A stretch of 64,000 nucleotides of DNA from Nonomuraea rubra (GTDB lineage Bacteria; Actinomycetota; Actinomycetes; Streptosporangiales; Streptosporangiaceae). The stretch is taken from contig NZ_JACHMI010000001.1 in the NCBI RefSeq assembly GCF_014207985.1, positions 7,237,001-7,301,000 on the forward strand, written 5' to 3'. The notes beneath the pieces are model-generated. The model had not been told where the DNA came from, searched no databases, and was given only the letters and a program-made list of their open reading frames with translations. The stretch's first letter is position 1, and each line of letters opens with the position of its first letter. A program made the position numbers and the translations under genes. Shown piece after piece: positions 1 through 64,000 of this stretch.

Positions 1-348
1 CATCCCGACCGCCCCGTCTTCGTGCTGGCGCACCTCCACACGCCCAACAACCTCTCCACCTCGGTCCGGCAGGACGGCGGCTCCACCACGGTCAACGCCC
101 CGCCGCTCACGTACTTCGAGATGGAGAGCGGGGTCGGCGGCGACAGCACGCCGAACGACGCGGGCGACAACGCGCAGACCGCCGTCGTGCAGGTCCGCGG
201 CAGCGTCGTCACGATCCGGAACTACGACCTGCGGGCCGGCAGGTGGATCGACCAGACGTGGACGTGGGATGTCGCGAAGGCGGTCGAGGACCCGGAACAC
301 CGGTTCCCGTACTACCTCGTGCCCATGCCCAGGACCCCGTGGCCGTGA
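1..348 (+). CDS. C-terminal part of a secreted metallophosphoesterase-like protein (partial)
   Basis: The reading frame is open from the first base of the window, so the gene begins upstream. The visible 115 residues begin HPDRPVFVLAHLHTPNN, which resembles the His-containing strand near the end of calcineurin-type phosphoesterases (a 'HPxRPVFVxxHxH' pattern). A beta-rich tail with VVQVRGSVVTIRNYDL follows. The stop falls directly before a fibronectin type III-like stretch in another frame, so the original protein probably ended with an FnIII domain and this frame is shifted near its end. Function is inferred from a short region only; another secreted hydrolase is possible. Confidence 0.45.
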   Translation, partial: HPDRPVFVLAHLHTPNNLSTSVRQDGGSTTVNAPPLTYFEMESGVGGDSTPNDAGDNAQTAVVQVRGSVVTIRNYDLRAGRWIDQTWTWDVAKAVEDPEHRFPYYLVPMPRTPWP

Positions 349-450
349 GCTCTCCGGGCTGAAGCCGAACACCGAGTACGAGGTGCGTGTCAGCCCGGTC
401 AACACGTGGGGCGCCGCGCTGACGCCCGCTCGGGCCCTGCTCAGCCGGTC
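341..450 (+). pseudogene. Frameshifted fibronectin type III remnant
   Basis: Immediately after the stop of the preceding gene, frame 2 encodes LSGLKPNTEYEVRVSPVNTW, a typical second half of an FnIII domain (L-x-PNTxYxVRV-x-PVN-x-W-G). No start codon or ribosome binding site precedes it. It is best read as the displaced C-terminal domain of the upstream secreted protein after a frameshift around position 340. It ends at the convergent stop of the MATE gene. Confidence 0.5.
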
Positions 451-1796
451 GCGGCGGCTGCTTGGGCGGCGCTGCCCCTGGCCGACAGCCTTCGTACGTG
501 CCGGATGGCGATGAGCGGCACCGTCACGCCGATCAGGTTGCAGTACGCCACCGCGGCGTAGAAGCCGTCCGCGCTGCCGGCGGCGTGTGCCGCCACCGCG
601 CTGACCGCGACGATCAGGCCGAAGTAGACGGCGTTGAGCACGATGGCCCGGAAGCCGCCGCCGGTCTCCTCCATGACGGTCAGCGAGGCGACCACGGGTC
701 CCTGAACGGCGTAGGTGAGCGCCACGGCGCCCAGGTAACCGCCCGCGGCCGCGGCCACCCCGGCGTCGCCGCCCATCAGCCGCGCCAGCGGGTCATGCAG
801 TGACCAGACCAGCGCCGCGATCACCACGTAGGCCACGACGGTGACCTCGATGCCACCGCGCATCGATGCACGTATTCGCCGCCATTCGCCCGCGCCGCGT
901 TGCTGGTTGATGGTGATCGCTGTGGCTGTACCCAGGACCATGCCAGGCAGCAGCACGACGTTCTGCAGGGTGGAAACGACCGTGAACCCGGCCACCTCGT
1001 TCTCCCCGTAGTTCCCGAGGATGCCGATGACCGCGAGGTTGTACGCGGAGAGCACGAGAAAGGACATGGCGATGGGCACACCGATGCGGCGCAGGTCGCC
1101 GAACACCTCGCGCCGCCAGATCCGGGCGGCCGGCGGATGCCACAACTCGGTGCGGCGCAGCAACACCAGGCCCAGGGTCAGCCCGGTCAGACCCGCTGCC
1201 GCCTCCGCGATGGGCACCGCCGCGATCCCGATGCCGGCACCGAGCCCGAGGCCAGCCACGAGGCCGATCCTCACGCTCGCCGTACAGATGACCAGAACGG
1301 TGGCCTGTCGCACGTACCCATAGCCGCGCAGGCTGGACGCGCACAGCTCCTCCCCCACGACCAGCAGGCCGGCGGCGCTGGTCCAGCGCAGGAAGGAGGC
1401 GAACGTGTCCCGCAGTCCGGCGTCCACATGGAGGAGACCGGTCAGGGAGGGAGCCGCGACCGCGAGGACCAGGTACAGGGCCACACCGAGCCCAAGCCAT
1501 ACCCTGGCCAGGCTGGCGGCGTTCGACATGACGTCCTGGGGGCGCCCGGCCCCCTTGCTGATCGCGGCGGCGACCTGGTTACAGACCGCGAAGCCCACAC
1601 TCAGGGCGAGGACGATGAGGCTGACAGGCTGATACAGGGAACGTACATAAATGACCTCTCCCCCCATATGCCCCAGAATGGCGATAATTCCGAGCTGGGC
1701 AGCGAAATTGAGGGACCCTGCCACGAAAAGGGGAACAGCGAGGCCGGAGATGGTTCGCCACACCCCGCTTCTTTCATGAGCGGCTAAGGGGAACAT
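441..1796 (-). CDS. MATE family efflux transporter
   Basis: Encodes 451 residues forming about twelve hydrophobic helices in two similar halves, the layout of multidrug and toxin extrusion (MATE) exporters, which use a sodium or proton gradient to export drugs or metabolites through the cytoplasmic membrane. The ATG at 1796 is preceded by GGAGG five bases upstream, which decides the start; the frame stays open further upstream but without coding character. The length is normal for the family. A TetR gene lies 218 bp upstream on the same strand, and an inverted repeat sits in the likely promoter (1843-1872), so repression by that TetR is likely. The substrate cannot be told from sequence. Confidence 0.88.
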   Translation of the reverse strand: MFPLAAHERSGVWRTISGLAVPLFVAGSLNFAAQLGIIAILGHMGGEVIYVRSLYQPVSLIVLALSVGFAVCNQVAAAISKGAGRPQDVMSNAASLARVWLGLGVALYLVLAVAAPSLTGLLHVDAGLRDTFASFLRWTSAAGLLVVGEELCASSLRGYGYVRQATVLVICTASVRIGLVAGLGLGAGIGIAAVPIAEAAAGLTGLTLGLVLLRRTELWHPPAARIWRREVFGDLRRIGVPIAMSFLVLSAYNLAVIGILGNYGENEVAGFTVVSTLQNVVLLPGMVLGTATAITINQQRGAGEWRRIRASMRGGIEVTVVAYVVIAALVWSLHDPLARLMGGDAGVAAAAGGYLGAVALTYAVQGPVVASLTVMEETGGGFRAIVLNAVYFGLIVAVSAVAAHAAGSADGFYAAVAYCNLIGVTVPLIAIRHVRRLSARGSAAQAAAATG

Positions 1797-1842
1797 GCGG
1801 ACCTCCGGGACGCAACGGCTCGGACGCGAAGGGCCTGCGGGA

Positions 1843-1872
1843 CGATAGTGACATTCATCGACGAATGTCCAT
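1843..1872 (-). promoter_or_regulatory. Promoter and operator of the MATE gene
   Basis: Read on the minus strand, TGGACA (1872-1867), an 18-bp spacer and TATCGT (1848-1843) form a plausible -35/-10 pair. The spacer holds an imperfect palindrome at 1851-1868 with arms ACATTC and GAATGT. A repressor bound here would block RNA polymerase. The neighbouring TetR at 2015-2590 is the obvious candidate. Confidence 0.5.
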
Positions 1873-2014
1873 GCGGGCCTGGCTGGTAGCGGGCGACGGT
1901 TTCGATGGAGGCCAGGACGTCCTGGACGACGCCCGAGATCGTCATCGGCCCCCGCCGGCCGGGCCACCACGCCGATCATGGGCCTCATCGGCGGATCGGC
2001 TGCGGGCGGGATTC

Positions 2015-2590
2015 TCAGGCCCGGTCGCGGGTCAGGGCCAGCAGTTCGCGCAGCACTTCCGCCGTGAGGTCGGCCAGGGAGCGCGGTTCGTCCTCGCGAA
2101 GCCATTGAGCGAACGCGATCCTGAACACGGTGACGCCCGACTCCGCCGCCAGGGTGGCCGCGAGGTCGTCCACGCCTCGCGCACGCAGGGCGCCCGCGAC
2201 CGCTGCGGCGAGGCTCGCGAGCTTGTGCCGCTCGCGCTCCTGCAGCGCGGGGTTCTGATCGATCACGGACTGCCGGCTTCGCGAACGGTGGCGGCGCTCG
2301 TCCGGGAAGAAGGAGGTCGTCGCGGACCGCAACGCGGAGGCGACGATCTCCATGGGGGACGCGTCCGGCGGCGCGTTCTCCACGCCGGCGAGGAACGCCT
2401 GGGTGAGCAGGTGCTGCCCGTGGAAGAGGACCTCGCGCTTGTCGCTGAAGTGGCGGAAGAACGTGCGCTCTGTCAGGCCGACGGACTGTGCGATCTCCGT
2501 GGCGGTCGTCTGCTCGAACCCGCGGGTCGCGAACAGTTCGAGCGCGGCCTCCTGCAGCCGTTCCGCGGCCCCGGGCTCCCAACGCGTCAT
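2015..2590 (-). CDS. TetR/AcrR family transcriptional regulator
   Basis: Encodes 191 residues. The N-terminal third is a TetR helix-turn-helix: ALELFATRGFEQTTATEIAQ followed by VGLTERTFFRHFSDKREVLF. The C-terminal ligand-binding part is divergent, as usual. An in-frame GTG lies upstream at 2623, but a TAGACT -10 element at 2603-2598 sits seven bases before the ATG at 2590 and there is no Shine-Dalgarno sequence, so a leaderless mRNA starting at that ATG fits best. The gene lies between the MATE exporter (same strand, downstream) and a divergent epimerase gene; both have palindromes in their promoter regions and either could be its target. Confidence 0.85.
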   Translation of the reverse strand: MTRWEPGAAERLQEAALELFATRGFEQTTATEIAQSVGLTERTFFRHFSDKREVLFHGQHLLTQAFLAGVENAPPDASPMEIVASALRSATTSFFPDERRHRSRSRQSVIDQNPALQERERHKLASLAAAVAGALRARGVDDLAATLAAESGVTVFRIAFAQWLREDEPRSLADLTAEVLRELLALTRDRA

Positions 2591-2606
2591 GCGGTCGAGT
2601 CTAGTG

Positions 2607-2670
2607 ATGACAGTGACCGACATGAAGGAGTACGGTGATGTCTGTGGCTGACGTCAGTCACAGACATCAC
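2607..2670 (+). promoter_or_regulatory. Epimerase promoter with a 36-bp near-perfect palindrome
   Basis: ATGACA (2607-2612), an 18-bp spacer and TACGGT (2631-2636) form a likely promoter for the gene at 2722. Overlapping the expected transcription start is a palindrome covering 2635-2670: arms GTGATGTCTGTG and CACAGACATCAC around the core GCTGACGTCAGT. Only one base pair of the 18 is mismatched. Its length suggests two overlapping repressor dimers. The divergent TetR gene at 2590 is the nearest candidate binder. Confidence 0.65.
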
Positions 2671-2721
2671 CCCTAGGAGAACCGCCCCGCCCTGTTGGCG
2701 GTGCGCCGAAGGAGATCCCTC

Positions 2722-3615
2722 ATGCGCGTTTTCGTCACTGGAGCCTCCGGATGGATCGGCTCCGCCGTGACCGACGAGCTCCTCGCCGGCGGTCACGAGG
2801 TCACCGGGCTGGCCAGGTCCGACAAGTCCGCCGCCGCACTGGAGGGCAGAGGAGCCCGTGTCCGCCGCGGCGACCTCGACGATCTCGACGGCATCCGCCT
2901 CGGCGCCCAGGACGCCGAGGCCGTCATCCATCTCGCGAACAAGCACGACTGGTCCGACCCGGCCGGCACGGCGGCGGCCGAACGAGCCGCCGTGCAGGCC
3001 ATCGGCGAGTCGCTGGCGGGAACCGGCCGCCCGTTCCTGATCGCCTCGGGGATCGCCGGCCTCGTCCGGGGCCGGCCCGCCACCGAGGACGACGCGTCCC
3101 CGTTCCACGGCCCCGACTCGCCCCGGGGCGGGAGCGAAAACCTCGCGCTGGAGTTCGCCGGCCGCGGCGTGCACAGCGTGAGCCTGCGTTTCGCGCCGAC
3201 CGTGCACGGCACCGGTGACCACGGGTTCATCGCGGTCCTCGCCGCGATCGCCCGCCAGAAGGGCGTTTCGGGTTACCCGGGCGACGGCGCCAACCGCTGG
3301 GCCGCCGTGCACGTGCGCGACGCCGCCCGCCTGGTCAGCCTCGGCCTCGACAAGGCGCCGGCGGGCGCACGCCTGCATGCCGTCGCCGAGGAGGGGGTCC
3401 CGACCCGCGTGATCGCGGAGGCGATCGGCCGCGCGTTCGACCTTCCCGTCGCCTCGATCGCCCCCGGAGACGTACCGGACCACTTCGGGTGGATCGGCAC
3501 CTTCTTCGGCATGGACCTCGCGGCGACCAGCACCGCGACGCAGAACCTCCTTGGCTGGACGCCCACCGGCCCGGCCCTCGTCGAAGACCTCGACGGTGGC
3601 GCGTACGCGACCTGA
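2722..3615 (+). CDS. NAD-dependent epimerase/dehydratase (SDR superfamily)
   Basis: Encodes 297 residues with an N-terminal Rossmann fold, VFVTGASGWIGSAVTDEL, the GxxGxxG dinucleotide-binding motif of extended SDR enzymes. The ATG at 2722 follows AAGGAG by 8 bases. Where many extended SDRs have YxxxK, this protein reads RGGSENLALEF, so the catalytic Tyr is not visible and it may be an atypical SDR or a sugar-epimerase-like oxidoreductase of unknown substrate. It is monocistronic behind a long palindrome, suggesting tight inducible control. Confidence 0.8.
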   Translation: MRVFVTGASGWIGSAVTDELLAGGHEVTGLARSDKSAAALEGRGARVRRGDLDDLDGIRLGAQDAEAVIHLANKHDWSDPAGTAAAERAAVQAIGESLAGTGRPFLIASGIAGLVRGRPATEDDASPFHGPDSPRGGSENLALEFAGRGVHSVSLRFAPTVHGTGDHGFIAVLAAIARQKGVSGYPGDGANRWAAVHVRDAARLVSLGLDKAPAGARLHAVAEEGVPTRVIAEAIGRAFDLPVASIAPGDVPDHFGWIGTFFGMDLAATSTATQNLLGWTPTGPALVEDLDGGAYAT

Positions 3616-4000
3616 CGGTGACGGCGCCGGGCCGGAGCCGGTGCAGGGCCCAGCCTTCGCCGCGCGAGTCGAGCCCGGCCGCCGGCTCGGTGCGCTCCCG
3701 GCCACGCGGTACGCGTCGCCGCGGATTCCGCCGCACTCGACGCGGAACGGAGGCAGATAGACGGCCAGGCCACCGGCCAAGCCTTCGAGAGCGGTGACGG
3801 AGTCAGCCACGAGCGCCGCGCCGGGCGTCGGGCGAACGCCGGTGATCCCGGAGGTCAGCACGATCGAATCGCCCGGACCTGATGCGAGGCGCCGCGTTCT
3901 CGCGCAGTGACACCCGCCAACTCGCCGCGCCGCCGCAGGCGGGGTTCGGGACGGCCGGCGAACTCGGCGATGAGGCGGCGCAGGTATCCACGAACATGCT
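3616..4000. other. Intergenic stretch without a supported gene
   Basis: No frame here has a convincing start with a ribosome binding site or a recognisable family match. Open frames exist on the minus strand but look like high-GC noise or very old debris. Confidence 0.4.
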
Positions 4001-4018
4001 CTACAGTGGTTGCTGTAG
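4001..4018. promoter_or_regulatory. Inverted repeat at the start of the rsgA leader transcript
   Basis: CTACAG (4001-4006) and CTGTAG (4013-4018) are perfect 6-bp arms around six bases. The left arm overlaps TACAGT, which could be a -10 element. The site lies 42-59 bases upstream of the leader ATG, so it may be an operator or an early transcript hairpin. Confidence 0.4.
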
Positions 4019-4059
4019 CGACGCCCGGTTCGCTCGTGGAGACTGATGGAGGTGAGTTG

Positions 4060-4128
4060 ATGACTGTCGTGGAGACCACCGCTGTGCGCGGTGCCCGGAC
4101 CATCCTCACTTCCCGGGCCTCGTCCTGA
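4060..4128 (+). CDS. 22-residue leader peptide upstream of rsgA
   Basis: The ATG at 4060 is preceded by GGAGGTGA (4049-4056), a perfect 8-base anti-16S match at near-ideal spacing, far stronger than the initiation region of the large gene downstream. The peptide starts MTVVETTAVRGART and ends SRASS, with no membrane segment. CGTGGAGAC occurs at 4035-4043, before the Shine-Dalgarno sequence, and again at 4068-4076, inside the leader. Each copy can pair with GTCTCCAC (4201-4208) at the rsgA initiation region. The layout resembles translational attenuators of ribosome-targeting resistance genes. Translation itself is inferred. Confidence 0.6.
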   Translation: MTVVETTAVRGARTILTSRASS

Positions 4129-4191
4129 CCTTCGCCTGCCTTCCTCCTTCGCTGGAGTAGCACTGGCACGCCTGCCGTCCGGCGGGGCCCC

Positions 4192-5319
4192 TTGTCAAGG
4201 GTCTCCACCTTGTTTCATCAACACACTTCTCAGCAATCTTCCTTCTTCTCCTCCGCGCGCGTTCTGACGCTCGCCGACTACGGCTGGGACGCCGAACGTG
4301 AGCGTTCCTTCGCCCCGTCGCGGGCCGACGGGCTGGTTCCGGGCCGGGTCGTGCGGGCCGAGCGCGGTCTGTGCGACGTCGCCGCCGAGAACGGGTTCGT
4401 CCGCGCGGTGCTTCCTCCGGCGGCCGGTGACCGGCTGACGCCGTGCACCGGTGACTGGGTGGCCGTCCGCCCGGCCACCGCGGCCGGCTCCGACACGGTC
4501 GTGGAGGTGCTGGAGCGCCGGACCGCCGTGGTCCGCTCCTCCTCCTCGCGTACGTCGTGTGGCCAGGTACTGGCCGCGAACGTCGACACCGTGGCGGTGG
4601 CCGTCTCCCTCGCCGATCCGGTCAAGCCCGGGCGGGTCGAGCGGATGCTCGCGCTGGTCTGGGAGAGCGGCGCCACTCCTGTGGTGGTGCTCACCAAGGC
4701 CGACCGGTGCGCGGACGCGCAGCGGGCAACAGACGAGGTGGCCGAGGTCGCACCGGGTGTGGAGGTGCTGGTCACCAGCGCCGCCACCGGCGAGGGCATG
4801 GACGTCCTCGTCGCCGTCCTGTCGGGCACGATCGTTCTGCTCGGTCCCTCGGGCGCGGGCAAGTCCACTCTCGGCAACCGGCTGCTGGGCGAGGACCTCC
4901 TGGCCACCGGCGCGGTGCGCGACGGCGACGGCAAGGGCCGGCACACGACCGCGTGGCGGGAGTTGCTGCCGTTGCCCCACGGCGGGGTCCTGCTGGACAC
5001 GCCAGGTCTGCGCGGTGTGGGCCTGCACGATGCCGACCGGGGCCTGGACCGGGCCTTCGCGGAGATCGTCGAGCTGGCCGAGGACTGCCACTTCAGCGAC
5101 TGTGCCCACGCCACCGAGCCGGGTTGCGCCGTCCTGGCCGCCGTCGAGGACGGCCACCTCACCCAGAGGCGCCTGGACAGCTACCACCGGCTGCAGCGCG
5201 AGAACGCCCATGCCGTCTCCCGCACCGACGCGAGGCTGCGCGCCGAGCTGGAACGGCCCAAGAAGGAAATCGCGCGCCTGGTGCGCGCCCTCAAGCAGTC
5301 CCCGGACTTCAAGGTCTGA
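4192..5319 (+). CDS. rsgA: Ribosome small subunit-dependent GTPase A (RsgA/YjeQ family)
   Basis: Encodes about 375 residues with RsgA architecture: an N-terminal OB-fold region, a circularly permuted GTPase domain with G4 motif VVVLTKAD before G1 GPSGAGKS, G3 DTPGLRG, and a C-terminal zinc knuckle (C-HFSDC-H-x-EPGC). RsgA acts in late maturation of the 30S subunit. The start is uncertain: TTG at 4192 is used here, and TTG at 4210 is also possible; neither has a strong ribosome binding site. A translated leader and complementary sequences precede it, suggesting translational control. The next gene, 17 bp downstream, is a methyltransferase. In some actinomycetes this is a second, inducible RsgA-like copy; whether that holds here is not known. 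Confidence 0.9.
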   Translation: MSRVSTLFHQHTSQQSSFFSSARVLTLADYGWDAERERSFAPSRADGLVPGRVVRAERGLCDVAAENGFVRAVLPPAAGDRLTPCTGDWVAVRPATAAGSDTVVEVLERRTAVVRSSSSRTSCGQVLAANVDTVAVAVSLADPVKPGRVERMLALVWESGATPVVVLTKADRCADAQRATDEVAEVAPGVEVLVTSAATGEGMDVLVAVLSGTIVLLGPSGAGKSTLGNRLLGEDLLATGAVRDGDGKGRHTTAWRELLPLPHGGVLLDTPGLRGVGLHDADRGLDRAFAEIVELAEDCHFSDCAHATEPGCAVLAAVEDGHLTQRRLDSYHRLQRENAHAVSRTDARLRAELERPKKEIARLVRALKQSPDFKV

Positions 5320-5336
5320 CGGAAAGGAATCTGGTC

Positions 5337-6083
5337 ATGGACCTTCCCCGCATCTTCACCATCCGCGAAAGCGGCCACCGCATCCACGACCCGCTGACCC
5401 CCGAAAAGCTCGCCGCCCTCGGCGAGGCGCTCCGCCTCACTCCCGGCACGCGAGTCCTCGACCTGGCCAGCGGCTCGGGCGAGATGCTGTGCACCTGGGC
5501 ACGCGACCTGGGCTTCACCGGCACCGGCGTGGACATCAGCACCCTGTTCACCGAGCAGGCCCGGGCCCGCGCCATCGAGCTCGGCGTCGCCGACCGGGTC
5601 GAGTTCGTCCACGGCGACGCAGCAGGCCACGTCTCCGACGAGCCGGTCGACCTGGCCTGCTGCGTCGGCGCCACCTGGATCGGCGACGGCGTCGCCGGAA
5701 CGGCCGAGCTGCTCAGCCGCAGCCTCCGCCCCGGCGGCCTGATGCTGATCGGCGAGCCGTACTGGCGGCGGACCCCTCCGGACGAGGAGACCGCCATGGC
5801 CTGCCACGCCACCGGCGTGGCCGACTTCCTGCCCCTGCACGGCCTGATCGGGCAATTCGGCGACCTCGGCTACGACGTCGTGGAGATGATGCTGTCCGAC
5901 CAGGACAGCTGGGACCGGTACGCGGCGGCCCAGTGGCTCAGCATGCGCCGCTGGCTCGACCAGAACCCCGACGACGAACTGGCCCCCGAGGTCCGGGAAG
6001 AGCTCACCACAGAGCCCGCCCGGTACGTGCGCTACGGGCGTGAGTACCTCGGCTGGGGAGTCTTCGCCCTCATGAAGCGCTGA
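5337..6083 (+). CDS. Class I SAM-dependent methyltransferase
   Basis: Encodes 248 residues. Motif I VLDLASGSGEML lies near residue 40, followed by an acidic GVDIS strand end and GGLMLIGEPYW after the fourth strand, the normal Rossmann-like SAM-binding layout. The ATG at 5337 follows GGAAAGGAA and starts 17 bp after the rsgA stop, so the two are almost certainly co-transcribed, and a strong hairpin follows at 6097. The substrate is unknown. Linkage to RsgA and a leader peptide makes a ribosome-related or antibiotic-related role worth testing, but nothing in the protein proves it. Confidence 0.85.
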   Translation: MDLPRIFTIRESGHRIHDPLTPEKLAALGEALRLTPGTRVLDLASGSGEMLCTWARDLGFTGTGVDISTLFTEQARARAIELGVADRVEFVHGDAAGHVSDEPVDLACCVGATWIGDGVAGTAELLSRSLRPGGLMLIGEPYWRRTPPDEETAMACHATGVADFLPLHGLIGQFGDLGYDVVEMMLSDQDSWDRYAAAQWLSMRRWLDQNPDDELAPEVREELTTEPARYVRYGREYLGWGVFALMKR

Positions 6084-6096
6084 TCCTCCTGTCCCG

Positions 6097-6132
6097 TGCG
6101 GGGCCCGGAAGTCACAAGGACCGGGCCCCGCA
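6097..6132 (+). terminator. Strong hairpin after the rsgA-methyltransferase operon
   Basis: A perfect 12-bp stem, TGCGGGGCCCGG (6097-6108) with CCGGGCCCCGCA (6121-6132), encloses a 12-base loop. There is no T tract, as is common for actinomycete terminators. It starts 14 bases after the methyltransferase stop. Confidence 0.75.
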
Positions 6133-6189
6133 GTCGTGAGGGGACCTTGGCTTGGAGGGGCGAGGAGCCGGCCTGGGCGGTGATGGGGG

Positions 6190-6357
6190 TCAGCAGCCGC
6201 CGCAGCCGTACGCCGACGGGCCGCACGTGCTCGCCCCGGGCGGGGTGCCTCGCGCGCTCTTGCGGCGGTGCAGCCACCGCGTGCCTCCAGCCGCGGCCAG
6301 CAGCAGGCCCGCTACCGCCAGGAGAGTCTGTTCGGCGAGGGCGGCGCCCTCCCCGGT
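6190..6357 (-). pseudogene. Remnant of a small membrane protein in a decayed metal locus
   Basis: On the minus strand a frame reads TLLAVAGLLLAAAGGTRWLH followed by a basic stretch and a Cys-containing tail ending YGCGGC. It starts inside the end of the MerR-like remnant and has no ATG, GTG or TTG near its beginning. It looks like the 3' part of a one-helix membrane protein belonging to the same decayed heavy-metal cluster. Expression is doubtful. Confidence 0.35.
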
Positions 6358-6755
6358 CAGTTCTCCTTCGGGAGGCGGCCTTCGGCCAGGTCGGCGAAGG
6401 GCAGCGGGCAGTCCGGACAGGTGCAGTTCGTCAGGCTGTCCCAGCCCGCGGAGACCACCTCGGTCGGCGCGGCGCGGATGGTGGTCAGGTCGGCGATCTT
6501 CGCCTGGGCGCGGGCTCGCAGGTCCGGGGTGGGGTGGCCGCGCCGTCCGGTGTCGAGCAGCTCGGCGATCTCCTCCAGCGTGAACCCGAGCCGCTGCGCC
6601 GCCTTCCGCGCAGGTATGGCCCGCTCGACCCCCGCAGCACGATGTCCTGTCTCCTGGCCGGGCACGTTGCGGGCGCCCGGGATGTGCTCGGCGGTGAAGG
6701 CGCCGGCCGGCGGGGCCTCCGCCAACTGCGCGGTCGCGGTCGCCGGCACCGTCAC
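6357..6755 (-). pseudogene. MerR-family metal regulator, DNA-binding domain lost
   Basis: The C-terminal 85 residues match MerR-type heavy-metal regulators: RLGFTLEEIAELLD, a dimerisation helix, and NCTCPDCPLPF with the metal-ligand Cys pattern. The N-terminal helix-turn-helix expected before RLGFTLEE is missing. In its place the frame continues into the tail of another protein and a short rhodanese-like GAFTAEHIPGARNVP stretch. The result is an in-frame fusion of unrelated pieces that could not bind DNA as a normal MerR protein, so it is called a deletion remnant of a mercury or other soft-metal response operon. Confidence 0.6.
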
Positions 6756-6960
6756 TTCCAGCGCCAGGCTGCCGTCGGCGATGGTGAGGGTGAAGGTGAA
6801 GAAGGAGCGGCAGCCGTTCTTCCGGGCCGTCAGTTCCGCGGCCCGGGCGGCGCCACGCCCTGCACCGCGCCGGCGAACAAGGCGTCGAACTCGGCCACGC
6901 GAAGCGGCTGCTCGACGGTCGGCAGGGTGCAGGCGGAGGGCCCAACCCAGGTCAAGGGCA
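6640..6960 (-). pseudogene. Frameshifted remnant of a conserved metal-cluster protein
   Basis: On the minus strand, CTLPTVEQPLRVAEFDALFA begins one frame and stops at 6830; CRSFFTFTLTIADGSLALEV then appears in another frame and runs into the MerR remnant. The two halves together resemble a small actinobacterial protein often encoded beside MerR regulators. The frame change and the fusion indicate a dead gene. The family name is not certain to me. Confidence 0.5.
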
Positions 6961-6999
6961 ATGTTCGTTGGTCATGCCTTGACGGTGAACCTGTACCTA

Positions 7000-7548
7000 G
7001 GTAGAGGGTGCAGGCCCCTGATTGGCGTGGCGCCGAAATCCGGTCCTCCCTGGAGGCTCTTCGCATGCCTGCCCTGATCGCAGGAGTGGTTTGGATCGCC
7101 GTTGCCGGTCACTGTCAAAGGCTCCTTGGACAGGTTCTCGCGTCGTCATTGCCCGCGTCCCTGGCCGGTGTGGTCATCCTGAACAGACGAGAAGAGTCCG
7201 CACGCTCGGAGGTGTTCACATGGACGCCGTCTTCTGTCGTTCGTTCGCGGCCGGTGATGAACGGCCGGTGATGAGCGGCCGGTGATGACAGGCACCTGCC
7301 CCCGGGCCGTGCGCGTTCGGAGGGCGCGCTCATGCAGCGGACCAGTTCTCGCCCTGGCCCTCGTCTGCGCCTCGACCACCGGCAGCGCGACCGATGCCGC
7401 CTGGAACAGGTCCGGCTGAACTCATGACGTCTCCAACCGCGGGAACGACCCCGGTCCGCCGGACGGCGGCGCGCCGGGGCCGTCAAGGCCACCGCCGAGG
7501 CCGCGCTACGGCATCGCACCACGCCCGGCGGGGAACGAAGGAGGTCCG
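7000..7548. other. Intergenic stretch with repeats and a secretion-signal remnant
   Basis: No intact gene is supported. The stretch holds a 14-bp triplicate repeat (7247-7288). At about 7345-7420 one frame reads LALALVCASTTGSATDAAWN, like the hydrophobic start of a secreted or lipoprotein gene, but it has no start in frame and stops shortly after. Confidence 0.4.
7247..7288. repeat. Three tandem copies of a 14-bp unit
   Basis: The unit GCGGCCGGTGATGA occurs at 7247-7260, as ACGGCCGGTGATGA at 7261-7274, and again at 7275-7288. No gene crosses it. It may be simple slippage or a cluster of protein-binding sites. Confidence 0.85.
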
Positions 7549-7911
7549 ATGAACACGCGAGTGATCACGATACTGGTGACGGCGCTGGGCGCAGGCGTCC
7601 TTGCGGCTGCGGCCGGTTCGCCGGTCGCGCACGCGCAAGGCGAGATCGACGTGGAGCCCCTCGGCGTCAAGGCGGGGCAGTCTGTGACGATCACCTTGAC
7701 GTGCGCGTCCACGACCGGCAAGGGGATCATCGACGGGCCGACCTCCTTCGGCGGTGGCGAGGTCGCGCTGACCAACGGCGCGGCCACGGTCACCCGCACG
7801 GTTCCCGCCACCACGCCCAAGGGCGATCACCTGGTCATGGGCTACTGCGAGGACGACCCCGACACCGCCGGCTACACCGCGACCGACGGGATGACGATCA
7901 CCGTCACCTGA
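7549..7911 (+). CDS. Small secreted protein with an Ig-like beta domain
   Basis: Encodes 120 residues. A Sec signal peptide covers about residues 1-29, with likely cleavage after AHA. The mature part is beta-rich with VKAGQSVTITLTC and ends TATDGMTITV, like small extracellular Ig-like domains, and has two Cys that could form a disulfide. The ATG follows GAAGGAGG with good spacing. A second small secreted protein starts 75 bp downstream, so they may be co-expressed. No enzymatic motif is visible and the role is unknown. Confidence 0.75.
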   Translation: MNTRVITILVTALGAGVLAAAAGSPVAHAQGEIDVEPLGVKAGQSVTITLTCASTTGKGIIDGPTSFGGGEVALTNGAATVTRTVPATTPKGDHLVMGYCEDDPDTAGYTATDGMTITVT

Positions 7912-7986
7912 CCGACCAGGACCGCCCGCCGGCCGGCCGGCCGCCATCGGCCGCCCGCACGTCCATTTCACCTTCAGGAGGACGCG

Positions 7987-8307
7987 ATGCGAAACGGTCT
8001 CCTCATCACCTGCACCACCCTGGCCCTGACCTGGACAAGCTGCGCCGGCGCCGCCGTCGCCGATCCGGGCACCCGGGCGCTGGCGCCTGCCGCCCAGTGC
8101 CGCTACTGGACGGCAGGCGACGATCCCGTCCGGGTGCAGGCGGGACCGGGTGCGTCGTACCCCACCCTCGGCTGGATCGCCGGAGCCTCGGGGTACGCGA
8201 TCGTCGCCGGCTGCTCCGGCGACTGGGTGCAGATCGACAACGGAAGCTTCGCCGGCGGCTGGCTCCAGCGCAGCCTGCTCTCACCAGTGGTCCGGCCCGA
8301 CCCGTAG
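7987..8307 (+). CDS. Secreted SH3-like domain protein
   Basis: Encodes 106 residues. A signal peptide occupies about residues 1-25. The rest matches a bacterial SH3 (SH3b) pattern: PVRVQAGPGASYPTLGWI, then GCSGDWVQI and GGWLQRSLL, the usual order of 'R-x-GP-x-S-x-P', 'W-V-x-I' and 'G-W' elements. Such domains bind peptidoglycan or other cell-surface polymers. GAGGA precedes the ATG closely. Two to three Cys residues suggest a disulfide in the secreted form. Confidence 0.75.
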   Translation: MRNGLLITCTTLALTWTSCAGAAVADPGTRALAPAAQCRYWTAGDDPVRVQAGPGASYPTLGWIAGASGYAIVAGCSGDWVQIDNGSFAGGWLQRSLLSPVVRPDP

Positions 8308-8401
8308 CGAACCCACTCCATGATCGGAGTTGCGGTTGCGGTGCCACGTGCCGGGGTCATTCACCCGTGAAGGCCGTACCGCGGTCATGTCGAGACGAGC
8401 G

Positions 8402-9865
8402 TCAGACGGCCGTGCGCGACCACTGCTGGTTGGTGCCGGTGTTGCACGGGTACTGCTTGAGGATCGCGCCGTCCGCGGTCGATGCGGACGGTACGTCCAC
8501 GCATTTGCCGCTGTGTCGTGCCCGGAGCTGGAAGTAGCCGCCGTTGGCGACCAGCTGGAACTGCTGGTTGGTGCCGGTGCCGCAGGTGTACTGGATGAGC
8601 TCGGCGCCGTCGGCGGTCGAAGCGCTCACCACGTCGAGGCACCTTCCGCTGTGGCGGCTGATGATGCGCCAGTAGCCGCTGCCGGCGTCCTGGAACTGCC
8701 ACTGCTGCCATGCGTTGCCGTTGTAGGTGTATTGGCCGACGCGGGCTCCGTTGTCGGTGTTCGGTTGCTGGACGTCCATGGCCTTGCCGCTGTGGCGCGC
8801 GTTGATCCTGTAGGTGGGGTCGCCGCCGCCGATGGTGTCGCCCCAGGCGTACCGGATCCGGTCGGCGCCGGAGGGGTTGCGGACGGTCAGGTGGAGATCG
8901 GTGCCGCTGCCGCTCAGGGCGTACATCGAGTACCAGTCGTAGCCGATGTCGCCTGGTTTGCCGCCGAGGGCGGGCCAGTAGGTGCCGCCCATCTGGTTGT
9001 CCCGCATGACCTGGGCCATGGCGCGGATGTGGCGCACGAAGTTGTCGGTGCTGTTGGCGTCGCCGTAGTTGAGGCCGGTGGACATCGGCGCGCCGAACTC
9101 GGTCGCGATCGCGCGGGAGGCGCAGGTGCCCAGCCGCGTCTGGATGTGGTTCCGGAAGGCGTCGTAGGTCATCGCGCTGTAGAAGAAGGCGTAGTGGTGG
9201 AAGGACAGCAGGGTCGCGTTGAAGCGGCTGTCGTTGCAGATGTCGCGCAGGTCCTGGCTGTAGCCGGTGCCGCCGATGAGCACCCGGTTCGCCGGGGCCG
9301 AGTAGTGGTGGGCGAGCCAGGCGGCGGCGACGTCGCGCCATTCGGCCGAGCTGTAGCCGTGCGGCTCGTTCATCGGCTCGAAGTAGACGTTGCCGTTCGA
9401 GCCGTAGGTGCTGGTGACGCTGGACCACATCGTGTTCCACGCGGCGAGGTTCGTGATCCTGCCGCCGGAGGCGGCGCCGTCCTCCCAGTAGGCGAGGATG
9501 ACCTTGAATCCGCGGGCGGTGGCGGCGTCGATGGCGCCGCGGTAGGCGTTCCACCAGGTGGTGTTGGCCACCGTGTGCGTGTTGATGGGCAGCCGGACGG
9601 TGTTGACGCCCATGGTGGAGGCCATGTCGTCGTAGAGGGCGCCGGCCTTGGCGCGTACGGTCGCGTTGCTGTCGGACTGGCTCAGGCCGTGCAGGACGAG
9701 CGTGCCGGTGCTGAAGTTGTCACCCAGTACGGCCCAGTTCATGCCTCGGAACTGGCTGGTGGCGGCATGGGCCGGCGCCGCGGAGACGACGAGGCTTGCC
9801 GCCGCGGTGAGCGCGGTCACCACAAGGGCGGTCAGTAACCGGCGTAACGCCGTGATCGGTGTCAT
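8402..9865 (-). CDS. Secreted GH5-type cellulase/mannanase-like enzyme with ricin-type lectin domain
   Basis: Encodes 487 residues: a signal peptide (about 1-34, AHA/A cleavage), a GH5-like TIM barrel (about 36-325) and a C-terminal ricin-type beta-trefoil (about 345-487). The likely acid/base Glu167 lies in FEPMNEPHG and the nucleophile Glu256 in AIATEFGAP. The trefoil shows three repeats with HSGK/R-CLDV and Q-x-W/F signatures (QQWQF, NQQFQL, NQQWSR), a CBM13-like sugar-binding fold. The ATG at 9865 is preceded by GGGAG. It acts outside the cell on beta-glucans or mannans; the exact substrate cannot be read. Two LacI-type palindromes precede the gene. Confidence 0.85.
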   Translation of the reverse strand: MTPITALRRLLTALVVTALTAAASLVVSAAPAHAATSQFRGMNWAVLGDNFSTGTLVLHGLSQSDSNATVRAKAGALYDDMASTMGVNTVRLPINTHTVANTTWWNAYRGAIDAATARGFKVILAYWEDGAASGGRITNLAAWNTMWSSVTSTYGSNGNVYFEPMNEPHGYSSAEWRDVAAAWLAHHYSAPANRVLIGGTGYSQDLRDICNDSRFNATLLSFHHYAFFYSAMTYDAFRNHIQTRLGTCASRAIATEFGAPMSTGLNYGDANSTDNFVRHIRAMAQVMRDNQMGGTYWPALGGKPGDIGYDWYSMYALSGSGTDLHLTVRNPSGADRIRYAWGDTIGGGDPTYRINARHSGKAMDVQQPNTDNGARVGQYTYNGNAWQQWQFQDAGSGYWRIISRHSGRCLDVVSASTADGAELIQYTCGTGTNQQFQLVANGGYFQLRARHSGKCVDVPSASTADGAILKQYPCNTGTNQQWSRTAV

Positions 9866-9957
9866 GGAACTCCCATCACTAGATGTGAATTCTTCGAGCC
9901 CTCGCGTGCGATGTGCCGCAAGGGGTGTTACCAGCCTCCGGAGGGCCCGCGATGGAC

Positions 9958-9971
9958 GGAAAGCGCTTTCC
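9958..9971. promoter_or_regulatory. LacI-type operator, copy 1
   Basis: GGAAAGCGCTTTCC is a perfect 14-bp palindrome centred on AGCGCT, typical of LacI-family sugar repressors. It lies in the expected 5' untranslated region of the cellulase gene. The identical 14-mer occurs inside the pectate lyase promoter at 40680-40693. Confidence 0.75.
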
Positions 9972-10025
9972 CTCTGCACGAACGGATGGCGATCGGATCA
10001 CTCCGCGTTTCGTGGTGTTTCGCAG

Positions 10026-10054
10026 AGTGTTAGCGCTCACAGAAGCCTTGTCAA
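10026..10054 (-). promoter_or_regulatory. Cellulase promoter with a second LacI-type operator
   Basis: On the minus strand, TTGACA (10054-10049), a 17-bp spacer and AACACT (10031-10026) form the promoter. The palindrome TGTGAGCGCTAACA (10041-10028, one mismatched pair) overlaps the spacer and -10. Together with the site about 70 bp downstream this gives a two-operator arrangement. Confidence 0.65.
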
Positions 10055-10094
10055 GTCCAGTCGAGAGCCCCGGGAGTTCACCGAGCGCCCGTTC

Positions 10095-13000
10095 TCACCC
10101 TGACAGGCCCGAGCACGTGTGGCGGAACGGCACGGCCGGCAGCATGCGGGCCCACACCGTGGGGGTGAGCTCGCCCGCCAGGTCGCAGGCCAGGCCGCGC
10201 GGGTCGCGCACGGCGTCGCGCAGGGCGCTGACGTCCCGTACGGTGGCGGCGGGCCGGGCGCCCGCGGTGTTCACGGTGACGAGTGTTCCGGCGTCCGGGC
10301 CGAAGACGGTCTGGCGGAAGTTGTCGTCGTAGGCGCTGACAGCCGTCAGGCGCTGCGGCGCGGTGACGTCGGTGAGGTCCCAGACCATCAGTGTCCTGTC
10401 GTGGCCGCCCGCGGCGAGCATGCGCCCGTCGGGGCTGAAATCGATCGAGAGGATCTGGCTCGTCTGGTCGGCGATCCTCGTGGCGAGCCTGGGACGGGCC
10501 GGGTCGGTGACGTCCCACAGCAGGATGGTGCCGTCGTTCTCCCCGACGGCGACGAGGTCGCGGCCGGGGCTGAAGGCGATGGCCTCCGCCATGCGAGGGG
10601 GACCGATGTCGGACGGCGGTACGGAGGGGTCAGGGGGAAGCGGTGATGTCCGGCGAGGGCGTGTCGGATCGGCGATGTCCCAGAGGGCGCTCACGTCGTA
10701 CAGGCCGCCGACCGCCAGCGTCCTGCCGTCCCGGCCGAAGGCCATCGTGGTGAGCCGGCCCTGGGCGGGGTCGGCCACGATGCTCAGGAAGGCGGGGGCA
10801 CCACGGTCGGCGATCGACCAGAGCTCGAACTCCGACCCCAGCCCCACGTTCACGGCCAGCGTGCGGCCGTCGGGGCTGAACACCAGCCGGCCGGTCCGGC
10901 CGGGGATCGTGCTGATCAGGCGCGGGCGGGCGGGGTCCGCGGCGTCCCACAGCGACACCGGTCCGTGCAGCGGCGCCGTCGCCACCGTGCTGCCGTCGGG
11001 GCTGACGGCGACCGCGGTGTCGGCCTGGCCGGAGGGCAGGTGGCCGGCGGCCCTGGGGCGGGCGGGGTCGGTCAGGTCGTACAGCAGGCTCGGCTCGCCC
11101 GCCACGGCCATCAGGCCGCCGTGCCTGGCGGTGGCGACCATGCCCGTGGGGAGGTGGGCCCGGGCGCGCGGCTCGGCGGGGGCGTTCACGTTCCACAGGG
11201 TCGTCACCCCGGTGTCCTCGCCGGTGGCGATCTGCGTGCCGGCCGGGTTGAACGCCACGGCGCCGAGCCGTCCTGCGGTGCTGAAGGTCGTCCGCCTGAC
11301 CGGGGTGGCCGGGGCGACGTCCCACAGGACGGCCGCGTGGTCCTGCCCCGCGCTGGCCACGGTGGTGCCGTCCGGGGAGTACGCCAAGGAGTAGACGATC
11401 GCGTGGTGCCCGGTCCAGCGCGCGATCACCTTGGGGCGGCGGGGGTCGCGGATGTCCCAGGCGATGAGGTTGCCGCTGTGCTCCGCGGCGACGAGACGAT
11501 CTCCCTTCGGGCTGATGGCCAGCGCGTCGAGGAAGAGGGGCTTGTCGATGGTGGCCAGGCGTACCGGGCGACGGGGCCGGGTGACGTCCCAGAGGATCAC
11601 GCCGTCACGGGCGCTGGCCAGGATGCTGCCGTCGGCGCTGTACGCGAGATGGACCACCACGTCGCGGTGTCCCGGGGAGACCGAGAGCGTGACGGGCCGG
11701 GCCGGGTCCTTGACGTCCATCAGTCTGACCGTCTTGCCGTCTCCCAGCGCGAGGGTCCCGCCGTCCGGGCTGAAGGCGAGGACCAGCGCGGAGGTGGGCA
11801 CGCGGCTCAGCAGGCGGGGGGACGCCGGGTCCCGTACGTCCCAGAGGCACGCCCATGACTGGCGGGTGAGCTGGGCTAGGGTGCGGCCGTTCCGGCTGAA
11901 GGCCACCGACCTGGTCTCCGTGCCGGGGGCACAGCCGTTCACCGTGGACAGCCGCCGGACGGCCCGCGCCCTCGCGAGGTCCCAGAGGATCAGCGAACCG
12001 TCGGAGCCGCTGGTGGCGAGCATCCCGCCGCCCGGCGCGTAGGCCAGCGCGGACACCCGCGAGGGGGTGCCGGGCAGCCCGCCGGCGTAGTGCGTGCTGC
12101 TCAGCGCCGAGACCAGCGCGGACCGGGAGGCGCTGTCGGGCCGCAGGGCCAGCGCCGCCGCGCCCAGGCGCAGCGCCAGCGTCGGGCTGGTCTCGCGTTG
12201 CGCCCTGGCCAGCAGCTGGCTGCCGGCCGCCGCGACCTCCCGCCGCTCGTTCAGCCGGGCGTTCCTGTCGAGCAGGAAGCCGGCGACGACGGCGAGGACG
12301 ACGGCGACGGCGCCGATCGCGGCGGCCAGCCGTCGTCTCCGCGCCGCCCTGTGGCGCACGGCCGCCTTGACGAAGTCGCGCTCGTGCGCCGGGAGCTCCT
12401 CGCCCTTGAGCTGTGACCAGCGCACCGCGTCGCGCAGTCCGGTGCCGCTCAGCAGCGCCAGGCGGCGCTCGCGGCCGGGCGCGGCGGTCCGCCACCGGTG
12501 GAGTGCGGTACGCAGGTCCTCCTGCCAGACGCGGAACTCGCGCGACTCCTCCACCCAGGCACGCAGCCGCGGCCATGCGTCGATGAGGACCTGGTGCGCC
12601 AGTTCGGCCGTGCCGGACCCCGCGAGGCCGTCGCCGCCGGTGGTGACGACCAGGCGCGCCTCGGCCAGGTGCTCGGCCGTGGCCCACTGCCGCTCGTCCA
12701 GGTCCTCACGACCGGCGACGCGGCGGACGTCCTGCGGCTCGCGCTGCCCGGCCGGGTCGTCCGGCCGTACGAGCTGCACCAGCAGGCCGCGGGGGTCGTA
12801 CCCCAGCGACTCGGAGCGGGCGACGACCTCGTCGGCGCGCTTGGTCAGGGCTCCGGCGACCCCGCCGACGTCCTGGTACTCGTCGATGACGAGCCGCCCC
12901 GCCCGCTGCCGCTCGTACAGCGCCGAGAGGGTCTCCTCGGCCAGCGGCAGCGCCGACGAGCTGCCCCGGGTGTCGGTGATGATCTGGGTGACCAGGGCCT

Positions 13001-14258
13001 CGTCGATGACGCATCCGACCGTGCGCAGCGGTTCGCGGATCATCAGTTCCAGCTGCGCGGCGGTCGGCTTGCCCACCACCGTGCCGCGCGCGTCCCACGC
13101 CTCGTAGATCGTACGGGTGTGGGCGCCCGCCAGGTCCCGGAACGTCTCGCGTACGGTCACCACGGCGCTCACGGCGGGCGGCCCGTCGCGAGCGGCGGTC
13201 AGCTCGCGCACGAACGCGTCGATCCCGGCGGCGGCCCGCGGATCGGCGGCGAGCACCTCGTCGAGCTGGTCGAGAGCGAGCGCGAGGCGGGTCACTCCGG
13301 ACGTCCGCAGCAGGTCGGCCAGCGCCGCGGGGCCCAGCGTCCCGGCCTGCTCGGCGCGCAGCTGGCCCGAGGCCGGTTCGCCGCCGATCAGCAGGCCGCG
13401 GACGATCTCGGCCGCGAGGTCGACACGAGGATGGAGGCGGACGGCGGAGGTCGCGAAGCCGAGCGCGGAGAGCCGGGGCAGCACCCCTCCGCGAACGAGC
13501 GACGTCTTGCCCACCCCGGAGGCGCCGTACACGACCGTCAGGGCGTGGCGGCGGGCCAGACCGGCGACCTCCTCGGCGAGATCGTCACGCCCGGCGAACA
13601 CGCGCGCGTCCCCCTGCTCGAAGGGCCGCAGCCCTCGGAAGGGAGAGGGCGGTAGCGCCATCTCCCGCAAGGGCGGGTGGGCGTCGAACAGGCTGCGGAC
13701 CGGGATGGCGTACGCGCGTCCGGGGCCGTGCCTGGCCACGACCATCCCGACGACACCGCTGAGGTCCTCCACCCACACGGGCGCGCCGCTGAAACCGGGC
13801 TCGACCTCCTCGGTGACCAGCTCCAGCCAGCCGTCGCCGACCACCCCTCGCAGCCGCCCGTGCGCCGACGCTCCGTCGGGGAAGTCCGCGGGATAGCCGA
13901 ACGTGCGGCAGTCGCGGCCCTGCAGGTCGTCCAGGGGGTGGAGGACGAGCCTGCCGAGGCCCGGCGGCGTCTCGCCGGCCAGCTCCAGCACCGAGATGTC
14001 GCCGTACAGCCCGTCGGCCGGCTCGACGACGACGGCATGCGCCCGCAGGAGGCCGCCGCCGGCCTGGGGGAAGTCGACCTCGACCTCCCATCCTTCGCAC
14101 GGCAGGGTGGGACGCCTCCTGCGGGTGCCGCGGGTGTGGGCCAGCACGTGCGTGCACGTCAGAAGGGTACGCGGGCCGATCAGGAACGCCGAGCCCACCG
14201 GCTCGGCACCCATGCCCCAGACTCGGGCGACGGCCCCCGTGAAATCAGGCGCCGGCAT
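10095..14258 (-). CDS. Trypsin-like protease / STAND NTPase / WD40 double-propeller protein (predicted conflict system)
   Basis: Encodes 1387 residues. Residues 1-200 form a trypsin-like serine protease domain with a complete triad: His37 in TCTHVL, Asp87 in YGDISVLEL and Ser157 in GFSGAPV. There is no signal peptide. SPFRGLRPFEQGDARVFAGR leads into a STAND-type P-loop NTPase with Walker A GASGVGKT (245-252) and a Walker B-like LALALDQLDE near 332. A single membrane helix lies near 640-660. Residues 726-1370 hold about fourteen WD40-like repeats, each ending in LWDV/LWDI-type strands, enough for two seven-bladed propellers. Such proteins are predicted regulated-death or immunity sensors: propellers sense, STAND oligomerises, protease cuts. 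It overlaps by 14 bases the Trypco1-like gene upstream. Target and trigger are unknown. Confidence 0.85.
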   Translation of the reverse strand: MPAPDFTGAVARVWGMGAEPVGSAFLIGPRTLLTCTHVLAHTRGTRRRRPTLPCEGWEVEVDFPQAGGGLLRAHAVVVEPADGLYGDISVLELAGETPPGLGRLVLHPLDDLQGRDCRTFGYPADFPDGASAHGRLRGVVGDGWLELVTEEVEPGFSGAPVWVEDLSGVVGMVVARHGPGRAYAIPVRSLFDAHPPLREMALPPSPFRGLRPFEQGDARVFAGRDDLAEEVAGLARRHALTVVYGASGVGKTSLVRGGVLPRLSALGFATSAVRLHPRVDLAAEIVRGLLIGGEPASGQLRAEQAGTLGPAALADLLRTSGVTRLALALDQLDEVLAADPRAAAGIDAFVRELTAARDGPPAVSAVVTVRETFRDLAGAHTRTIYEAWDARGTVVGKPTAAQLELMIREPLRTVGCVIDEALVTQIITDTRGSSSALPLAEETLSALYERQRAGRLVIDEYQDVGGVAGALTKRADEVVARSESLGYDPRGLLVQLVRPDDPAGQREPQDVRRVAGREDLDERQWATAEHLAEARLVVTTGGDGLAGSGTAELAHQVLIDAWPRLRAWVEESREFRVWQEDLRTALHRWRTAAPGRERRLALLSGTGLRDAVRWSQLKGEELPAHERDFVKAAVRHRAARRRRLAAAIGAVAVVLAVVAGFLLDRNARLNERREVAAAGSQLLARAQRETSPTLALRLGAAALALRPDSASRSALVSALSSTHYAGGLPGTPSRVSALAYAPGGGMLATSGSDGSLILWDLARARAVRRLSTVNGCAPGTETRSVAFSRNGRTLAQLTRQSWACLWDVRDPASPRLLSRVPTSALVLAFSPDGGTLALGDGKTVRLMDVKDPARPVTLSVSPGHRDVVVHLAYSADGSILASARDGVILWDVTRPRRPVRLATIDKPLFLDALAISPKGDRLVAAEHSGNLIAWDIRDPRRPKVIARWTGHHAIVYSLAYSPDGTTVASAGQDHAAVLWDVAPATPVRRTTFSTAGRLGAVAFNPAGTQIATGEDTGVTTLWNVNAPAEPRARAHLPTGMVATARHGGLMAVAGEPSLLYDLTDPARPRAAGHLPSGQADTAVAVSPDGSTVATAPLHGPVSLWDAADPARPRLISTIPGRTGRLVFSPDGRTLAVNVGLGSEFELWSIADRGAPAFLSIVADPAQGRLTTMAFGRDGRTLAVGGLYDVSALWDIADPTRPRRTSPLPPDPSVPPSDIGPPRMAEAIAFSPGRDLVAVGENDGTILLWDVTDPARPRLATRIADQTSQILSIDFSPDGRMLAAGGHDRTLMVWDLTDVTAPQRLTAVSAYDDNFRQTVFGPDAGTLVTVNTAGARPAATVRDVSALRDAVRDPRGLACDLAGELTPTVWARMLPAVPFRHTCSGLSG

Positions 14259-14577
14259 CGCCGCCCTTCCGCTCGCCCTCCCACTCCATCTCGATGACGA
14301 AGTGGGCCTCGCCGCCCGTACGGGTCAGGATGACGTTGGCGTCGGCCGTCAGCTTCACGCCGAACTCCACCCGGATGCGCTCCGGCTTCCGGGGCAGCGC
14401 GGAGAGTTTGTCGAAGACGTGCCCGGCGATCTCCTGGACCCGTGACAGGCTGCGTTGGAGGCTCTCCCCCGCCGTGTCGAACTGGTCCTCCACCCGCCCG
14501 ACCCGGGTGGTGCGGCGATCGATCTCGACCAGGATCGGTTCTCCACCGTCGACGGGCATCTGCACGATGTCGGGCAT
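14245..14577 (-). CDS. Trypsin-co-occurring domain 1 (Trypco1, CU044_2847-like) protein
   Basis: Encodes 110 residues. The N-terminus DGGEPILVEID, the middle helix and RIRVEFGVKLTADANVIL near the C-terminus match the small family annotated as CU044_2847/Trypco1, known to sit beside trypsin-like proteases in predicted biological-conflict loci. GGAGG precedes the ATG. It is the first gene of a two-gene operon: its end overlaps the start of the trypsin-STAND-WD40 gene by 14 bases, implying translational coupling and a shared complex. It could be a substrate, adaptor or regulator of the protease; sequence does not decide. Confidence 0.75.
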   Translation of the reverse strand: MPDIVQMPVDGGEPILVEIDRRTTRVGRVEDQFDTAGESLQRSLSRVQEIAGHVFDKLSALPRKPERIRVEFGVKLTADANVILTRTGGEAHFVIEMEWEGERKGGDAGA

Positions 14578-14747
14578 GGTCCTCCTCCGCTTGGCACGGG
14601 CGACGGCCAGACGGTATCAGCCGGCGGTTCGCGGCGAAACGGCTCTTTGAGAACGCCGCGGACAGGTCCTTGCCGGTCCTGCTCGGACGCCTGCACTCAG
14701 GAGTTGCGGCACCGCGGTGCTGTCATGATCTCGATGACACCTCACCG

Positions 14748-15194
14748 ATGGGAACCGTGATGTCTGTTCGCCCACTCACGCTGGCCTCCGCCGGGCTGCG
14801 GCGGAGGTGGCTACGCGTCCTGATCGGTGTCCTTGCCGGGCTGGGCGCGATCGGTGCTCTGTTCGCAGGGTTGGTCGCCCTCTCGTTCACCTCCATCAAG
14901 GAGGCCGGCTTCGTGGACGGGCCGGATCCGTACAGGATCCGGCTCCAGCAGTCGCCGGCGGGTCTCGGGCCGGACACGGTGATGTGGCTCAGTGTCCGCA
15001 GGGACGGCGGATTGCTCAGCAGAGAGTGGGATCTCGGCTGCTTCAACGATGACGTGCCCGACGACACCTTCGACTCGGTCAAGTGGACGGGGCCGAGTTC
15101 GGTCGAGATCCGGGTGGCCGACGGGCGGACATTCCCCGTGGCCTTGGACCCTGCGTCGGGTCGGCCCGAGACCACCGCCGCCCTCAATTGTTGA
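14748..15194 (+). CDS. Membrane-anchored protein of unknown function
   Basis: Encodes 148 residues from ATG 14748, or 144 from ATG 14760. After a short basic N-terminus there is one membrane helix (about residues 23-45), then an extracellular beta-rich domain of about 100 residues with a Cys near LGCFNDDVPDD and a final Cys. No family is recognised. It is transcribed away from the Trypco1 operon, 170 bp from it, and could be a bystander or a membrane component of it. No strong ribosome binding site precedes either start. Confidence 0.65.
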   Translation: MGTVMSVRPLTLASAGLRRRWLRVLIGVLAGLGAIGALFAGLVALSFTSIKEAGFVDGPDPYRIRLQQSPAGLGPDTVMWLSVRRDGGLLSREWDLGCFNDDVPDDTFDSVKWTGPSSVEIRVADGRTFPVALDPASGRPETTAALNC

Positions 15195-15230
15195 GATCGA
15201 CCGCGGCCGATGAGGCCACGAACCGGTCCG

Positions 15231-16538
15231 TCAGTTCGTCAGGGTGAGCGGGTTGACCAGGTCGGCGTAGACCAGCAGGCCCGCCATGATCATCATCAGC
15301 ACTGCCGCCGCGTACGTCAGCGGCAGCACCTTGGCGATGTCGACGTGCTGCGGCTTCGGCCGCCGCATGACCTTGGCGTAGGCCCGCTTGACGCCCTCCC
15401 ACAGGCCGCCGGCGATGTGCCCGCCGTCGAGCGGCAGCAGCGGGATGAGGTTGAACAGGCCGATCGCCAGGTTGAAGCCGGCCAGCAGGTTGACGAAGGT
15501 GGCGATCTTCTGCTCGGTGGACAGCTCTTCGGAGGCCAGGATCTCGCCGCCCATGCGGCCCGCGCCGACCATCCCCACCGGGCCCTCGGGGTCGCGTTCC
15601 TCGCCGGAGAAGGCGGCGTGCCAGACGCCGACCATCTTGTCCGGCAGGTTGAGCAGCGAGCCGGCCACCCGGCCCGTCAGCTCGCCCATGTAGCCGATGA
15701 CCTGGCCGATGCTCTGCTGCTCCATGACCTCGGTGGGCCGCACGCCGAGGAAGCCCACGTTCCTGTCGGTCTTCTCGGGGTCGTCGAGGTTGGGCCGGTC
15801 CTGGGCGATGAGCGTGACATCGAACGTCATCGGCTTGCCGTCGCGGACGATGCCGAGCTTGGCCGGGCCGGCGCCGTGGGAGCGGATCAGCCGGGTGGCG
15901 TCCTCCCAGGAGCCGATCGTGGCGCCGTTGAAGGAGACCAGGTGGTCGCCCGGCTTGAGGCCCGCCTGCGCGGCGGGGGTGGGCTGGTCGCCGGGCTTGC
16001 AGGCGGCGCGCTGCTCGGAGGCGGGGATGACGCACGTTTGGGTGGTGGGCGAGACGATCGGGGCCTCGGTGGGCAGGCCGATGCCGACCAGCAGGATGGT
16101 GAAGAAGATGAAGGCGAGCACGAAGTTCATCGCCGGGCCGCCGGACATGATGATGACCTTCTGCCACCACTTCTTGCGGTAGAAGACGCGGTCCTCGTCG
16201 CCTGGGCGTACCTCTTCCTGGGCGGCGTCGCGGGCCGACTCGATCAGGCCCTGCCACGGGCCGGTCGCCGTGCTCCTGACCGTGCCCGGCGCGTCGCCCG
16301 GGCGGGGCGGCAGCATGCCGATCATGCGGATGTAGCCGCCGAACGGGATCCACTTGATGCCGTACTCGGTCTCGCCCTTGCGCCGCGACCACGCCGTGGA
16401 GCCGAAGCCCACCATGTACTGGGTCACCTTGACGCCGAAGAGCTTGGCCGGCACCAGGTGTCCGAGTTCGTGCAGCGCGATGGAGATCAGCAACCCGAGG
16501 AGGAAGAGGATGATCCCCGCGACGTAGAGCCAGTTCAT
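15231..16538 (-). CDS. rseP: Site-2 intramembrane zinc protease (RseP/RIP family, M50)
   Basis: Encodes 435 residues. The zinc motif HELGH (23-27) is in the first membrane helix; a PDZ domain (about 160-250) contains GLKPGDHLVSFNG; the third zinc-ligand region FNLIPLLPLDGGHI lies near 365-378. This is the regulated intramembrane protease that cuts membrane-bound anti-sigma factors or similar substrates. The ATG at 16538 gives the usual short lumenal start before helix 1. In most actinobacteria the main copy lies between dxr and ispG; neither is here, so this may be a second copy, which is an inference. Confidence 0.88.
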   Translation of the reverse strand: MNWLYVAGIILFLLGLLISIALHELGHLVPAKLFGVKVTQYMVGFGSTAWSRRKGETEYGIKWIPFGGYIRMIGMLPPRPGDAPGTVRSTATGPWQGLIESARDAAQEEVRPGDEDRVFYRKKWWQKVIIMSGGPAMNFVLAFIFFTILLVGIGLPTEAPIVSPTTQTCVIPASEQRAACKPGDQPTPAAQAGLKPGDHLVSFNGATIGSWEDATRLIRSHGAGPAKLGIVRDGKPMTFDVTLIAQDRPNLDDPEKTDRNVGFLGVRPTEVMEQQSIGQVIGYMGELTGRVAGSLLNLPDKMVGVWHAAFSGEERDPEGPVGMVGAGRMGGEILASEELSTEQKIATFVNLLAGFNLAIGLFNLIPLLPLDGGHIAGGLWEGVKRAYAKVMRRPKPQHVDIAKVLPLTYAAAVLMMIMAGLLVYADLVNPLTLTN

Positions 16539-16633
16539 CCTGGGCGCTCCCCCGGCAGGCGACAAGGACACATGTGAAGGACGGGACGAAAGGTGCGAAG
16601 ATCCAATGTAGTCGATCTCCAAGGTCGTCTTGG

Positions 16634-17203
16634 TCAGCCTGTGATGGCGGCCAGGAGAGTGCGTACGGCGGTGCGGATCGACTCGTCCGGGGATGGGGGG
16701 ACGCCGGTGGTCAGCGCGGTGAACAGGATGCCCAGCACGCTCATCTCCAGGAGCATGGCGTCGTCCAGGCCGAGCTCGATCCCAGCGGCGCGGCCTTGCC
16801 GCACGATGAGATCGGCGCGGCGGCGCAGAGCGTCGGTCAGCGTGTGCCGCAGGCGGGGGTTGCGGGTGCTTTCCAGGTGCAGTTCGAACAGGGCCAGCGG
16901 GTCGTGCCTTCCGTCGGTCAGCATCGTGGTCAGGACGGCGACCAGCGCTTCCTCCAGGTGGACGGGCGAGATCGGCCGGACGGTATAGGCGTCCACGCGT
17001 TCGCCGAGCCGGTGGGTGATCCGCTCGATGACCCCGTCGAGCAGCGCGTCGCGGGTGCGGAAGTAGCGCGACGTGGTGCCGGGCGGCACGGCGGCGGCGG
17101 TGTCGACGGCCCGGTGAGTCAGCCCGCGGGACCCCTGCTCGGCCAGCACGGCGATGGCCGCGTCTGCGAGGTGGTCGCGGCGCTGCGGGTTAGGCGCTGG
17201 CAC
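16634..17203 (-). CDS. TetR family regulator of the flavin monooxygenase
   Basis: Encodes 189 residues. The helix-turn-helix reads GLTHRAVDTAAAVPPGTTSR then YFRTRDALLDGV. GTG at 17203 is chosen because AAGGAC precedes it and the start overlaps the end of the monooxygenase gene by 14 bases; another GTG at 17239 is further inside that gene. The overlap implies translational coupling with the monooxygenase, which it probably represses through the AT-rich palindromes at 18631-18666. Confidence 0.85.
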   Translation of the reverse strand: MPAPNPQRRDHLADAAIAVLAEQGSRGLTHRAVDTAAAVPPGTTSRYFRTRDALLDGVIERITHRLGERVDAYTVRPISPVHLEEALVAVLTTMLTDGRHDPLALFELHLESTRNPRLRHTLTDALRRRADLIVRQGRAAGIELGLDDAMLLEMSVLGILFTALTTGVPPSPDESIRTAVRTLLAAITG

Positions 17204-18620
17204 GGTGTCCTTCAAGGGTGTGGTGGTCGGCCGGGCCACACCATTTCAGCAGAGCCGCCGGGATGCCGTCGCGATCACCGGCCCAGGCCACGTAGCCGTC
17301 CGGGCGGATCAGTGTCGCCTCCGGCCGGGTGCCGGCAAGCGGCCTGGCCGGTCGTACGCGATCCCGATAGGGGGCCGGCACCTCCTGGTCCGACAGCAGG
17401 ACGAACGTCCCCGCGCGCAGCACCTCGTACAGGCGGCCCGCCTCCGTCGGGCCGTCGGCGGCGCGGCGGCCGGTCAGCGGGTGGACGTCCGGCTCGTCCG
17501 GCGGGTAGGCGAACTCCAGGCCGGACAGTCTTCCGAGGATGCGACGGCGGCCGGCGCCGGTGTGCAGCAGGGTGGCCATGACGCGCCGGTTGATCTCCAG
17601 GCGCAGTCGTGATCCGCTCAGCACCAGCCCGGTGAGGTGATCGGCCATGGCCAGGACCGCGGAGCCGACGGGATGCCGCTCGGCGTGGTAGGTGTCGAGC
17701 AACCAGGGCGGGGCCCAGCCGTGCAGGTCGGCGGCGAGCTTCCAGCCCAGGTTGAAGGCGTCCTGGATGCCGGTGTTCATACCCTGGCCGCCGATGGGCG
17801 AGTTCACGTGGGCGGCGTCGCCGATCAGGAAGACCCGCCCTGATCGGTAGCGGCGGGCCTGCCGGCGCTCGGCGGCGAAGCGGGAGAACCAGCGCGGCTC
17901 GCTCATGTCGTAGTCGGTGCCGGCGATCTGCCGGAAGGCCTCGCGGATCCGGGCGAAACCCGCGTCCTTCTGCTCTGTACGCAGCCACGCGCCGACCCGG
18001 AACCAGCCGTCACCGAACGGGAGGGTCACGACCACGCCCTCCGTGCCGACCTGCGTGATGGGGGGCGGCTCGGAGGTGGGGATGCGGACGTCGGCCAGGA
18101 GCATGGGCAGACTGTACGTCGCCCCGGCGAACCCCACGTCCACCAGGTCCCGGACGGTGCTGTGGGCACCGTCGGCGCCGATGACGTACCGGGTGTCCAG
18201 CTCTGTTCCGTCTTCGAGTCTGAGCCGTACGGACTCCGCGTCCTGGGTCAGGCCGACGACGTTGGCGTTGCGGCGGATCTCCACGCCCAGGTCGGCGACG
18301 CGTTGCCGGAGGATCTTCTCGGTGCCGTTCTGAGGCACGATCAGCAGCATCGGGTATCTCGTGTCGAGCCGGCCGAAGTCCACGCGTGAGGCGTAGGCGG
18401 GGTACACGGTCCTGAGCGGGTTGCCCCGCGCCACCAGTTCGTCACCCATGCCCCTGGCGTCGAGCAGTTCCAGGGCCCGGGCGTGCAGGCCGAAGGCCCG
18501 GGTGACGTTGGACTCGGCGCCGCGCTTGTCCACGATCACGCAGGACACCCCGGCCAGGGCCAGCTCGCAGGCGGCCATCAGGCCGGTGGGGCCGGCTCCC
18601 ACGATGACGACGTCGTTCAT
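17190..18620 (-). CDS. FAD-dependent aromatic hydroxylase (rifampicin-monooxygenase-like)
   Basis: Encodes 476 residues of a group A flavin monooxygenase: GxGxxG at the N-terminus (VVIVGAGPTGLMAACELA), the DG motif VIGADGAHSTVRD and the GD motif FLIGDAAHVNSPIGGQGMN. Length and order match Rox-type rifamycin monooxygenases and polyketide hydroxylases, which use NADPH and O2 to hydroxylate aromatic rings. The ATG at 18620 follows GGAGGA. It forms an operon with the TetR gene downstream. An antibiotic-inactivating or catabolic role is likely; the substrate is not fixed by sequence. Confidence 0.85.
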   Translation of the reverse strand: MNDVVIVGAGPTGLMAACELALAGVSCVIVDKRGAESNVTRAFGLHARALELLDARGMGDELVARGNPLRTVYPAYASRVDFGRLDTRYPMLLIVPQNGTEKILRQRVADLGVEIRRNANVVGLTQDAESVRLRLEDGTELDTRYVIGADGAHSTVRDLVDVGFAGATYSLPMLLADVRIPTSEPPPITQVGTEGVVVTLPFGDGWFRVGAWLRTEQKDAGFARIREAFRQIAGTDYDMSEPRWFSRFAAERRQARRYRSGRVFLIGDAAHVNSPIGGQGMNTGIQDAFNLGWKLAADLHGWAPPWLLDTYHAERHPVGSAVLAMADHLTGLVLSGSRLRLEINRRVMATLLHTGAGRRRILGRLSGLEFAYPPDEPDVHPLTGRRAADGPTEAGRLYEVLRAGTFVLLSDQEVPAPYRDRVRPARPLAGTRPEATLIRPDGYVAWAGDRDGIPAALLKWCGPADHHTLEGHRASA

Positions 18621-18630
18621 GACATCCTCC

Positions 18631-18666
18631 ATTCGCTACATATGTATCGCTACATTTATAGCGAAT
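18631..18666 (-). promoter_or_regulatory. AT-rich TetR operator/promoter of the monooxygenase operon
   Basis: ATTCGCTA (18631-18638) and TAGCGAAT (18659-18666) are perfect outer arms. Inside them lies TACATATGTA (18637-18646), a second palindrome, and a further GCTACAT copy. The region is markedly AT-rich for this genome and contains TATAAA on the coding strand. Repressor binding would cover the promoter. Confidence 0.65.
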
Positions 18667-18874
18667 AGACGCGCTAGTGCGCCAATCTCGCCCCCAGCTC
18701 CGAATCTCTCATCGGGCAACCTGACGACGCGCTCGCCTCCCCGGCCAGGAGGTCGCCTCGGGCGAACCCGGAAAACCCCATGCGGCTCGGCGAAGGCGCT
18801 GCCCGATCAGGTCCAGCATCGGAGGGGACCTCGTCCCGGGGGAGGCGCGAAAGCCAGTTACCGCCCGGAGCGTC

Positions 18875-19588
18875 TCAGCCCGTCGTCGCGAGCTGCGGAT
18901 ACAGCATGGTGAGGTCGGCGGCGAGACCCGCCTTGACCTGGCGCGACAGGTCATCGGCCAGCACCTCGGGGGCGTCGGCCTCGAGCCCGTCCAGGGCCTG
19001 CTGCGCGACGCTCTCCGGAGAGGTCTTGGGCGCCTCGACGCCGGCGGCCATGTCGGTGTCGACGTAGCCGACGTGCATTCCGGTGACGTTGATCCCCCGG
19101 GGCCGCAGCGCCAGGCGCAGCGCGTTGCTCTGCGACCACAAGGCGGACTTGGACGCGCTGTAGGCCTCCGCGCTCGGAATCGTGATCCAGGAGAGGACCG
19201 AGTGCATGTTGAGGATGTGCCCCCCGCCGTTGCGCTCGATGATCGGCACGAAGGCACGGGTGGTGAGCAGCGGCCCGAAGAAGTTGACCTCGAACTCGCG
19301 GCGGACGTCGTCGACCGGGGAGCCGAGGAACGACGCGGCCACCAGGACGCCGGCGTTGTTGATCAGGATGGTCGCGTCCCCGGCCCGGTCTGCTGCCGCC
19401 GCCACCGAGCCGGGATCGGTGACCTCCAGCGCCAGCGGGACCGCGTCCGGGTGCGTGACGGCGCGCGGGTCACGGGCGGTCGCGTAGACCTTGGCGGCGC
19501 CGCGCCGATAGAGCTCCTCCACCAGCGCCTTGCCGATGCCGCGGCTGCCGCCCGTGACGACGGCTACGGAGCCATTGATGCTGCTCAT
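18875..19588 (-). CDS. Short-chain dehydrogenase/reductase
   Basis: Encodes 237 residues of a classical SDR: VVTGGSRGIGKALVEEL nucleotide-binding motif, NNAG in the fourth strand (INNAGVLVAA), and catalytic Ser-Tyr-Lys in HSVLSWITIPSAEAYSASK. It reduces or oxidises a hydroxyl/carbonyl group with NAD(P)H; the substrate is unknown. It is divergent from a TetR gene, with two identical palindromic operators between them, so it is probably the target of that TetR. Confidence 0.88.
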   Translation of the reverse strand: MSSINGSVAVVTGGSRGIGKALVEELYRRGAAKVYATARDPRAVTHPDAVPLALEVTDPGSVAAAADRAGDATILINNAGVLVAASFLGSPVDDVRREFEVNFFGPLLTTRAFVPIIERNGGGHILNMHSVLSWITIPSAEAYSASKSALWSQSNALRLALRPRGINVTGMHVGYVDTDMAAGVEAPKTSPESVAQQALDGLEADAPEVLADDLSRQVKAGLAADLTMLYPQLATTG

Positions 19589-19603
19589 GAGTCATTCCCT
19601 TCT

Positions 19604-19643
19604 GGAAACCGATCGGTTTCCGCTACTGTAAACCGATCGGTTT
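19604..19643. promoter_or_regulatory. Paired TetR operators between SDR and tetR genes
   Basis: AAACCGATCGGTTT occurs twice, centred 24 bp apart: within GGAAACCGATCGGTTTCC (19604-19621, a perfect 18-bp palindrome) and at 19630-19643. Each overlaps the region where one of the two divergent promoters should lie, so one repressor can control both genes. Confidence 0.85.
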
Positions 19644-19675
19644 TCACCGTGCAAGTCGAGCGGTAACCTGGGCAC

Positions 19676-20272
19676 ATGACGCACCCCACGCCGGCCACCC
19701 ATCCCGTTTCGACCCGTGATCGCCTGCTCGACGCCGCGGCGGAGCTCTTCTACCGAGAGGGCGTCGGCGTGGGCATCGACGCGCTGTGCCGCAGGGCCGG
19801 GGTGTCCAAGCGATCGATGTACCAGCTGTTCGGCAGCAAGGACGAGGTGGTGGCGGCGAGCCTGGACCGCAGGGCGCCCGCGTACCAGGCCCTCCTGCTT
19901 CCCCCCGCCGACGACGACCGGCCGCCCCGCGCGCGCATCCTGCACGTGTTCGAGCGCCTGGAGGAGTCGGCGGCGGAGCCGGACTTCCGCGGCTGCCCGT
20001 TCGTGGCGGCAGCGGTCGAGGTCAAGTCGCCCGAGCATCCGGCCAGCCTGGTCGCCCGGCGCAACAAGGACGCGCTGACCGCGTTCTTCCGCCGCGAGGC
20101 CGAGCGCGCCGGAGCCGCGGACCCGGCGCTGCTGGCCCGGCAGCTCACCGTCGCCTTCGACGGGGCGAGCGCGCAGGCGGTCGTGCAGGCGCGGGGCCTC
20201 GACGGCCTCGCCGTCGCCACGGCCGCCGCCCTGCTCGACGCCGCAGGCTTGCGCGCCCGTCCCGAGGACTGA
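19676..20272 (+). CDS. TetR family transcriptional regulator
   Basis: Encodes 198 residues. The helix-turn-helix is LFYREGVGVGIDALCRRAG followed by VSKRSMYQLFGSKDEVVAAS. The C-terminal domain contains DFRGCPFVAAAVEV, a pattern seen in many actinomycete TetR proteins paired with SDR genes. The ATG at 19676 lies 32 bases after the second operator, consistent with autorepression. It most likely represses itself and the divergent SDR gene. Confidence 0.88.
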   Translation: MTHPTPATHPVSTRDRLLDAAAELFYREGVGVGIDALCRRAGVSKRSMYQLFGSKDEVVAASLDRRAPAYQALLLPPADDDRPPRARILHVFERLEESAAEPDFRGCPFVAAAVEVKSPEHPASLVARRNKDALTAFFRREAERAGAADPALLARQLTVAFDGASAQAVVQARGLDGLAVATAAALLDAAGLRARPED

Positions 20273-20352
20273 ACCCGCCGGCGTGGCATGACCTCGCGGC
20301 CCGCCTGCACGGTAGCCGGGTTCAGCATGAGAACCGGCTGGGCCGCAGGGTC

Positions 20353-21270
20353 TCAAGGCAGGTGCCGGAGGCCGGATGGGGCGGCGGAGGCGCGCAGGCG
20401 GGCCGCGTCCTGGCCGGGCGGGGCGCCGAACAGGCGCCGGTATTCGCGGTTGAACTGCGACGGGCTGTCGTAGCCGACGAGATGTCCGACGCCGGCGACG
20501 TCGCCGGACCCGGCGACCAGCAGCGCCCGCGCTTCCTGCAGACGTAGGTGTTTCTGGAACTGCAGCGGGCTCATCCCGGTGACCACGCGGAAGTGGCGGT
20601 GGAACGTGGACGGGCTCATGCCGGCCAGCCGGGCGAGATCCTCGATCCGCAGCGGCTCGGCGTAGTTGTCGCGGATCCAGCCGATCGCCCGGCTGACGTG
20701 GGTCAGGCTGCTGTCGGCCAGGCCGATCTGGCGGATCATGCCGCCGTGCGGGCCGGTGAGCAGCCGCCAGAGGATCTCCCGCTCGACCAGCGGCGCAAGT
20801 ACGGGCGCGTCGGCGGGGTGGTCGAGCAGCCGCACCAGCCGGGTCGCGGCGTCGAGCAGATCGGATCCGGCCTGGCCGGTCGCGATCGCGGGCAGCCCCG
20901 CCGTTCCGCGCGGCCACCGTCCGGCCGCCGCTTCCAGCAGCAGCGGGGCGATGGCGGCCGGGCGCAGCACCAGCCCCATGCCCAGCGCCGGGGCCCGCGG
21001 GGTGGCGTCGATGAAGTGTCCCCTGACGGGCAGGCCGGCGGTGACCACGAGGAGCTGCCCCGTCCGGTACTCGTAGACCCGCTCGCCGAGCAGCAGCCGC
21101 TTGGCGCCCTGGGCCATGACGACCAGCAGCGGCTCGGTCAGGGAGTAGTCCGGCGCGGACGTCTCCACCCTGGACAACAGCAGCGTGCCGATCGGTGTAC
21201 GCAGGTCCGTCCGGGCATGGGCGGCGATGAGATCGCGAAGTTCATCCAGGTATTCGCGTGGGGCGCGCAC
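20353..21270 (-). CDS. AraC family transcriptional regulator
   Basis: Encodes 305 residues from GTG 21270. The N-terminal cupin-like sensor domain (about 1-190, with VVMAQGAKRLLLGERVYEY) matches the AraC_N type. Two helix-turn-helix motifs lie at the C-terminus: RIEDLARLAGMSPSTFHRHF and VGHLVGYDSPSQFNREYRR. The frame is open further upstream, but residues before the chosen GTG look non-coding. It is divergent from an aldo/keto reductase, its likely target, a pairing common in actinobacteria. Confidence 0.85.
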   Translation of the reverse strand: MRAPREYLDELRDLIAAHARTDLRTPIGTLLLSRVETSAPDYSLTEPLLVVMAQGAKRLLLGERVYEYRTGQLLVVTAGLPVRGHFIDATPRAPALGMGLVLRPAAIAPLLLEAAAGRWPRGTAGLPAIATGQAGSDLLDAATRLVRLLDHPADAPVLAPLVEREILWRLLTGPHGGMIRQIGLADSSLTHVSRAIGWIRDNYAEPLRIEDLARLAGMSPSTFHRHFRVVTGMSPLQFQKHLRLQEARALLVAGSGDVAGVGHLVGYDSPSQFNREYRRLFGAPPGQDAARLRASAAPSGLRHLP

Positions 21271-21364
21271 GGCTTCACGAAAGCATGCGGGCGCCGGTTG
21301 CGGCAAGCCCGATCCCGGCCAGGTCGATCGGATCGTGCAAGAGTCAGAGCGGATCGATCTACCG

Positions 21365-21404
21365 TTGACCTGGCGTATCGCGCTTCCATGGGAAGCCCGA
21401 TACG
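21365..21404 (+). promoter_or_regulatory. Aldo/keto reductase promoter with nested palindrome
   Basis: TTGACC (21365-21370) can serve as a -35 box. Right after it a 31-bp dyad spans 21374-21404: outer arms CGTATCG and CGATACG, inner arms GCTTCC and GGAAGC around ATG. One base pair is mismatched. It is probably the operator controlling the reductase. Confidence 0.5.
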
Positions 21405-21422
21405 ACATCAAGGAGGCGGATC

Positions 21423-22505
21423 ATGCCGCTCGATCACTACGTCACGCTCGGCCGGTCGGGGCTGCGGGTCAGCCCGTTCGCGCTCGGCGCCATGACCTTC
21501 GGGGAGGACCCGGGGGCCGCCGGGAGCAGCGTCGAGGAGTCGGAGCAGATCCTGGCGACCTACCTCGATCTGGGCGGGAACTTCATCGACACCGCCAACT
21601 TCTACACCAACGGCCATTCCGAGAAGATCCTCGGCGACTGGTTCGCCGCCCGTCCCGGCCGGCGCGAGCGGGTGGTGCTGGCCTCGAAGTTCTTCGGCAA
21701 CCTCTTCCCCGGCGACCCCAACGGCGGCGGCGCGGGCCGCTCATCGATCATCGCCCAGCTTGACGAGACGCTGCGCCGACTGCGTACCGACTATCTGGAT
21801 CTGTACTGGCTGCACAACTGGGACAGGAACACTCCGGTCGAGGAGACGATGCGTACCCTCGACGACCTCGTACGGGCCGGGAAGATCCGCTACCTCGGGT
21901 TCTCCAACACCCCGGGCTGGGTCACCGCCCAGGCCCAGACCATGGCGCTGCTGAAGGGCTGGACGCCGCTGATCGCGCTCCAGGTGGAGTACTCGCTGCT
22001 GGCCCGCACGGTGGAGGGCGAACTCGCTCCCCTGGCGCTCGACCAGGGCATGGCACTGGTTCCGTGGAGCCCGCTGCGGAACGGGTTCCTGTCGGGCAAG
22101 TACCGGCGCGGCGCCGAGGTCTCCGACTCCGCCCGCTCGTCCTTCGTGGGCAGCCCCAGCCAGCAGGAGTTCACGGTGATCGACGCCGTCGCCGAAGTCG
22201 CCGACGAGGTCGGGGCCACGTCCGCGGCGGTGGCGCTGGCCTGGTTGCGCGCGCGGCAGGGCACCGTCGTACCCATCGTCGGCGCCAGACGCGTGACGCA
22301 CCTCCAGGACAACCTCACCGCCCTGGAGGTGACCCTCACCCCGGAGCACCTGCGGATGCTGGACGAAGTCTCGGCCCCCGACCTGAACTACCCGGCGCCG
22401 CTGAACGGCGAGGTGCGCGGGATGTTGCAGTTCGCCGGGGCCACGGTGGACGGCGAGCCGTCCACCGTCTACCCGCCGCTGACGCAGAGCACCGTCCGCT
22501 ACTGA
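21423..22505 (+). CDS. Aldo/keto reductase
   Basis: Encodes 360 residues of the AKR family: start motif LGRSGLRVSPFALGAMTFGE, catalytic Asp56 and Tyr61 in FIDTANFYTNGHSE, Lys89 in VVLASKFFG and His131 in DLYWLHNWD, plus the NADPH-binding VVPIVGARR end. It reduces aldehydes or ketones with NADPH. AGGAGG sits just before the ATG. It is controlled from the divergent AraC/palindrome region and followed by a strong terminator hairpin. Confidence 0.9.
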   Translation: MPLDHYVTLGRSGLRVSPFALGAMTFGEDPGAAGSSVEESEQILATYLDLGGNFIDTANFYTNGHSEKILGDWFAARPGRRERVVLASKFFGNLFPGDPNGGGAGRSSIIAQLDETLRRLRTDYLDLYWLHNWDRNTPVEETMRTLDDLVRAGKIRYLGFSNTPGWVTAQAQTMALLKGWTPLIALQVEYSLLARTVEGELAPLALDQGMALVPWSPLRNGFLSGKYRRGAEVSDSARSSFVGSPSQQEFTVIDAVAEVADEVGATSAAVALAWLRARQGTVVPIVGARRVTHLQDNLTALEVTLTPEHLRMLDEVSAPDLNYPAPLNGEVRGMLQFAGATVDGEPSTVYPPLTQSTVRY

Positions 22506-22614
22506 CCACCCGCACCGCCCGCGTGCCATCGTCACCACCATCTGCGCGGCGGGATCCCAGGCCGCCTTTCCCGGCACCCATCGAGGGGAACATGGCCGCC
22601 GGGCGAGCCACGAT

Positions 22615-22660
22615 CGGGTGGATGCCGGAGCAGGGCAGTGCCTGCTCCGGCATCCACCCG
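22615..22660. terminator. Perfect 20-bp stem-loop after the aldo/keto reductase
   Basis: Positions 22615-22634 and 22641-22660 are perfect reverse complements (20 bp) around a 6-base loop. The stem starts CGGGTGGATG. It is an exceptionally stable transcription terminator about 110 bases after the stop codon. Confidence 0.85.
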
Positions 22661-22687
22661 CTGATCACATCACGGGACCGAGGAGGT

Positions 22688-23102
22688 CTCCGCCGTCGGC
22701 GATGAACTCGGATCCTCAGTCGTGCGCTCATGCGCGACTCGGCCATCACGCTCTCGGACTTCGCCGTCCTCAGCACGCTGCAGATGTCGGGCCAGGACGC
22801 GATGCGGGTCCACGAAGTGCGAGAGGCCCCTCCGCTGGGAGAAGACCCGGCTGACCCACCAGATCTCGCGCATGACCTCACGCGGCCTCGTCACCCGCAT
22901 CAAGTGCAAGGAAGATGCGCGCGGAGTACGGATCGCCCTGACCGACAAGGGGCGTGCGACGATCGGAGCCGCGGTGCCCGGTCACGTCGCCCAAGTACGC
23001 AAGCTCTTCCTCGACGCCGTCCCGCCGAAGCATCTGGACATCATCGCGAACATCTCGGAAGCCGTCCTCGAAGGGCTGGAAGACGACGACACCGTCTCCT
23101 AG
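22688..23102 (+). pseudogene. MarR family regulator, frameshifted and 5'-truncated
   Basis: One frame reads MRDSAITLSDFAVLSTLQMS and HEVRE; the continuation LRWEKTRLTHQISRMTSRGL appears in another frame after a shift near 22825, followed by the winged-helix hairpin and RKLFLDAVPPKHLDIIANIS. Joined, the pieces match MarR regulators of the 'LRWEKSRLSHQL' type. The N-terminal helix is also missing because a stop lies upstream in frame. The single frameshift in an otherwise well-kept sequence suggests recent inactivation or a sequencing error. Confidence 0.7.
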
Positions 23103-23169
23103 CTCGTGCCCGTCAAGAGGTTCGGGCTCGCGGGCGGGGAGGCATGGTGCGCAGGCACCTGACCGGTGC

Positions 23170-23305
23170 CCGTGGCAGGCTCTGGCGGAGCAGTTGGGGA
23201 CACGAGGGCTCACTGCTTCGGCCCCGCTGGTTGTGTGGTGCTGGGACAACCTCCACGTGCACCTGGACAGCCGGCTCGCCGAGTTCGCCCGAGCACGCCC
23301 CCGGA
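23170..23305 (+). pseudogene. IS630-type transposase fragment
   Basis: A short frame reads SAPLVVWCWDNLHVHLDSRL followed by AEFARARP, matching the DDE-endonuclease strand ('LVVVWDNLNxHxSxxL') of IS630-family transposases. Neither the N-terminal domain nor the final catalytic Glu region is nearby. No terminal inverted repeats were found. It is a fossil of a mobile element next to the broken MarR gene. Confidence 0.5.
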
Positions 23306-23704
23306 GGGTGTCGCGAGTTCCCTGCGCGCGGATACAAGCCGGGCTGGAGTACTGCGCGGTGTCCGGCAGTTTATGCACTGTGAGAATGACCCGCCGACAA
23401 CGGCGGGCTCATGAGGAGTGAGCCGGGCGGACGTGCCGCAGTCTCGGCATGCGTGCTTCGGTCCATGGCTCTGACCGATCCCTGGTGCTGGGACGGCTCC
23501 AGCAGGCGCCGCCTCCGCCGCTGGTCCCACTGGTGCCGCCGTAGCCGCCGCTCGAAGAGCCGACGCCGGAGTAGCCCGCACCCGGCTCGCCGCGGCACGG
23601 CAGCCGGATCAGCATCAGCTGGCATGCAGCGGGAGACGATGAATGTCCGGTTGCCGCCCTGTGGTGGCCGCATCCTCCCCCTGCAAGCTCATGACCGGGC
23701 TGGT
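23306..23704. other. Intergenic stretch, no supported gene
   Basis: A Gly/Ser-rich frame exists on the minus strand around 23520-23590 but has no ribosome binding site or recognisable domain. I see no regulatory structure here. Confidence 0.35.
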
Positions 23705-24646
23705 TCAGGAGTTCGAAGACATGCCTCTCAAGAAGGTGGCGACGCATGCCTGCCACTCGCGGGCCGAGGCCAGCACCGCGGTCATCTCGTGCGATCCATG
23801 GACGTGTCCCGGCCAGCAGATCACTTCGGCCGGGACTTCCTCCCGTCTCAGTGCCTGGCCGTAGGCTTCGCCTTCGTCGCGGAGAATGTCGTACTCGGCC
23901 ACCATGATCAACGCTGGTGGCAGGCCTGCCAGGTCGCCGGCGAGGAGTGGTGAGGCGTACGGATGGCGGCGGTCCTCAGGGCCGCAGTACCTGTCGATGT
24001 TGGCGGCCAGTTCGTCCGGCGTCAGCACCAGCGCCTCAGCTGCGTTGGTCACCCGGCTCATCGTCAGGTCGAGCGCCGGGATCTCCAGGACCTGGGCGAT
24101 GAGCTGCGGCCCGCTCCGGTCGCGGGCCATGAGCGCGACGGCGGCGGCCAGGTTGGCGCCCGAGGAGTCGCCTCCGATCGACAGCCGTGACGCGTCGGCC
24201 CCGAGCCGGGCGGCGTGCTCGGCCACCCACAGCAGGGCCGCGTAGCAGTCGAGAGGCGGCACGGGAAAGCGGTGCTCGGGGGCCAGCCGGTGAGCGACGG
24301 AGAACACCACGCAGCCGGCGTCGGCCGCGAGCCGGCCACAGACGGCGTCGCGATGGGCGAGCTCACCCAGCCACCAGCCGCCCCCGTGGATGTAGACGTG
24401 ACAGGGCAGCGGCCCCATCCCAGCAGGCGTGTAGCTGCGAACCGTGATCTCGCCACCCTCCACCTGGACCAGGTGATCCTGTTGCGTCACTGCGGGCGCG
24501 GGCAGGGACACGGTGGCGGCGCGTTGATCCATCCCTCGGTGGATCATGGCTCGCTGCTGGGCGACCGGCACCGACGCGTCCGCCATCCGCGCGCGGTTCT
24601 CCTCGATGCGGGCGAGCATGGGGATGAGCTCAGGAAGTACGGGCAC
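23705..24646 (-). CDS. Alpha/beta hydrolase (hormone-sensitive lipase family)
   Basis: Encodes 313 residues from GTG 24646, preceded by GGAGG. The oxyanion-hole motif HGGGW lies near residue 86, nucleophile Ser in IGGDSSGAN near 160, and Asp (EYDILRDEG) and His (HGSHEM) near the C-terminus complete the triad. This is the HSL/esterase family IV, hydrolysing short-chain esters or lactones. A broken flavoprotein-monooxygenase-like gene lies just upstream on the same strand, recalling Baeyer-Villiger monooxygenase/esterase pairs, but that partner is dead here. Confidence 0.85.
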   Translation of the reverse strand: MPVLPELIPMLARIEENRARMADASVPVAQQRAMIHRGMDQRAATVSLPAPAVTQQDHLVQVEGGEITVRSYTPAGMGPLPCHVYIHGGGWWLGELAHRDAVCGRLAADAGCVVFSVAHRLAPEHRFPVPPLDCYAALLWVAEHAARLGADASRLSIGGDSSGANLAAAVALMARDRSGPQLIAQVLEIPALDLTMSRVTNAAEALVLTPDELAANIDRYCGPEDRRHPYASPLLAGDLAGLPPALIMVAEYDILRDEGEAYGQALRREEVPAEVICWPGHVHGSHEMTAVLASAREWQACVATFLRGMSSNS

Positions 24647-24869
24647 AGGTTCCGGCCTCCAGGTCGACGTGACAAGCGCCACTCGGATTGTTGGCCATCG
24701 GGCGGAGCAATACCAGGGCAGCGACCGGCCGCCGGCGGGACATTTCATGCCAGGTGTGCGCCCCTAGGGACCCCGATCGTGGGCTGCCATCCTGGCCCAG
24801 GAACACCCAGGCATACTCGACGGGACGGGGTGGCAATTGCGCGTGTCCAGCAACCCAGCGGGACACCGT

Positions 24870-25258
24870 TCACCGGCGTACAGCCAGGTACCCGGCGAGG
24901 TGGTCGATCACCTCGCGGGCGTCGGACTCGATGCCGTGGATGAACGTGGATCTGCGCCGCCACAGCAGGGGTAGCCCGAGCACGTACAGCCCGGGGCCGT
25001 CCACCACCCCGCCGTCGTGGCGCAGCCGCCCCTTCTCGTCGACCACGGGAACCTGGAGCCACCCGTAGTCGGGACGGAAGCCGGTCGCCCACACGATCGT
25101 ACGGATCTCCCCACCGCGCAGGTCGAGCTGCAGTCGTGCCCGCTCGGGCACCCAGGCCTCGGGGTGGTCGGCGCCGAACACCGCTTCCCTCTTGTGGCTG
25201 CGCTCCTCGCCGAGGCCGAAGAACTCCTCTACTTCCTGTATTTCCGGTAGGTATTTGG
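24870..25258 (-). pseudogene. C-terminal fragment of an FAD/NAD(P)-binding monooxygenase-like protein
   Basis: The frame reads IVWATGFRPDYGWLQVPVVD and YVLGLPLLWRRRSTFIHGI, the C-terminal signature of CzcO-like/flavin-containing oxidoreductases (the ATGFRPDY motif). The N-terminal two thirds with both GxGxxG motifs are absent, because the sequence runs into the metX promoter. It cannot bind FAD and is a truncation remnant. Confidence 0.65.
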
Positions 25259-25279
25259 CCGGGCACCGCCCGTGGCGGT

Positions 25280-25292
25280 TACCATAGGACCC
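25280..25292 (+). promoter_or_regulatory. -10 element for a leaderless metX transcript
   Basis: TACCAT (25280-25285) lies seven bases before the metX ATG, so transcription should start at or next to the start codon. TTGGCC lies 19 bp upstream as a weak -35. No SAM riboswitch-like structure is visible between the promoter and the gene. Confidence 0.5.
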
Positions 25293-26489
25293 ATGTCGCA
25301 GCCAGCCACAACGCTCGGGGCCGGCAGCAGTGTCGGCATCGTGGAGACGCGGTACCTCGACCTGCCGGAGCCGGTGCGCCTCGACTGCGGCCGTGACTTA
25401 CACCCGGTCCGGGTGGCGTACGAGACCTACGGCGCCCTCTCACCCCGGCGTGACAACGTCATCCTGGTGTGCCATGCGCTCAGCGGAGACGCCCACGCGG
25501 CGGGCCTGTCCAGGTCGCCGTCCGGGGAGAGCACCCGCGACGGGTTCGGAGCCGAAGGGCACGGCAAGGGGCTCGGCTGGTGGGACGGGATGATCGGCCC
25601 CGGCAAGGCGTTCGACACCGACCGCTACTTCGTCGTCTCCACGAACCTGCTCGGCGGCTGCCGGGGGACGACCGGGCCCTCCTCGATCGACCCGGCGACG
25701 GGCCGGCCGTACGGGCCGGACTTCCCGGTGATCACCGTCGCGGACATGGTGCGGACGCAGCGGGCGTTCCTGGACGTCCTGGGCATCGAACGGCTCGCGG
25801 CGGTGGCCGGGGGCTCGCTCGGCGGCATGCAGGCCCTGGAGTGGGCGGTGCTCTTCCCCGGCCAGGTCGACGCCGTCATCCCGATCGCCAGCACGCACGC
25901 GCTGCAGCCGCAGGGGGTCGCCTGGAACGCCATCGCGCGCGACTCGATCATGCGCGACCCGGCCTGGCAGGGCGGGCGCTACTACGGCACGGGCCAGGCC
26001 CCCGACGCCGGCATGGGCGTGGCGCGGATGGTCGGCCACGTCACCTACCTGTCGGCGCCCGCGCTGAGCGACAAGTTCGGCCGGCGGCTGCAGGACTCCG
26101 ACGAGATCCGCTACACGATCACCGAGCCGGAGTTCGAGGTGGAGAGCTACCTGCGCCACCAGGCCGACTCGTTCGTCAGGCGCTTCGACGCCAACACCTA
26201 CCTCTACACCTCGCGCGCGCTGACGTACTTCGACCTGGCCCGGCAGCACGGCGGCGGGTCGCTCGAGCGGGCGCTCGGCGGCGTCGCGGCGCGCACGCTG
26301 CTGATCGCCTTCAGCTCCGACTGGCTGTATCCGCCGTCGGCGTCGCAGGAGATCGAGCAGGCGCTGCGCGCGCTCGGCAAGCCGGTGGAGCTGCAGGTGA
26401 TCGAGGCGCCGTACGGCCACGACTGCTTCCTGCTGGAGGAAGCGCGACAGACGCCCATCATCCGCCGGTTCCTGGCCCAGCCCGCCTGA
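25293..26489 (+). CDS. metX: Homoserine O-acetyltransferase
   Basis: Encodes 398 residues, an alpha/beta hydrolase fold acyltransferase. The nucleophile is Ser175 in VAGGSLGGMQALEW; VVSTNLLGGCRGTTGPSS is the conserved MetX loop; Asp and His (YGHDCFLLE) lie at the C-terminus. It transfers acetyl from acetyl-CoA to homoserine, the first committed step of methionine synthesis by direct sulfhydrylation. The ATG at 25293 is leaderless by context. It is the first gene of metX-metY-CoA-binding protein. Confidence 0.95.
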   Translation: MSQPATTLGAGSSVGIVETRYLDLPEPVRLDCGRDLHPVRVAYETYGALSPRRDNVILVCHALSGDAHAAGLSRSPSGESTRDGFGAEGHGKGLGWWDGMIGPGKAFDTDRYFVVSTNLLGGCRGTTGPSSIDPATGRPYGPDFPVITVADMVRTQRAFLDVLGIERLAAVAGGSLGGMQALEWAVLFPGQVDAVIPIASTHALQPQGVAWNAIARDSIMRDPAWQGGRYYGTGQAPDAGMGVARMVGHVTYLSAPALSDKFGRRLQDSDEIRYTITEPEFEVESYLRHQADSFVRRFDANTYLYTSRALTYFDLARQHGGGSLERALGGVAARTLLIAFSSDWLYPPSASQEIEQALRALGKPVELQVIEAPYGHDCFLLEEARQTPIIRRFLAQPA

Positions 26490-26498
26490 GAGGTTCAT

Positions 26499-27821
26499 GT
26501 GACCAACCAGTCCCCCCGTACGGAACAGGCCCGCGAGTTCGGGTTCGAGACCCGGCAGTTGCACGCCGGGCAACGCCCCGACCCGAACACGGGCGCCCGC
26601 GCGGTGCCGATCTTCCAGACGACCAGCTACGTCTTCGAGGACCCCGAGTCCGCGGCGGCGTACTTCAACCTTCAGGAGTACGGGAACACCTACTCGCGCA
26701 TCATGAACCCGACCGTCGCGGTGTTCGAGGAGCGGGTGGCGAACCTGGAGGGCGGCGCCGGCGCGGTGGCGTTCGCCAGCGGGATCGCGGCGCAGGCGGC
26801 GGCGCTGTTCACGCTGCTGCAGCCGGGCGACCACGTCGTGTCGTCCTCGGCGCTCTACGGCGGGACGGTGAACCAGCTCAAGCACCTGCTGCGCAAGATG
26901 AGCGTGGAGCTGACCTGGGTCGATCCCGACGATCCGGACGCCTGGCGCAAGGCCGTCCAGTCGAACACGAAGGCGTTCTTCGGCGAGACGATCGGCAATC
27001 CCGCCGGGAACGTGCTGGACATCGAGACCGTGGCGGCCGTCGCGCACGAGCACGAGCTGCCGCTGATCGTGGACAACACGTTCGCGACGCCGTACCTGTG
27101 CCGGCCGATCGAGTGGGGCGCCGACATCGTGATCCACTCGGCGACCAAGTTCATCGGCGGGCACGGCACGAGCATCGGCGGGGTGGTGGTGGAGGCGGGC
27201 ACGTTCGACTGGTCGAACGGGCGGTTCCCGGTGGTCGCGGATCCGTCGCCGGCCTACCACGGGCTGCGCTTCCACGAGACGTTCGGCGAGTACGGCTACC
27301 TGATGAAGCTGCGCGCCGAGACCCTGCGCGACCTGGGCGCGGCGCTGTCGCCGTTCAACGCCTTCCTGTTCCTGCAGGGGCTGGAGACGCTGTCGCTGCG
27401 CATGGACCGTCACGTCGGCAACGCGCTGGCGGTCGCGGCGTTCCTGCGGTCGCACGAGCTGGCCTCCGGCGTGACCTACCCCGGCCTGCCGGAGAGCCGG
27501 TACCGGCCGCTGGTGGGCAAGTACCTGCCGCGCGGCGCCGGCGCGGTGTTCTCCTTCGACTGCGCCGGCGGCCGTGCGGGCGGGCAGGGCCTCATCGGCG
27601 GGCTGACGCTCTGGTCCCACCTGGCGAACGTCGGCGACGCCAAGAGCCTGGTCATCCACCCCGCCAGCACGACACACCGGCAACTCGGCGACGACGAGCT
27701 GCGGGCGGCCGGCGTGGGCCCCGGCACGGTACGGCTGTCGGTCGGCACCGAGTCCGTCGAGGACCTGATCTGGGACCTGGAGCAGGGCTTCGCCCGCGTC
27801 GGAGAGGTGACCACGGCATGA
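26499..27821 (+). CDS. metY: O-acetylhomoserine sulfhydrylase (aminocarboxypropyltransferase)
   Basis: Encodes 440 residues of the Cys/Met metabolism PLP enzyme family. It starts with GFETRQLHAGQRPDP; the PLP-binding Lys217 is in SATKFIGGHG; VVDNTF-type strand LIVDNTFATPYL precedes it. It makes homocysteine from O-acetylhomoserine and sulfide. The GTG start lies 9 bp after the metX stop, so the two enzymes of the pathway are co-translated. The end overlaps the next gene by ATGA. Confidence 0.95.
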   Translation: MTNQSPRTEQAREFGFETRQLHAGQRPDPNTGARAVPIFQTTSYVFEDPESAAAYFNLQEYGNTYSRIMNPTVAVFEERVANLEGGAGAVAFASGIAAQAAALFTLLQPGDHVVSSSALYGGTVNQLKHLLRKMSVELTWVDPDDPDAWRKAVQSNTKAFFGETIGNPAGNVLDIETVAAVAHEHELPLIVDNTFATPYLCRPIEWGADIVIHSATKFIGGHGTSIGGVVVEAGTFDWSNGRFPVVADPSPAYHGLRFHETFGEYGYLMKLRAETLRDLGAALSPFNAFLFLQGLETLSLRMDRHVGNALAVAAFLRSHELASGVTYPGLPESRYRPLVGKYLPRGAGAVFSFDCAGGRAGGQGLIGGLTLWSHLANVGDAKSLVIHPASTTHRQLGDDELRAAGVGPGTVRLSVGTESVEDLIWDLEQGFARVGEVTTA

Positions 27822-28300
27822 CCGGACTCGACCGCTACCAGGACGCGCTGACGATCCAGCGCGTGCTGCACACGACCGGCACGATCGCGATCGTCGGCCT
27901 GTCCGGCAACGAGCTGCGGGCCAGCCACTTCGTCGGCTACTACCTCAAGCGGCACGGCTACCGGGTCATCCCCGTGAACCCGCGCGAGACGGAGATCCTC
28001 GGCGAGACCAGCTACCCCACCCTGTCGGACGTCCCCGTCCCGGTCGATCTCGTGAACGTCTTCCGCGCGCCGGACGCCCTGCCGGAGATCGCGCGGGAGA
28101 CGGTGGCGATCGGCGCCAGGGCGCTCTGGTGCCAGTTCGGCGTGATCAACGAGGAGGGCGCGCGGATCGCCGAGGACGGCGGCGTGACCGTGGTCATGGA
28201 CCGCTGTCTCAAGGTCGAGCACGCACGCTACGTGGGCCGGATGCACTGGCTCGGCTTCAACACCCGGCGCATCACCTCCGTCCGCGCCGGGCTCCAGTAG
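27818..28300 (+). CDS. CoA-binding domain protein (YccU-like)
   Basis: Encodes 160 residues forming a Rossmann-like CoA-binding domain: IAIVGLSGNELRASHFVGYY near the start, RVIPVNP in the third strand, and a conserved C-terminal half with MDRCLKVEHARY. Proteins of this type bind CoA but their task is poorly known. The ATG overlaps the metY stop (ATGA), so expression is tied to methionine synthesis; a role in CoA/acetyl-CoA sensing or enzyme regulation is possible but unproven. Confidence 0.85.
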   Translation: MTGLDRYQDALTIQRVLHTTGTIAIVGLSGNELRASHFVGYYLKRHGYRVIPVNPRETEILGETSYPTLSDVPVPVDLVNVFRAPDALPEIARETVAIGARALWCQFGVINEEGARIAEDGGVTVVMDRCLKVEHARYVGRMHWLGFNTRRITSVRAGLQ

Positions 28301-28387
28301 CCCGGCCCGCCGACTCCGCCGGTGGGCCGCTCCGGGACGGGTGGCGAGCAGGGCGGTGGTGAGCAGGAAGCGGTGGTGGTTCGTTTT

Positions 28388-28990
28388 TCACGGGGCTGCC
28401 TCTTGTGCGGGGACGGGCCGGGGAACGGGCACGTCGAGCGCGGTCACGACGGTCGCGCCCGGCTCCGGCGGCCCACTGCCGAGCAGGACCACCCGGTCGG
28501 TTAGGGCCGGGGCCTCGTCCGCGCGGCCGGCGCCCTTCGGCAGGCCGAGCGCCCCGTTCCCGGCGAGGTCGCGCCAGGGCAGCAGCCTCGGGCGTCCTGC
28601 TCGATGCGCGGCTCGGCCCCGATGAAGGTGACGACTCCCGCCCTGGCCAGGGCGGGCAACTCGGCCTGGCGCTCCAGGGACGGGCCGCCGGCCAGCAGGC
28701 CGAACAGCCCCTCGAACCACCGATCGCCCGCCATGCGGGGACGCGCGTCCAGCAGCGCGCGGATCAGCGCCAGGTCGGGGCTGAAGCCGGGGTCGGCCCG
28801 CCGCTCCAGGTCGGCCGCGAGGTAGCCGTGCATCCATCGTTGCAGCCCCGCCAGGTCGCCGAAGCGCACGCCGCGCAGCGGGCGTTCGAGCCGGTCCAGG
28901 TGGAGCCGGTCGGCGAAGCACGGCACGGATTCGGTCACCAGTGCGCAGATAGAGCGCGACGACCACGGCCGGACGCCCGAAGCGGTAGCG
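28388..28990 (-). pseudogene. Remnant of a large FAD/NAD(P)-binding protein
   Basis: Two frames carry pieces that seem to belong to one protein: LRGVRFGDLAGLQRWMHGYL and ALARAGVVTFIGAEPRIEQD in one, and RVVLLGSGPPEPGATVVTAL in another. They resemble internal and C-terminal parts of the roughly 600-residue FAD/NAD(P)-binding proteins of actinomycetes. The dinucleotide-binding N-terminus is missing and the frame is broken near 28580, so the gene is dead. Confidence 0.45.
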
Positions 28991-29059
28991 GGCGACGGCG
29001 GAACGCAGTAAAGCTACGATGCGGATGATCTTATTGGACCGGCCTGGCCGCCCGGGCCG

Positions 29060-29560
29060 GTCAGCCGGGACCATGGGCCCTACGTGCCTGACTCTTCAAA
29101 CGGACCCAGATAAGTGTGCAGGTGCTGGGGCAGCATGTGCTGGTAGGCCCGATACGGCGGGGTGGTGGAGGGTTGGCGGGCCAGCGCCTGGGCGGCGCCG
29201 TCCTTCGGGCCGGCGGCGTGCAGCAGCAGGAGCTCGGTCACGCCGTCGAAGGCGGCCTCGGCCTCGGGCTGCACCTCGCCGCACACGCACCCGACATCGT
29301 CATCATCACGCCCGGCCAGAAAGAACACGAGGGCCGCTCGGTCTGGGGGATACGGCTGCGGGACCTGGCAGGCACCGCGACGGCGGTCATCACCGCCGAA
29401 GCAGGCCAGGACACTCGCATCCGGGAAAGCGGCGAGCGCCCCCTGTGGGCTGACCTGACCCACGCCTACATGGACTGGCTACGCGCCGGCCGCCCGTCCT
29501 GTGCGGCGCCTACCGGATGACGGTCACGCCGGCGGGACAGGAGGTGCGGCGGCGTTAAGG
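29060..29560. pseudogene. Degraded coding stretch, possibly a methyltransferase tail
   Basis: On the plus strand one frame reads DIVIITPGQKEHEG, then RPLWADLTHAYMDWLRAGRP, and after a stop a different frame reads MTVTPAGQEVRRR. The last two pieces resemble the end of protein-isoaspartate-type methyltransferases linked to peptide maturation ('LWxExxxxxxWWxxxGRP...LTVTPxGQ'). The minus strand also has an open frame here, ending YQHMLPQHLHTYLGPFEESG. I cannot decide between them; both are incomplete. Confidence 0.3.
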
Positions 29561-29968
29561 GGTGTTGTCATATCGGGCCGAGATTTCCCGCTAACGACCG
29601 GGCCAGCCGCGCTGGGGGGGCGGAGCACGACATAAAGAGAGATATCGAGCAGTCCGGCCGAGCGGGAGGGTTGCTCGCCCTTGCTCTCGAGGCCGTCACC
29701 ATCACGCAGGTGCAACTAACCAACGGCGGCCATCGGCTGGTGGCCATGTGGCGGCATGGCGTCCGAGTCGTCCGAGTCGTCCGAGGGCTCTTCTGCCGGG
29801 GCGATGTCGGCGCATCCTGCCGATCACCTGACCGCATCGTGTGGTGATCGCCGAGTGATTAGACGCTGCTGACAAGAACAGGGAGCCGGTGAGCGACAGG
29901 CGCGCGACAGCGCCGTGACAGGGTTTCCTGCAAGGCTAAGGAAACTCTGATCAGCAGGAAGGGAAACG
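29561..29968. other. Intergenic stretch, no supported gene
   Basis: No family match or start with a ribosome binding site was found. Base composition becomes less GC-rich from about 29850, as expected of the promoter region for the secreted repeat protein downstream. Confidence 0.35.
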
Positions 29969-30055
29969 ATGAAACAAACCAAGAAGATGGGTTATCGGCG
30001 CGCTGATGACCATAGTCAATGCAACGGCAAATCCGGTCGCACAACGCACACCTAG
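29969..30055 (+). CDS. 28-codon small ORF, possibly a frameshifted signal peptide
   Basis: GGAAGGG precedes ATG 29969, and the frame ends with TAG at 30055, directly before another ATG at 30056. The product starts MKQTKKMGYRRADD and is not hydrophobic. In the next frame the same DNA reads ALMTIVNATANPVAQ, like a signal-peptide end. It may be a decayed secreted-protein start or an upstream ORF controlling the gene at 30098. Confidence 0.3.
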   Translation: MKQTKKMGYRRADDHSQCNGKSGRTTHT

Positions 30056-30097
30056 ATGAGGCACATCCATGCTCGCTTCTCTCCCGGAAGGCTCTCC

Positions 30098-31009
30098 ATG
30101 AAACGAAGCATCGTCAGCGCCGGCTTACGCTGGTCGGCCCTGGTCATCATTCTGATCGGGACGTTGATCGCGGGCAGCACGCCTGCGCTCGCCGCGGCCG
30201 CCCCGCATTCGTCCGTTTCCCTTTATCAGGCCGCCGTAACGGAAGGGGTCGCCGCGCTGGGCCGGCGCCCGGGCAGCGTCTCGGACTGGAGCGGGGACGG
30301 CTTCGCCGACGTGCTCGGCGTCAAAGACGGCAAACTGCTGTACTACGCACATCAGGGCGCCGGGCTTGAAGGGCCATGGCAGATCGCGCCCGACATCAAC
30401 TGGAGTAGCTTCAGACATCTGAAGGCCGCCGACTGGAGCTGCGACGGTTACGCCGACGTCCTCGGCATTGACCAGGGCGGCAATTTGATGTATTTCCCCC
30501 ACAACGGGGCCGGTCTCAGCCCCCCACAGCGCTTCGGCATCACCGGCAGTTACAGCTATGCGCAGCACATGATGGTGGCAGACTGGAGTGGCGACGGATG
30601 CGCCGATCTTCTAACCGTGGACGGCAACGGAAACCTGTGGTACCAGCCCAACAACAACCTGCAGCCCAGCCTGAGTGAGCAGCTCGATTATCGGATATTC
30701 GCCGGCTCGTTCCCCCACGTGGTGGCCGCTGACTGGAGCGGCGACGGGTACGCTGATGTCCTCGGCCAGGCGGGCACTGCGGTCTTCTACTACCCTCACA
30801 ACGGAAACAGGCTCACCACCCCCGAATTCCTCCGCCACGGAACGTGGAACTTCATGCGCGCCATGGATTGGAGCGGAGACGGACACGCCGACCTGATCGC
30901 CGTCGCTCCTGACGGCAATCTGTTGTACTACGCCAATAACGGAAACACGATCGGCGGCCCGCCCGCCGTCATCGGTGTGGGCTGGTCCGGCTTCCAGCAC
31001 ATTCTTTAG
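30098..31009 (+). CDS. Secreted FG-GAP/VCBS-like repeat protein
   Basis: Encodes 303 residues. A signal peptide covers about residues 1-33. The mature part has five repeats of about 46 residues, each with a calcium-binding-type loop: DWSGDGFADVLG, DWSCDGYADVLG, DWSGDGCADLLT, DWSGDGYADVLG, DWSGDGHADLIA. These FG-GAP-like units usually build a beta-propeller on the outside of the cell and bind ligands or sugars. There is no catalytic domain. GGAAGG precedes ATG 30098. GC content at third positions is lower than in its neighbours, suggesting recent acquisition. Confidence 0.8.
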   Translation: MKRSIVSAGLRWSALVIILIGTLIAGSTPALAAAAPHSSVSLYQAAVTEGVAALGRRPGSVSDWSGDGFADVLGVKDGKLLYYAHQGAGLEGPWQIAPDINWSSFRHLKAADWSCDGYADVLGIDQGGNLMYFPHNGAGLSPPQRFGITGSYSYAQHMMVADWSGDGCADLLTVDGNGNLWYQPNNNLQPSLSEQLDYRIFAGSFPHVVAADWSGDGYADVLGQAGTAVFYYPHNGNRLTTPEFLRHGTWNFMRAMDWSGDGHADLIAVAPDGNLLYYANNGNTIGGPPAVIGVGWSGFQHIL

Positions 31010-31052
31010 CAGTTCCCCTGGCGCGGGTCTCGGCACCGTCCAGGGCCCGCCC

Positions 31053-31330
31053 TCAGTTTCCGTGGCGTGGCAGGCGCAGTGTGAAGCAGGCGTGTGAAGC
31101 AGGCGCCGCGGTCGCTGTTCTCGATCCGCAGGGTGCCCCGCCGCCCTCGGCGATCTGCCGGGCGATCGCCAGGCCCCATTCGGTGCCGCCGGCGTCCTTG
31201 TCGCGGGCGGCGTCCAGCCGGGCGAACCGCTGGACATCTGTGCGACGACCGGGACCGGAGCTTCAAACGGCAGCTCGCCGTCGTTCTCGACGGGCTCGCG
31301 GCCCCGATTGCTGAGGGACCGGCCGGGTCG
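31053..31330 (-). pseudogene. C-terminal fragment of a sensor histidine kinase
   Basis: Pieces in changing frames read ERFARLDAARDKDAGGTEWG, LAIARQIAEGGG and TLRIENSDRGACFT, then FTLRLPRHGN and a stop: the F, G2 and end regions of a HATPase domain. A 13-bp tandem duplication (GTGAAGCAGGCGT at 31081-31093 repeated from 31094) causes one frameshift. The kinase core and membrane part are absent. Confidence 0.65.
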
Positions 31331-31815
31331 CCAGGCGTGGACGACTGGTCGGCACCATGCCACCCTCGCTACGCAGCGAATCAGGGTCGATCCCTGCCTG
31401 GTGACAGGATGCTCCACACGGTAGAAGCCGAGACCTTGTAGTCCACGCGGGTCAGTTCACCGTGGATGCGCGCCACGCCCGCAGCTCAGCTCTCTTCGGC
31501 GATGAGCTGCATGAATGTGTCGTCACACATGCCTTGATCGCAACCACGGTGGGCGGCCGACGTGCTCGTGCTGTTCGACGATCCGGGCGCGCGCGCTCTC
31601 GGCGTCGCCGAGATCGCCGAGCGGCCGGGCGTTCAGCCATGACGGCTCTACTCTGCTGCTGCTGAGCCGCTGAACACGAAGACCGCAGGCGGAGGAGCCT
31701 ACGCCACCAGGGTCGACGTCAACAGGACCGCCGCAACCTTCGACACCGACGTCACGGTCGGCGCCTGGAGAGACTCGCTGGCCGACGGTTGCAGTTCTTG
31801 CATTAGCGTGGCGTT
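31331..31815. other. Debris region before the SARP gene
   Basis: On the minus strand near 31400-31440 KVSASTVWSIL resembles an integrase-type transposase fragment ('VSxSTVWxILxxAGIDP'). On the plus strand 31680-31795 is open and reads AYATRVDVNRTAATFDTDVT then VGAWRDSLADGCSSC, apparently the end of a lost secreted protein. Nothing intact is supported. The SARP promoter should lie in the last 100 bases. Confidence 0.3.
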
Positions 31816-34800
31816 GTGCGTTTCGGGGTCTTGGGCTCGCTGGAGCTGCGAGCGGCTGACGGTACCTTGGCAGAGGTACGTGAGGCGAAGGTCCGGGTGT
31901 TGCTCGTCGCGCTGCTCCTCAGCGAGGGCCGGCCGGTGGCGACCGACCGCCTGATCGAGATCCTGTGGGGAGACGATCTGCCCGCCAATCCATCGGCGGC
32001 CCTGCACACGAAGGTCTCTCGGCTGCGCCGCGTGCTGGAGAACTCCGAGCCGGGCAGCGGCCGGCTGGTGGAGACCCGCGCGCCGGGGTACGCGTTGTGC
32101 GTCGATGCGGACGCGGTGGACATGGGCCGGTTCGCCGCCTTGGTGGGGCGGGCCGCGGCGGTCACGGACATGGTGGCGCGATCCGCCGTGCTGGCCGAGG
32201 CCCTGGCGCTGTGGCGGGGGCCGGCGTTCGCCGAGTTCCGTGACTTGGGGTTCGTCCGTTCGCCGATCCGGCGGCTGGAGGAGTTACGGCTGGCCGCGCT
32301 GGAGGCCCGTGCCGATGCGCGGCTCGAAGCCGGTGAGCAGGCCGACGACCTCGCCCTCCTGGCAGGCGAGCTCGGTGACCTGACCGCCCGGCACCCCCTG
32401 CGGGAACGCCTCCAAGCGCTGCACCTGCGTGCCCTCGCCCGGGCCGGTAGGCAGCACGAGGCGCTGCAGGCCTACCACCACGTACGCCGCCGGCTGGCCG
32501 ACGAGCTCGGGGTGGACCCCGGGCCCGAGCTCGCGGCCGCCTACCAGGAGCTCCTGCGGCCCCCATCGGCGCCGGCCCTGCCGGAGCCTCGCACCAGCCT
32601 GCCGGTACCGCTCACCGGGCTCATCGGGCGGGCCGGCGCGCTGGCCGACGTGGTGTCGCGGCTTCAGTCCTTCCGGCTGGTCACGCTCACGGGGCCGGGC
32701 GGCGTCGGCAAGACCCGCCTGGCGCTGGAGGTGATGCACCGGCTGGCCGGCACGTTCCCGGACGGTGCGTGCCTGGTCGAGCTCGCGGCGCGCTCCGGCT
32801 CCGACTCCGGATCCAACTCAGACTCCGGATCCAGTTCCTGCGACGACGTGGCCGAGGCCGCGCTGGCCGCGCTCGGCGTCCGGGACGACGCGAAGGCCGG
32901 CCCGATCAGCGCCCCGCAACGGCTCGCCGACGCGCTGCGCGGCCGCCGTCTGCTGCTGGTCCTGGACAACTGCGAGCATGTGATCGGGCCGACGGCCGAG
33001 CTGGCGGAGCTGCTGCTCAAGACCGATCCCGGACTGAGCATCCTGACGACCAGCCGCCGGTCGCTGGGGCTCGCCGGGGAGGTGCTGTGGCACGTGCCGC
33101 CACTGGACGAGGACAGCGCCATGGAACTCTTCGCCGAGCGGGCGGCCGCGGCGGTCCCCGGGCTCGCCCTCGATGCCAGTATCGCCGGGACCGTCGCAGA
33201 GGTGTGCCGCCGGCTCGACGGGCTGCCTCTGGCCCTTGAACTGGCTGCCACGCGCCTTCGGACGCTCGACGTACGGGAGCTGGCCCGCCGGCTCGACGAC
33301 CGCTTCGCGGTGCTGAGCACCGGTCACCGGGGTGCCCCGCCCCAGCAACGCACCCTTCGGGTGATGATCGACTGGAGCTGGGCACAGCTGACCGGGACCG
33401 AACGCGCCGTGCTCCGACGGCTCGCCGTGCATGCGGACGGCTGCACGCTGGAGGCCGCCGAGACGGTGTGCGCGGGAGATGGCGTCGAGGCCGGGCAGGT
33501 GCTGGAGGCGCTTGCCGGCCTGGTGGACGCCTCGCTGGTGAGCACCGCGCCAAGGTATCGGCTGCTGGAATCCGTGACCGCCTACGGCCTCGAGCGTCTG
33601 ACCGAGGCGGGGGAGACGGCGGCGGTCCGGCACAGGCATCTGCGCTACTACACCGCGTTCGCCGAACGGGCCGAACTGCACCTGCGCGGCCATGACCAGC
33701 GAATCTGGCTCGAACGCCTGGACGCCGAGGCCGCCAACCTGCGGGCGGCGCTGGACTTCGCGCTCGATGCCGGCGCCACCGAGCACGCGCTCTGGCTGGT
33801 CAACGCCCAGGCGTGGTATTGGTTCCTGCGCGGCCGCTACACCGAGGCGCGGCTGTCGCTGGGCAAGGCCCTGGCCATCACAGGCGGCGAATCAACCAAC
33901 GCCCGAGCCAAGGCGGAGGTCTGGCACTCCGGCTTCGTGTCACTGACCGGCGTCCGCGTCCAGGTAACGCCCGTACCGCGGGAGACTCCCGGCGATCCGG
34001 CGGTACGAGCGCTGGCGGCCTGGTTGCGCGGGTTCATCCAGTACGCGCCCGGCGGCGACCTGACGGACAGCGAGAACGCCATGAGGCAGGCGCTGAAGGA
34101 ATTCCGGGCTCTCGACGACCGCTGGGGGATCGCCGCGGCGCTCGCGATCCGGGCCGGTCAGGCGATGCTCCGGGGAAACCTGGCCGAAGCGGGCGACTTC
34201 GGCGGCCAGAGCCTGGAGCTCTTCCGCGGCCTCGGTGACCGATGGGGACACCTGCAGACCGTCCAACCGCTCGCCTCCCTAGCCGAGGTCAAGGGTGACT
34301 ACGAACGCGCTGAGCGGTTGCACGGCGACGGGCTCCGGCTGGCCGAGGAGCTGGGCCTGTGGCCCAGCGTGGCCGACCGCCTGATTGGCCTGGGCCACAT
34401 CGCCCTGCTCACCGGGCATCACGCCCGCTCCAGGGAGTTCCACGAGCGGGCCCGCCGCCTGGCCGCAGAACAAGGCTACGTGTACGGGGAGCTGCACGCC
34501 GAACTCGGGCTGGCGCTGGTGGCACGCCGTGAGGCCAACTTCGAGCTCGCCGAGCAGCTGCTGCGCAGCGTGCAGGGCCGCTACGACAGGCTGTCGCCCG
34601 CGTCCGGTTCCGCACTGATCTCGGCCGAGCTCGGCTTCACCGCCGAACAGCGCGGCAACGCCGCGGCCGCCCTGGCTCTGCACCTGGAGAGCCTGGCCAT
34701 CGCACGCCGCAACGGCGACCTGCGCGCGGTCGCTCTGGCCATCGAGGGGCTGGCAGGAGCGCATGCTCTCAACGGGCGGCATGAGCAGGCGGCCGCACTG

Positions 34801-35040
34801 CTCGGCGCGGCGTCCGCCTGCCGGGACTCGGTGGGCGCTCCGCTACCGCGCGCCGAACGCGGCGACGTCGATCGGATCACCGCCACGATCCGGGCCGCCA
34901 TCGGCGAACAAGCGTTCACCGCCGGGTTCGCCCGAGGCCTCACGCTCAACCCCGCCGAAATCTATGGGCAGACCAACGGCGTCGCAGGCGAGGCGCAATC
35001 CGTGACGGGCCCATGTTCCTGCGCAGGTCACGCACACTGA
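31816..35040 (+). CDS. AfsR/SARP-type regulator with NB-ARC ATPase and TPR domains
   Basis: Encodes 1074 residues. Order: OmpR-type winged-helix DNA-binding domain (about 1-95, MRFGVLGSLELRAADGTLAE), bacterial transcriptional activation domain (about 100-250), NB-ARC-type ATPase with P-loop GPGGVGKTRLALEV near residue 293 and LLLVLDNCEHV Walker B, then TPR repeats to the C-terminus. Such SARPs activate secondary-metabolite or developmental genes. The start is a GTG at 31816. An unusual Ser/Asp-rich run SGSDSGSNSDSGSSS sits in the ATPase domain after the first strand. No biosynthetic cluster is adjacent, so its target lies elsewhere. Confidence 0.88.
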   Translation: MRFGVLGSLELRAADGTLAEVREAKVRVLLVALLLSEGRPVATDRLIEILWGDDLPANPSAALHTKVSRLRRVLENSEPGSGRLVETRAPGYALCVDADAVDMGRFAALVGRAAAVTDMVARSAVLAEALALWRGPAFAEFRDLGFVRSPIRRLEELRLAALEARADARLEAGEQADDLALLAGELGDLTARHPLRERLQALHLRALARAGRQHEALQAYHHVRRRLADELGVDPGPELAAAYQELLRPPSAPALPEPRTSLPVPLTGLIGRAGALADVVSRLQSFRLVTLTGPGGVGKTRLALEVMHRLAGTFPDGACLVELAARSGSDSGSNSDSGSSSCDDVAEAALAALGVRDDAKAGPISAPQRLADALRGRRLLLVLDNCEHVIGPTAELAELLLKTDPGLSILTTSRRSLGLAGEVLWHVPPLDEDSAMELFAERAAAAVPGLALDASIAGTVAEVCRRLDGLPLALELAATRLRTLDVRELARRLDDRFAVLSTGHRGAPPQQRTLRVMIDWSWAQLTGTERAVLRRLAVHADGCTLEAAETVCAGDGVEAGQVLEALAGLVDASLVSTAPRYRLLESVTAYGLERLTEAGETAAVRHRHLRYYTAFAERAELHLRGHDQRIWLERLDAEAANLRAALDFALDAGATEHALWLVNAQAWYWFLRGRYTEARLSLGKALAITGGESTNARAKAEVWHSGFVSLTGVRVQVTPVPRETPGDPAVRALAAWLRGFIQYAPGGDLTDSENAMRQALKEFRALDDRWGIAAALAIRAGQAMLRGNLAEAGDFGGQSLELFRGLGDRWGHLQTVQPLASLAEVKGDYERAERLHGDGLRLAEELGLWPSVADRLIGLGHIALLTGHHARSREFHERARRLAAEQGYVYGELHAELGLALVARREANFELAEQLLRSVQGRYDRLSPASGSALISAELGFTAEQRGNAAAALALHLESLAIARRNGDLRAVALAIEGLAGAHALNGRHEQAAALLGAASACRDSVGAPLPRAERGDVDRITATIRAAIGEQAFTAGFARGLTLNPAEIYGQTNGVAGEAQSVTGPCSCAGHAH

Positions 35041-35306
35041 GGCGGCACCTGCACCGGCGGCGTACAGCGGCACGAACCCACCTGCGCCGTGCAGGAGTGC
35101 CCGCAGGCCCGGCCGAGCCCGGGGAGACGGCCCAGCAGCGGCTCCGCAGTGCACCGCCAACCCTCGGGGTGACCGGAGTATTCGCCGAACATCCAACAGA
35201 TTTGGCTGACCAGCGAAACGCTGACCTGTGACCGGTGGACCAAGCCGGGCAGGCGCCGATGCCCGGGGCATGGACCGCCTTACCTCCTGGCCGACGCGGG
35301 ATGTGT

Positions 35307-35540
35307 TCAGCCGGTGGCCAGGCGCAGCTCTGCGAACTCGGCGCGTGCCGCCTCGGCCGACTCGGGGTAGGCCTGCGACTTTTCGTACCCGGCGAGCGCC
35401 CGGTAGATGCTGGCCGGCGAAGGGTTGCCGCCCTTGCGTTTCCCGGTGGGGATGATCAGGTCCTTACGGATGTCGTGGACACGTTCCCCGGCGGCTCTGC
35501 GGCGCAGCACGGTGTGCAGCATGTCGTCCGTGATCACCAC
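35307..35540 (-). CDS. Small helix-turn-helix protein, resolvase-HTH-like
   Basis: Encodes 77 residues from GTG 35540, which follows GGAGGG closely. The sequence VHDIRKDLIIPTGKRKGGNP then SPASIYRALAGYEKSQAYPE has the shape of a helix-turn-helix that tests an extended basic stretch, as in small DNA-binding proteins from actinomycete mobile or accessory regions. No family is firmly recognised. It stands alone in a region rich in mobile-element scars. Confidence 0.55.
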   Translation of the reverse strand: MVITDDMLHTVLRRRAAGERVHDIRKDLIIPTGKRKGGNPSPASIYRALAGYEKSQAYPESAEAARAEFAELRLATG

Positions 35541-35919
35541 GCCCTCCGGTGATCTTCTCCGGGAATCGAGCGTTTCTGAGAGTCAAGTCCTGACGTGACC
35601 AATGCGGCGGGATGACCGCTGACCGATGACAGACGACGGGCGGCGTGCGAACGGGGTAGCGGCGATATGCGTCCGCACCACCCGCCGCCTCGTCAGCCGA
35701 CGGTACTGAGCAGGTGCGCGTCCCTCTACGCCAGGCTCAGGTGAGACAGATGGGACTGAAGTTTCTTCATAACATGAGCAGGGCGAGAACGAGTATCCAC
35801 CGCAGCGATCATGTAGCCATGACCTCCAGCACAGCACCGGGCCGCGGGGCGGCCGGTCCAAGCGGCTGCGGCTGGTTGGTGGGCGCGCAGCGCTCGAGCG
35901 CGCGAGATGCGGCGTCTCC
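35541..35919. other. Intergenic stretch, no supported gene
   Basis: No start with a ribosome binding site or conserved motif is visible. The missing 5' part of the downstream XRE-type regulator would be expected here but is not recognisable in any frame. Confidence 0.35.
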
Positions 35920-36771
35920 TTGGCAGGTGTGACCGCCATGACGGCGTCCATGCAGTGTCCCGTGGAAGGGGGTTGGGGTGAGCGTCACCACGTGCCCGAC
36001 GGCAACCGCCGCACCATCGGCGTCGACGAAGCCATCGCCATGGCCCGCGTCTTCGGCATCCCCCTGGAAGAACTCCCACTCCCACCCGAAAGCGGCGAGG
36101 GACGCGACCTGCACGACCTCACCCGGACCATCACCCGCGAGGGCCGTAACGCCACCCACCAGTACGCCCAGTACCTGCTCGCCTGGGCCCGCCTGCGCCA
36201 CCGCCTGTCCAGCGACGACAGCCGCACCGCTTACGAGGACTTCCTGACCGCACGCAAGATCGACGCCGGCACCGCCCGGCACGCCATCACCTTCTGGCTC
36301 GACCCGACCTCCTGGCAGCACGCCACCACCGCCTACGACACCCTGCACCACACCCTGCAAGCCATGGGCACCGGCCACGACCTGACCCCGCCTACCCAGG
36401 ACATCCGCGAGCGCTCCAGCAGGGTGCCCGACCTCCTGCGACTGCGCGACCTGTTCACCACGAGGATCCCCGGCACCCCGGCCAGGGTGGTCCCGGACCT
36501 CATCTACCACTTCGCCGACCTCCTGGTCCGCACCGGGATGCTCCAGGCCGCCGTCCCGGTCATCGACTCCTACGCCCGCGGCATCCCGCACCCTGCCGAC
36601 GACGTCGTCGCCGAGATCAACCGCCGACTGCAGGAGATCGCCGACCGGAAACCGCACGACCGGATCGACTACCTGGAAAGCCTGGCCGCCCGCATCGGAC
36701 TGCGGCACCAGGGTGTCCCTCGCCATGATCAAAGCGGCGCACCGGAAGAAGGCGCCCCTGCCGGACCATGA
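35920..36771 (+). CDS. XRE-type regulator lacking its first HTH helices
   Basis: Encodes up to 283 residues. GNRRTIGVDEAIAMARVFGI followed by PLEELPLPPES is the last part of an XRE helix-turn-helix domain; the first three helices are missing. The rest is a helical, all-alpha sensor-like region (HQYAQYLLAWARLRHRLSS). ATG 35920, ATG 35938 and GTG 35992 are possible starts. Its 3' end overlaps the integrase remnant in another frame, which suggests that both were trimmed when a mobile element decayed. DNA binding is doubtful. Confidence 0.5.
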   Translation: MAGVTAMTASMQCPVEGGWGERHHVPDGNRRTIGVDEAIAMARVFGIPLEELPLPPESGEGRDLHDLTRTITREGRNATHQYAQYLLAWARLRHRLSSDDSRTAYEDFLTARKIDAGTARHAITFWLDPTSWQHATTAYDTLHHTLQAMGTGHDLTPPTQDIRERSSRVPDLLRLRDLFTTRIPGTPARVVPDLIYHFADLLVRTGMLQAAVPVIDSYARGIPHPADDVVAEINRRLQEIADRKPHDRIDYLESLAARIGLRHQGVPRHDQSGAPEEGAPAGP

Positions 36772-37336
36772 CGAGGTGCGGCGCAAGTTCCAGACTGGCC
36801 AACCGCTGCGGTCGCTGACCTTCGGCGAGCACTGGAGCAGGTGGGTGGAGCGCCGACGGCGGCTCAAGGACGTCTGCAAGTCCACGCCGACCCACTACAT
36901 CACCCACCATGACGTGCACTTCGGCGCAGTCCTCGACGAGGTCCCGCTGGACCGCATCTTCGTGCCCACCATCGAACGGGTCTTCTCCGGCATCGAGGAG
37001 AAGAACGCCGAGATCCTCGCCGCCCGCCGGTCCGACGACCCCGAGATCCGCGCATCGGTACGCGGCAAACGCCCGACCGGGCCGGTGACCAAACACCGCA
37101 TCAAGGCCACGATCAGGAGCGTGCTGGCCGACGCCATGCGCGAACACCTGGTCACCTTCAACGCCGCTGCCCTGGTGAACCTACCCGCGGGATCACCTCC
37201 GCGATGCTGCGGCACTCCAGTCTCGCCATGACCTCCGACCTCTACACCGCCGAACTGCCCGAGGTGGCACACGCGGCGGCGGAGGCCAGCGCCGCTCTGG
37301 TACCCCGCACGGCCTCCCTGAGGGACCTGTCGGCGA
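36725..37336 (+). pseudogene. Tyrosine integrase with its catalytic core deleted
   Basis: The N-terminal part is a phage-type SAM-like core-binding domain (LPDHDEVRRKFQTGQPLRSL, then LDRIFVPTIERVFSGI, up to FNAAALVNLP). It is joined near 37190 to the extreme C-terminus in another frame, MLRHSSLAMTSDLYTAELPE, which follows the HxxR and catalytic Tyr region. The roughly 200 residues with the active-site Arg, Lys and His are gone. It is the scar of an integrative element. The tail frame has no stop and runs on in frame into the SDR gene at 37504. Confidence 0.7.
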
Positions 37337-37434
37337 CCCGCGGTCTCCCCCACAAGAGCCATCCCATCCACCAGAGGAAAAACAGGAGGTCAGGGCCATG
37401 GCAGGCACCTGGTCAGCGGAGTTCAGCCGCGGTA

Positions 37435-37457
37435 TCGGGGGATCGGCGATCCCCCGA
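37435..37457. promoter_or_regulatory. Perfect 23-bp palindrome upstream of an SDR gene
   Basis: TCGGGGGATCG (37435-37445) and CGATCCCCCGA (37447-37457) flank a single central G. It lies 47 bp before the SDR start codon. It is either a repressor operator or an RNA hairpin. No regulator gene is adjacent. Confidence 0.6.
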
Positions 37458-37503
37458 CAACCGCTCTCTGCAACAGCGCCGCCGGACGCGCCACTCTCGA
37501 TAC

Positions 37504-38268
37504 ATGAACATTTCCGGTAACACCGTCTTCATCCCCGGCGCCACCAGCGGCATCGGTCTCGCGCTCGCCCTGGCCCTCCAGTCCAGGGGCAACACCGTCA
37601 TCATCGGCGGCCGCCGTACCGAACTGCTGGAGAAGATCGCCGCCGAGAACCCCGGCATCGACACCGTGCAGATCGACACGACGGACGCGGCGAGCATCGG
37701 CGCCGCCGCCAAGCAGGTGCTGGCCCGGCACCCCGGCCTGAACGTGCTGATCACCATGGCCGGCATCATGCGCGTCGAGGACTGGCGCCGGCCCGAGTCG
37801 TTCCTGGCCTCCGCCGAGGACGTGGTGACGACGAACGTGCTCGGCCCGATCCGGCTCATCGCCGCGTTCGTCGAGCACCTGCAGGCGCAGCCGGACTCCA
37901 CGATCGTCACCGTCTCCTCGGGGCTGGCGTTCGCGCCGCTCAAGGCGACGCCGAGTTACAACGCCTCCAAGGCGGCGATCCACATGCTCAGCGAGTCGAT
38001 CCGGCTGCAGCTCGCCGGCACCAGTGTGAAGGTCGTGGAGCTGGAGCCGCCGTCCGTCCGGACCGCGCTGCTGCCCGGGCAGGAGACGAGCGAGTTCGCG
38101 ATGCCGCTGGAGGAGTTCGTGGCGGAGGCCGTCGCGCTGCTGGAGTCCCGGCCGGACGCGAAGGAGATCCAGGTCGAGCGGGTGAAGTTCCTGCGGTACG
38201 GCGAGGCGCGCGGCGACTACGACCAGGTCGTCGCGACGCTCAACGCCGCCGACCCGCACGGGAAGTAG
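37504..38268 (+). CDS. Short-chain dehydrogenase (DltE-like)
   Basis: Encodes 254 residues. The nucleotide motif is FIPGATSGIGLALALAL; the usual NNAG is replaced by TMAG (LITMAGIMRVEDW); catalytic Ser-Tyr-Lys are in TVSSGLAFAPLKATPSYNAS K. It belongs to the classical SDR group often annotated as DltE-like oxidoreductases. The ATG at 37504 has no clear ribosome binding site. The gene follows directly on an integrase scar and a perfect palindrome, so it may be cargo or a survivor at the insertion site. Confidence 0.85.
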   Translation: MNISGNTVFIPGATSGIGLALALALQSRGNTVIIGGRRTELLEKIAAENPGIDTVQIDTTDAASIGAAAKQVLARHPGLNVLITMAGIMRVEDWRRPESFLASAEDVVTTNVLGPIRLIAAFVEHLQAQPDSTIVTVSSGLAFAPLKATPSYNASKAAIHMLSESIRLQLAGTSVKVVELEPPSVRTALLPGQETSEFAMPLEEFVAEAVALLESRPDAKEIQVERVKFLRYGEARGDYDQVVATLNAADPHGK

Positions 38269-38313
38269 GCCTGCCCGGGTCGAGCGGTGCGGGTGCCCGG
38301 AAACCGCCGAGCG

Positions 38314-39018
38314 TCACATGGGCAGCAGGAACAGGCTCAGCGGCGTGCTGACCACGGTGACCGCGATCGACAGCAGCAGGACGCGCAGCGGGAGCGAGGC
38401 CGTGGCCGGGGTGGCGAGCCGGTCGAGGCGGGCGTCGATGTCCCCGTCGGCCCCGCCCAGCGTGCCCGCGGGGGCGGGCAGCCGGTCGCAGGCGCGGAAG
38501 CGGCGCAACGCCGACGCGAGGCCGGCGCGGCCGTGCAGGCGGGCGGCCCGGTCGTCGGCGCGCATCTCCACCAGCGCCGCCACCCGCCGCCGCATCACCC
38601 GCGCCGCCCGGCTCCACGGGAACGCCCGCTCCAGCACGGTGAACGGCAGCAGCGCCAGGTCGTGCCGTTCCGCGACGTGGGCGCGCTCGTGGGCGAGCAC
38701 GGCGGCCAGTTCGCCGGCGCGCAGCAGGCCGAGCGTGCCGGTGCTGACCACGATCGCCGCCCGCCTGCCCGGCACGCAGTACGCGGCCACCGCGGGATGC
38801 TCGACGACCAGCGCCTCCCGCACCGCCGGGTCCTGCCGGGCCACCAGCCCGAGCAGCATGCGCTGCCGCCGCCGCAGCCCCGCCAGCGCCCGGCAGGTCA
38901 CCGCGAACGCGCCCAGCGTCCACACCGCCAGCCCTGCCCCGAAGGCGATCGCGAGCACGTGCCCCGCCGTCATCCCCGCAGGCAGGCTCCCGCGCGCCGC
39001 GTCGGCGCAGAAGCGGGC
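38314..39018 (-). pseudogene. M56 (BlaR1-like) membrane metallopeptidase, N-terminus deleted
   Basis: The zinc motif is VLAHERAHVAERHDL, in the HExxH position of M56 peptidases, with a following membrane segment near the C-terminus (LRVLLLSIAVTVVSTPLSLF). One membrane helix (GHVLAIAFGAGLAVWTLGAF) precedes it. The first about 100 residues of a normal M56 protein are missing: the frame runs into the inside of an oppositely oriented MFS gene. A product could start at ATG 38973 (219 residues), but it would lack its N-terminal helices. Confidence 0.65.
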
Positions 39019-39840
39019 GAGGCGAGGTTCGACCTGACCGGCGGCGTGCTGCTGGGGCTCGGGGCCGGGCTGGCGCTGTTCGGGATCACGCAGGCGCAGG
39101 TCGCCGGCCTGGCGGCGCCCTCGTGCTGGGGCAGCCTGGTGGTGGCGGTCGTGGCCGTCGCGCTGTTCGGGTGGCGTACGGTACGGGTCGCGCACCCGTT
39201 CGTACCGCCCGCGCTGTTCGCCAACCGGGCCTACCGGAGCGCGGTCGCCGTCGCGTTCCTGGCCATGGTGGTCAACCTCGGCGGGCTGGTGTTCGTGCCG
39301 CTGCTGGTCGTGGACGTCAACGGCCTCACCCCTGGGGCGGGCGCCCTGGTCATGATCCCGGCCGGGATCGCCGTCGCCCTCGTCTCGCCGCTGATCGGCC
39401 GCCTGGCCGACCGCATCGGCACCCGGCCCCTGGTGCTCGCGGGCCTCGCGGTCGTCGGGGTGTTCGCCCTGTTCCTGTCCACCTTCACGGGCGGCGGCTC
39501 GGTGGTCCCGGCGGGGGCGGGGATCTTCGGGTTGAGCGTCGGGTTCATCTTCGTCCTGACGCCGCTGATCAGCGCCGCGGCGGGCGCGCTGCCGGACGGG
39601 CAGGCCGGGGCGGGGATCGGGATCCTTCAGGGAGCGCAGTTCCTAGGCGCCGGCACCGGGCCCGCCCTGTTCGGGGTGCTGGTGACCGCGCGGCAGCAGA
39701 GCGGCGGTGACGCCGTGAACCCCCTGTACGCCGGCCACGCGGGCGCCGCCTACTCGGACGTCTTCCTGGCCATGGCCGCGGTCACCGTCCTGGCGCTGGC
39801 CGTCGCGTTCCGGATGCGGCCCGCGACACAGGGGGCGTGA
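39019..39840 (+). pseudogene. MFS drug exporter (DHA2 type), N-terminal half deleted
   Basis: The frame begins inside a gene at RFDLTGGVLLGLGAGLALF, the conserved mid-protein loop and helix of 14-TMS EmrB/QacA exporters, and runs normally to the stop with LIGRLADRIGTRPLVLAGLA and later helices. The first seven helices are absent, and the DNA immediately before is the 5'-truncated M56 gene on the other strand. One deletion can explain both truncations. Confidence 0.7.
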
Positions 39841-39929
39841 GGCAGACCCCAAGGCGCGCCCGCCCGTCCGTCATGGTGGCGCGCGCCTGTGCGTCATCAC
39901 GCCGCGAGGCGGGCGGGCGCCCGTCGGGG

Positions 39930-40406
39930 TCAGAGGGCCAGCGCGGCCATGAACGCCATGCTGGCGGCCATGCCGGCCGAGCACGCGTCCCTGCCGAGCG
40001 TCGCCCGATCGCCGCTCCGTCCCGGACAGACGCTGATGAGCCGGGCGCAGGTCCAGCCCAGCCCGATGATCAGGGCCACCGAGGCCAGCGACCCGCCTCC
40101 GTGCGAGTGCCCGGACGGGGTGCCGCCGAGCGCCGCCAGCACCAGCAGGACGGACATGATCACGAAGTCCTGGAGGTGGTGACCGATCTCCGCGCGGCGG
40201 GCGGGCGAGCCGCAGATCCAGCCGGCGGCCAGCAGCACGAGCACCCCGGCGGCGAGAAATGGCCCGCCCAGGTGCCCGGCCGCCATGCCGAACGCCATGA
40301 CGACGTGCGGCCACCTCCTGCCGGCCCGCCCTGAGGGCAGCAGGGCCGGGGCGAGCGCCAGCACGCAGCCTGCACCGGCCGCCACCGTGTGCAGCAACGC
40401 TTGCAT
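39930..40406 (-). CDS. Small multi-pass membrane protein (DUF5134-like)
   Basis: Encodes 158 residues from ATG 40406 with four to five membrane helices. PHVVMAFGMAAGHL and HSHGGG give a His/Met-rich character, typical of a family of actinobacterial membrane proteins annotated DUF5134 and often linked with copper or redox genes. The function is unknown. The frame is open further upstream, but those codons look non-coding. The start lacks a good ribosome binding site. Confidence 0.55.
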   Translation of the reverse strand: MQALLHTVAAGAGCVLALAPALLPSGRAGRRWPHVVMAFGMAAGHLGGPFLAAGVLVLLAAGWICGSPARRAEIGHHLQDFVIMSVLLVLAALGGTPSGHSHGGGSLASVALIIGLGWTCARLISVCPGRSGDRATLGRDACSAGMAASMAFMAALAL

Positions 40407-40670
40407 CAGGCGTCCGGGCCGGTTCCGCGAGAGCTCAACGGTGCACTCCTTGCCGTCGACGGTGTCACACCCATGGGACCGGACAGCACGGCACGCTGTG
40501 ACACGAACGAACGTGACCTGGATCCTACCGGCGGCCCCGGACACCGCTCCCGTGCCGCTTCCGCACCACGGCGCCGGCCCGGAGTGCAGGCGCGGCGGCG
40601 GCTCGTGCCTCCCGCGCAGCGCCTGCTCTTCGCCCTCATCGAGGCGGTGAAATGAAAGTTTCATGGCTCG

Positions 40671-40699
40671 TTGACATCGGGAAAGCGCTTTCCTACGGT
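40671..40699 (+). promoter_or_regulatory. Pectate lyase promoter with LacI-type operator in the spacer
   Basis: TTGACA (40671-40676), an exact 17-bp spacer and TACGGT (40694-40699) form a near-consensus promoter. The perfect palindrome GGAAAGCGCTTTCC (40680-40693) fills the spacer, so a bound repressor would block polymerase directly. The same 14-mer lies before the GH5 gene. ATGAAAGTTTCAT (40652-40664) just upstream is a further dyad. Confidence 0.85.
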
Positions 40700-40842
40700 G
40701 TCGCTGTCCGCCGGCACGGACGTGTCCGCTCACCCGGGCGGTGCGTGCGCCGAGGGAGGTCCAGAGCGCTGGAGGGTCGTGGCGGCAGCGACCGTGCGGA
40801 GCAGTACGCCATCCGTTGTTCGAAGGAGCAGGTGAACCAGGA

Positions 40843-42414
40843 ATGAGACGAGCAGTCGCGTCCCGACTCCACGCGGTGCTGGCCGCGGTGGCCACCGCGG
40901 CCGCGGTCGGCGCGGTCGCCGTGGCCCTGCCGGTGACGCAGGCGTCGGCGGCGGCAGGCAGCGCCACCGGCTACGCGACCGGCAACGGCGGGACGACCGG
41001 CGGTGCGGGCGGGCAGACGGTACGGGCCACCACGGGGACCGCGATCCACGCGGCGCTGTGCGGCCGGGCCAGCAGCAGCACCCCGATCACCATCGAGGTC
41101 GAGGGGACCATCAACCACGGCAACACCGCCAAGGTGTCGGGCGAGAGCTGCAACACCGCCGCCGGCGTGATCGAACTCAAGCAGATCAGCAACGTCACGA
41201 TCATCGGGGTCGGCGGCGGGGCCGTCTTCGACCAGCTGGGCATCCACATCCGCGAGGCCAGCAACATCATCATCCGCAACGTGACCGTCCGCAACGTCAA
41301 GAAGTCGGGCTCGCCCACGTCCAACGGCGGTGACGCCATCGGCATGGAGAGCGACGTCCGCAACGTTTGGGTCGATCACGTCACCCTGGAGGCCTCGGGC
41401 GGGGAGTCGGAGGGCTTCGACGGCCTGTTCGACATGAAGGACAACACCCAGTACGTGACCCTGTCCTACAGCATCCTGCGCAACTCCGGCCGGGGCGGGC
41501 TCATCGGATCCAGCGAGAGCGACCTCTCCAACGGTTACGTCACCTTCCACCACAACCTGTACGAGAACCTCGACTCCCGCACACCCCTGCTGCGCGGCGG
41601 CGTCGCGCACATCTACAACAACTCCTACACGAACCTCAACGAATCAGGCATCAACTCCCGCGCCGGGGGCCGCGCCAAGGTGGAGAACAACTACTTCAAG
41701 GACTCCAAGGACGTCCTGGGCACCTTCTACACCAGCGAGCCCGGCTACTGGCAGGTCGCCGGCAACATCTTCGACAACGTGACCTGGTCCGCCCCGGGCA
41801 GCGACAACAACCCGGCCGGGCCCGACCCGCGGTCCAACACCACGGTGAGCGTTCCGTACTCGTACACGCTCGACGGGGCGAGCTGCGTGCCGGACATCGT
41901 CCGGCAGACGGCCGGCGCCAACAAGGGGCTGCAGGAGTCGAACGGCAACTGCACACCGCAGACGCCGACAGCCACTCCCACCGTCACCCCCACCGTCACC
42001 CCCACCGTCACCCCCACCGTGACGCCGACCGTCACCCCCACGCCCGGCGGGCCCAACCTCAGCCTCGGCGCCGGCTCCGACGGCTCCAGCAAGGCCAGCG
42101 GGACGAGCTACGGCAACGTGCGGGACGGCAACCTGAGCACCTACTGGTCGCCGGCGGGCTCGACCGGCGACATCTCGATCAAGTGGGGCTCCGCCACGAC
42201 GGTCTCCAGGGTCGTCATCCGTGAGGCGCCGGGCTCCGAGGGTGGCATCGGCGCCTGGCAGCTCCTCAACGCCGGCACCGGAGCCGTGCTGAAGTCGGGC
42301 ACCGGGGCGGGCACCATCACCTTCACCCCGGCCTCGCTGAGCAAGATCACCTTCAGGATCACCGGCTCGACGGGCACGCCGAAGGTCGCCGAGTTCGAGA
42401 CCTACGCCGGCTAG
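40843..42414 (+). CDS. Secreted pectate lyase (PL1) with C-terminal F5/8-like domain
   Basis: Encodes 523 residues. A signal peptide (about 1-35, SAAA) is followed by a right-handed beta-helix pectate lyase domain (about 38-370) with conserved NVWVDHVTLEASGG, FDGLFDMKDNTQYVTLSYSI and HHNLYENLDSRTPLLRGG, the catalytic Arg region. A Thr-Pro linker of repeated TPTV units (about 374-402) leads to a discoidin-like sugar-binding domain. It cleaves polygalacturonate by beta-elimination with calcium. GAAGGAG precedes the ATG. A 144-bp leader separates it from its repressible promoter. Confidence 0.9.
   Translation: MRRAVASRLHAVLAAVATAAAVGAVAVALPVTQASAAAGSATGYATGNGGTTGGAGGQTVRATTGTAIHAALCGRASSSTPITIEVEGTINHGNTAKVSGESCNTAAGVIELKQISNVTIIGVGGGAVFDQLGIHIREASNIIIRNVTVRNVKKSGSPTSNGGDAIGMESDVRNVWVDHVTLEASGGESEGFDGLFDMKDNTQYVTLSYSILRNSGRGGLIGSSESDLSNGYVTFHHNLYENLDSRTPLLRGGVAHIYNNSYTNLNESGINSRAGGRAKVENNYFKDSKDVLGTFYTSEPGYWQVAGNIFDNVTWSAPGSDNNPAGPDPRSNTTVSVPYSYTLDGASCVPDIVRQTAGANKGLQESNGNCTPQTPTATPTVTPTVTPTVTPTVTPTVTPTPGGPNLSLGAGSDGSSKASGTSYGNVRDGNLSTYWSPAGSTGDISIKWGSATTVSRVVIREAPGSEGGIGAWQLLNAGTGAVLKSGTGAGTITFTPASLSKITFRITGSTGTPKVAEFETYAG
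41968..42045 (+). repeat. Thr-Pro linker repeat in the pectate lyase gene
   Basis: The 12-base unit CCCACCGTCACC is repeated about six times with small changes and encodes TPTV repeats between catalytic and binding domains. Such linkers vary in copy number between strains. Confidence 0.85.
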
Positions 42415-42434
42415 CGCCCGGCTCGTCCTCAGGC

Positions 42435-42477
42435 GCCGGGGCGGGAGGCTGCCAGTCCGGCGGCCTCCCGCCCCGGC
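42435..42477. terminator. Terminator after the pectate lyase
   Basis: GCCGGGGCGGGAGGC (42435-42449) pairs perfectly with GCCTCCCGCCCCGGC (42463-42477) around a 13-base loop, 20 bases after the stop codon. Confidence 0.85.
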
Positions 42478-42479
42478 TC

Positions 42480-42764
42480 CTCGCGAACAAAGCGCCGCCT
42501 CGCCGGCCAACCAGCCAGCCGACGAGTCCGCCCGCCAGCCCACCGACCGCCGGCCCGCCCCCTGACCGGCCCGCCCGTCCGCTGCCCTGTCGGGCTCGCT
42601 GACCCTCTGACCGCCGGCCCGCCAGCCCGCCTGCTGGCCACCGACCCACCGACCCACCGGCGCACCGGCTCGCTGGCCCGCTGCCCCGCCCGCCGACGGG
42701 ACCGTCCGCTGGTCCGGCAGGCCCGGAGCAGAGCCGGGGCCCCGTACGTACGGTCGAGGGGCAG
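42480..42764. other. C-rich low-complexity spacer between converging genes
   Basis: The plus strand is built from many short, imperfect copies of words such as CCACCGACC, CCGGCCCGCC and CAGCCAGCC. No gene is supported; open frames are by-products of this composition. It separates the pectate lyase from the clpP pair. Confidence 0.5.
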
Positions 42765-43382
42765 TCAGCGGGCCGCCGCCGGTGTCCGCTTCCTGGAGGC
42801 GTAGATGTCGTCGACCAGCCCGTACGTCCGGGCCTGCTCCGCCGTGAAGATGCGATCCCGCTCGATGTCCTTCCTGATCTCCAGCACTCCCCTGCCGGTG
42901 TGCCGGGCGAGGATCTCCTCCTGCTGGTCGCGCATCCGCAGGATCTCCCTGGCGTGGATCTCCAGGTCGCTGCCCTGGCCGCGCCCGCCCTCGGTGTGCG
43001 GCTGGTGCAGCAGCACCCGCGCGTGCGGCAGGGCTGCGCGCTTGCCGGGCGTGCCGGCCGCCAGCAGGACCGCCGCCGCCGAGGCCGCCTCGCCGATGCA
43101 GACGGTGTGGATCTCCGGGCGGACGTACTGCATCGTGTCGTAGATGGCCGTCATCGCGGTGAACGACCCGCCCGGCGAGTTGATGTAGAGGCTGATGTCC
43201 TGGTCGGGATCGAGCGACTCCAGCGTCAGGATCTGCGCCATCACGTCGTTGGCGACGGTGTCGTCGATCGGCGCCGCCAGGAACACCACGCGGTCCTCGA
43301 ACAGCTTGTTGTAGGGATTCATCTCCCTCATGCCGTACGAGGTGCGTTCGCTGAACGAGGGCAGCACGTAACGACCGCTCAT
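42765..43382 (-). CDS. clpP: ATP-dependent Clp protease proteolytic subunit (second of the pair)
   Basis: Encodes 205 residues. The catalytic triad is kept: Ser101 in [11 protein letters not shown], His126 in VLLHQPH and an Asp in the ERDRIF segment. [13 protein letters not shown] is the ClpP signature. It assembles with the partner ClpP and a Clp ATPase to degrade proteins. Its start lies one base after the stop of the upstream clpP gene, so the two subunits are co-translated. The pair probably corresponds to the accessory clpP3-clpP4 type of streptomycetes rather than the housekeeping pair, which normally lies beside tig and clpX. Confidence 0.92.
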
Positions 43383-43383
43383 G

Positions 43384-43947
43384 TCAGTTCATCCCTTCGG
43401 CGATGTGGTCGACGATCCCGTACTCCAGGGCCTCCTGCGCCGTGAACCAGCGGTCGCGGTCGGAGTCGGCCTGGATGCGCTCCAGCGGCTGGCCCGTGTG
43501 GTGGGCGATGATCTCGGCCATCCGCCGCTTGGTGTAGAGCATGTTCTCGGCCTGGATCTGGATGTCGGTGGCCGAGCCTCCGATGCCGCCGAGCGGCTGG
43601 TGCATCACGATGCGGGCGTTGGGCAGGGCGTACCGCTTGCCCTTCGTCCCGGCCGTGAGCAGCACCTGGCCCATCGACGCGGCGAAGCCCATCGCCACCG
43701 TCTGCACGTCGCACGGAATGAACTGCATCATGTCGTAGAGCGCCAGCCCGGCCTGCACGGAGCCGCCCGGTGAATTGATGTAAAGCGTTATGTCGCGCCG
43801 CGGGTCCTCGGCCGCAAGCAAAAGCAACTCCCCGCAGAGCCGGTTGCAAATCTCGTCGTCGACCTCCTGACCGAGAACGACGATCCGCTCCTTGAGCAGG
43901 CGCTGGCTGAGCTGGTCAGGCCAGGCTGCGCGCTGGGTCTCCGTCAT
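43384..43947 (-). CDS. clpP: ATP-dependent Clp protease proteolytic subunit (first of the pair)
   Basis: Encodes 187 residues with Ser91 in [11 protein letters not shown], His116 in [10 protein letters not shown] and an Asp in [20 protein letters not shown] is the family signature. The ATG at 43947 follows AGGAG; the frame extends upstream but without coding character. It forms a tight operon with the second clpP. A dyad with GCGAAAAC/GTTTTCGC arms lies upstream. Confidence 0.92.
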
Positions 43948-43978
43948 GACGGGCGCTCCTTTCCATGCGTGCCTTTCT

Positions 43979-44023
43979 GCGAAAACGCTAGTCCGGGCCG
44001 CGTGAAACAAAGAAAGTTTTCGC
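43979..44023. promoter_or_regulatory. Inverted repeat in the clpP/histidine kinase intergenic region
   Basis: GCGAAAAC (43979-43986) and GTTTTCGC (44016-44023) are perfect arms 29 bases apart, between the clpP promoter region and the divergent kinase gene. The spacing fits two bound half-sites or a loop. It does not resemble the PopR/ClgR box I would expect, so the binder is unknown. Confidence 0.45.
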
Positions 44024-44054
44024 TGGCGGCGCATTTCTCTTAAAGCGCATTACT

Positions 44055-44083
44055 CCGACAGCGAATTTCCATCGACATACAAT
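44055..44083 (+). promoter_or_regulatory. Promoter of a leaderless histidine kinase gene
   Basis: CCGACA (44055-44060), 17 bp, then TACAAT (44078-44083). Seven bases separate the -10 from GTG 44091, so the mRNA should start at the initiation codon. No Shine-Dalgarno sequence is present. Confidence 0.6.
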
Positions 44084-44090
44084 CGCGGAT

Positions 44091-45611
44091 GTGAGAAGGA
44101 CCCTTCCCCGCCGGTGGGCGTGCCTCGTCCTGGGCGGGGCGCTGCTGATGCCGTACATGATGGTCGGCGTGCTGATCTCCGGCCTGGTGCACGGCGAGTC
44201 GGCCAACCTGCTGCTGCCCGCCCAGGTCGGGGTGTTCGCCGCAGTGCTGCCCGTGGTGGCCGTGACCGGGCTGTTCCTGCCGGTGCGCGGGCTGTCGGTG
44301 AACGCGGCGCAGGGGCTGCTCGGGGCGCGGGTGGTGACGCCGCCGCGGCAGGCCGGGCGGTCCTGGCAGGAGCGGCGGCGGACGGCCGCCTGGTTCACGT
44401 TGCATCTGGCCGTCGGCGGCGTGGCCAGCGGGTTCACGCTGGCGATCGTGCCGTTCACGATGTTCACGCTCGTGCTGCCGGTCACGGGGCGGTCCACGCC
44501 GGTGCTCGGCTTCCTCGTCACCCCCGGGTGGAACGCCGTGGCGTGGGCGGCGGGCGGGCTCGCGCTGCTGGCGGCGCTGGTCGCCATGGCCGCCGGCGCG
44601 GGTGAGCTGCTGGCGCGGCTCGCTCCCGTCCTGCTCGGCCCCACCCCCGCCGAACGGCTGGCCGCCGCCGAGGAGCACGCCCGTACGCTGGCCGAACGGA
44701 ACCGGCTGGCCCGCGAGCTGCACGACTCGGTCGGCCACGCGCTCAGCGTCGTCACCCTCCAGGCCGCCGCGGCCGCCCGGGTCCTCGACCGCGACCCCGC
44801 CACGGCCAGGACCGCACTCGCCGCGATCGAGCAGTCGGCCCGCACCGCGCTGGAGGACCTGGACCACGTCCTGGGCGTCCTGCGTGACGACCGCGACGAG
44901 CGCGACGAGCGGACCAACCGGGGTGACCGCGATGGCCACGACCGCAGCCGCGGCAACAGCGGCAGCGCCGACAGCAGCCAGGCCGACAGCAGCCAGGCCG
45001 ACAGCGGCAGCGACCGCAGCGGCGGCGGTGGCGGCGGCAGTGACAGCCCTGGCAGCGGCGTTGGCAGCGGTCGTAGCCACGACTCACCCGGAAGCACCGG
45101 GCGCGTCTTCGCCGACCGCGCCGACCGTGCCGATCGCGCGGATCGCGCGGATCGCGCGGATCGCGTCGGCCGGGCCAGCCGGGCTGCCCTCGCCCCGCAG
45201 GCGACGCTGGCCGACCTCGATGCCCTGGTCGCCGCCTCCGGGGCGCCGGTGCGGCAGGAGGTGGGCGACCTGGCCGGCGTGCCCGCCGTCGTCTCCCGCG
45301 AGGCGTACCGCATCCTCCAGGAGGCCCTTACGAACGCGATCAAGCACGGCACCGGCCCCGTCCGCCTGACCGCCGCCGTCGAGGGTGACGACCTGCGCCT
45401 GGAGGTCGCCAACGGCGGCCCCAGGGGTACGGGCGACCGTACGGGCTCGAGAGACGCGCGGGCGCGCGGGCGGGAGCGGACCCGCACCGGCGGCAGGGGG
45501 GTGGCCGGGATGCACGAGCGCGTCCGGCTGCTGCGCGGCGAGCTGGAGGCCGGCCCCACCGACACCGGATGGCGGGTCTCGGCCCGCCTCCCGCTACGGT
45601 CGTCCCCATGA
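44091..45611 (+). CDS. Two-component sensor histidine kinase (NarL/DesK class)
   Basis: Encodes 506 residues from GTG 44091. Four membrane helices occupy about residues 10-175. The dimerisation/phosphoacceptor helix has His211 in RLARELHDSVGHALSVVTL; the HATPase domain starts near YRILQEALTNAIKHG (about 405) with a G-box GRGVAGMHERV. Between them is an odd 100-residue insertion (about 265-367) of charged, Ser/Gly-rich sequence ending in six ADR repeats; normal members have about 15 residues there. It passes phosphate to the response regulator that overlaps it by ATGA. The signal is unknown. Confidence 0.9.
   Translation: MRRTLPRRWACLVLGGALLMPYMMVGVLISGLVHGESANLLLPAQVGVFAAVLPVVAVTGLFLPVRGLSVNAAQGLLGARVVTPPRQAGRSWQERRRTAAWFTLHLAVGGVASGFTLAIVPFTMFTLVLPVTGRSTPVLGFLVTPGWNAVAWAAGGLALLAALVAMAAGAGELLARLAPVLLGPTPAERLAAAEEHARTLAERNRLARELHDSVGHALSVVTLQAAAAARVLDRDPATARTALAAIEQSARTALEDLDHVLGVLRDDRDERDERTNRGDRDGHDRSRGNSGSADSSQADSSQADSGSDRSGGGGGGSDSPGSGVGSGRSHDSPGSTGRVFADRADRADRADRADRADRVGRASRAALAPQATLADLDALVAASGAPVRQEVGDLAGVPAVVSREAYRILQEALTNAIKHGTGPVRLTAAVEGDDLRLEVANGGPRGTGDRTGSRDARARGRERTRTGGRGVAGMHERVRLLRGELEAGPTDTGWRVSARLPLRSSP
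45111..45164 (+). repeat. Ala-Asp-Arg tandem repeat inside the histidine kinase
   Basis: Nine-base units of the type GCGGATCGC encode six consecutive Ala-Asp-Arg triplets at about residues 341-358. Several copies are identical at DNA level, so the tract is prone to slippage. Changes in multiples of 9 or 3 bases keep the frame. Confidence 0.85.
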
Positions 45612-46255
45612 CGCTCAGAGTGGTGATCGCCGACGACGAGGACCTCATCCGCACCGGCCTGCGCATCATCCTCGACAGCGAGCCGGACCTGGAGGTGGTC
45701 GGCGAGGCCGCCGACGGCGCCGCGGTGCTGCCCGTGGTGCGCAGAGAGCGCCCCGATGTCGTGCTGATGGACGTCCGCATGCCCGCCCTCGACGGCATCC
45801 GCGCCACCGAGCGCCTGCTCGCCCTGGACGACCCGCCCAAGGTCCTGGTGGTGACCACGTTCGAGAACGACGACCACGTCTACGACGCCCTGCGCGCGGG
45901 CGCCAGCGGCTTCCTGCTCAAACGCACCAGGCCGGACGACCTGGTGCAGGCCGTCCGGCTGGTCGCGACGGGCGAGTCGCTGCTGTTCCCCGCCGCGATC
46001 CGGGCCCTGGCGGGCCGCCCGGGCCGCCCCTCCGTACGGGTGCCCGGCATCGACCGGCTGACCGGCCGCGAGGGCGACGTGCTGCGGCTGATGACCAGGG
46101 GCCTGTCCAACCCCGAGATCGCCGCCGCGCTGGTCGTCAGCCCGGAGACGGTCAAGACGCACGTGGGCAACGTGCTCGCCAAGCTGGGCGCGCGCGACCG
46201 CACCCAGGCGGTGATCGCCGCCTACGAGTCCGGCTTCGTCTCCCCCACCGGCTAG
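45608..46255 (+). CDS. LuxR/NarL-type response regulator
   Basis: Encodes 215 residues. The receiver domain has acidic pocket VVIADDEDLIR, phosphoacceptor Asp55 in VVLMDVRMPALDG, and a conserved Lys in FLLKRTRPDD. The C-terminal LuxR helix-turn-helix reads LTGREGDVLRLMTRGLSNPE then IAAALVVSPETVKTHV. The ATG overlaps the kinase stop (ATGA), so the pair is translationally coupled. Possible targets are the divergent clpP operon or its own promoter, by proximity only. Confidence 0.93.
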   Translation: MTLRVVIADDEDLIRTGLRIILDSEPDLEVVGEAADGAAVLPVVRRERPDVVLMDVRMPALDGIRATERLLALDDPPKVLVVTTFENDDHVYDALRAGASGFLLKRTRPDDLVQAVRLVATGESLLFPAAIRALAGRPGRPSVRVPGIDRLTGREGDVLRLMTRGLSNPEIAAALVVSPETVKTHVGNVLAKLGARDRTQAVIAAYESGFVSPTG

Positions 46256-46266
46256 AGGATCCCCGC

Positions 46267-46358
46267 GGGTGAAGGCGCCCCGCGGGGTGAAAGCGCCCCG
46301 CGAGCCGGCGCGAGAGAGAGCCGGGCAAGGGGGCTCACACCTCTAGCCGGGCTAGAGG
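46267..46358. terminator. Terminator region between converging genes
   Basis: A 17-bp unit GGGTGAAGGCGCCCCGC (46267-46283) is repeated with one change at 46285-46301; the copies can fold through CCCCGCGGGG. Further on, CCTCTAGC (46340-46347) pairs with GCTAGAGG (46351-46358) around CGG; this dyad contains the stop codon of the converging peptidase gene. Together they probably end transcription from both sides. Confidence 0.55.
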
Positions 46359-47221
46359 CTCACCCCTCCCCTCCGCAGCAGCTCGGCGGCCGGCAGCACG
46401 GTCGCCTCGGCGGCGGTCAGGCCGGCACCGGCCAGCGCGCGATCGACCAGGTTCAGCCCCACCGCGTATCCCGCCATGTCGGGAATGCCGCGCGGCTCCT
46501 GGCCGAACCTCTGCATGGGGCCGTCGCCCAGCACGTACGCGCTCGTGTGCTGCATCCCCTCCAGCCAGAAGTTCGCCGTGATCTTCTCGTAGGCCCGCTC
46601 GTACGCCTCCCCGGCCACCATCGCCGACCACGGCCCCATCGCCTCCGGCCCCGACAGCTCGCGTACGAACGCCTCGGCCAGCCCTTCGGCGATCACATGC
46701 TCGCCGACCGTCACGGTCACCGGGTTCCACTCCACGTTGGTGAAGCGGACCTTGTGGTGGAACTCGTGCACCGCCAGGTGCCCGATCCGCCCGATCACCT
46801 CGTCCAACGGCCAGGCCAGCAGGTACAGCCACTCCGAGCCGCCGCCCATGCCGTAGTAGCCGCCGGACGTGGTCATCAGGTGCTCGTTGCCGGGATCGCC
46901 CATCGCGAACATGACCTTCACCACGTCCGGCTGCGCGGCCCCCACCTCGGCCAGCCGCTGCGAGGCCCGCTCCAGCTCGCGCCGCACCTGACCGAGCACG
47001 TCCTGCTCGATCATGCGGCGCACGGCCGGCAGGTAGCGCGGGTCCTCGGCGTCCACGCGGAAGCCGCCGCCGTTGTGGTGGATGTCGACGAGATCGCCCG
47101 GGATCGGGATGATCGCCCGCGTCGGCGCCATCATCTCCCGCAGCGCGTCGGGCCGCTTGTCCAGCGGCCCCTCCAGCATGGCGGCCATCTCGGCAAGCGT
47201 GTCGTGAATGATGATTTCCAT
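46352..47221 (-). CDS. DUF2268 putative zinc-dependent protease
   Basis: Encodes 289 residues. HEFHHKVRF near residue 150 is an HExxH zinc motif, and VIAEGLAEAFVRELSG about 30 residues later supplies the third ligand Glu region, the arrangement of DUF2268 putative peptidases (a gluzincin-like family found in Bacillus and actinobacteria). There is no signal peptide, so it is cytoplasmic. The natural substrate is unknown. It stands alone, followed by a minisatellite upstream of its start. Confidence 0.85.
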   Translation of the reverse strand: MEIIIHDTLAEMAAMLEGPLDKRPDALREMMAPTRAIIPIPGDLVDIHHNGGGFRVDAEDPRYLPAVRRMIEQDVLGQVRRELERASQRLAEVGAAQPDVVKVMFAMGDPGNEHLMTTSGGYYGMGGGSEWLYLLAWPLDEVIGRIGHLAVHEFHHKVRFTNVEWNPVTVTVGEHVIAEGLAEAFVRELSGPEAMGPWSAMVAGEAYERAYEKITANFWLEGMQHTSAYVLGDGPMQRFGQEPRGIPDMAGYAVGLNLVDRALAGAGLTAAEATVLPAAELLRRGGVSL

Positions 47222-47268
47222 GCCGTGGACGCTAAAGCCTCACGTTACGTGAGACTCAAGCGATTAAC

Positions 47269-47425
47269 GGCTCACGGCCAAACGGACTCACAGCCAAACG
47301 GGCGCGCAGCCGAGCGGGCGCGCAGCCGAGCGGCCTCACAACCGAGCGGCCTCACAACCGAGCGGCCTCACAGCCGAGCGGCCTCACAGCTGAGCGGGCT
47401 CACAAGCGGACAGGCTCACAGCGGC
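47269..47425. repeat. 16-bp minisatellite, about ten copies
   Basis: Units of the form GCCTCACAACCGAGCG follow each other without spacers from 47269 to about 47425, diverging towards both ends (GGCTCACGGCCAAACG at the left). The last partial copy reaches the stop codon of the next minus-strand gene at 47416. Repeats are contiguous, so this is not a CRISPR array. Confidence 0.9.
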
Positions 47426-48189
47426 GACTCGTCGCCCGGGTCCTCACCAGGCGAACGTCCCGGCGTGCTCTGCCCACTCTCCGACGGCGACGGCGACTGC
47501 GAGGGCGACGGCTGCGGCACCGGCGTCTCCGGAGTCGGCGGCGGCGTCGGCACGAACACCGTCGGCGGCAACTGCCGCGGCTGCTGCTCGCTGTCCTGCC
47601 GCCCGAGCAGCAGCAACAGCAGGATCACCGTCACCAGCACGAGCAGCAGCACCAGCGCCAGCGCCGCCAGCAGCACCCGCTTGCGCGTCTCCGTCGGCGG
47701 CAGCCGACGCCGGGTCGGCCCCGGCAGCGCCGGCGCCCGGTCGGTCAGCCAGTACGGCACGAAGTCCGGCCCGTGCGCCTCCCCGATGAACGTCCCGCCC
47801 ACCATGACGGGCTCCAGGAACCGCTCGGCCCCCGGCCGCCCCGGCGCGTACGGCACCGCCACCCACGGCGCCTGCCCCCCGTCGAACGCCAGCACCTCGG
47901 GCGCACCCTCCAGCACCGCGCCCCTGGGCCGCCCGGGAAGCCCCAGCCACCCCCGCCTCCCGGCCCGCTCCCTGCCGCCCGCCTCGCGCACCGCCGTGAC
48001 GAACCGGTCCCGCGCCGCGGCGTCGTAGGCCGCTCCCCGGGTGAGCACCGCCAGCGACACGGCACGCCCGTCGGGCGCCTGGCCCAGGTAGACGAACCCG
48101 GCCGGCGCCGTGTGCAGGCGCGCCTGCACCACGTAGGGCCCCAGCCGGGGAGGATCACCGAACTGCAGGGGACTTGCCACGTTTGCCAT
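47416..48189 (-). CDS. Membrane protein with a kinase-N-lobe-like cytoplasmic domain
   Basis: Encodes 257 residues from ATG 48189. The N-terminal LGPYVVQARLHTAPAGFVYL and GQAPDGRAVSLAVL resemble the N-lobe start of actinobacterial Ser/Thr kinases (LGPYxxxxxLGxGGxGxVYLG...G), but the Gly loop and the invariant Lys are changed and the whole catalytic lobe is missing. A membrane helix (about 173-195, LLVLVTVILLLLLL) follows, then a Pro/Ser-rich outside tail ending PGDESPL. It is divergent from the MoxR operon. A pseudokinase-derived binding protein is possible. Confidence 0.65.
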   Translation of the reverse strand: MANVASPLQFGDPPRLGPYVVQARLHTAPAGFVYLGQAPDGRAVSLAVLTRGAAYDAAARDRFVTAVREAGGRERAGRRGWLGLPGRPRGAVLEGAPEVLAFDGGQAPWVAVPYAPGRPGAERFLEPVMVGGTFIGEAHGPDFVPYWLTDRAPALPGPTRRRLPPTETRKRVLLAALALVLLLVLVTVILLLLLLGRQDSEQQPRQLPPTVFVPTPPPTPETPVPQPSPSQSPSPSESGQSTPGRSPGEDPGDESPL

Positions 48190-48244
48190 GAAAGCACAGA
48201 CGTGGCGTCGTGCACGTTTGCGGCGCGTTTGGTGGAATGGCGTC

Positions 48245-49246
48245 ATGAGCGTCGCCGAAGAGTTGCCAGGCGGAACCGACGCGGCCATGCTGCGTCAGAG
48301 TCTCGACGAGGTCCGGCGTGTCATCGTCGGGCAGGACCACATGGTCGAAAGGCTGCTCGTGGCCCTGCTGGCGCGCGGGCACTGCCTGCTCGAAGGCGTC
48401 CCAGGCGTCGCCAAGACCCTCGCGGCCGCCACCCTGGCCACCGTCGTGGGCGGCACGTTCGCCCGCATCCAGTTCACCCCCGACCTCGTGCCGAGCGACA
48501 TCGTCGGCACCCGCGTCTACCACCCCTCCAACGAGAAGTTCGACGTCGAGCTCGGCCCCGTCTTCGTCAACTTCCTGCTGGCCGACGAGATCAACCGCGC
48601 CCCCGCCAAGGTCCAGTCCGCGCTGCTGGAGGTGATGGCCGAGCGCCAGGTCACCCTCGCCGGCGTCACCCACCCCCTGCCCAGGCCGTTCATCGTGCTG
48701 GCCACCCAGAACCCCATCGAGTCCGAGGGCGTCTACCCCCTGCCCGAGGTGCAGCGCGACCGGTTCCTGTTCCGGGTGCGCGTGCCGCACCCCAGCGCCC
48801 ACGAGGAGCTGGAGATCCTGCACCGGATGAGCGTCAGGCCGCCCGTCCCCGAGCGGGTGCTCGACCCCGACAAGCTGCTGGCCCTGCAGGAGGCCGCCGA
48901 GCAGGTCTCGGTGCACCAGCTCGTCGCCGACTACGTCGTACGGCTCGTCATGTCCACTCGCGCCCCCGCCGAGTACGGCCTGAGCGACCTCACCGAGACC
49001 ATCGAGATCGGCGTCAGCCCCCGGGCCACCCTCGGCCTCGTCTCCGCCGGCCGGGCCCTGGCCCTGCTGCGCGGCCGCGACTACCTGCTGCCCGACGACG
49101 TACGCGACGTCGCCGTGGACGTCATGTCCCACCGCCTGATGCTCACCTTCGACGCCCTCGCCGACGGCGTCGACCCCGAGAGCGTCGTCAAGCAGATCCT
49201 CCAGGCCGTCCCCCCGCCCCTCGTCGTCTGGAACCAGAACCGTTGA
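48245..49246 (+). CDS. MoxR family AAA+ ATPase
   Basis: Encodes 333 residues. Walker A GVPGVAKT (51-58), Walker [11 protein letters not shown] (DEIN near 115), and sensor 1 [12 protein letters not shown] identify a MoxR AAA+ chaperone. MoxR proteins help fold or insert metal into partner VWA proteins. The next two genes, a DUF58 protein and a VWA membrane protein, overlap and form the classic MoxR-DUF58-VWA operon. The ATG at 48245 is chosen because upstream codons are not conserved-looking. Confidence 0.92.
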
Positions 49247-50184
49247 GCCCCTCCACAGCAGAGCAGGCCCTGCGCCGCCTGGAGCTGACCGTCACCCGGC
49301 GCCTCGACGGCCTCCTGCACGGCGCCCACCAGGGGCTGCTGCCCGGCGCCGGCAGCGAGGCCGGCGACAGCCGCGTCTACGTGCCGGGCGAGGACGACGT
49401 ACGCCGCATGGACTGGAACGTCACCGCCCGCACCACCATCCCGCACGTGCGCGACCTCATCGCCGACCGCGAGCTGGAGACCTGGGCCCTGGCCGACCTG
49501 TCGCCCAGCATGGACTTCGGCACCGCCGACACCGACAAGCGCGACCTGGTCGTGGCCGCCGTCGGCGCGATCGGGTTCCTGTCCAGCCGGATGGGCGACC
49601 GGTTCGGCGCGCTGGTCATCCACGACGAGTTCGTGCACCGCATGCCCGCCCGCACCGGCCGCCCGGCCCTGTACGGCCTGCTGAACTCCCTCATGGACGC
49701 CCCCCGCGGCAGCGTCGTGCCCGACCCGCCCGACCTCGCCGAAGGACTCGAGATCCTCTCGGCCTCCCGCAGGCGGCGCGGCATGCGGCTGGTCGTCTCC
49801 GACTTCCTCGACGCCCACCCCGACCTCGACCTCGACGCCGAACGCCCCTGGGAACGCCCCATCAGGCGGCTGGCGGCCCGCCACCAGGTGCTGGCCGTCG
49901 AGGTCATCGACCCCCGCGAGCTCGAACTCCCCGACGTGGGCCGCGTCGCGTTCGCCGACCCCGAGACCGGGAAAGTACGCGAAGTGCACCTTTCGTCCAA
50001 GATTCGGCGCGCGTACGCGGAGGCCGCCGCCCTGCAGCGCGAGGGCACCCGCCTGGCCCTGCGCCGCGCCGGCATCGCCCACCTCGTGCTCCGCACCGAC
50101 CGCGACTGGGTCTTCGACGTCGCGCAGTTCGTGCTGCGCCAGCGCCGCATGAGCCACCTCGCCCACCGGAGGCCCACCCCATGA
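49243..50184 (+). CDS. DUF58 (VWA-like) protein of the MoxR operon
   Basis: Encodes 313 residues. A TTG at 49243 overlaps the MoxR stop (TTGA) and gives a compact start. [20 protein letters not shown] is the DUF58 signature (the 'YxxGDDxRxIDWxxxAR' pattern), followed by a VWA-like fold with [11 protein letters not shown]. It is cytoplasmic and expected to work with MoxR on a membrane complex involved in envelope stress or assembly. Confidence 0.88.
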
Positions 50185-51128
50185 CGTTCCTCGCCCCGGG
50201 CTGGTTGTGGCTGTTCGTGCTGGTGCTGCTGCTCGTGGCCGGCTACATCCTGGCGATGTTCGCCCGCCGCCGCTACACCGTGCGCTTCACCAACCTGGCC
50301 CTGCTCGACCTCGTCGCCCCCGCCGGCCCCGGCTGGCGCCGCCACGTCGCCCCCGCGCTCTTCCTCGCCATGATGTCCCTGCTGGTCATCGGCGCCGCCA
50401 AGCCCGCCGACCAGGTACGCGTGCCCCGCGACCGCGCCACCATCATCGTCGCCCTGGACGTCTCCCTGTCCATGGACGCCGACGACGTCCAGCCCAACCG
50501 CATCGCCGCCGCCAAGGCCGCCGCCCAGGCCTTCGCCAGGGAGCTGCCCGACCGCTTCAACGTCGGCGTCGTCGCCTTCGCCCGCTCCGCCAACGTCGTC
50601 GTCTCCCCCACCACCGACCACCAGGCCGTCGTCACCGCCATCGGCAACCTCACCACCCGCCCGGGCACCGCCATCGGCGAGGCCGTCTTCAACGCGCTGG
50701 AGTCGGTGCGCTCCTTCGACCAGCAGGCCGCCACCGACCCGCCCCCCGCCGCCATCGTCCTGCTCTCCGACGGAGACAACACCTCCGGCCGCTCCGTGAA
50801 CGAGGCCATCGAGGCCGCACAGCAGGCCCGCGTCCCGGTCTCCACCATCGCGTACGGCACCCAGGAGGGCACGGTCAACATCGACGGGCGGCCCGTGAAC
50901 GTCCCGGTCAACAAGCAGACCCTGCAGTCGCTGTCCGACGGCACCAGCGGCCGTGCCTACGCCGCCGAGTCCGGCAGCGAGCTGCGCGAGGTCTACGAGC
51001 AGATCGGCACCTCGCTCGGCTACAAGCTGGTCAACCAGGAGATCACCCAGTGGTTCATCGTGGCCGCCATCCTGGCCGGACTGCTGGTGGCGGGCGCCGC
51101 GGTCCTGTTCGGTTCGCGGATCCCGTAA
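50181..51128 (+). CDS. VWA domain membrane protein of the MoxR operon
   Basis: Encodes 315 residues: two N-terminal membrane helices (about 6-26, 57-74), a von Willebrand A domain with metal-ion-dependent adhesion site DVSLSM (93-98) and [20 protein letters not shown], and a C-terminal membrane helix (about 293-311). This is the BatA-like member of the operon. The ATG overlaps the DUF58 stop. It likely presents its VWA domain on one side of the membrane with a divalent metal. Confidence 0.9.
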
Positions 51129-51139
51129 CGTTTGGCGAC

Positions 51140-51730
51140 GTGGCCCACTATTTCTCCGAGCAGCCGAGCACCGCGAGCAGGCCGGGCTCCGTCGATCTCG
51201 TCCTGCCCGATCTGCACCTGCGGCTGGAGACCGACAGCGGCGTGTTCTCCCCCGAGCGGGTGGACGTCGGCACGCGCGTGCTGCTGGAGAGCGTTCCGCC
51301 GCCGCCACAGGAGGGCGATCTGCTCGACCTGGGCTGCGGCTACGGGCCGATCGCGCTGACCATGGCCAAGCGGGCGCCGGCCGCGACGGTGTGGGCCGTC
51401 GATGTGAACCGGCGCAGCCTGGAGCTGACCGAGCGGAACGCCCGGGCCGCCGCCCTTGACAAAGTAAGGTCAGTACATGTCGATGAAGTGCCAGATGAAG
51501 TGAAATTTCGGGCCATCTGGTCTAATCCTGCGATCCGAATTGGGAAGCAGGCGTTGCACGAGATGCTCACCAGGTGGCTCACCCGGCTGACGCCCGACGG
51601 CGTGGCCTACCTGGTCGTCCAGAAACACCTCGGCTCGGACTCCCTGCAGCGCTGGCTCGGCGAGCAGGGCTGGCAGGCCTCCCGCGAGGCCAGCCGGGCC
51701 GCCTACCGGATCTTGAAGGTGACCCCGTGA
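51140..51730 (+). CDS. RsmC-like class I methyltransferase
   Basis: Encodes 196 residues. SAM motif I LLDLGCGYGPIALTMAK lies near residue 58; the substrate-base motif reads IWSNPAIRIGK where family members normally have NPPIRxGK, so the second Pro is Ala. It is related to the RsmC rRNA guanine methyltransferase group. The GTG lies 12 bases after the VWA stop. Codons 106-138 are strikingly AT-rich compared with the rest. It ends with a GTGA overlap with the next gene. Confidence 0.8.
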   Translation: MAHYFSEQPSTASRPGSVDLVLPDLHLRLETDSGVFSPERVDVGTRVLLESVPPPPQEGDLLDLGCGYGPIALTMAKRAPAATVWAVDVNRRSLELTERNARAAALDKVRSVHVDEVPDEVKFRAIWSNPAIRIGKQALHEMLTRWLTRLTPDGVAYLVVQKHLGSDSLQRWLGEQGWQASREASRAAYRILKVTP

Positions 51731-52266
51731 GAAGGCAGCTGCGCCCCACCGACGTCAAGCGGCTCAACCGCACCTGGCGCAGGAACACCGCGAATCGCCT
51801 CGGCCTGATCATCGAGTCGGTCACCGGCCCGTTCAACATCGGCTCGATCTTCCGCAGCGCCGCCGCGTTCGGCGTGGACGAGATCTGGCTTGCGGGCAAC
51901 GCCACGCCGCCCACCAACCCCAAGGCGGGCAAGACCGCGCTGGGCACCGAGCGCCTGGTCACCTGGCACGAGGCGGTGCCGGCCGTGGAGGCGGTCAAGG
52001 CGGCCAGGGAGGCCGGCTACGCGGTGCTCGCGATCGAGCTGACCGCCGAGGCCAGACCACTCCACAGGGCGGACCTGGCCCGCGACGTGTGCCTGGTGGT
52101 CGGCAGCGAGGACCACGGTTGCTCCCCCGCCCTGCTCGACGCCGTCGACGGCGCCTGCTACATCCCGCAGGTCGGGCGGGTCGGCTCGTTCAACGTGGCG
52201 GTGGCCGCGGCGATCGCGCTTGCGGAGGCGCGCCGCCAGGAGTGGCAGAATCTCCCTGATTCGTAA
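51727..52266 (+). CDS. TrmH/SpoU family RNA methyltransferase
   Basis: Encodes 179 residues. The three SpoU motifs are present: NIGSIFRSAAAFGVDEIWL (motif 1), VCLVVGSEDHGCSPALLDA (motif 2) and IPQVGRVGSFNVAVAAAIAL (motif 3), forming the trefoil-knot SAM site. The family 2'-O-methylates tRNA or rRNA ribose. The GTG start overlaps the previous stop (GTGA). It closes a string of tightly linked genes from the MoxR operon. Confidence 0.9.
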   Translation: MRRQLRPTDVKRLNRTWRRNTANRLGLIIESVTGPFNIGSIFRSAAAFGVDEIWLAGNATPPTNPKAGKTALGTERLVTWHEAVPAVEAVKAAREAGYAVLAIELTAEARPLHRADLARDVCLVVGSEDHGCSPALLDAVDGACYIPQVGRVGSFNVAVAAAIALAEARRQEWQNLPDS

Positions 52267-52302
52267 CCGAACCGTTCACTCGGGAAGGGCATACTTCAGG
52301 AC

Positions 52303-53103
52303 GTGCTGAGCCGCCGATTCGCCTTCCTCGACCATCCGGGCCCGCTGGCCTTCGCCCACCGCGGCGGGGCGGCGGAGGGCGCGGAGAACACCGCCGCCGC
52401 GTTCGAACGGGCGGTCGCGCTCGGCTACACCTACCTGGAGACCGACGCGCACGCCACCTCCGACGGCGTGCTGCTGGCCTTCCACGACCACACGCTCGAC
52501 CGGGTGACCGACCAGCGCGGCCGCATCTCGGAGCTGCCCTACCGGGCGGTCAGGCGGGCCCGCATCGGCGGCGTGCACGAGATCCCGCTGCTGGAGGACC
52601 TGCTCGGCACCTGGCCGGAGATCCGGTTCAACATCGACGTCAAGGAGGCGGCCGCCATCGCCCCGCTGGCCGAGGCGGTCAGGCGCACCAACGCCTACGA
52701 CCGGATCTGCCTGACCTCGTTCTCCGACGAGCGGCTGGTGCTGGCCAGGGCGGCGATCGGCAGGGAGGTGTGCTCGGCGCTCGGGCCGCGCGCCGTGGCC
52801 GCGCTGCGGGCCGCCGCGACCACCTCGGGTTACGGCCGCCTGCTGGCCCGGCTGTCGCGCGCCGGGGTGCCGTGCGCGCAGGTGCCGGTGGGCTTCCGCG
52901 GCCTGCGGGTCACCACCCGCCGCCTCATCCGTACGGCACACGCCATCGGCATGCAGGTGCACGTGTGGACCATCAACGACCCCGCCCGCATGGAGCAGCT
53001 GCTCGACCTGGGCGTGGACGGCATCATGACCGACAACGTCACCGGCCTGCGTGACGTGCTGGAGCGCCGGGAGCTGTGGCATCCCGGCAGCCTGGCCGCC
53101 TGA
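52303..53103 (+). CDS. Glycerophosphodiester phosphodiesterase
   Basis: Encodes 266 residues from GTG 52303. FAHRGGAAEGAENTAAAF, the LETDAH strand, and FHDHTLDRVTD give the His, Glu and Asp residues of the GDPD metal-dependent TIM-barrel active site, and VWTINDPARMEQLLDLGVDG is the conserved end. It hydrolyses glycerophosphodiesters to glycerol-3-phosphate and an alcohol. There is no signal peptide, so it is likely cytoplasmic. It starts 37 bp after the SpoU gene. Confidence 0.9.
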   Translation: MLSRRFAFLDHPGPLAFAHRGGAAEGAENTAAAFERAVALGYTYLETDAHATSDGVLLAFHDHTLDRVTDQRGRISELPYRAVRRARIGGVHEIPLLEDLLGTWPEIRFNIDVKEAAAIAPLAEAVRRTNAYDRICLTSFSDERLVLARAAIGREVCSALGPRAVAALRAAATTSGYGRLLARLSRAGVPCAQVPVGFRGLRVTTRRLIRTAHAIGMQVHVWTINDPARMEQLLDLGVDGIMTDNVTGLRDVLERRELWHPGSLAA

Positions 53104-53145
53104 CAGCGGCATCCCCCTACGCCGTAAGAGGAGCGATCCGTCACC

Positions 53146-54579
53146 ATGCCCGTACCCGCACCCCCCGCGGTTCTCGACGACTCCCCCGGAGCGCGCCGGC
53201 GCGAGCAGCGCGGCTGGTACTTCTACGACTGGGCCAACTCCGCCTTCTACACGGTGGTCATCTCGGTCTTCCTCGGCCCGTACCTCATCCCGGTCGCCAA
53301 GACCGCGGCCTGCGCCAAGGACTTCCCGTCCGTGGAGCCCGGCAGGTGCGTGGACACCTTCGACCAGCTCGCCGCCGCCAGCCCCGGGCTCGGGTACGTG
53401 GACGTGCTGGGCGCCGACATCAGGCCGGCCGCGTACTTCGGCCTGATCACCACGGTCGCGGTGTTCCTGCAGATCGTGATCCTGCCGATCGTGGGCGCGC
53501 TGGCCGACCACACCGGCCGCAAGAAGGAGATGCTCGGCGTCTTCGCCTACGCCGGAGCGCTGGCCGCGCTGTGCCTGTTCTTCGTCGAGGGCGACCGGTA
53601 CCTGCTCGGCGGCGTGCTGTTCATCCTGGCCAACCTGGCCTACGGCGCCTCCATCGTGGTCTACGACTCGTTCCTGCCGCAGATCTCCACTCCGGAGGAG
53701 CGCGACGGGGTCTCCTCGCGCGGCTGGGCCATCGGTTACCTGGGCGGCGGCCTGCTGCTGGCCCTCAACCTGGTGCTCTACCTGCAGTACGAGAGCCTGG
53801 GGCTGACCCAGGGCATGGCGGTGCGCATCTGCATGATGTCGGCGGGCCTGTGGTGGGCCACGTTCACGATCATCCCGCTGCTGCGGCTGCGCAACCGGCC
53901 GGTGCCGGCGCACGAGACGACGGCGCTGCGCTCGGTCGGCGGCAGCTTCCGCCAGCTCGGCCGCACCCTGTCCGAGCTGCGCCGCTACCCGCTGACGCTG
54001 CTGTTCCTGGTGGCCTACCTGGTCTACAACGACGGCGTGCAGACGGTCATCGGCAACAGCGCGGCGTTCGCCTCCGAGGCGCTCAAGCTGCCGCAGGAGG
54101 TGCAGATCACGGCGATCCTGATGGTGCAGTTCGTGGCGTTCTTCGGGGCGCTGCTGCTCGGCCGGCTGGCGCGGAGTTTCGGCACGAAGCGTACGGTGCT
54201 GGCGAGCCTGGTGTTGTGGACGGCGATCGTGGCGATGGCCATGTTCGTGGCCGAGGGGCAGGCGCTGCAGTTCTACCTGATGGCGTTCGCGATCGCGATC
54301 GTGCTGGGCGGCACGCAGGCGCTGTCGCGCTCGCTGTTCTCGCAGGTGATCCCGAAGGGGCGGGAGGCGGAGTACTTCAGCCTGCTGCAGATCAGCGACA
54401 AGGGCTCGGCGTTCATCGGCTCGCTGACGATCACGCTGGCGCTGCAGTTCACCAACAGCTACCGGATCGCGATCCTGTCGATGGTCGTCTTCTTCGTGCT
54501 CGGTTTCGTGCTGCTGGCCATGACGAACCTGCCCAAGGCCATCCGCGCGGCCGGCAACGAGGTCCCCGCCCGCGTCTAG
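53146..54579 (+). CDS. UMF1-type MFS transporter
   Basis: Encodes 477 residues with about 12 membrane helices. GWYFYDWANSAFYTVVISVF at the start is the signature of the UMF1/Atg22-like MFS subfamily. ALADHTGRKKEMLGVFAYAG is the loop 2-3 motif A. AAGAGGAG lies before the ATG. Substrates of bacterial members are unknown. It is 43 bp after the phosphodiesterase gene; its last bases overlap the converging HxlR gene end. Confidence 0.88.
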   Translation: MPVPAPPAVLDDSPGARRREQRGWYFYDWANSAFYTVVISVFLGPYLIPVAKTAACAKDFPSVEPGRCVDTFDQLAAASPGLGYVDVLGADIRPAAYFGLITTVAVFLQIVILPIVGALADHTGRKKEMLGVFAYAGALAALCLFFVEGDRYLLGGVLFILANLAYGASIVVYDSFLPQISTPEERDGVSSRGWAIGYLGGGLLLALNLVLYLQYESLGLTQGMAVRICMMSAGLWWATFTIIPLLRLRNRPVPAHETTALRSVGGSFRQLGRTLSELRRYPLTLLFLVAYLVYNDGVQTVIGNSAAFASEALKLPQEVQITAILMVQFVAFFGALLLGRLARSFGTKRTVLASLVLWTAIVAMAMFVAEGQALQFYLMAFAIAIVLGGTQALSRSLFSQVIPKGREAEYFSLLQISDKGSAFIGSLTITLALQFTNSYRIAILSMVVFFVLGFVLLAMTNLPKAIRAAGNEVPARV

Positions 54580-55106
54580 GCGCCCGGCTCGCCGGCCCCT
54601 GCCGCCAGCACCATCGTGCCGGGCCCCTGCGCCGCCCCGGGCCCGGCCACGGCCGTCACCGTGTCGGCCGTGACCTCGCCGCCGCAGTGCGGGCACGTGA
54701 CGACGGGCGTGAACTGCTCGCCGCACGAGTGCACGAGCAGCGCGGGCGGCCCGCCGGGCGGGGTGGCCCAGCGGTCGCCCCAGGCCATCAGCGTCATCAG
54801 GGCGGGCACGATGTCGCGCCCGGCCCGCGTCAGGACGTACTCGTGGCGTGGCGGCCGTTCCTGGTAGGGCCGCTTCTCCACCACCCCGGCCGCGACCAGG
54901 TGCTCCAGCCTGCGGGTCAGCAGGTTGCGGGAGATCCCCAGGTCCTCCGCCAGGTCGTCGAACCTGCGCAGGCCCAGGAACAGGTCCCGCAGGATCAGCG
55001 GCGTCCACGGCTCGCCGATGACGCCGACGGCCTGGGCGATGGAGCAGTGCATCTCACCGAACCTGTTCACGGAACCCAGGATAGTGGGTTGATAAAGTGA
55101 ACTCAT
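54576..55106 (-). CDS. HxlR family winged-helix regulator
   Basis: Encodes 176 residues. HCSIAQAVGVIGEPWTPLIL, RRFDDLAEDLGISRNLLTRR and LEHLVAAGVVEKRPYQERPP form the HxlR winged helix. The C-terminus adds a CPHCGGEVT zinc-ribbon-like pair of Cys. ATG 55106 overlaps the ATG of the divergent gene within CATG; GTG 55070 is an alternative start. The operator at 55097-55116 spans both starts, so it probably represses itself and its neighbour. Confidence 0.85.
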   Translation of the reverse strand: MSSLYQPTILGSVNRFGEMHCSIAQAVGVIGEPWTPLILRDLFLGLRRFDDLAEDLGISRNLLTRRLEHLVAAGVVEKRPYQERPPRHEYVLTRAGRDIVPALMTLMAWGDRWATPPGGPPALLVHSCGEQFTPVVTCPHCGGEVTADTVTAVAGPGAAQGPGTMVLAAGAGEPGA

Positions 55107-55116
55107 GACAGTTCAC
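55097..55116. promoter_or_regulatory. HxlR operator covering both divergent start codons
   Basis: GTGAACT (55097-55103) and AGTTCAC (55110-55116) are perfect 7-bp arms around CATGAC, which contains both overlapping start codons. GATAAA (55091-55096) lies eight bases before ATG 55105, consistent with a leaderless plus-strand transcript. Confidence 0.7.
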
Positions 55117-55608
55117 ATTCAGGACTCACCCGCGCTCGCGTACCGGCGGGCCGGCGAGGCGCACGATCTCGCCGCGCTCGCCGCCACCCTGTCCGAGGAC
55201 GTCGTCTTCCACTCGCCGCTGTCCGCCACGGCCGAGTTCCGGGGCAAGGAGCAGGCGGTCCAGCTGTTCTCCGTGGTGTTCGACGTGCTGTCGGACCTGC
55301 GGTACCACAGCGACGTGGGCGACGACCGGACGCGCGCGCTCACGGCGACCGCAAGGCTGGGCGACAGGGAGATCCACGAGGCCGCCATGGTCGAGGTCGG
55401 CGAGGACGGGCTGCTCAGGGAGATCACGCTGTGGATCCGGCCGCTACCGGCGCTGACCGCGCTGATGGCCGCGCTCGGTCCGGGGCTGGCCAGGGCCGCG
55501 GGCAGGCCGGCCGTGTCGCTGCTGGTCGCGGCGGCGGTCAAGCCGCTGGCCGCGATGACCGCGCTGGGCGACAGGACGCTCGTCCCGCTCGTGACCCGTG
55601 CTCGCTGA
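55105..55608 (+). CDS. SnoaL-like / nuclear transport factor 2 fold protein
   Basis: Encodes 167 residues. LAATLSEDVVFHSPLSATAE with GKEQAVQLFSVVFDVL is the usual cone-shaped SnoaL/NTF2-like domain start, and MVEVGEDGLLREITLWIRPL its end. A hydrophobic Ala-rich C-terminal tail follows. It may be an isomerase, hydrolase or ligand-binding protein. It is divergent from HxlR and probably controlled by it. Confidence 0.8.
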   Translation: MTVHIQDSPALAYRRAGEAHDLAALAATLSEDVVFHSPLSATAEFRGKEQAVQLFSVVFDVLSDLRYHSDVGDDRTRALTATARLGDREIHEAAMVEVGEDGLLREITLWIRPLPALTALMAALGPGLARAAGRPAVSLLVAAAVKPLAAMTALGDRTLVPLVTRAR

Positions 55609-55617
55609 TCCAAAGAG

Positions 55618-55663
55618 AGAGCACCGCTCTTGACATCGGTGCGCCAAATAGAGAGCATTGCTC
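55618..55663 (+). promoter_or_regulatory. Promoter with two related dyads before a membrane protein gene
   Basis: AGAGC-ACC-GCTCT (55618-55630) and GAGCA-T-TGCTC (55653-55663) are related dyads, each preceded by GAGAG-type sequence. TTGACA (55630-55635) starts at the end of the first; 17 bp later GAGCAT in the second could act as a -10. The pair looks like a repressor-controlled promoter. Confidence 0.5.
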
Positions 55664-55698
55664 ACACAACGGAGCAACGCCCTCTTGAAGGAGCATTG

Positions 55699-56319
55699 AT
55701 GTCCCCCAGGCTCACGTCCGCGGCCTTCGCCGCCGCCGGCGTCCTCTTCCTCGTCTACATCGCCGTCCGCCCGTCCGGCGACGACGCCGCCGCCATGGCC
55801 TCCACCGCGTGGGTCGCCGGGCACGCGGCCGCGATGGCCGGGTTCATCCTGCTCGGCCTGGCGGTCCTCGGGCTGCACCAGGTGCTCGGCGACCGGCTGT
55901 CGCTGCGGGCGGCGGCGGTGACCTGGGTCGGTGCGGGCCTGACGCTGCCGTACTACGGGGCCGAGGACTTCGGCCTGAACGTCATCGCCCGGCGCTCCCT
56001 CCGTGACGGGGCGCCGGCGCTGATGGAGCTGGCCGAAGAGTTCAGGTACGGGCCGGTCGCGGTCACCATGTTCGCCACCGGGCTCCTGCTGCTGGCCGCG
56101 GGCACGGTCATGGCGGCGGTGGCCGTCCGGCGGTCCGGCACGCTGCCGCGCTGGAGCGGCACGGTGCTGGCGCTGGGGTTCGTGCTGTTCCTGCCGCAGT
56201 TCTTCACGCCGTACCCGGTGCGTGTCGCCCACGGCGTCCTGGTGATGGCCGGCGGGCTGTGGGCGGCGGCCGCGCTGTGGCGGGCCGCCGGCTCCGCCCG
56301 CCGGCCCGCCGGTGCCTGA
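55699..56319 (+). CDS. Multi-pass membrane protein of unknown function
   Basis: Encodes 206 residues from ATG 55699, which follows GAAGGAG. About six membrane helices: residues 5-23, 37-60, 68-88, 117-140, 153-172 and 178-198. A conserved-looking YYGAEDFGLNVIARR lies between helices 3 and 4. No domain is recognised. It is preceded by a dyad-controlled promoter, suggesting inducible expression. Confidence 0.75.
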   Translation: MSPRLTSAAFAAAGVLFLVYIAVRPSGDDAAAMASTAWVAGHAAAMAGFILLGLAVLGLHQVLGDRLSLRAAAVTWVGAGLTLPYYGAEDFGLNVIARRSLRDGAPALMELAEEFRYGPVAVTMFATGLLLLAAGTVMAAVAVRRSGTLPRWSGTVLALGFVLFLPQFFTPYPVRVAHGVLVMAGGLWAAAALWRAAGSARRPAGA

Positions 56320-56338
56320 GGGCCCCGGCCTGGGACGG

Positions 56339-56797
56339 TCAGGGCGCCAGGCCGGCGGCCGGTGAGGGCTTCGGTGCCGGGCGGCGCCACAGGCGCCTGG
56401 CCGCCACGGCCAGCAGGGCCGCTCCGGCCAGGGCGAGCAGGCTGGTGAACAGCCACTCCCCCGAGCCGTCAGGCCCGTAGACGCGGCTCGCCCGCCCGGT
56501 GTCCACGGCCTGCGTGGTCCGCCCGGCGGCGAGCGTGCCGCGGTCGCTGCCGTACAACTCGACGTCGTGCCGCAGCACCCGCCCGTCGGCGGAGGCGAAG
56601 TCCCCCGCCCAGACGCAGGACTCGTGCCCGGGATGCTGGACGCACCGCAGCTCGCCGGCGGTGAACACGCCGCTCACCCCGTCGGCCCGCGCGGCCTTGA
56701 TGGTGGGGCCCAGCTCCGGGACCGACCAGAACAGCAGCAGCAGCCCCAGCCCGGCCAGCGCCACCGTGAACGCGCTCAAGCGCCGCTCGACCCGCAT
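56339..56797 (-). CDS. Two-helix membrane protein of unknown function
   Basis: Encodes 152 residues. One helix near residues 8-25, an extracellular loop of about 80 residues with two Cys (LRCVQHPGHESCVWAGDF), and a second helix near 117-135. The pattern resembles DUF3592-like proteins, but I cannot assign it. It starts directly after the membrane protein gene at 56801-57337 (stop and start 4 bases apart), so the two are one operon. Confidence 0.7.
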   Translation of the reverse strand: MRVERRLSAFTVALAGLGLLLLFWSVPELGPTIKAARADGVSGVFTAGELRCVQHPGHESCVWAGDFASADGRVLRHDVELYGSDRGTLAAGRTTQAVDTGRASRVYGPDGSGEWLFTSLLALAGAALLAVAARRLWRRPAPKPSPAAGLAP

Positions 56798-56800
56798 GGC

Positions 56801-57337
56801 CTAGTGCGCGACCGCGCAGGTGCAGGTGGCCCCGGCGTGCGATCCGGCGCGGCGGTGGAGCAGCATGGCCACCACCATCGGCGCGAAGACGATCGCGTTG
56901 TAGAACAGGTGCAGCTCCATCCTGGGCCAGATGAGCTGCAGGACGCTCGTCGGGACCGGGCGGCCCATCAGGTACAGGCCGCTGAGCTTCTGCAGGAGCA
57001 GCAGCAGGTGCTCCATGTGGTGCCACACCTGGATGCCGAGGGAGATGTTCCACCACGTACGCGAGCTGCCGGTGAAGCCCTTGCGCAGCAGCACGAGGCC
57101 GATGAGCATGATCAGCGCGTAGCCGTAGTGCATCCACTCGGAGGTCACCAGCCACGGGAACGGCAGGCCGAGCACGCCCCGGGCGTCGGCCAGCGGCCAG
57201 CCCCACGCGTACACCTGCACGGCCTGGACCAGGTGCTCCGCCCAGTGCGCCACCACGATGACCATGAAGATCGTGAGCGCTGCCTTGTGGTGGCGCCCGT
57301 TGAGCGTGGAAACGCTGATCGCCGTCGTCGTCGCCAT
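56801..57337 (-). CDS. His-rich multi-pass membrane protein
   Basis: Encodes 178 residues with about four to five membrane helices. His residues recur at membrane borders: VAHWAEHLVQAVQ, SEWMHYGYALIM, VWHHMEHLLLL and MELHLFYNAIV. The C-terminus ends HAGATCTCAVAH with a CxC pair. The spacing suggests a metal or haem site in the membrane, but no family is recognised. GGAGG precedes the ATG. It is the first gene of an operon with the downstream two-helix protein and is divergent from the SARP regulator. Confidence 0.75.
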   Translation of the reverse strand: MATTTAISVSTLNGRHHKAALTIFMVIVVAHWAEHLVQAVQVYAWGWPLADARGVLGLPFPWLVTSEWMHYGYALIMLIGLVLLRKGFTGSSRTWWNISLGIQVWHHMEHLLLLLQKLSGLYLMGRPVPTSVLQLIWPRMELHLFYNAIVFAPMVVAMLLHRRAGSHAGATCTCAVAH

Positions 57338-57548
57338 TCCTCACCTCCTGTTTCCCGTCGCGATGACGCCGCCGTCCGGGGCCGTCGGGACCCCGTGCAC
57401 ATCGCGGGCAAATGATCTCCATCGGCACTGGGAACCCGCTTGCAAACGACTTAACGGGCCCATCCCTCCGGACACCCGCGAACCGGTCGCCGCCCTCGCG
57501 GCTGATCGTTACGCTGCTGAGTCCGGCGACGAAGAGGGGCTGCCCGGC

Positions 57549-60344
57549 ATGGGTCTGGAGATCGGATACCTCGGTCCGTGGGAGATCACTGCGGACGGTC
57601 ACGCGATCAAGCTGGCGGGACAGCGGCGGATCGGGGTCCTGGCCAGGCTCGCCGTGGACGCGGGCCAGGCCGTGCACGCCGACCGCATCCTCGCCGACGT
57701 GTGGGCGCACAGCCCGGCGTCGACCCCGGCCAAGCAGCTCCACATCGTGATCTCCAAGCTGCGCGAGGCGCTGGCCGCCCACTGCGGTCAGGACCTCATC
57801 GAGACCCTGCCCGGCGGCTACCGGCTCGCCCTCGACCGCGACCAGGTCGACGCGCATCTGTTCACCCGCCTGGTCCGGCAGGCGCGCGGCGCCCGCGCGC
57901 AGGACGCGGCGACCGCCGACACGCTGTTCCGCCAGGCGCTCGCGCTGTGGCGGGGCCCGGCGCTGGCCGAGGTGGACGCGCCGTGGGCGAGGCTCGAGGC
58001 CGGCAGGCTGGCGGAGGAGCGGCTGTCCGCCCTGGAGGAGCACCTCGACCTGCGGCTCGCCGCGGGGGACCACCACGCCGTGGCCGGCGAGCTCGCCGGC
58101 CACGTCAAGGCGCACCCGCTGCGCGAGCGGCCCGCCGCCCAGCTCATGCTGGCCCTGTACCGCGACGCCCGATCCGCCGAGGCGCTGGCCGTCTACCAGG
58201 ACACCCGCCGCGCCATGGTCGCCGAGCTGGGCATCGAGCCCGGCTCCGAGCTGCGCCGCCTCCAGCAGGCCATCCTCGCCCGCGACCCGGCGCTCGACCT
58301 CGGCACCCCCGCGCAGGTCGTGCCGCTCGTGCCCGCCGAGCTGCCCGCCGACACCCAGGCGTTCACCGCGCGGGCCGCCGAGGTCGAGCGGCTGCGGGCC
58401 GCCCTCGTCGACGGCGACGGTCCTGCCGTCACGGTCATCGACGGTCCCGGCGGCATCGGCAAGTCGGCCCTGGCCGTCCACGTCGCGCACGCCGTCGGCG
58501 ACCGCTTCGCCGACGGCGTCGTCTACGTCAACCTGCACGGCGCCACCTCCGGGCTCGCCCCGCTGACGCCCCTCGAAGCGCTCCGCCACCTGCTGCGCTC
58601 GCTGGGCCTCGACGGCACCGCCGTGCCCGCCGACCCCGGGGAGGCCGCCGCCCGCTACCGCTCGCTCACCGCGGCGTGCGACCTGCTGGTGATCCTCGAC
58701 AACGCCCGCGACGTACGCCAGGTCCGCCCGCTCATCCCCGGCGGGGCGGGCTGCCGGGTCCTCATCACCAGCCGCGAGCCCCTCGCCGTCCTGGACAACG
58801 CCCACCACCTGCACCTCGGCACGCTCGCCGGCCCCGAGGCTGCGGCGCTGCTCACCCACCTCGTCGGCGCCGGCCGGGTGGCCGCCGAGCCGGAGGCGGC
58901 CGCGGAGATCGTCCGGCTCTGCGGCGGCTTCCCGCTCGCGCTCCGGATCGCGGGCGCCCGGCTGGCGGCCCGCCCCGGCGCGACGCTCTCCGACCTGGCG
59001 GTACGGCTCGCCGACGCCACCCGCCGCCTGGACCTGCTGGAGTACGCCGACCTGGCCGTACGCGCCGGCATCGCGGTCAGCCACCAGCACCTGCGGGAGG
59101 ACCCGGCCGGGCGGGACGCCGCGCGCCTGCTGACCCTGCTCGGCCTGCTCGAACTGCCCACGCACACCCCCGCCGCCACCGCCGCCCTGGCGGGCTGGCC
59201 GGAACAGCGCGCCGAGGCGGCGCTGGAACGCCTCCTGGACGCCCGGCTCCTCGAACCCGCCGGGTCCCGCGGGTACCAGTTCCACGACCTGGTCCGCCTC
59301 TACGCCAGGGAGCAGGAGCTCCCCGGGGAGGAGCGGGCAGCCGCGGTCCGCCGCGCGCTGCACCACTACCTGGCCACGGCGGTACGGGCGGAATGCCTGG
59401 TGAGTGGCCGCACCGGGGACTACGACGACTTCCCCGCCGAGCAGCCCGGGGAGGAGCTCGCCACCGTGGCGGCCGCCAACGAGTGGGTCGAGCACGAACG
59501 GGACAACCTGCTGGCCGCGATCCGCCAGGCAGCCGGTGACTCCGCTGATCGCACGGCGGCCGTGCTCGCGAACGCCACCCAGTGGCTGTTCGACCGGCGC
59601 GGCTGGTTCTCCGAGCTGATCGAGGTGAGCGAGCTGGCCCTGCGCGGTGCCGACGAGATGGCGGACTGGGCAGGCAAGGCGGTTCTGCACCAGGGGCTCG
59701 CCTCCGTCCACAGTCAGCTCGGCCGCTTCCCGGAGTCCCTGCGCCAGCTGGAGGCGGGGCTGGCGTGCTGGGACCTGGCCGGGCTGCCGGACCGCAAGGC
59801 GGGGATGCTCAACGACCTCGGGACCCTCTACACCATGATGGGCCGCCACGACGACGCCCTGGCCGCGCTGGAGCACGCGCTCACGATCACCGAGCGCACC
59901 GGCCGCCGGGATCACCAGTCCTACGTCCGCAACAACCGGGCGCACGTCTACTACCGTCAGGGGAGATTCGAGGAAGCCGTCGAGGAGGCACGGCTCGTCC
60001 TGGCCATGACCGAGGAGCTGGACGACACCGGCAGCCTCGGCGTCGCCCGCGACACCCTGGGCGACGCCTGCCGGGCCGCCGGCCTGCTCGAGGAGGCCGT
60101 GGAGCACTACCGCCACGCCGTCGAGCTCCAGCGTGAGACGGGGTTCACGCTCTACACCGCCGTGTCCTCCTGGTGGCTCGGCCACGCCCTGCACGACCTC
60201 GGACGGCCGGAGGAGGCCCGGGCCTCCTGGCGGGAGTCGCTCGGCCTGCTGCGCGAGGCGCGGCTGCTGACTCCCGCCGAGGTGGCGGCCTACCTGGCGC
60301 AGCCGGTCCCGGACACGCCTGACCCCATCAGGAACCAGCTCTAG
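57549..60344 (+). CDS. SARP/AfsR-like regulator with NB-ARC and TPR domains
   Basis: Encodes 931 residues from ATG 57549. Domains: N-terminal winged-helix DNA-binding domain (about 1-90, with STPAKQLHIVISKLREAL), BTAD (about 98-245), NB-ARC ATPase with P-loop GPGGIGKSALAVHVA near 298 and LLVILDNARDV Walker B, and TPR repeats from about 690 to the end. It is the same class as the gene at 31816 but only distantly similar. Likely an activator of a specialised-metabolism or stress regulon. Its stop overlaps the end of the converging glycosidase gene by four bases. Confidence 0.88.
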   Translation: MGLEIGYLGPWEITADGHAIKLAGQRRIGVLARLAVDAGQAVHADRILADVWAHSPASTPAKQLHIVISKLREALAAHCGQDLIETLPGGYRLALDRDQVDAHLFTRLVRQARGARAQDAATADTLFRQALALWRGPALAEVDAPWARLEAGRLAEERLSALEEHLDLRLAAGDHHAVAGELAGHVKAHPLRERPAAQLMLALYRDARSAEALAVYQDTRRAMVAELGIEPGSELRRLQQAILARDPALDLGTPAQVVPLVPAELPADTQAFTARAAEVERLRAALVDGDGPAVTVIDGPGGIGKSALAVHVAHAVGDRFADGVVYVNLHGATSGLAPLTPLEALRHLLRSLGLDGTAVPADPGEAAARYRSLTAACDLLVILDNARDVRQVRPLIPGGAGCRVLITSREPLAVLDNAHHLHLGTLAGPEAAALLTHLVGAGRVAAEPEAAAEIVRLCGGFPLALRIAGARLAARPGATLSDLAVRLADATRRLDLLEYADLAVRAGIAVSHQHLREDPAGRDAARLLTLLGLLELPTHTPAATAALAGWPEQRAEAALERLLDARLLEPAGSRGYQFHDLVRLYAREQELPGEERAAAVRRALHHYLATAVRAECLVSGRTGDYDDFPAEQPGEELATVAAANEWVEHERDNLLAAIRQAAGDSADRTAAVLANATQWLFDRRGWFSELIEVSELALRGADEMADWAGKAVLHQGLASVHSQLGRFPESLRQLEAGLACWDLAGLPDRKAGMLNDLGTLYTMMGRHDDALAALEHALTITERTGRRDHQSYVRNNRAHVYYRQGRFEEAVEEARLVLAMTEELDDTGSLGVARDTLGDACRAAGLLEEAVEHYRHAVELQRETGFTLYTAVSSWWLGHALHDLGRPEEARASWRESLGLLREARLLTPAEVAAYLAQPVPDTPDPIRNQL

Positions 60345-63340
60345 GCGTAGACGCCGAACTCCCAGAGCGAGTAGCCGTAGGCGGTGCCGCGCTGGGTGAG
60401 GTTCAGCCGGACGTAGCGGGCGGAGGTGTTCACGGCGATCTCGTCGAAGCCGCCGTCACCGGTGGTGGTGGTGGTGAACACGGGTGTCCAGTCCGTGCCG
60501 TTCAGCGAGGTCTGCACCTGGTACGCCCTGGCGTACGCGGCCTCCCATCCGAGCTGCACGTGCTTGATCGCGGTGACCTGGCCGAGATCCACCCGCAGCC
60601 ACTGCGGATCGGACCACTCGCTGGCCCAGCGGGACTCGTAGCTGCCGTCGGTGGCCCGGTCGGGGGTGAACGGGCCGCCGTCGCCGGTCGCCTGATGGGT
60701 GGAGGCGGTGGCCGGCTTGCCGCGCGCCACGTTCGTGCCCGCGACGACCGGCGGCACCACGCGGAACGAGCGCTGCTCGATGCCGACGTTGCCGTGGCCG
60801 TCGTAGGCGTAGACGTACACCTTCCACACGCCCAGCCGCTGCGGCGCCGTCGCCGTGAACGTGCCCGGCCCCGTCTGGGTGAAGGTGACGTGCGACAGGC
60901 CGCGGTTGCCGGTGATGTGCTTGTCGCTGTACATCAGGTTGTAGCGGACCAGGTCGCCGTCCCTGTCGGTGGCGGCCACCGCCACGCCGAACGCCGAGCC
61001 CGCCGGGACGGCGGTGCGCGAGTCCACCGTCATGGAGGTGATCTCCGGGGGCGTGTTCGGGGAGTCCTGCCCGGTGTACGCCTTCCTCAGCGCGTGGTAG
61101 CCGTGCCGCCGCCAGCCTCCCGGCGTGGTGTTGAGCCAGACGCCGCCGAAGTCGTTCTCCAGCCCGTAGTGGAACTCGGTGGCGCCGAGCGCCACGCCCG
61201 CGTGGCCGCGCACGGCGTTCCAGCTCGCGGTGTACATGTCCCGCTTGGCCAGGTCGCCCGGCTCGTCGGGGACGCCGTTGACGTCGCCGGGCACCTCCCA
61301 CTCGCCGTCCGGGCCGGCCTCGGTGACGATGTACGGCCTGGTGTAGCCGCCCTTGATCCAGTCGTCCTTGACGGTGCCGATGGCGCCGTAGGAGTTGACG
61401 GCGAGCAGGTCGAGCGCCGGGGAGTGGGCCCGGTAGTAGGTCCAGGCGTGGGTGTAGGCGTCGGTGGAGGTGACCGGGTGGTTCGGATCGGCGGCGTGGA
61501 TCGCCCGCGCCACCTCGTCGACGAACCTCGCGTACGCCACCCGCCGCTGCTCCACCACGTCGGCGGGCAGGCCGTGGTCCTGCATGGTGAGGATGACCTC
61601 GTTGCCGACGTCCCACATGAGCACGCCCTGCCGGTTCTTCAGCGCGTTGACGCGGGCCACGATCTCGTTCTTCACGCTCGTCTTGTACGCGGTGTCGTTG
61701 ACGTAGTCCGCGCCCTGGTTGAGCCAGTGGCCCACGATGACCTTGATGCCGTGCCTGGCGGCGGTGTCGAGCAGGGCCGGCGTGTGCGTGTCGTCCACGC
61801 CCCAGATGCGGATGGTGTTGACGCCCATGGAAGCCAGGTCCCGCATGTAGCCGTCGGCCGCGTTCTGCGGCGGCCCGTACGTCAGGCCCTTGACCTCGAA
61901 CGGCGCGCCGTTCACCTCCAGCCGCCAGGCGCCCTGCGTGCCGGCCACGCGCACGACGCTCGGCCCGGCGGGGACGGGCGGGTCGGTCATGGCGGCGGGG
62001 ACGGCACCCGCCTGCCGGGAGACCTTCACCCAGTCGACGCTGAGCACGCCGCCCGACGTGGTGCCGGGGACGGGGGTGGTGAGCCCGGCGACGGCGTCCG
62101 GCAGCGAGCCGCCGATGGCCAGGTCGAGCCGGAGGTAGAAGCCGTGGTGCACGGCGGCCTTCCAGGCGGCCACGCCGACCTGGCTCTCGCGCACCACCCA
62201 GGTCTGCCTGCCGTCGAGGTAGAAGCGGATCTCCTCGTCGGTCCTGGTGCGGTCGATGATCTGCGTGTACTCGTGGTAGCCGCTCTGGCAGCCGGCGCAG
62301 GTGGCCAGGCCGCTGCCGCGGCCGTCGTACTCGTTGCACACCCCGCCGGGGGCGGTGCCGCAGTGCAGGGTGGCGGAGTACTGGTCGCGGCCGTTGACGG
62401 CGGTCATGATGTCGGTCTCGCCGACGCCAGGCCAGTTGGTGTGGTCGCCGCGGTAGGCGGCGCCGGTGGCGCGGAAGCCGGGCCAGTAGCCGAGCGGGTT
62501 CGCCACGCCGGGCTGCCTGAGACGGGCGCTGAACCTGAGCAGCTCGCCCGGCCGCGGCTCGAAGTCGGTGCGCTGGGTCTCGACGCGGGCGGAGGTCCAG
62601 TTGCCGGCGCCGTCCTTGATGGCCTTGATCGTGAGGTGGCCGGCGCCGTCCAGGGAGAGGTTGGCGGGGTCGGCGGTCATGGTCTCGACCTCGCCGGTGC
62701 CCCAGTTCGCCGGGCCGCCCGGGTAGGAGGTGCCGGTGCGCGGGATCCAGTTCGCGGATGACGGGGAGGTGCCCGCGGGGCCGGTGAAGTCGTCGGACCA
62801 CACGTCCGTCCAGGAGTCGCCGGCTGGGCCGTACACCTGGAACTCCCAGAGGGAGTAGCCGTAGCCGGTGGCCCGGGCGGTGCCGTACATGCGGACGTAG
62901 CGGCCGGTCGCGGTGAGGTCGATGGTCTGGGTGCCGCCGGTGCCGGTGGTGGTGGCGTAGGCGTCGGTCCAGGTGGTGGCGTCGGCCGAGGTCTGGATCC
63001 TGAAGGCGGTGGCGTAGGCGGCCTCCCAGTCGAGCACCACGCGGGAGATCCGCGCGGGAGCGCCGAGGTCGACCTGGAGCCACTGCGGGTCGCTGAACGA
63101 GCTGGACCAGCGGGTGCCGGTGCGGTCGCCGTCCACGGCCGCCGCCGCGCTCCACGCGGCGCCCTCCGAGGACGAGGCCGTCGCCGGCCTGCCCTGCGAG
63201 AGCAGGGTGTCCGCCGCCAGGGCCTCGGTGTGTTGTGCTTGAGCGGGGGCGGCGGGTGTCAGGCAGGACAGGAGCAGGCCCGCCAGCGCGGCGACGACCG
63301 TGCCCCTCCTGAACCGGCCCGGGCTGCGAGTTGGATGCAC
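60341..63340 (-). CDS. Secreted multimodular enzyme: F5/8 - GH16-like - GH2/GH5-type barrel - Ig-like - F5/8
   Basis: Encodes 999 residues. GTG 63340 is chosen because TAGGAGAGG precedes it; a TTG 27 bases earlier is also open. Signal peptide (about 1-36); F5/8-type carbohydrate-binding module (about 45-170); GH16-like beta-sandwich (about 177-440); a TIM-barrel glycosidase (about 462-725) with Glu near 582 in WDVGNEVIL and Glu near 673 in IVTEAGPDGEW as acid/base and nucleophile; Ig-like domain (763-863); second F5/8 module (868-999). In the GH16 part the catalytic ExDxxE reads ETDIMT, so the second Glu is Thr. It acts on extracellular beta-glucans or similar polymers; the exact substrate is unknown. 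Confidence 0.85.
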   Translation of the reverse strand: MHPTRSPGRFRRGTVVAALAGLLLSCLTPAAPAQAQHTEALAADTLLSQGRPATASSSEGAAWSAAAAVDGDRTGTRWSSSFSDPQWLQVDLGAPARISRVVLDWEAAYATAFRIQTSADATTWTDAYATTTGTGGTQTIDLTATGRYVRMYGTARATGYGYSLWEFQVYGPAGDSWTDVWSDDFTGPAGTSPSSANWIPRTGTSYPGGPANWGTGEVETMTADPANLSLDGAGHLTIKAIKDGAGNWTSARVETQRTDFEPRPGELLRFSARLRQPGVANPLGYWPGFRATGAAYRGDHTNWPGVGETDIMTAVNGRDQYSATLHCGTAPGGVCNEYDGRGSGLATCAGCQSGYHEYTQIIDRTRTDEEIRFYLDGRQTWVVRESQVGVAAWKAAVHHGFYLRLDLAIGGSLPDAVAGLTTPVPGTTSGGVLSVDWVKVSRQAGAVPAAMTDPPVPAGPSVVRVAGTQGAWRLEVNGAPFEVKGLTYGPPQNAADGYMRDLASMGVNTIRIWGVDDTHTPALLDTAARHGIKVIVGHWLNQGADYVNDTAYKTSVKNEIVARVNALKNRQGVLMWDVGNEVILTMQDHGLPADVVEQRRVAYARFVDEVARAIHAADPNHPVTSTDAYTHAWTYYRAHSPALDLLAVNSYGAIGTVKDDWIKGGYTRPYIVTEAGPDGEWEVPGDVNGVPDEPGDLAKRDMYTASWNAVRGHAGVALGATEFHYGLENDFGGVWLNTTPGGWRRHGYHALRKAYTGQDSPNTPPEITSMTVDSRTAVPAGSAFGVAVAATDRDGDLVRYNLMYSDKHITGNRGLSHVTFTQTGPGTFTATAPQRLGVWKVYVYAYDGHGNVGIEQRSFRVVPPVVAGTNVARGKPATASTHQATGDGGPFTPDRATDGSYESRWASEWSDPQWLRVDLGQVTAIKHVQLGWEAAYARAYQVQTSLNGTDWTPVFTTTTTGDGGFDEIAVNTSARYVRLNLTQRGTAYGYSLWEFGVYA

Positions 63341-63374
63341 GACCTCTCCTAGGTACGGGTGCCGCAACGATCAG

Positions 63375-63388
63375 GGAGAGCGCTCTCC
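63375..63388. promoter_or_regulatory. LacI-type operator upstream of the multimodular enzyme
   Basis: GGAGAGCGCTCTCC is a perfect 14-bp palindrome lying downstream of a likely promoter on the minus strand (TTGACG about 45 bp upstream). The identical 14-mer lies at 63522-63535 before the divergent gene. Confidence 0.75.
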
Positions 63389-63490
63389 GACCCCTGAGGT
63401 TCCTCCAGCCGGGCAAGCGCGTCAAGGCCCATCTCTTCACTCGTCCGAAACCCGCTGCTCATGACCGGGAAACAGTTTCGTCCCGCCCCC

Positions 63491-63536
63491 TTGACAGCCG
63501 CTCGGCGGACGGGTCAACCTCGGAGAGCGCTCTCCG
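63491..63536 (+). promoter_or_regulatory. Promoter and LacI-type operator of the right-end secreted enzyme
   Basis: TTGACA (63491-63496), 18 bp, CAACCT (63515-63520), then the perfect 16-bp palindrome CGGAGAGCGCTCTCCG (63521-63536) at the expected transcription start. The divergent gene has the same order of elements, so one repressor likely controls both. Confidence 0.75.
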
Positions 63537-63565
63537 ATCGTTTCCCCCGTCGAAGGAGAGATCCC

Positions 63566-64000
63566 ATGCACCCGTCCAGAAGCCCCGGCAGGCTGCCCTT
63601 GTGGCCGGTCGCCACCGCGCTGGCCGCCGTCTTCGCGGCCTGCGTCGCGGCCGTCTCCCCCGCGTTCGCGGCCGACGCCCTGATCTCCGAGGGGCGTCCC
63701 GCGACGGCCTCCTCCGTCGAGGGCGCGGGCCACAGCGCGGGCGCCGCCTTCGACGGCACCCGTACCACGCGCTGGTCCAGCGCCGCCGCCGACCCGCAGT
63801 GGCTCCAGGTCAACCTCGGCGCTCCCGCGCAGATCTCCCGCGTCGTCCTGGAGTGGGAGGCCGCGTACGGCAGGTCCTTCAAGATCCAGACCTCGGGCGA
63901 CGCCACGACCTGGACCGACGCGTACGCCACCACGACCGGCACCGGCGGCGTCCAGAGCCTCGACGTGCGCGCGTCCGGCCGCTACGTCCGCCTCTACGGC
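63566..64000 (+). CDS. Secreted protein with N-terminal F5/8 carbohydrate-binding module (partial)
   Basis: The frame is open from ATG 63566, preceded by GAAGGAGAG, to the end of the window (145 codons). A signal peptide (about 1-35, AFAA) leads into an F5/8-type module: LISEGRPATASSVEG, TTRWSSAAADPQWLQVNLGA and SGRYVRLYG. The module is closely similar to the N-terminal module of the divergent enzyme at 60341-63340, including the spacing of Trp residues, so the two modules share recent ancestry. The catalytic part lies beyond the window; another glycoside hydrolase is expected. Confidence 0.85.
   Translation, partial: MHPSRSPGRLPLWPVATALAAVFAACVAAVSPAFAADALISEGRPATASSVEGAGHSAGAAFDGTRTTRWSSAAADPQWLQVNLGAPAQISRVVLEWEAAYGRSFKIQTSGDATTWTDAYATTTGTGGVQSLDVRASGRYVRLYG

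Follow-up and report, generated by a model that had tools for sequence, protein, structure and literature searches.

On the minus strand of a 64,000-nucleotide stretch of the genome of the soil actinomycete Nonomuraea rubra (the window), two overlapping genes encode a small protein and a large one that combines a trypsin-like domain, a STAND NTPase, a hydrophobic helix and WD40 repeats. Such a locus raises the questions of where the trigger of the protease is met, relative to the membrane, and what the small protein contributes. From sequence comparison, we regard it as rather probable that the two genes encode a STAND receptor-protease that crosses the membrane once, together with Trypco1 as a cofactor of its trypsin domain. 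The cassette is probably a danger-sensing receptor.

Two overlapping genes and their domains

The upstream gene (positions 14245 to 14577, minus strand, 110 amino acids) and the large gene (10095 to 14258, minus strand, 1387 amino acids) overlap by exactly 14 nt (14245 to 14258, minus strand) according to their ORF coordinates, confirming the two-gene Trypco1 and trypsin-STAND-WD40 locus described in the initial annotation. Profile searches proposed there for residues 1-200, residues 200-620 and the 110-residue protein returned Trypsin_2, nSTAND1 and Trypco1, respectively. The small protein matches Trypco1 (PF19493, 79.4 bits against a cut-off of 24.6) as well as the NCBIfam family CU044_2847 (58.6 bits against 23). 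Residues 1-205 of the large protein (13644 to 14258), scanned alone, match PF13365 Trypsin_2 from residue 22 onwards, as the sole family for this segment (44.3 bits, cut-off 27.6); Trypsin_2 is absent from the best 25 of 40 Pfam families for the whole protein. The proposed catalytic triad of His37 (14148 to 14150), Asp87 (13998 to 14000) and Ser157 (GFSGAP, 13788 to 13790) is intact, invariant in an alignment of 27 proteins (A4) and predicted to lie on the inner side of the membrane. A guess at the S1 pocket from the residue six before Ser157 was dropped because that alignment column is highly variable.

Residues 206-592 (12483 to 13643) match the nSTAND1 NTPase family (PF20703, 251.9 bits, cut-off 27.1), in agreement with the original STAND assignment. 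They contain the Walker A motif GASGVGKT (residues 245-252, 13503 to 13526), in which G245, G250 and K251 are invariant in A4. Only one segment of the protein, residues 644-662 (12273 to 12329, KD19 2.71), reaches a hydropathy of KD19 ≥ 1.6, and it is preceded by RHRAARRRR. Thus, by this measure the protein has no hydrophobic N-terminal signal, consistent with the signal peptide being noted as absent. In the tail (residues 663-1387, 10098 to 12272), Pfam models for WD40 repeats and beta-propellers match between residues of about 730 and 1330. The earlier figure of about 14 blades is compatible with its length; a crude scan counts 11 [LVIA]W[DNSP] motifs.

Trypco1 and the trypsin domain

The pairing of Trypco1 with trypsin/STAND genes, which the initial annotation had proposed to examine in other genomes, is conserved. 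We surveyed 118 Trypco1 neighbourhoods: 4 of the genome's own, 74 of 142 places listed in the order (every second listed place to the 137th plus 5 same-genus places) and 40 from the genus of G104, probably Streptomyces (every third among the first 118 places listed, at least 118 existing). A trypsin gene directly adjoins Trypco1 in 75 of them, and Trypco1 precedes it in 69 of these 75 pairs. The pair was also present in all six full-length plasmid relatives. When we turned the comparison round with held-out trypsin-nSTAND1 genes (40 of 59 places; 12 had been surveyed previously and 7 were not taken), only 23 of 40 had an adjoining Trypco1, so Trypco1 is a frequent but not an obligate partner. 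The other 17 loci lack Trypco1 both in the 1.2 kb preceding the trypsin domain and in the 1.1 kb following the gene, and since they are dispersed across the tree (12 changes), Trypco1 need not be present in cis. All 15 genomes with such loci have Trypco1 elsewhere, compared with 116 of 150 in the G104 genus at large. Substitution by Trypco2 was rejected, since all 18 Trypco2 places of these 15 genomes lie away from the trypsin-nSTAND1 genes.

Trypco1 distances correlate with trypsin distances (r = 0.62, 68 pairs; none of 2000 permutations was as high). For 24 nSTAND1 pairs the correlation was 0.77, the same value as between the trypsin and STAND domains of one chain. nSTAND1 was found in 24 further downstream partners of Trypco1. 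Pfam scans of 41 of the 47 adjacent partners that lack nSTAND1 revealed VMAP-C in 20 of the 29 shorter ones, and AAA_16 in 8 and WD40 in 7 of the 12 longer ones. Because these classes share the trypsin domain and differ elsewhere, this domain is likely the binding partner of Trypco1. Trypco1 would then probably be a non-catalytic cofactor of the trypsin domain, acting as an adaptor, inhibitor or substrate-presenting subunit, and the two overlapping genes may be translationally coupled.

In Avs1 (AVAST type 1) and Hachiman, the trypsin domain cuts an upstream partner, which becomes the effector (PMC12799240, in part). By analogy, activated trypsin might cut Trypco1 and a fragment might act, which we consider quite unlikely. 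The layout is alike, with a separate, typically upstream partner and trypsin fused to the switch; AVAST also uses a STAND protein (same source, in part), and the distance correlation indicates that Trypco1 and trypsin are inherited together. However, the Avs1/Hachiman partner is an MBL-fold pro-nuclease (PMC12799240, in part), whereas no such nuclease is encoded upstream here: the upstream gene matches Trypco1 only, and its product of about 110 residues has no enzyme-like match. AF2 models of this protein and of a relative (L113) were of low confidence (57.8 and 66.7, the helix and C-terminal hairpin of the latter being better), and the 49 matches of a Foldseek search with the relative's model against the PDB all had E values of 0.7 or more. 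Furthermore, the idea of an essential substrate is weakened by the 17 held-out loci without a nearby Trypco1. In a Trypco1 profile search among solved structures the top matches were helical-bundle look-alikes, and we took no reading of function from the fold. The literature examined yielded no defined role for Trypco1 and no experiment on the Trypco1/trypsin-nSTAND1 family.

Other known systems share parts of this architecture. LypA of the CARD-NLR system LypABC is also a fusion of a trypsin-like peptidase with an ATPase domain, but has a CARD-like N-terminus and the partners LypB (NLR-like) and LypC (peptidase-endonuclease) (PMC13236601, in part). Here the partner is Trypco1, and there is no room for an N-terminal CARD-like domain because the trypsin match begins at residue 22. 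In the VMAP (vWA-MoxR) ternary conflict systems, too, Trypco1 is the neighbour of a trypsin domain (Kaur et al. 2020, PMC7159879, in part). Unlike in those systems, as that part describes them, we saw no VMAP-C, vWA or MoxR in the two genes and five flanking genes (8402-9979, 14748-15194, 15231-16622, 16634-17239 and 17190-18632), and here nSTAND1 serves as the switch, with a membrane helix and propellers after it. VMAP-C was absent from the best 25 of 40 families for the whole large protein, from the sole family of residues 1-205 and from the best 25 of 48 for residues 663-1387.

Predicted membrane topology of the large protein

The initial annotation had called the helix unusual and offered two options, a membrane that separates the sensor from the protease or both of them fixed at its surface. 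We scored 151 nSTAND1 proteins (2 of 153 were left out; KD19 ≥ 1.6) and found a helix in 141, so it is a family rule. Lysine and arginine are more numerous before than after the helix in all 63 non-redundant trypsin-nSTAND1 proteins and in 71 of 75 other nSTAND1 proteins, and the same asymmetry was found without exception in the plasmid relatives (6 of 6) and the held-out relatives (40 of 40). The control without a linker helix gave 6 of 12 and is imperfect, 7 of the 12 passing KD19 1.6 beyond residue 500. These flanking charges predict that the protease and NTPase most likely lie inside the cell and the propellers outside it.

The cysteines point in the same direction. Their count is even in 58 of 62 tails beyond the helix versus 32 of 63 heads (Fisher p = 7e-8, the parity p-values treating relatives as independent), the pattern that disulfide-bonded outside domains would give. 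A stricter set (26 of 29 tails versus 14 of 30 heads, p = 6e-4), the held-out set (35 of 39 versus 18 of 40, p = 3e-5) and its non-redundant subset (28 of 30 versus 15 of 31) gave similar results, and parity was weaker in nSTAND1 proteins without trypsin (48 of 72 versus 33 of 69, p = 0.03; stricter, 30 of 39 versus 16 of 37, p = 0.005). A step test on disjoint relatives was not significant (7 of 12 changes in cysteine number were even for tails versus 9 of 28 for heads, p = 0.12), and the control without a linker helix, a small sample, gave 3 of 7. In P0001, at 97% identity the closest relative, the tail contains 5 cysteines, and several tail cysteine columns have no clean partner column. Two disulfide pairs are predicted. 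Cys776 (11931 to 11933) and Cys804 (11847 to 11849) are both present in 6 and both absent in 12 of the 18 rows of alignment A5. The C-terminal pair, Cys1358 (10185 to 10187) and Cys1382 (10113 to 10115, invariant in A4), is complete in 60 of 63 relatives, with one member only in 2 and neither in 1, a partial protein.

Alternatively, the helix might be an anchor only, with cytoplasmic propellers or insertion on activation, so that an intracellular trigger would be sensed at the membrane as in Avs systems. For Avs5, early phage proteins are described as what is sensed, and the protein clusters at membrane-associated sites; that paper's text lacks the word "transmembrane" (PMC12931631, in part). 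The same genome also encodes an nSTAND1 paralogue (L098) and a paralogue with a different STAND (L097), both without the linker helix. The uniform charge asymmetry and the restriction of parity to the tail argue against an anchor, as do the tails themselves, only 2 of 63 of which have a further segment able to turn back across the membrane. We therefore consider an anchor unlikely, and separation of sensor and protease by the helix, the first option of the initial annotation, is now favoured.

In the transmembrane receptor that we prefer, the disulfide-held propellers, most likely outside, would recognise a trigger on the cell surface or within the wall. Through the single helix the signal would reach the nSTAND1 NTPase in the cytoplasm, which we infer binds NTP and assembles, and assembly may bring together or activate the trypsin domains, leading to cleavage of a cytoplasmic target. 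The T. erythraeum metacaspase with a CHASE2 receptor also has a predicted outside receptor and inside protease in one protein, but with a caspase fold, a CHASE2 sensor and no STAND switch (PMC3501461, in part). nSTAND1 proteins are known to combine a central NTPase with swappable N-terminal effectors, including trypsin, and a variable C-terminus; in the part of that source consulted (Kaur et al. 2021, PMC8195603) the C-terminal domains are FGS domains, and neither Trypco1 pairing nor an extracytoplasmic propeller was found. Likewise, the part of PMC12799240 consulted held no transmembrane-propeller arrangement for Avs1/Hachiman.

With a helix across the family, strict charge polarity and cysteines paired beyond the helix, a large class of bacterial STAND proteins would be receptors that look outwards. 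STAND sensors in bacteria are usually regarded as intracellular. We hold the chances about evenly balanced that nSTAND1 NTPases, whatever their effector, are mostly single-pass receptors with disulfide-stabilised propellers outside and a STAND-driven effector inside, Trypco1-trypsin being the protease version, shuffled between inside- and outside-sensing machines. If so, bacteria have surface-facing NLR-like receptors alongside inside-sensing forms (STAND without helix, VMAP), with both kinds even in one genome, and extracellular triggers such as phage tails, wall fragments and competitor proteins would be worth seeking besides cytoplasmic ones.

Distribution and neighbouring genes

The cassette is accessory and mobile. 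Among 54 same-genus genomes, only its own genome matches it at E ≤ 1e-150, a sporadic distribution that fits the conflict-system view of the initial annotation, and plasmids carry relatives of it; of these plasmids, one was typed as conjugative and another as mobilizable. As a portable two-gene unit it offers a place to study the role of Trypco1. By analogy, an immunity function is plausible, and we would guess at defence or regulated death as the output. The cassette might instead serve ordinary envelope or developmental signalling in hyphae, not conflict with phages or rivals, which we regard as somewhat unlikely. A sensor predicted to lie outside would suit such signalling, as would the commonness of Trypco1 in the order (111 of 200 genomes) and the lack of a good match in PADLOC, AVAST included (the large protein reached E 0.019 at best, and Trypco1 matched no model). 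Against it stand the sporadic distribution, the plasmid carriage and a protease module common to predicted conflict systems (PMC7159879, in part).

The divergent membrane protein at 14748-15194 had been suggested as a third part. It is adjacent, and its translation has a hydrophobic stretch near the N-terminus. However, 17 of 54 same-genus genomes, this one among them, have the gene; the 12 fetched contexts of its homologues contain no Trypco1 and no trypsin, one (L204) having an nSTAND1 frame; and nothing in the remaining 117 Trypco1 neighbourhoods matches its protein. We rejected it as a conserved component, and a role as third component is very improbable. The initial interpretation thus holds for Trypco1, the triad, STAND and the pairing, but not for the unusual helix or the third part. 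In the 12 contexts no clean empty site was found, and the window's other flanking genes were missing, except for two fragments in L207, from genes lying further out, and a weak one in L210. Each of the two flanking genes occurs a second time in the same genome.

Architecture and setting of the two genes

The initial annotation described a small Trypco1-like gene overlapping a trypsin-STAND-WD40 gene by 14 bases, and profile searches bore this out. The small gene (14245-14577, minus strand; 110 amino acids) matched the Trypco1 profile PF19493 with 79.4 bits versus 24.6, as well as NCBIfam CU044_2847, and overlaps the large gene (10095-14258, minus strand) by 14 nt. The open reading frame and domain profiles of the latter define a 1387-residue protein with a trypsin-like domain (residues 1-205; PF13365, 44.3 bits versus 27.6) in which catalytic H37, D87 and S157 are all present, an nSTAND1 domain (residues 206-592; 251.9 bits), a hydrophobic helix (residues 644-662; 2.71 on the hydrophobicity measure KD19), which is the sole segment of such hydrophobicity, and profile-matched WD40 repeats up to about residue 1330. 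An alignment of 27 proteins shows no variation at the catalytic triad, at key residues of Walker A or at Cys1382.

Among 54 genomes of the genus, the large protein was found at E ≤ 1e-150 only in its own 12.88-Mb genome. The flanking genes for an M50 protease (15231-16622) and a GH5-type cellulase with ricin-type lectin (8402-9979) each have a second copy there, 90% and 97% identical, respectively. The divergent neighbour (14748-15194), a small membrane protein without a Pfam or NCBIfam match, occurs in 17 of the 54 genomes, its own included. It had been suggested as a third part of the system, but in 12 contexts its homologues had different neighbours and neither Trypco1 nor trypsin, though one had an nSTAND1 frame, which argues against this role. 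The occurrence of the large protein in one genome of the 54, the duplicated flanking genes and the differing settings of the neighbour suggest that the locus sits in an accessory region. None of the PADLOC models matched well.

Membrane helix and predicted topology

The helix, initially regarded as unusual, proved to be typical: it directly follows the STAND domain in 141 of 151 nSTAND1 proteins, whether trypsin is present or not. In non-redundant sets, lysine plus arginine were more numerous in the 15 residues before the helix than after it in 63/63 trypsin proteins and in 71/75 other nSTAND1 proteins (three equal, one fewer). The same excess was found in 6/6 plasmid relatives and in 40/40 held-out proteins, from later trypsin-nSTAND1 loci outside the first survey. 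The positively charged flank of a membrane helix marks its inner side (the positive-inside rule); thus the N-terminal part (head) is predicted to lie inside and the tail outside, which favours one of the two placements initially considered, with the protease inside and the propellers opposite. Segments before the helix that pass the KD19 threshold (at least 1.6) were weaker (mean 1.75 over 54 segments, versus 2.40); of the 14 such segments listed, many were the trypsin strand around TCAHVV. Only 2/63 tails had a further segment that could turn back.

An outside tail would be expected to have paired cysteines. Among non-redundant trypsin-nSTAND1 proteins, cysteine number was even in 58/62 tails with any cysteine versus 32/63 heads (p 7e-8), in a stricter set in 26/29 versus 14/30 (p 6e-4), and in held-out proteins in 35/39 versus 18/40 (p 3e-5), where these p-values treat related proteins as independent. 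Once proteins related to the first set or to one another were removed, the held-out values were 28/30 tails and 15/31 heads. Each of the six plasmid proteins has two tail cysteines. The C-terminal pair (here Cys1358 and Cys1382) was complete in 60/63 proteins, half present in two and absent from one, a partial protein; Cys776 and Cys804 were both present or both absent in 18/18 aligned rows, and present in the six closest. The closest relative (97% identical) has five tail cysteines. Of the changes in cysteine number between disjoint relatives, 7/12 were even for tails versus 9/28 for heads, which was not significant (p 0.12). Parity was weaker in nSTAND1 proteins without trypsin (48/72 tails versus 33/69 heads; stricter, 30/39 versus 16/37). 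Controls without the linker helix were few (3/7 even tails), and a class of other STAND proteins gave 6/12 even, an imperfect control as 7/12 have a segment after residue 500 that is hydrophobic enough to exceed the threshold.

Trypco1 and its trypsin partners

Trypco1 was present in 14/246 genomes spread across the phylum, 111/200 of the order and 116/150 of a second genus, probably Streptomyces. The neighbourhood comparison proposed initially revealed a conserved pairing: a trypsin domain directly adjoins Trypco1 in 75 of 118 neighbourhoods (own genome 3/4, order 35/69, extra same-genus 4/5, second genus 33/40), with Trypco1 first in 69 of the 75 pairs and the H-D-S triad readable in 73, the remaining two being shortened frames. 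Plasmid records with a match to the large protein numbered 64, six of which match over at least 80% of its length. All six have Trypco1 immediately upstream, labelled CU044_2847 in 5/5 annotated records, and mobility typing gave one conjugative and one mobilizable plasmid. The Trypco1-trypsin pair is real, recurrent and mobile. On two Streptomyces plasmids (L214 and L215, one typed conjugative) the cassette lies directly beside parAB, where it might serve plasmid maintenance or exclusion. Trypco1 and trypsin were correlated in their evolutionary distances (r 0.62, 68 pairs; maximum over 2000 permutations 0.19), and in 24 nSTAND1 pairs the correlation equalled that of trypsin and STAND within one chain (both 0.77); linkage alone would also produce such correlation.

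VMAP-C was found in 20/29 shorter trypsin partners, and AAA_16 and WD40 in 8 and 7 of 12 longer ones, in a scan covering 41 of the 47 partners that lack nSTAND1. A further 24 partners, all downstream of Trypco1, carry nSTAND1. Because the trypsin domain is the common element while the remainder varies, Trypco1 most likely acts on the trypsin domain.

A proposed receptor-protease

We propose that the large protein is a transmembrane receptor-protease. Its outside propellers would sense a trigger and the helix relay the signal inward; STAND would then assemble and the trypsin domains cut a cytoplasmic target, with Trypco1 modulating trypsin. A role in immunity may be inferred from family context as given in parts of PMC7159879 and PMC8195603. 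Trypco1 could instead be the substrate: in Avs1 and Hachiman, where trypsin is fused to the switch, the partner encoded upstream is, according to portions of PMC12799240, a gated pro-nuclease that is cut at isoleucines. But Trypco1 is small, neither Foldseek with a low-confidence AF2 model of a relative nor a profile search of solved structures detected an enzyme fold, and it is often missing beside trypsin-nSTAND1 genes. The held-out loci were picked for their resemblance to residues 1-663, with 40 of 59 places used. Of these 40, 17 had Trypco1 upstream and 6 had it just downstream of the gene; in the other 17 a search reaching at least 1.2 kb upstream of the trypsin domain and 1.1 kb beyond the end of the gene did not find it. 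These last, among L249-L288, are trypsin-nSTAND1-TM genes. Absence was scattered on the tree (12 changes versus a mean of 13.1 in shuffles). As for Trypco2 as a stand-in, none lay beside trypsin-nSTAND1 genes in the 15 genomes searched. Since all 15 genomes holding the 17 loci carry Trypco1 elsewhere (versus 116/150 of the second genus at large), its action in trans is possible.

The family parts are already known. Portions of Kaur 2020 (PMC7159879) define Trypco1 within VMAP systems and mention membrane segments for iSTAND and GAP1-N2. What is new is the pairing of Trypco1 with nSTAND1 and the outside sensor predicted from sequence; we found no statement of this pairing or of extracellular nSTAND1 tails in the literature searched, mostly open-access running text, which included Kaur 2020, Kaur 2021 and papers on DGR, prokaryotic WD40, metacaspases, CARD-NLR, Avs5 and nuclease-protease pairs.

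In the same genome, Trypco1 also pairs with trypsin-STAND-WD40 proteins without the linker helix at L098 (nSTAND1) and L097 (another STAND), so the Trypco1-trypsin module seems to work with inside-sensing and outside-sensing proteins alike in a single genome. At another locus, L147, a single Trypco1 is flanked by two tandem trypsin-nSTAND1 genes. The fourth Trypco1 of the genome (L095, 7032-8351) has a reading frame that stays open far upstream of its domain; roughly 6 kb away, on the same strand, is a trypsin frame without other Pfam match.
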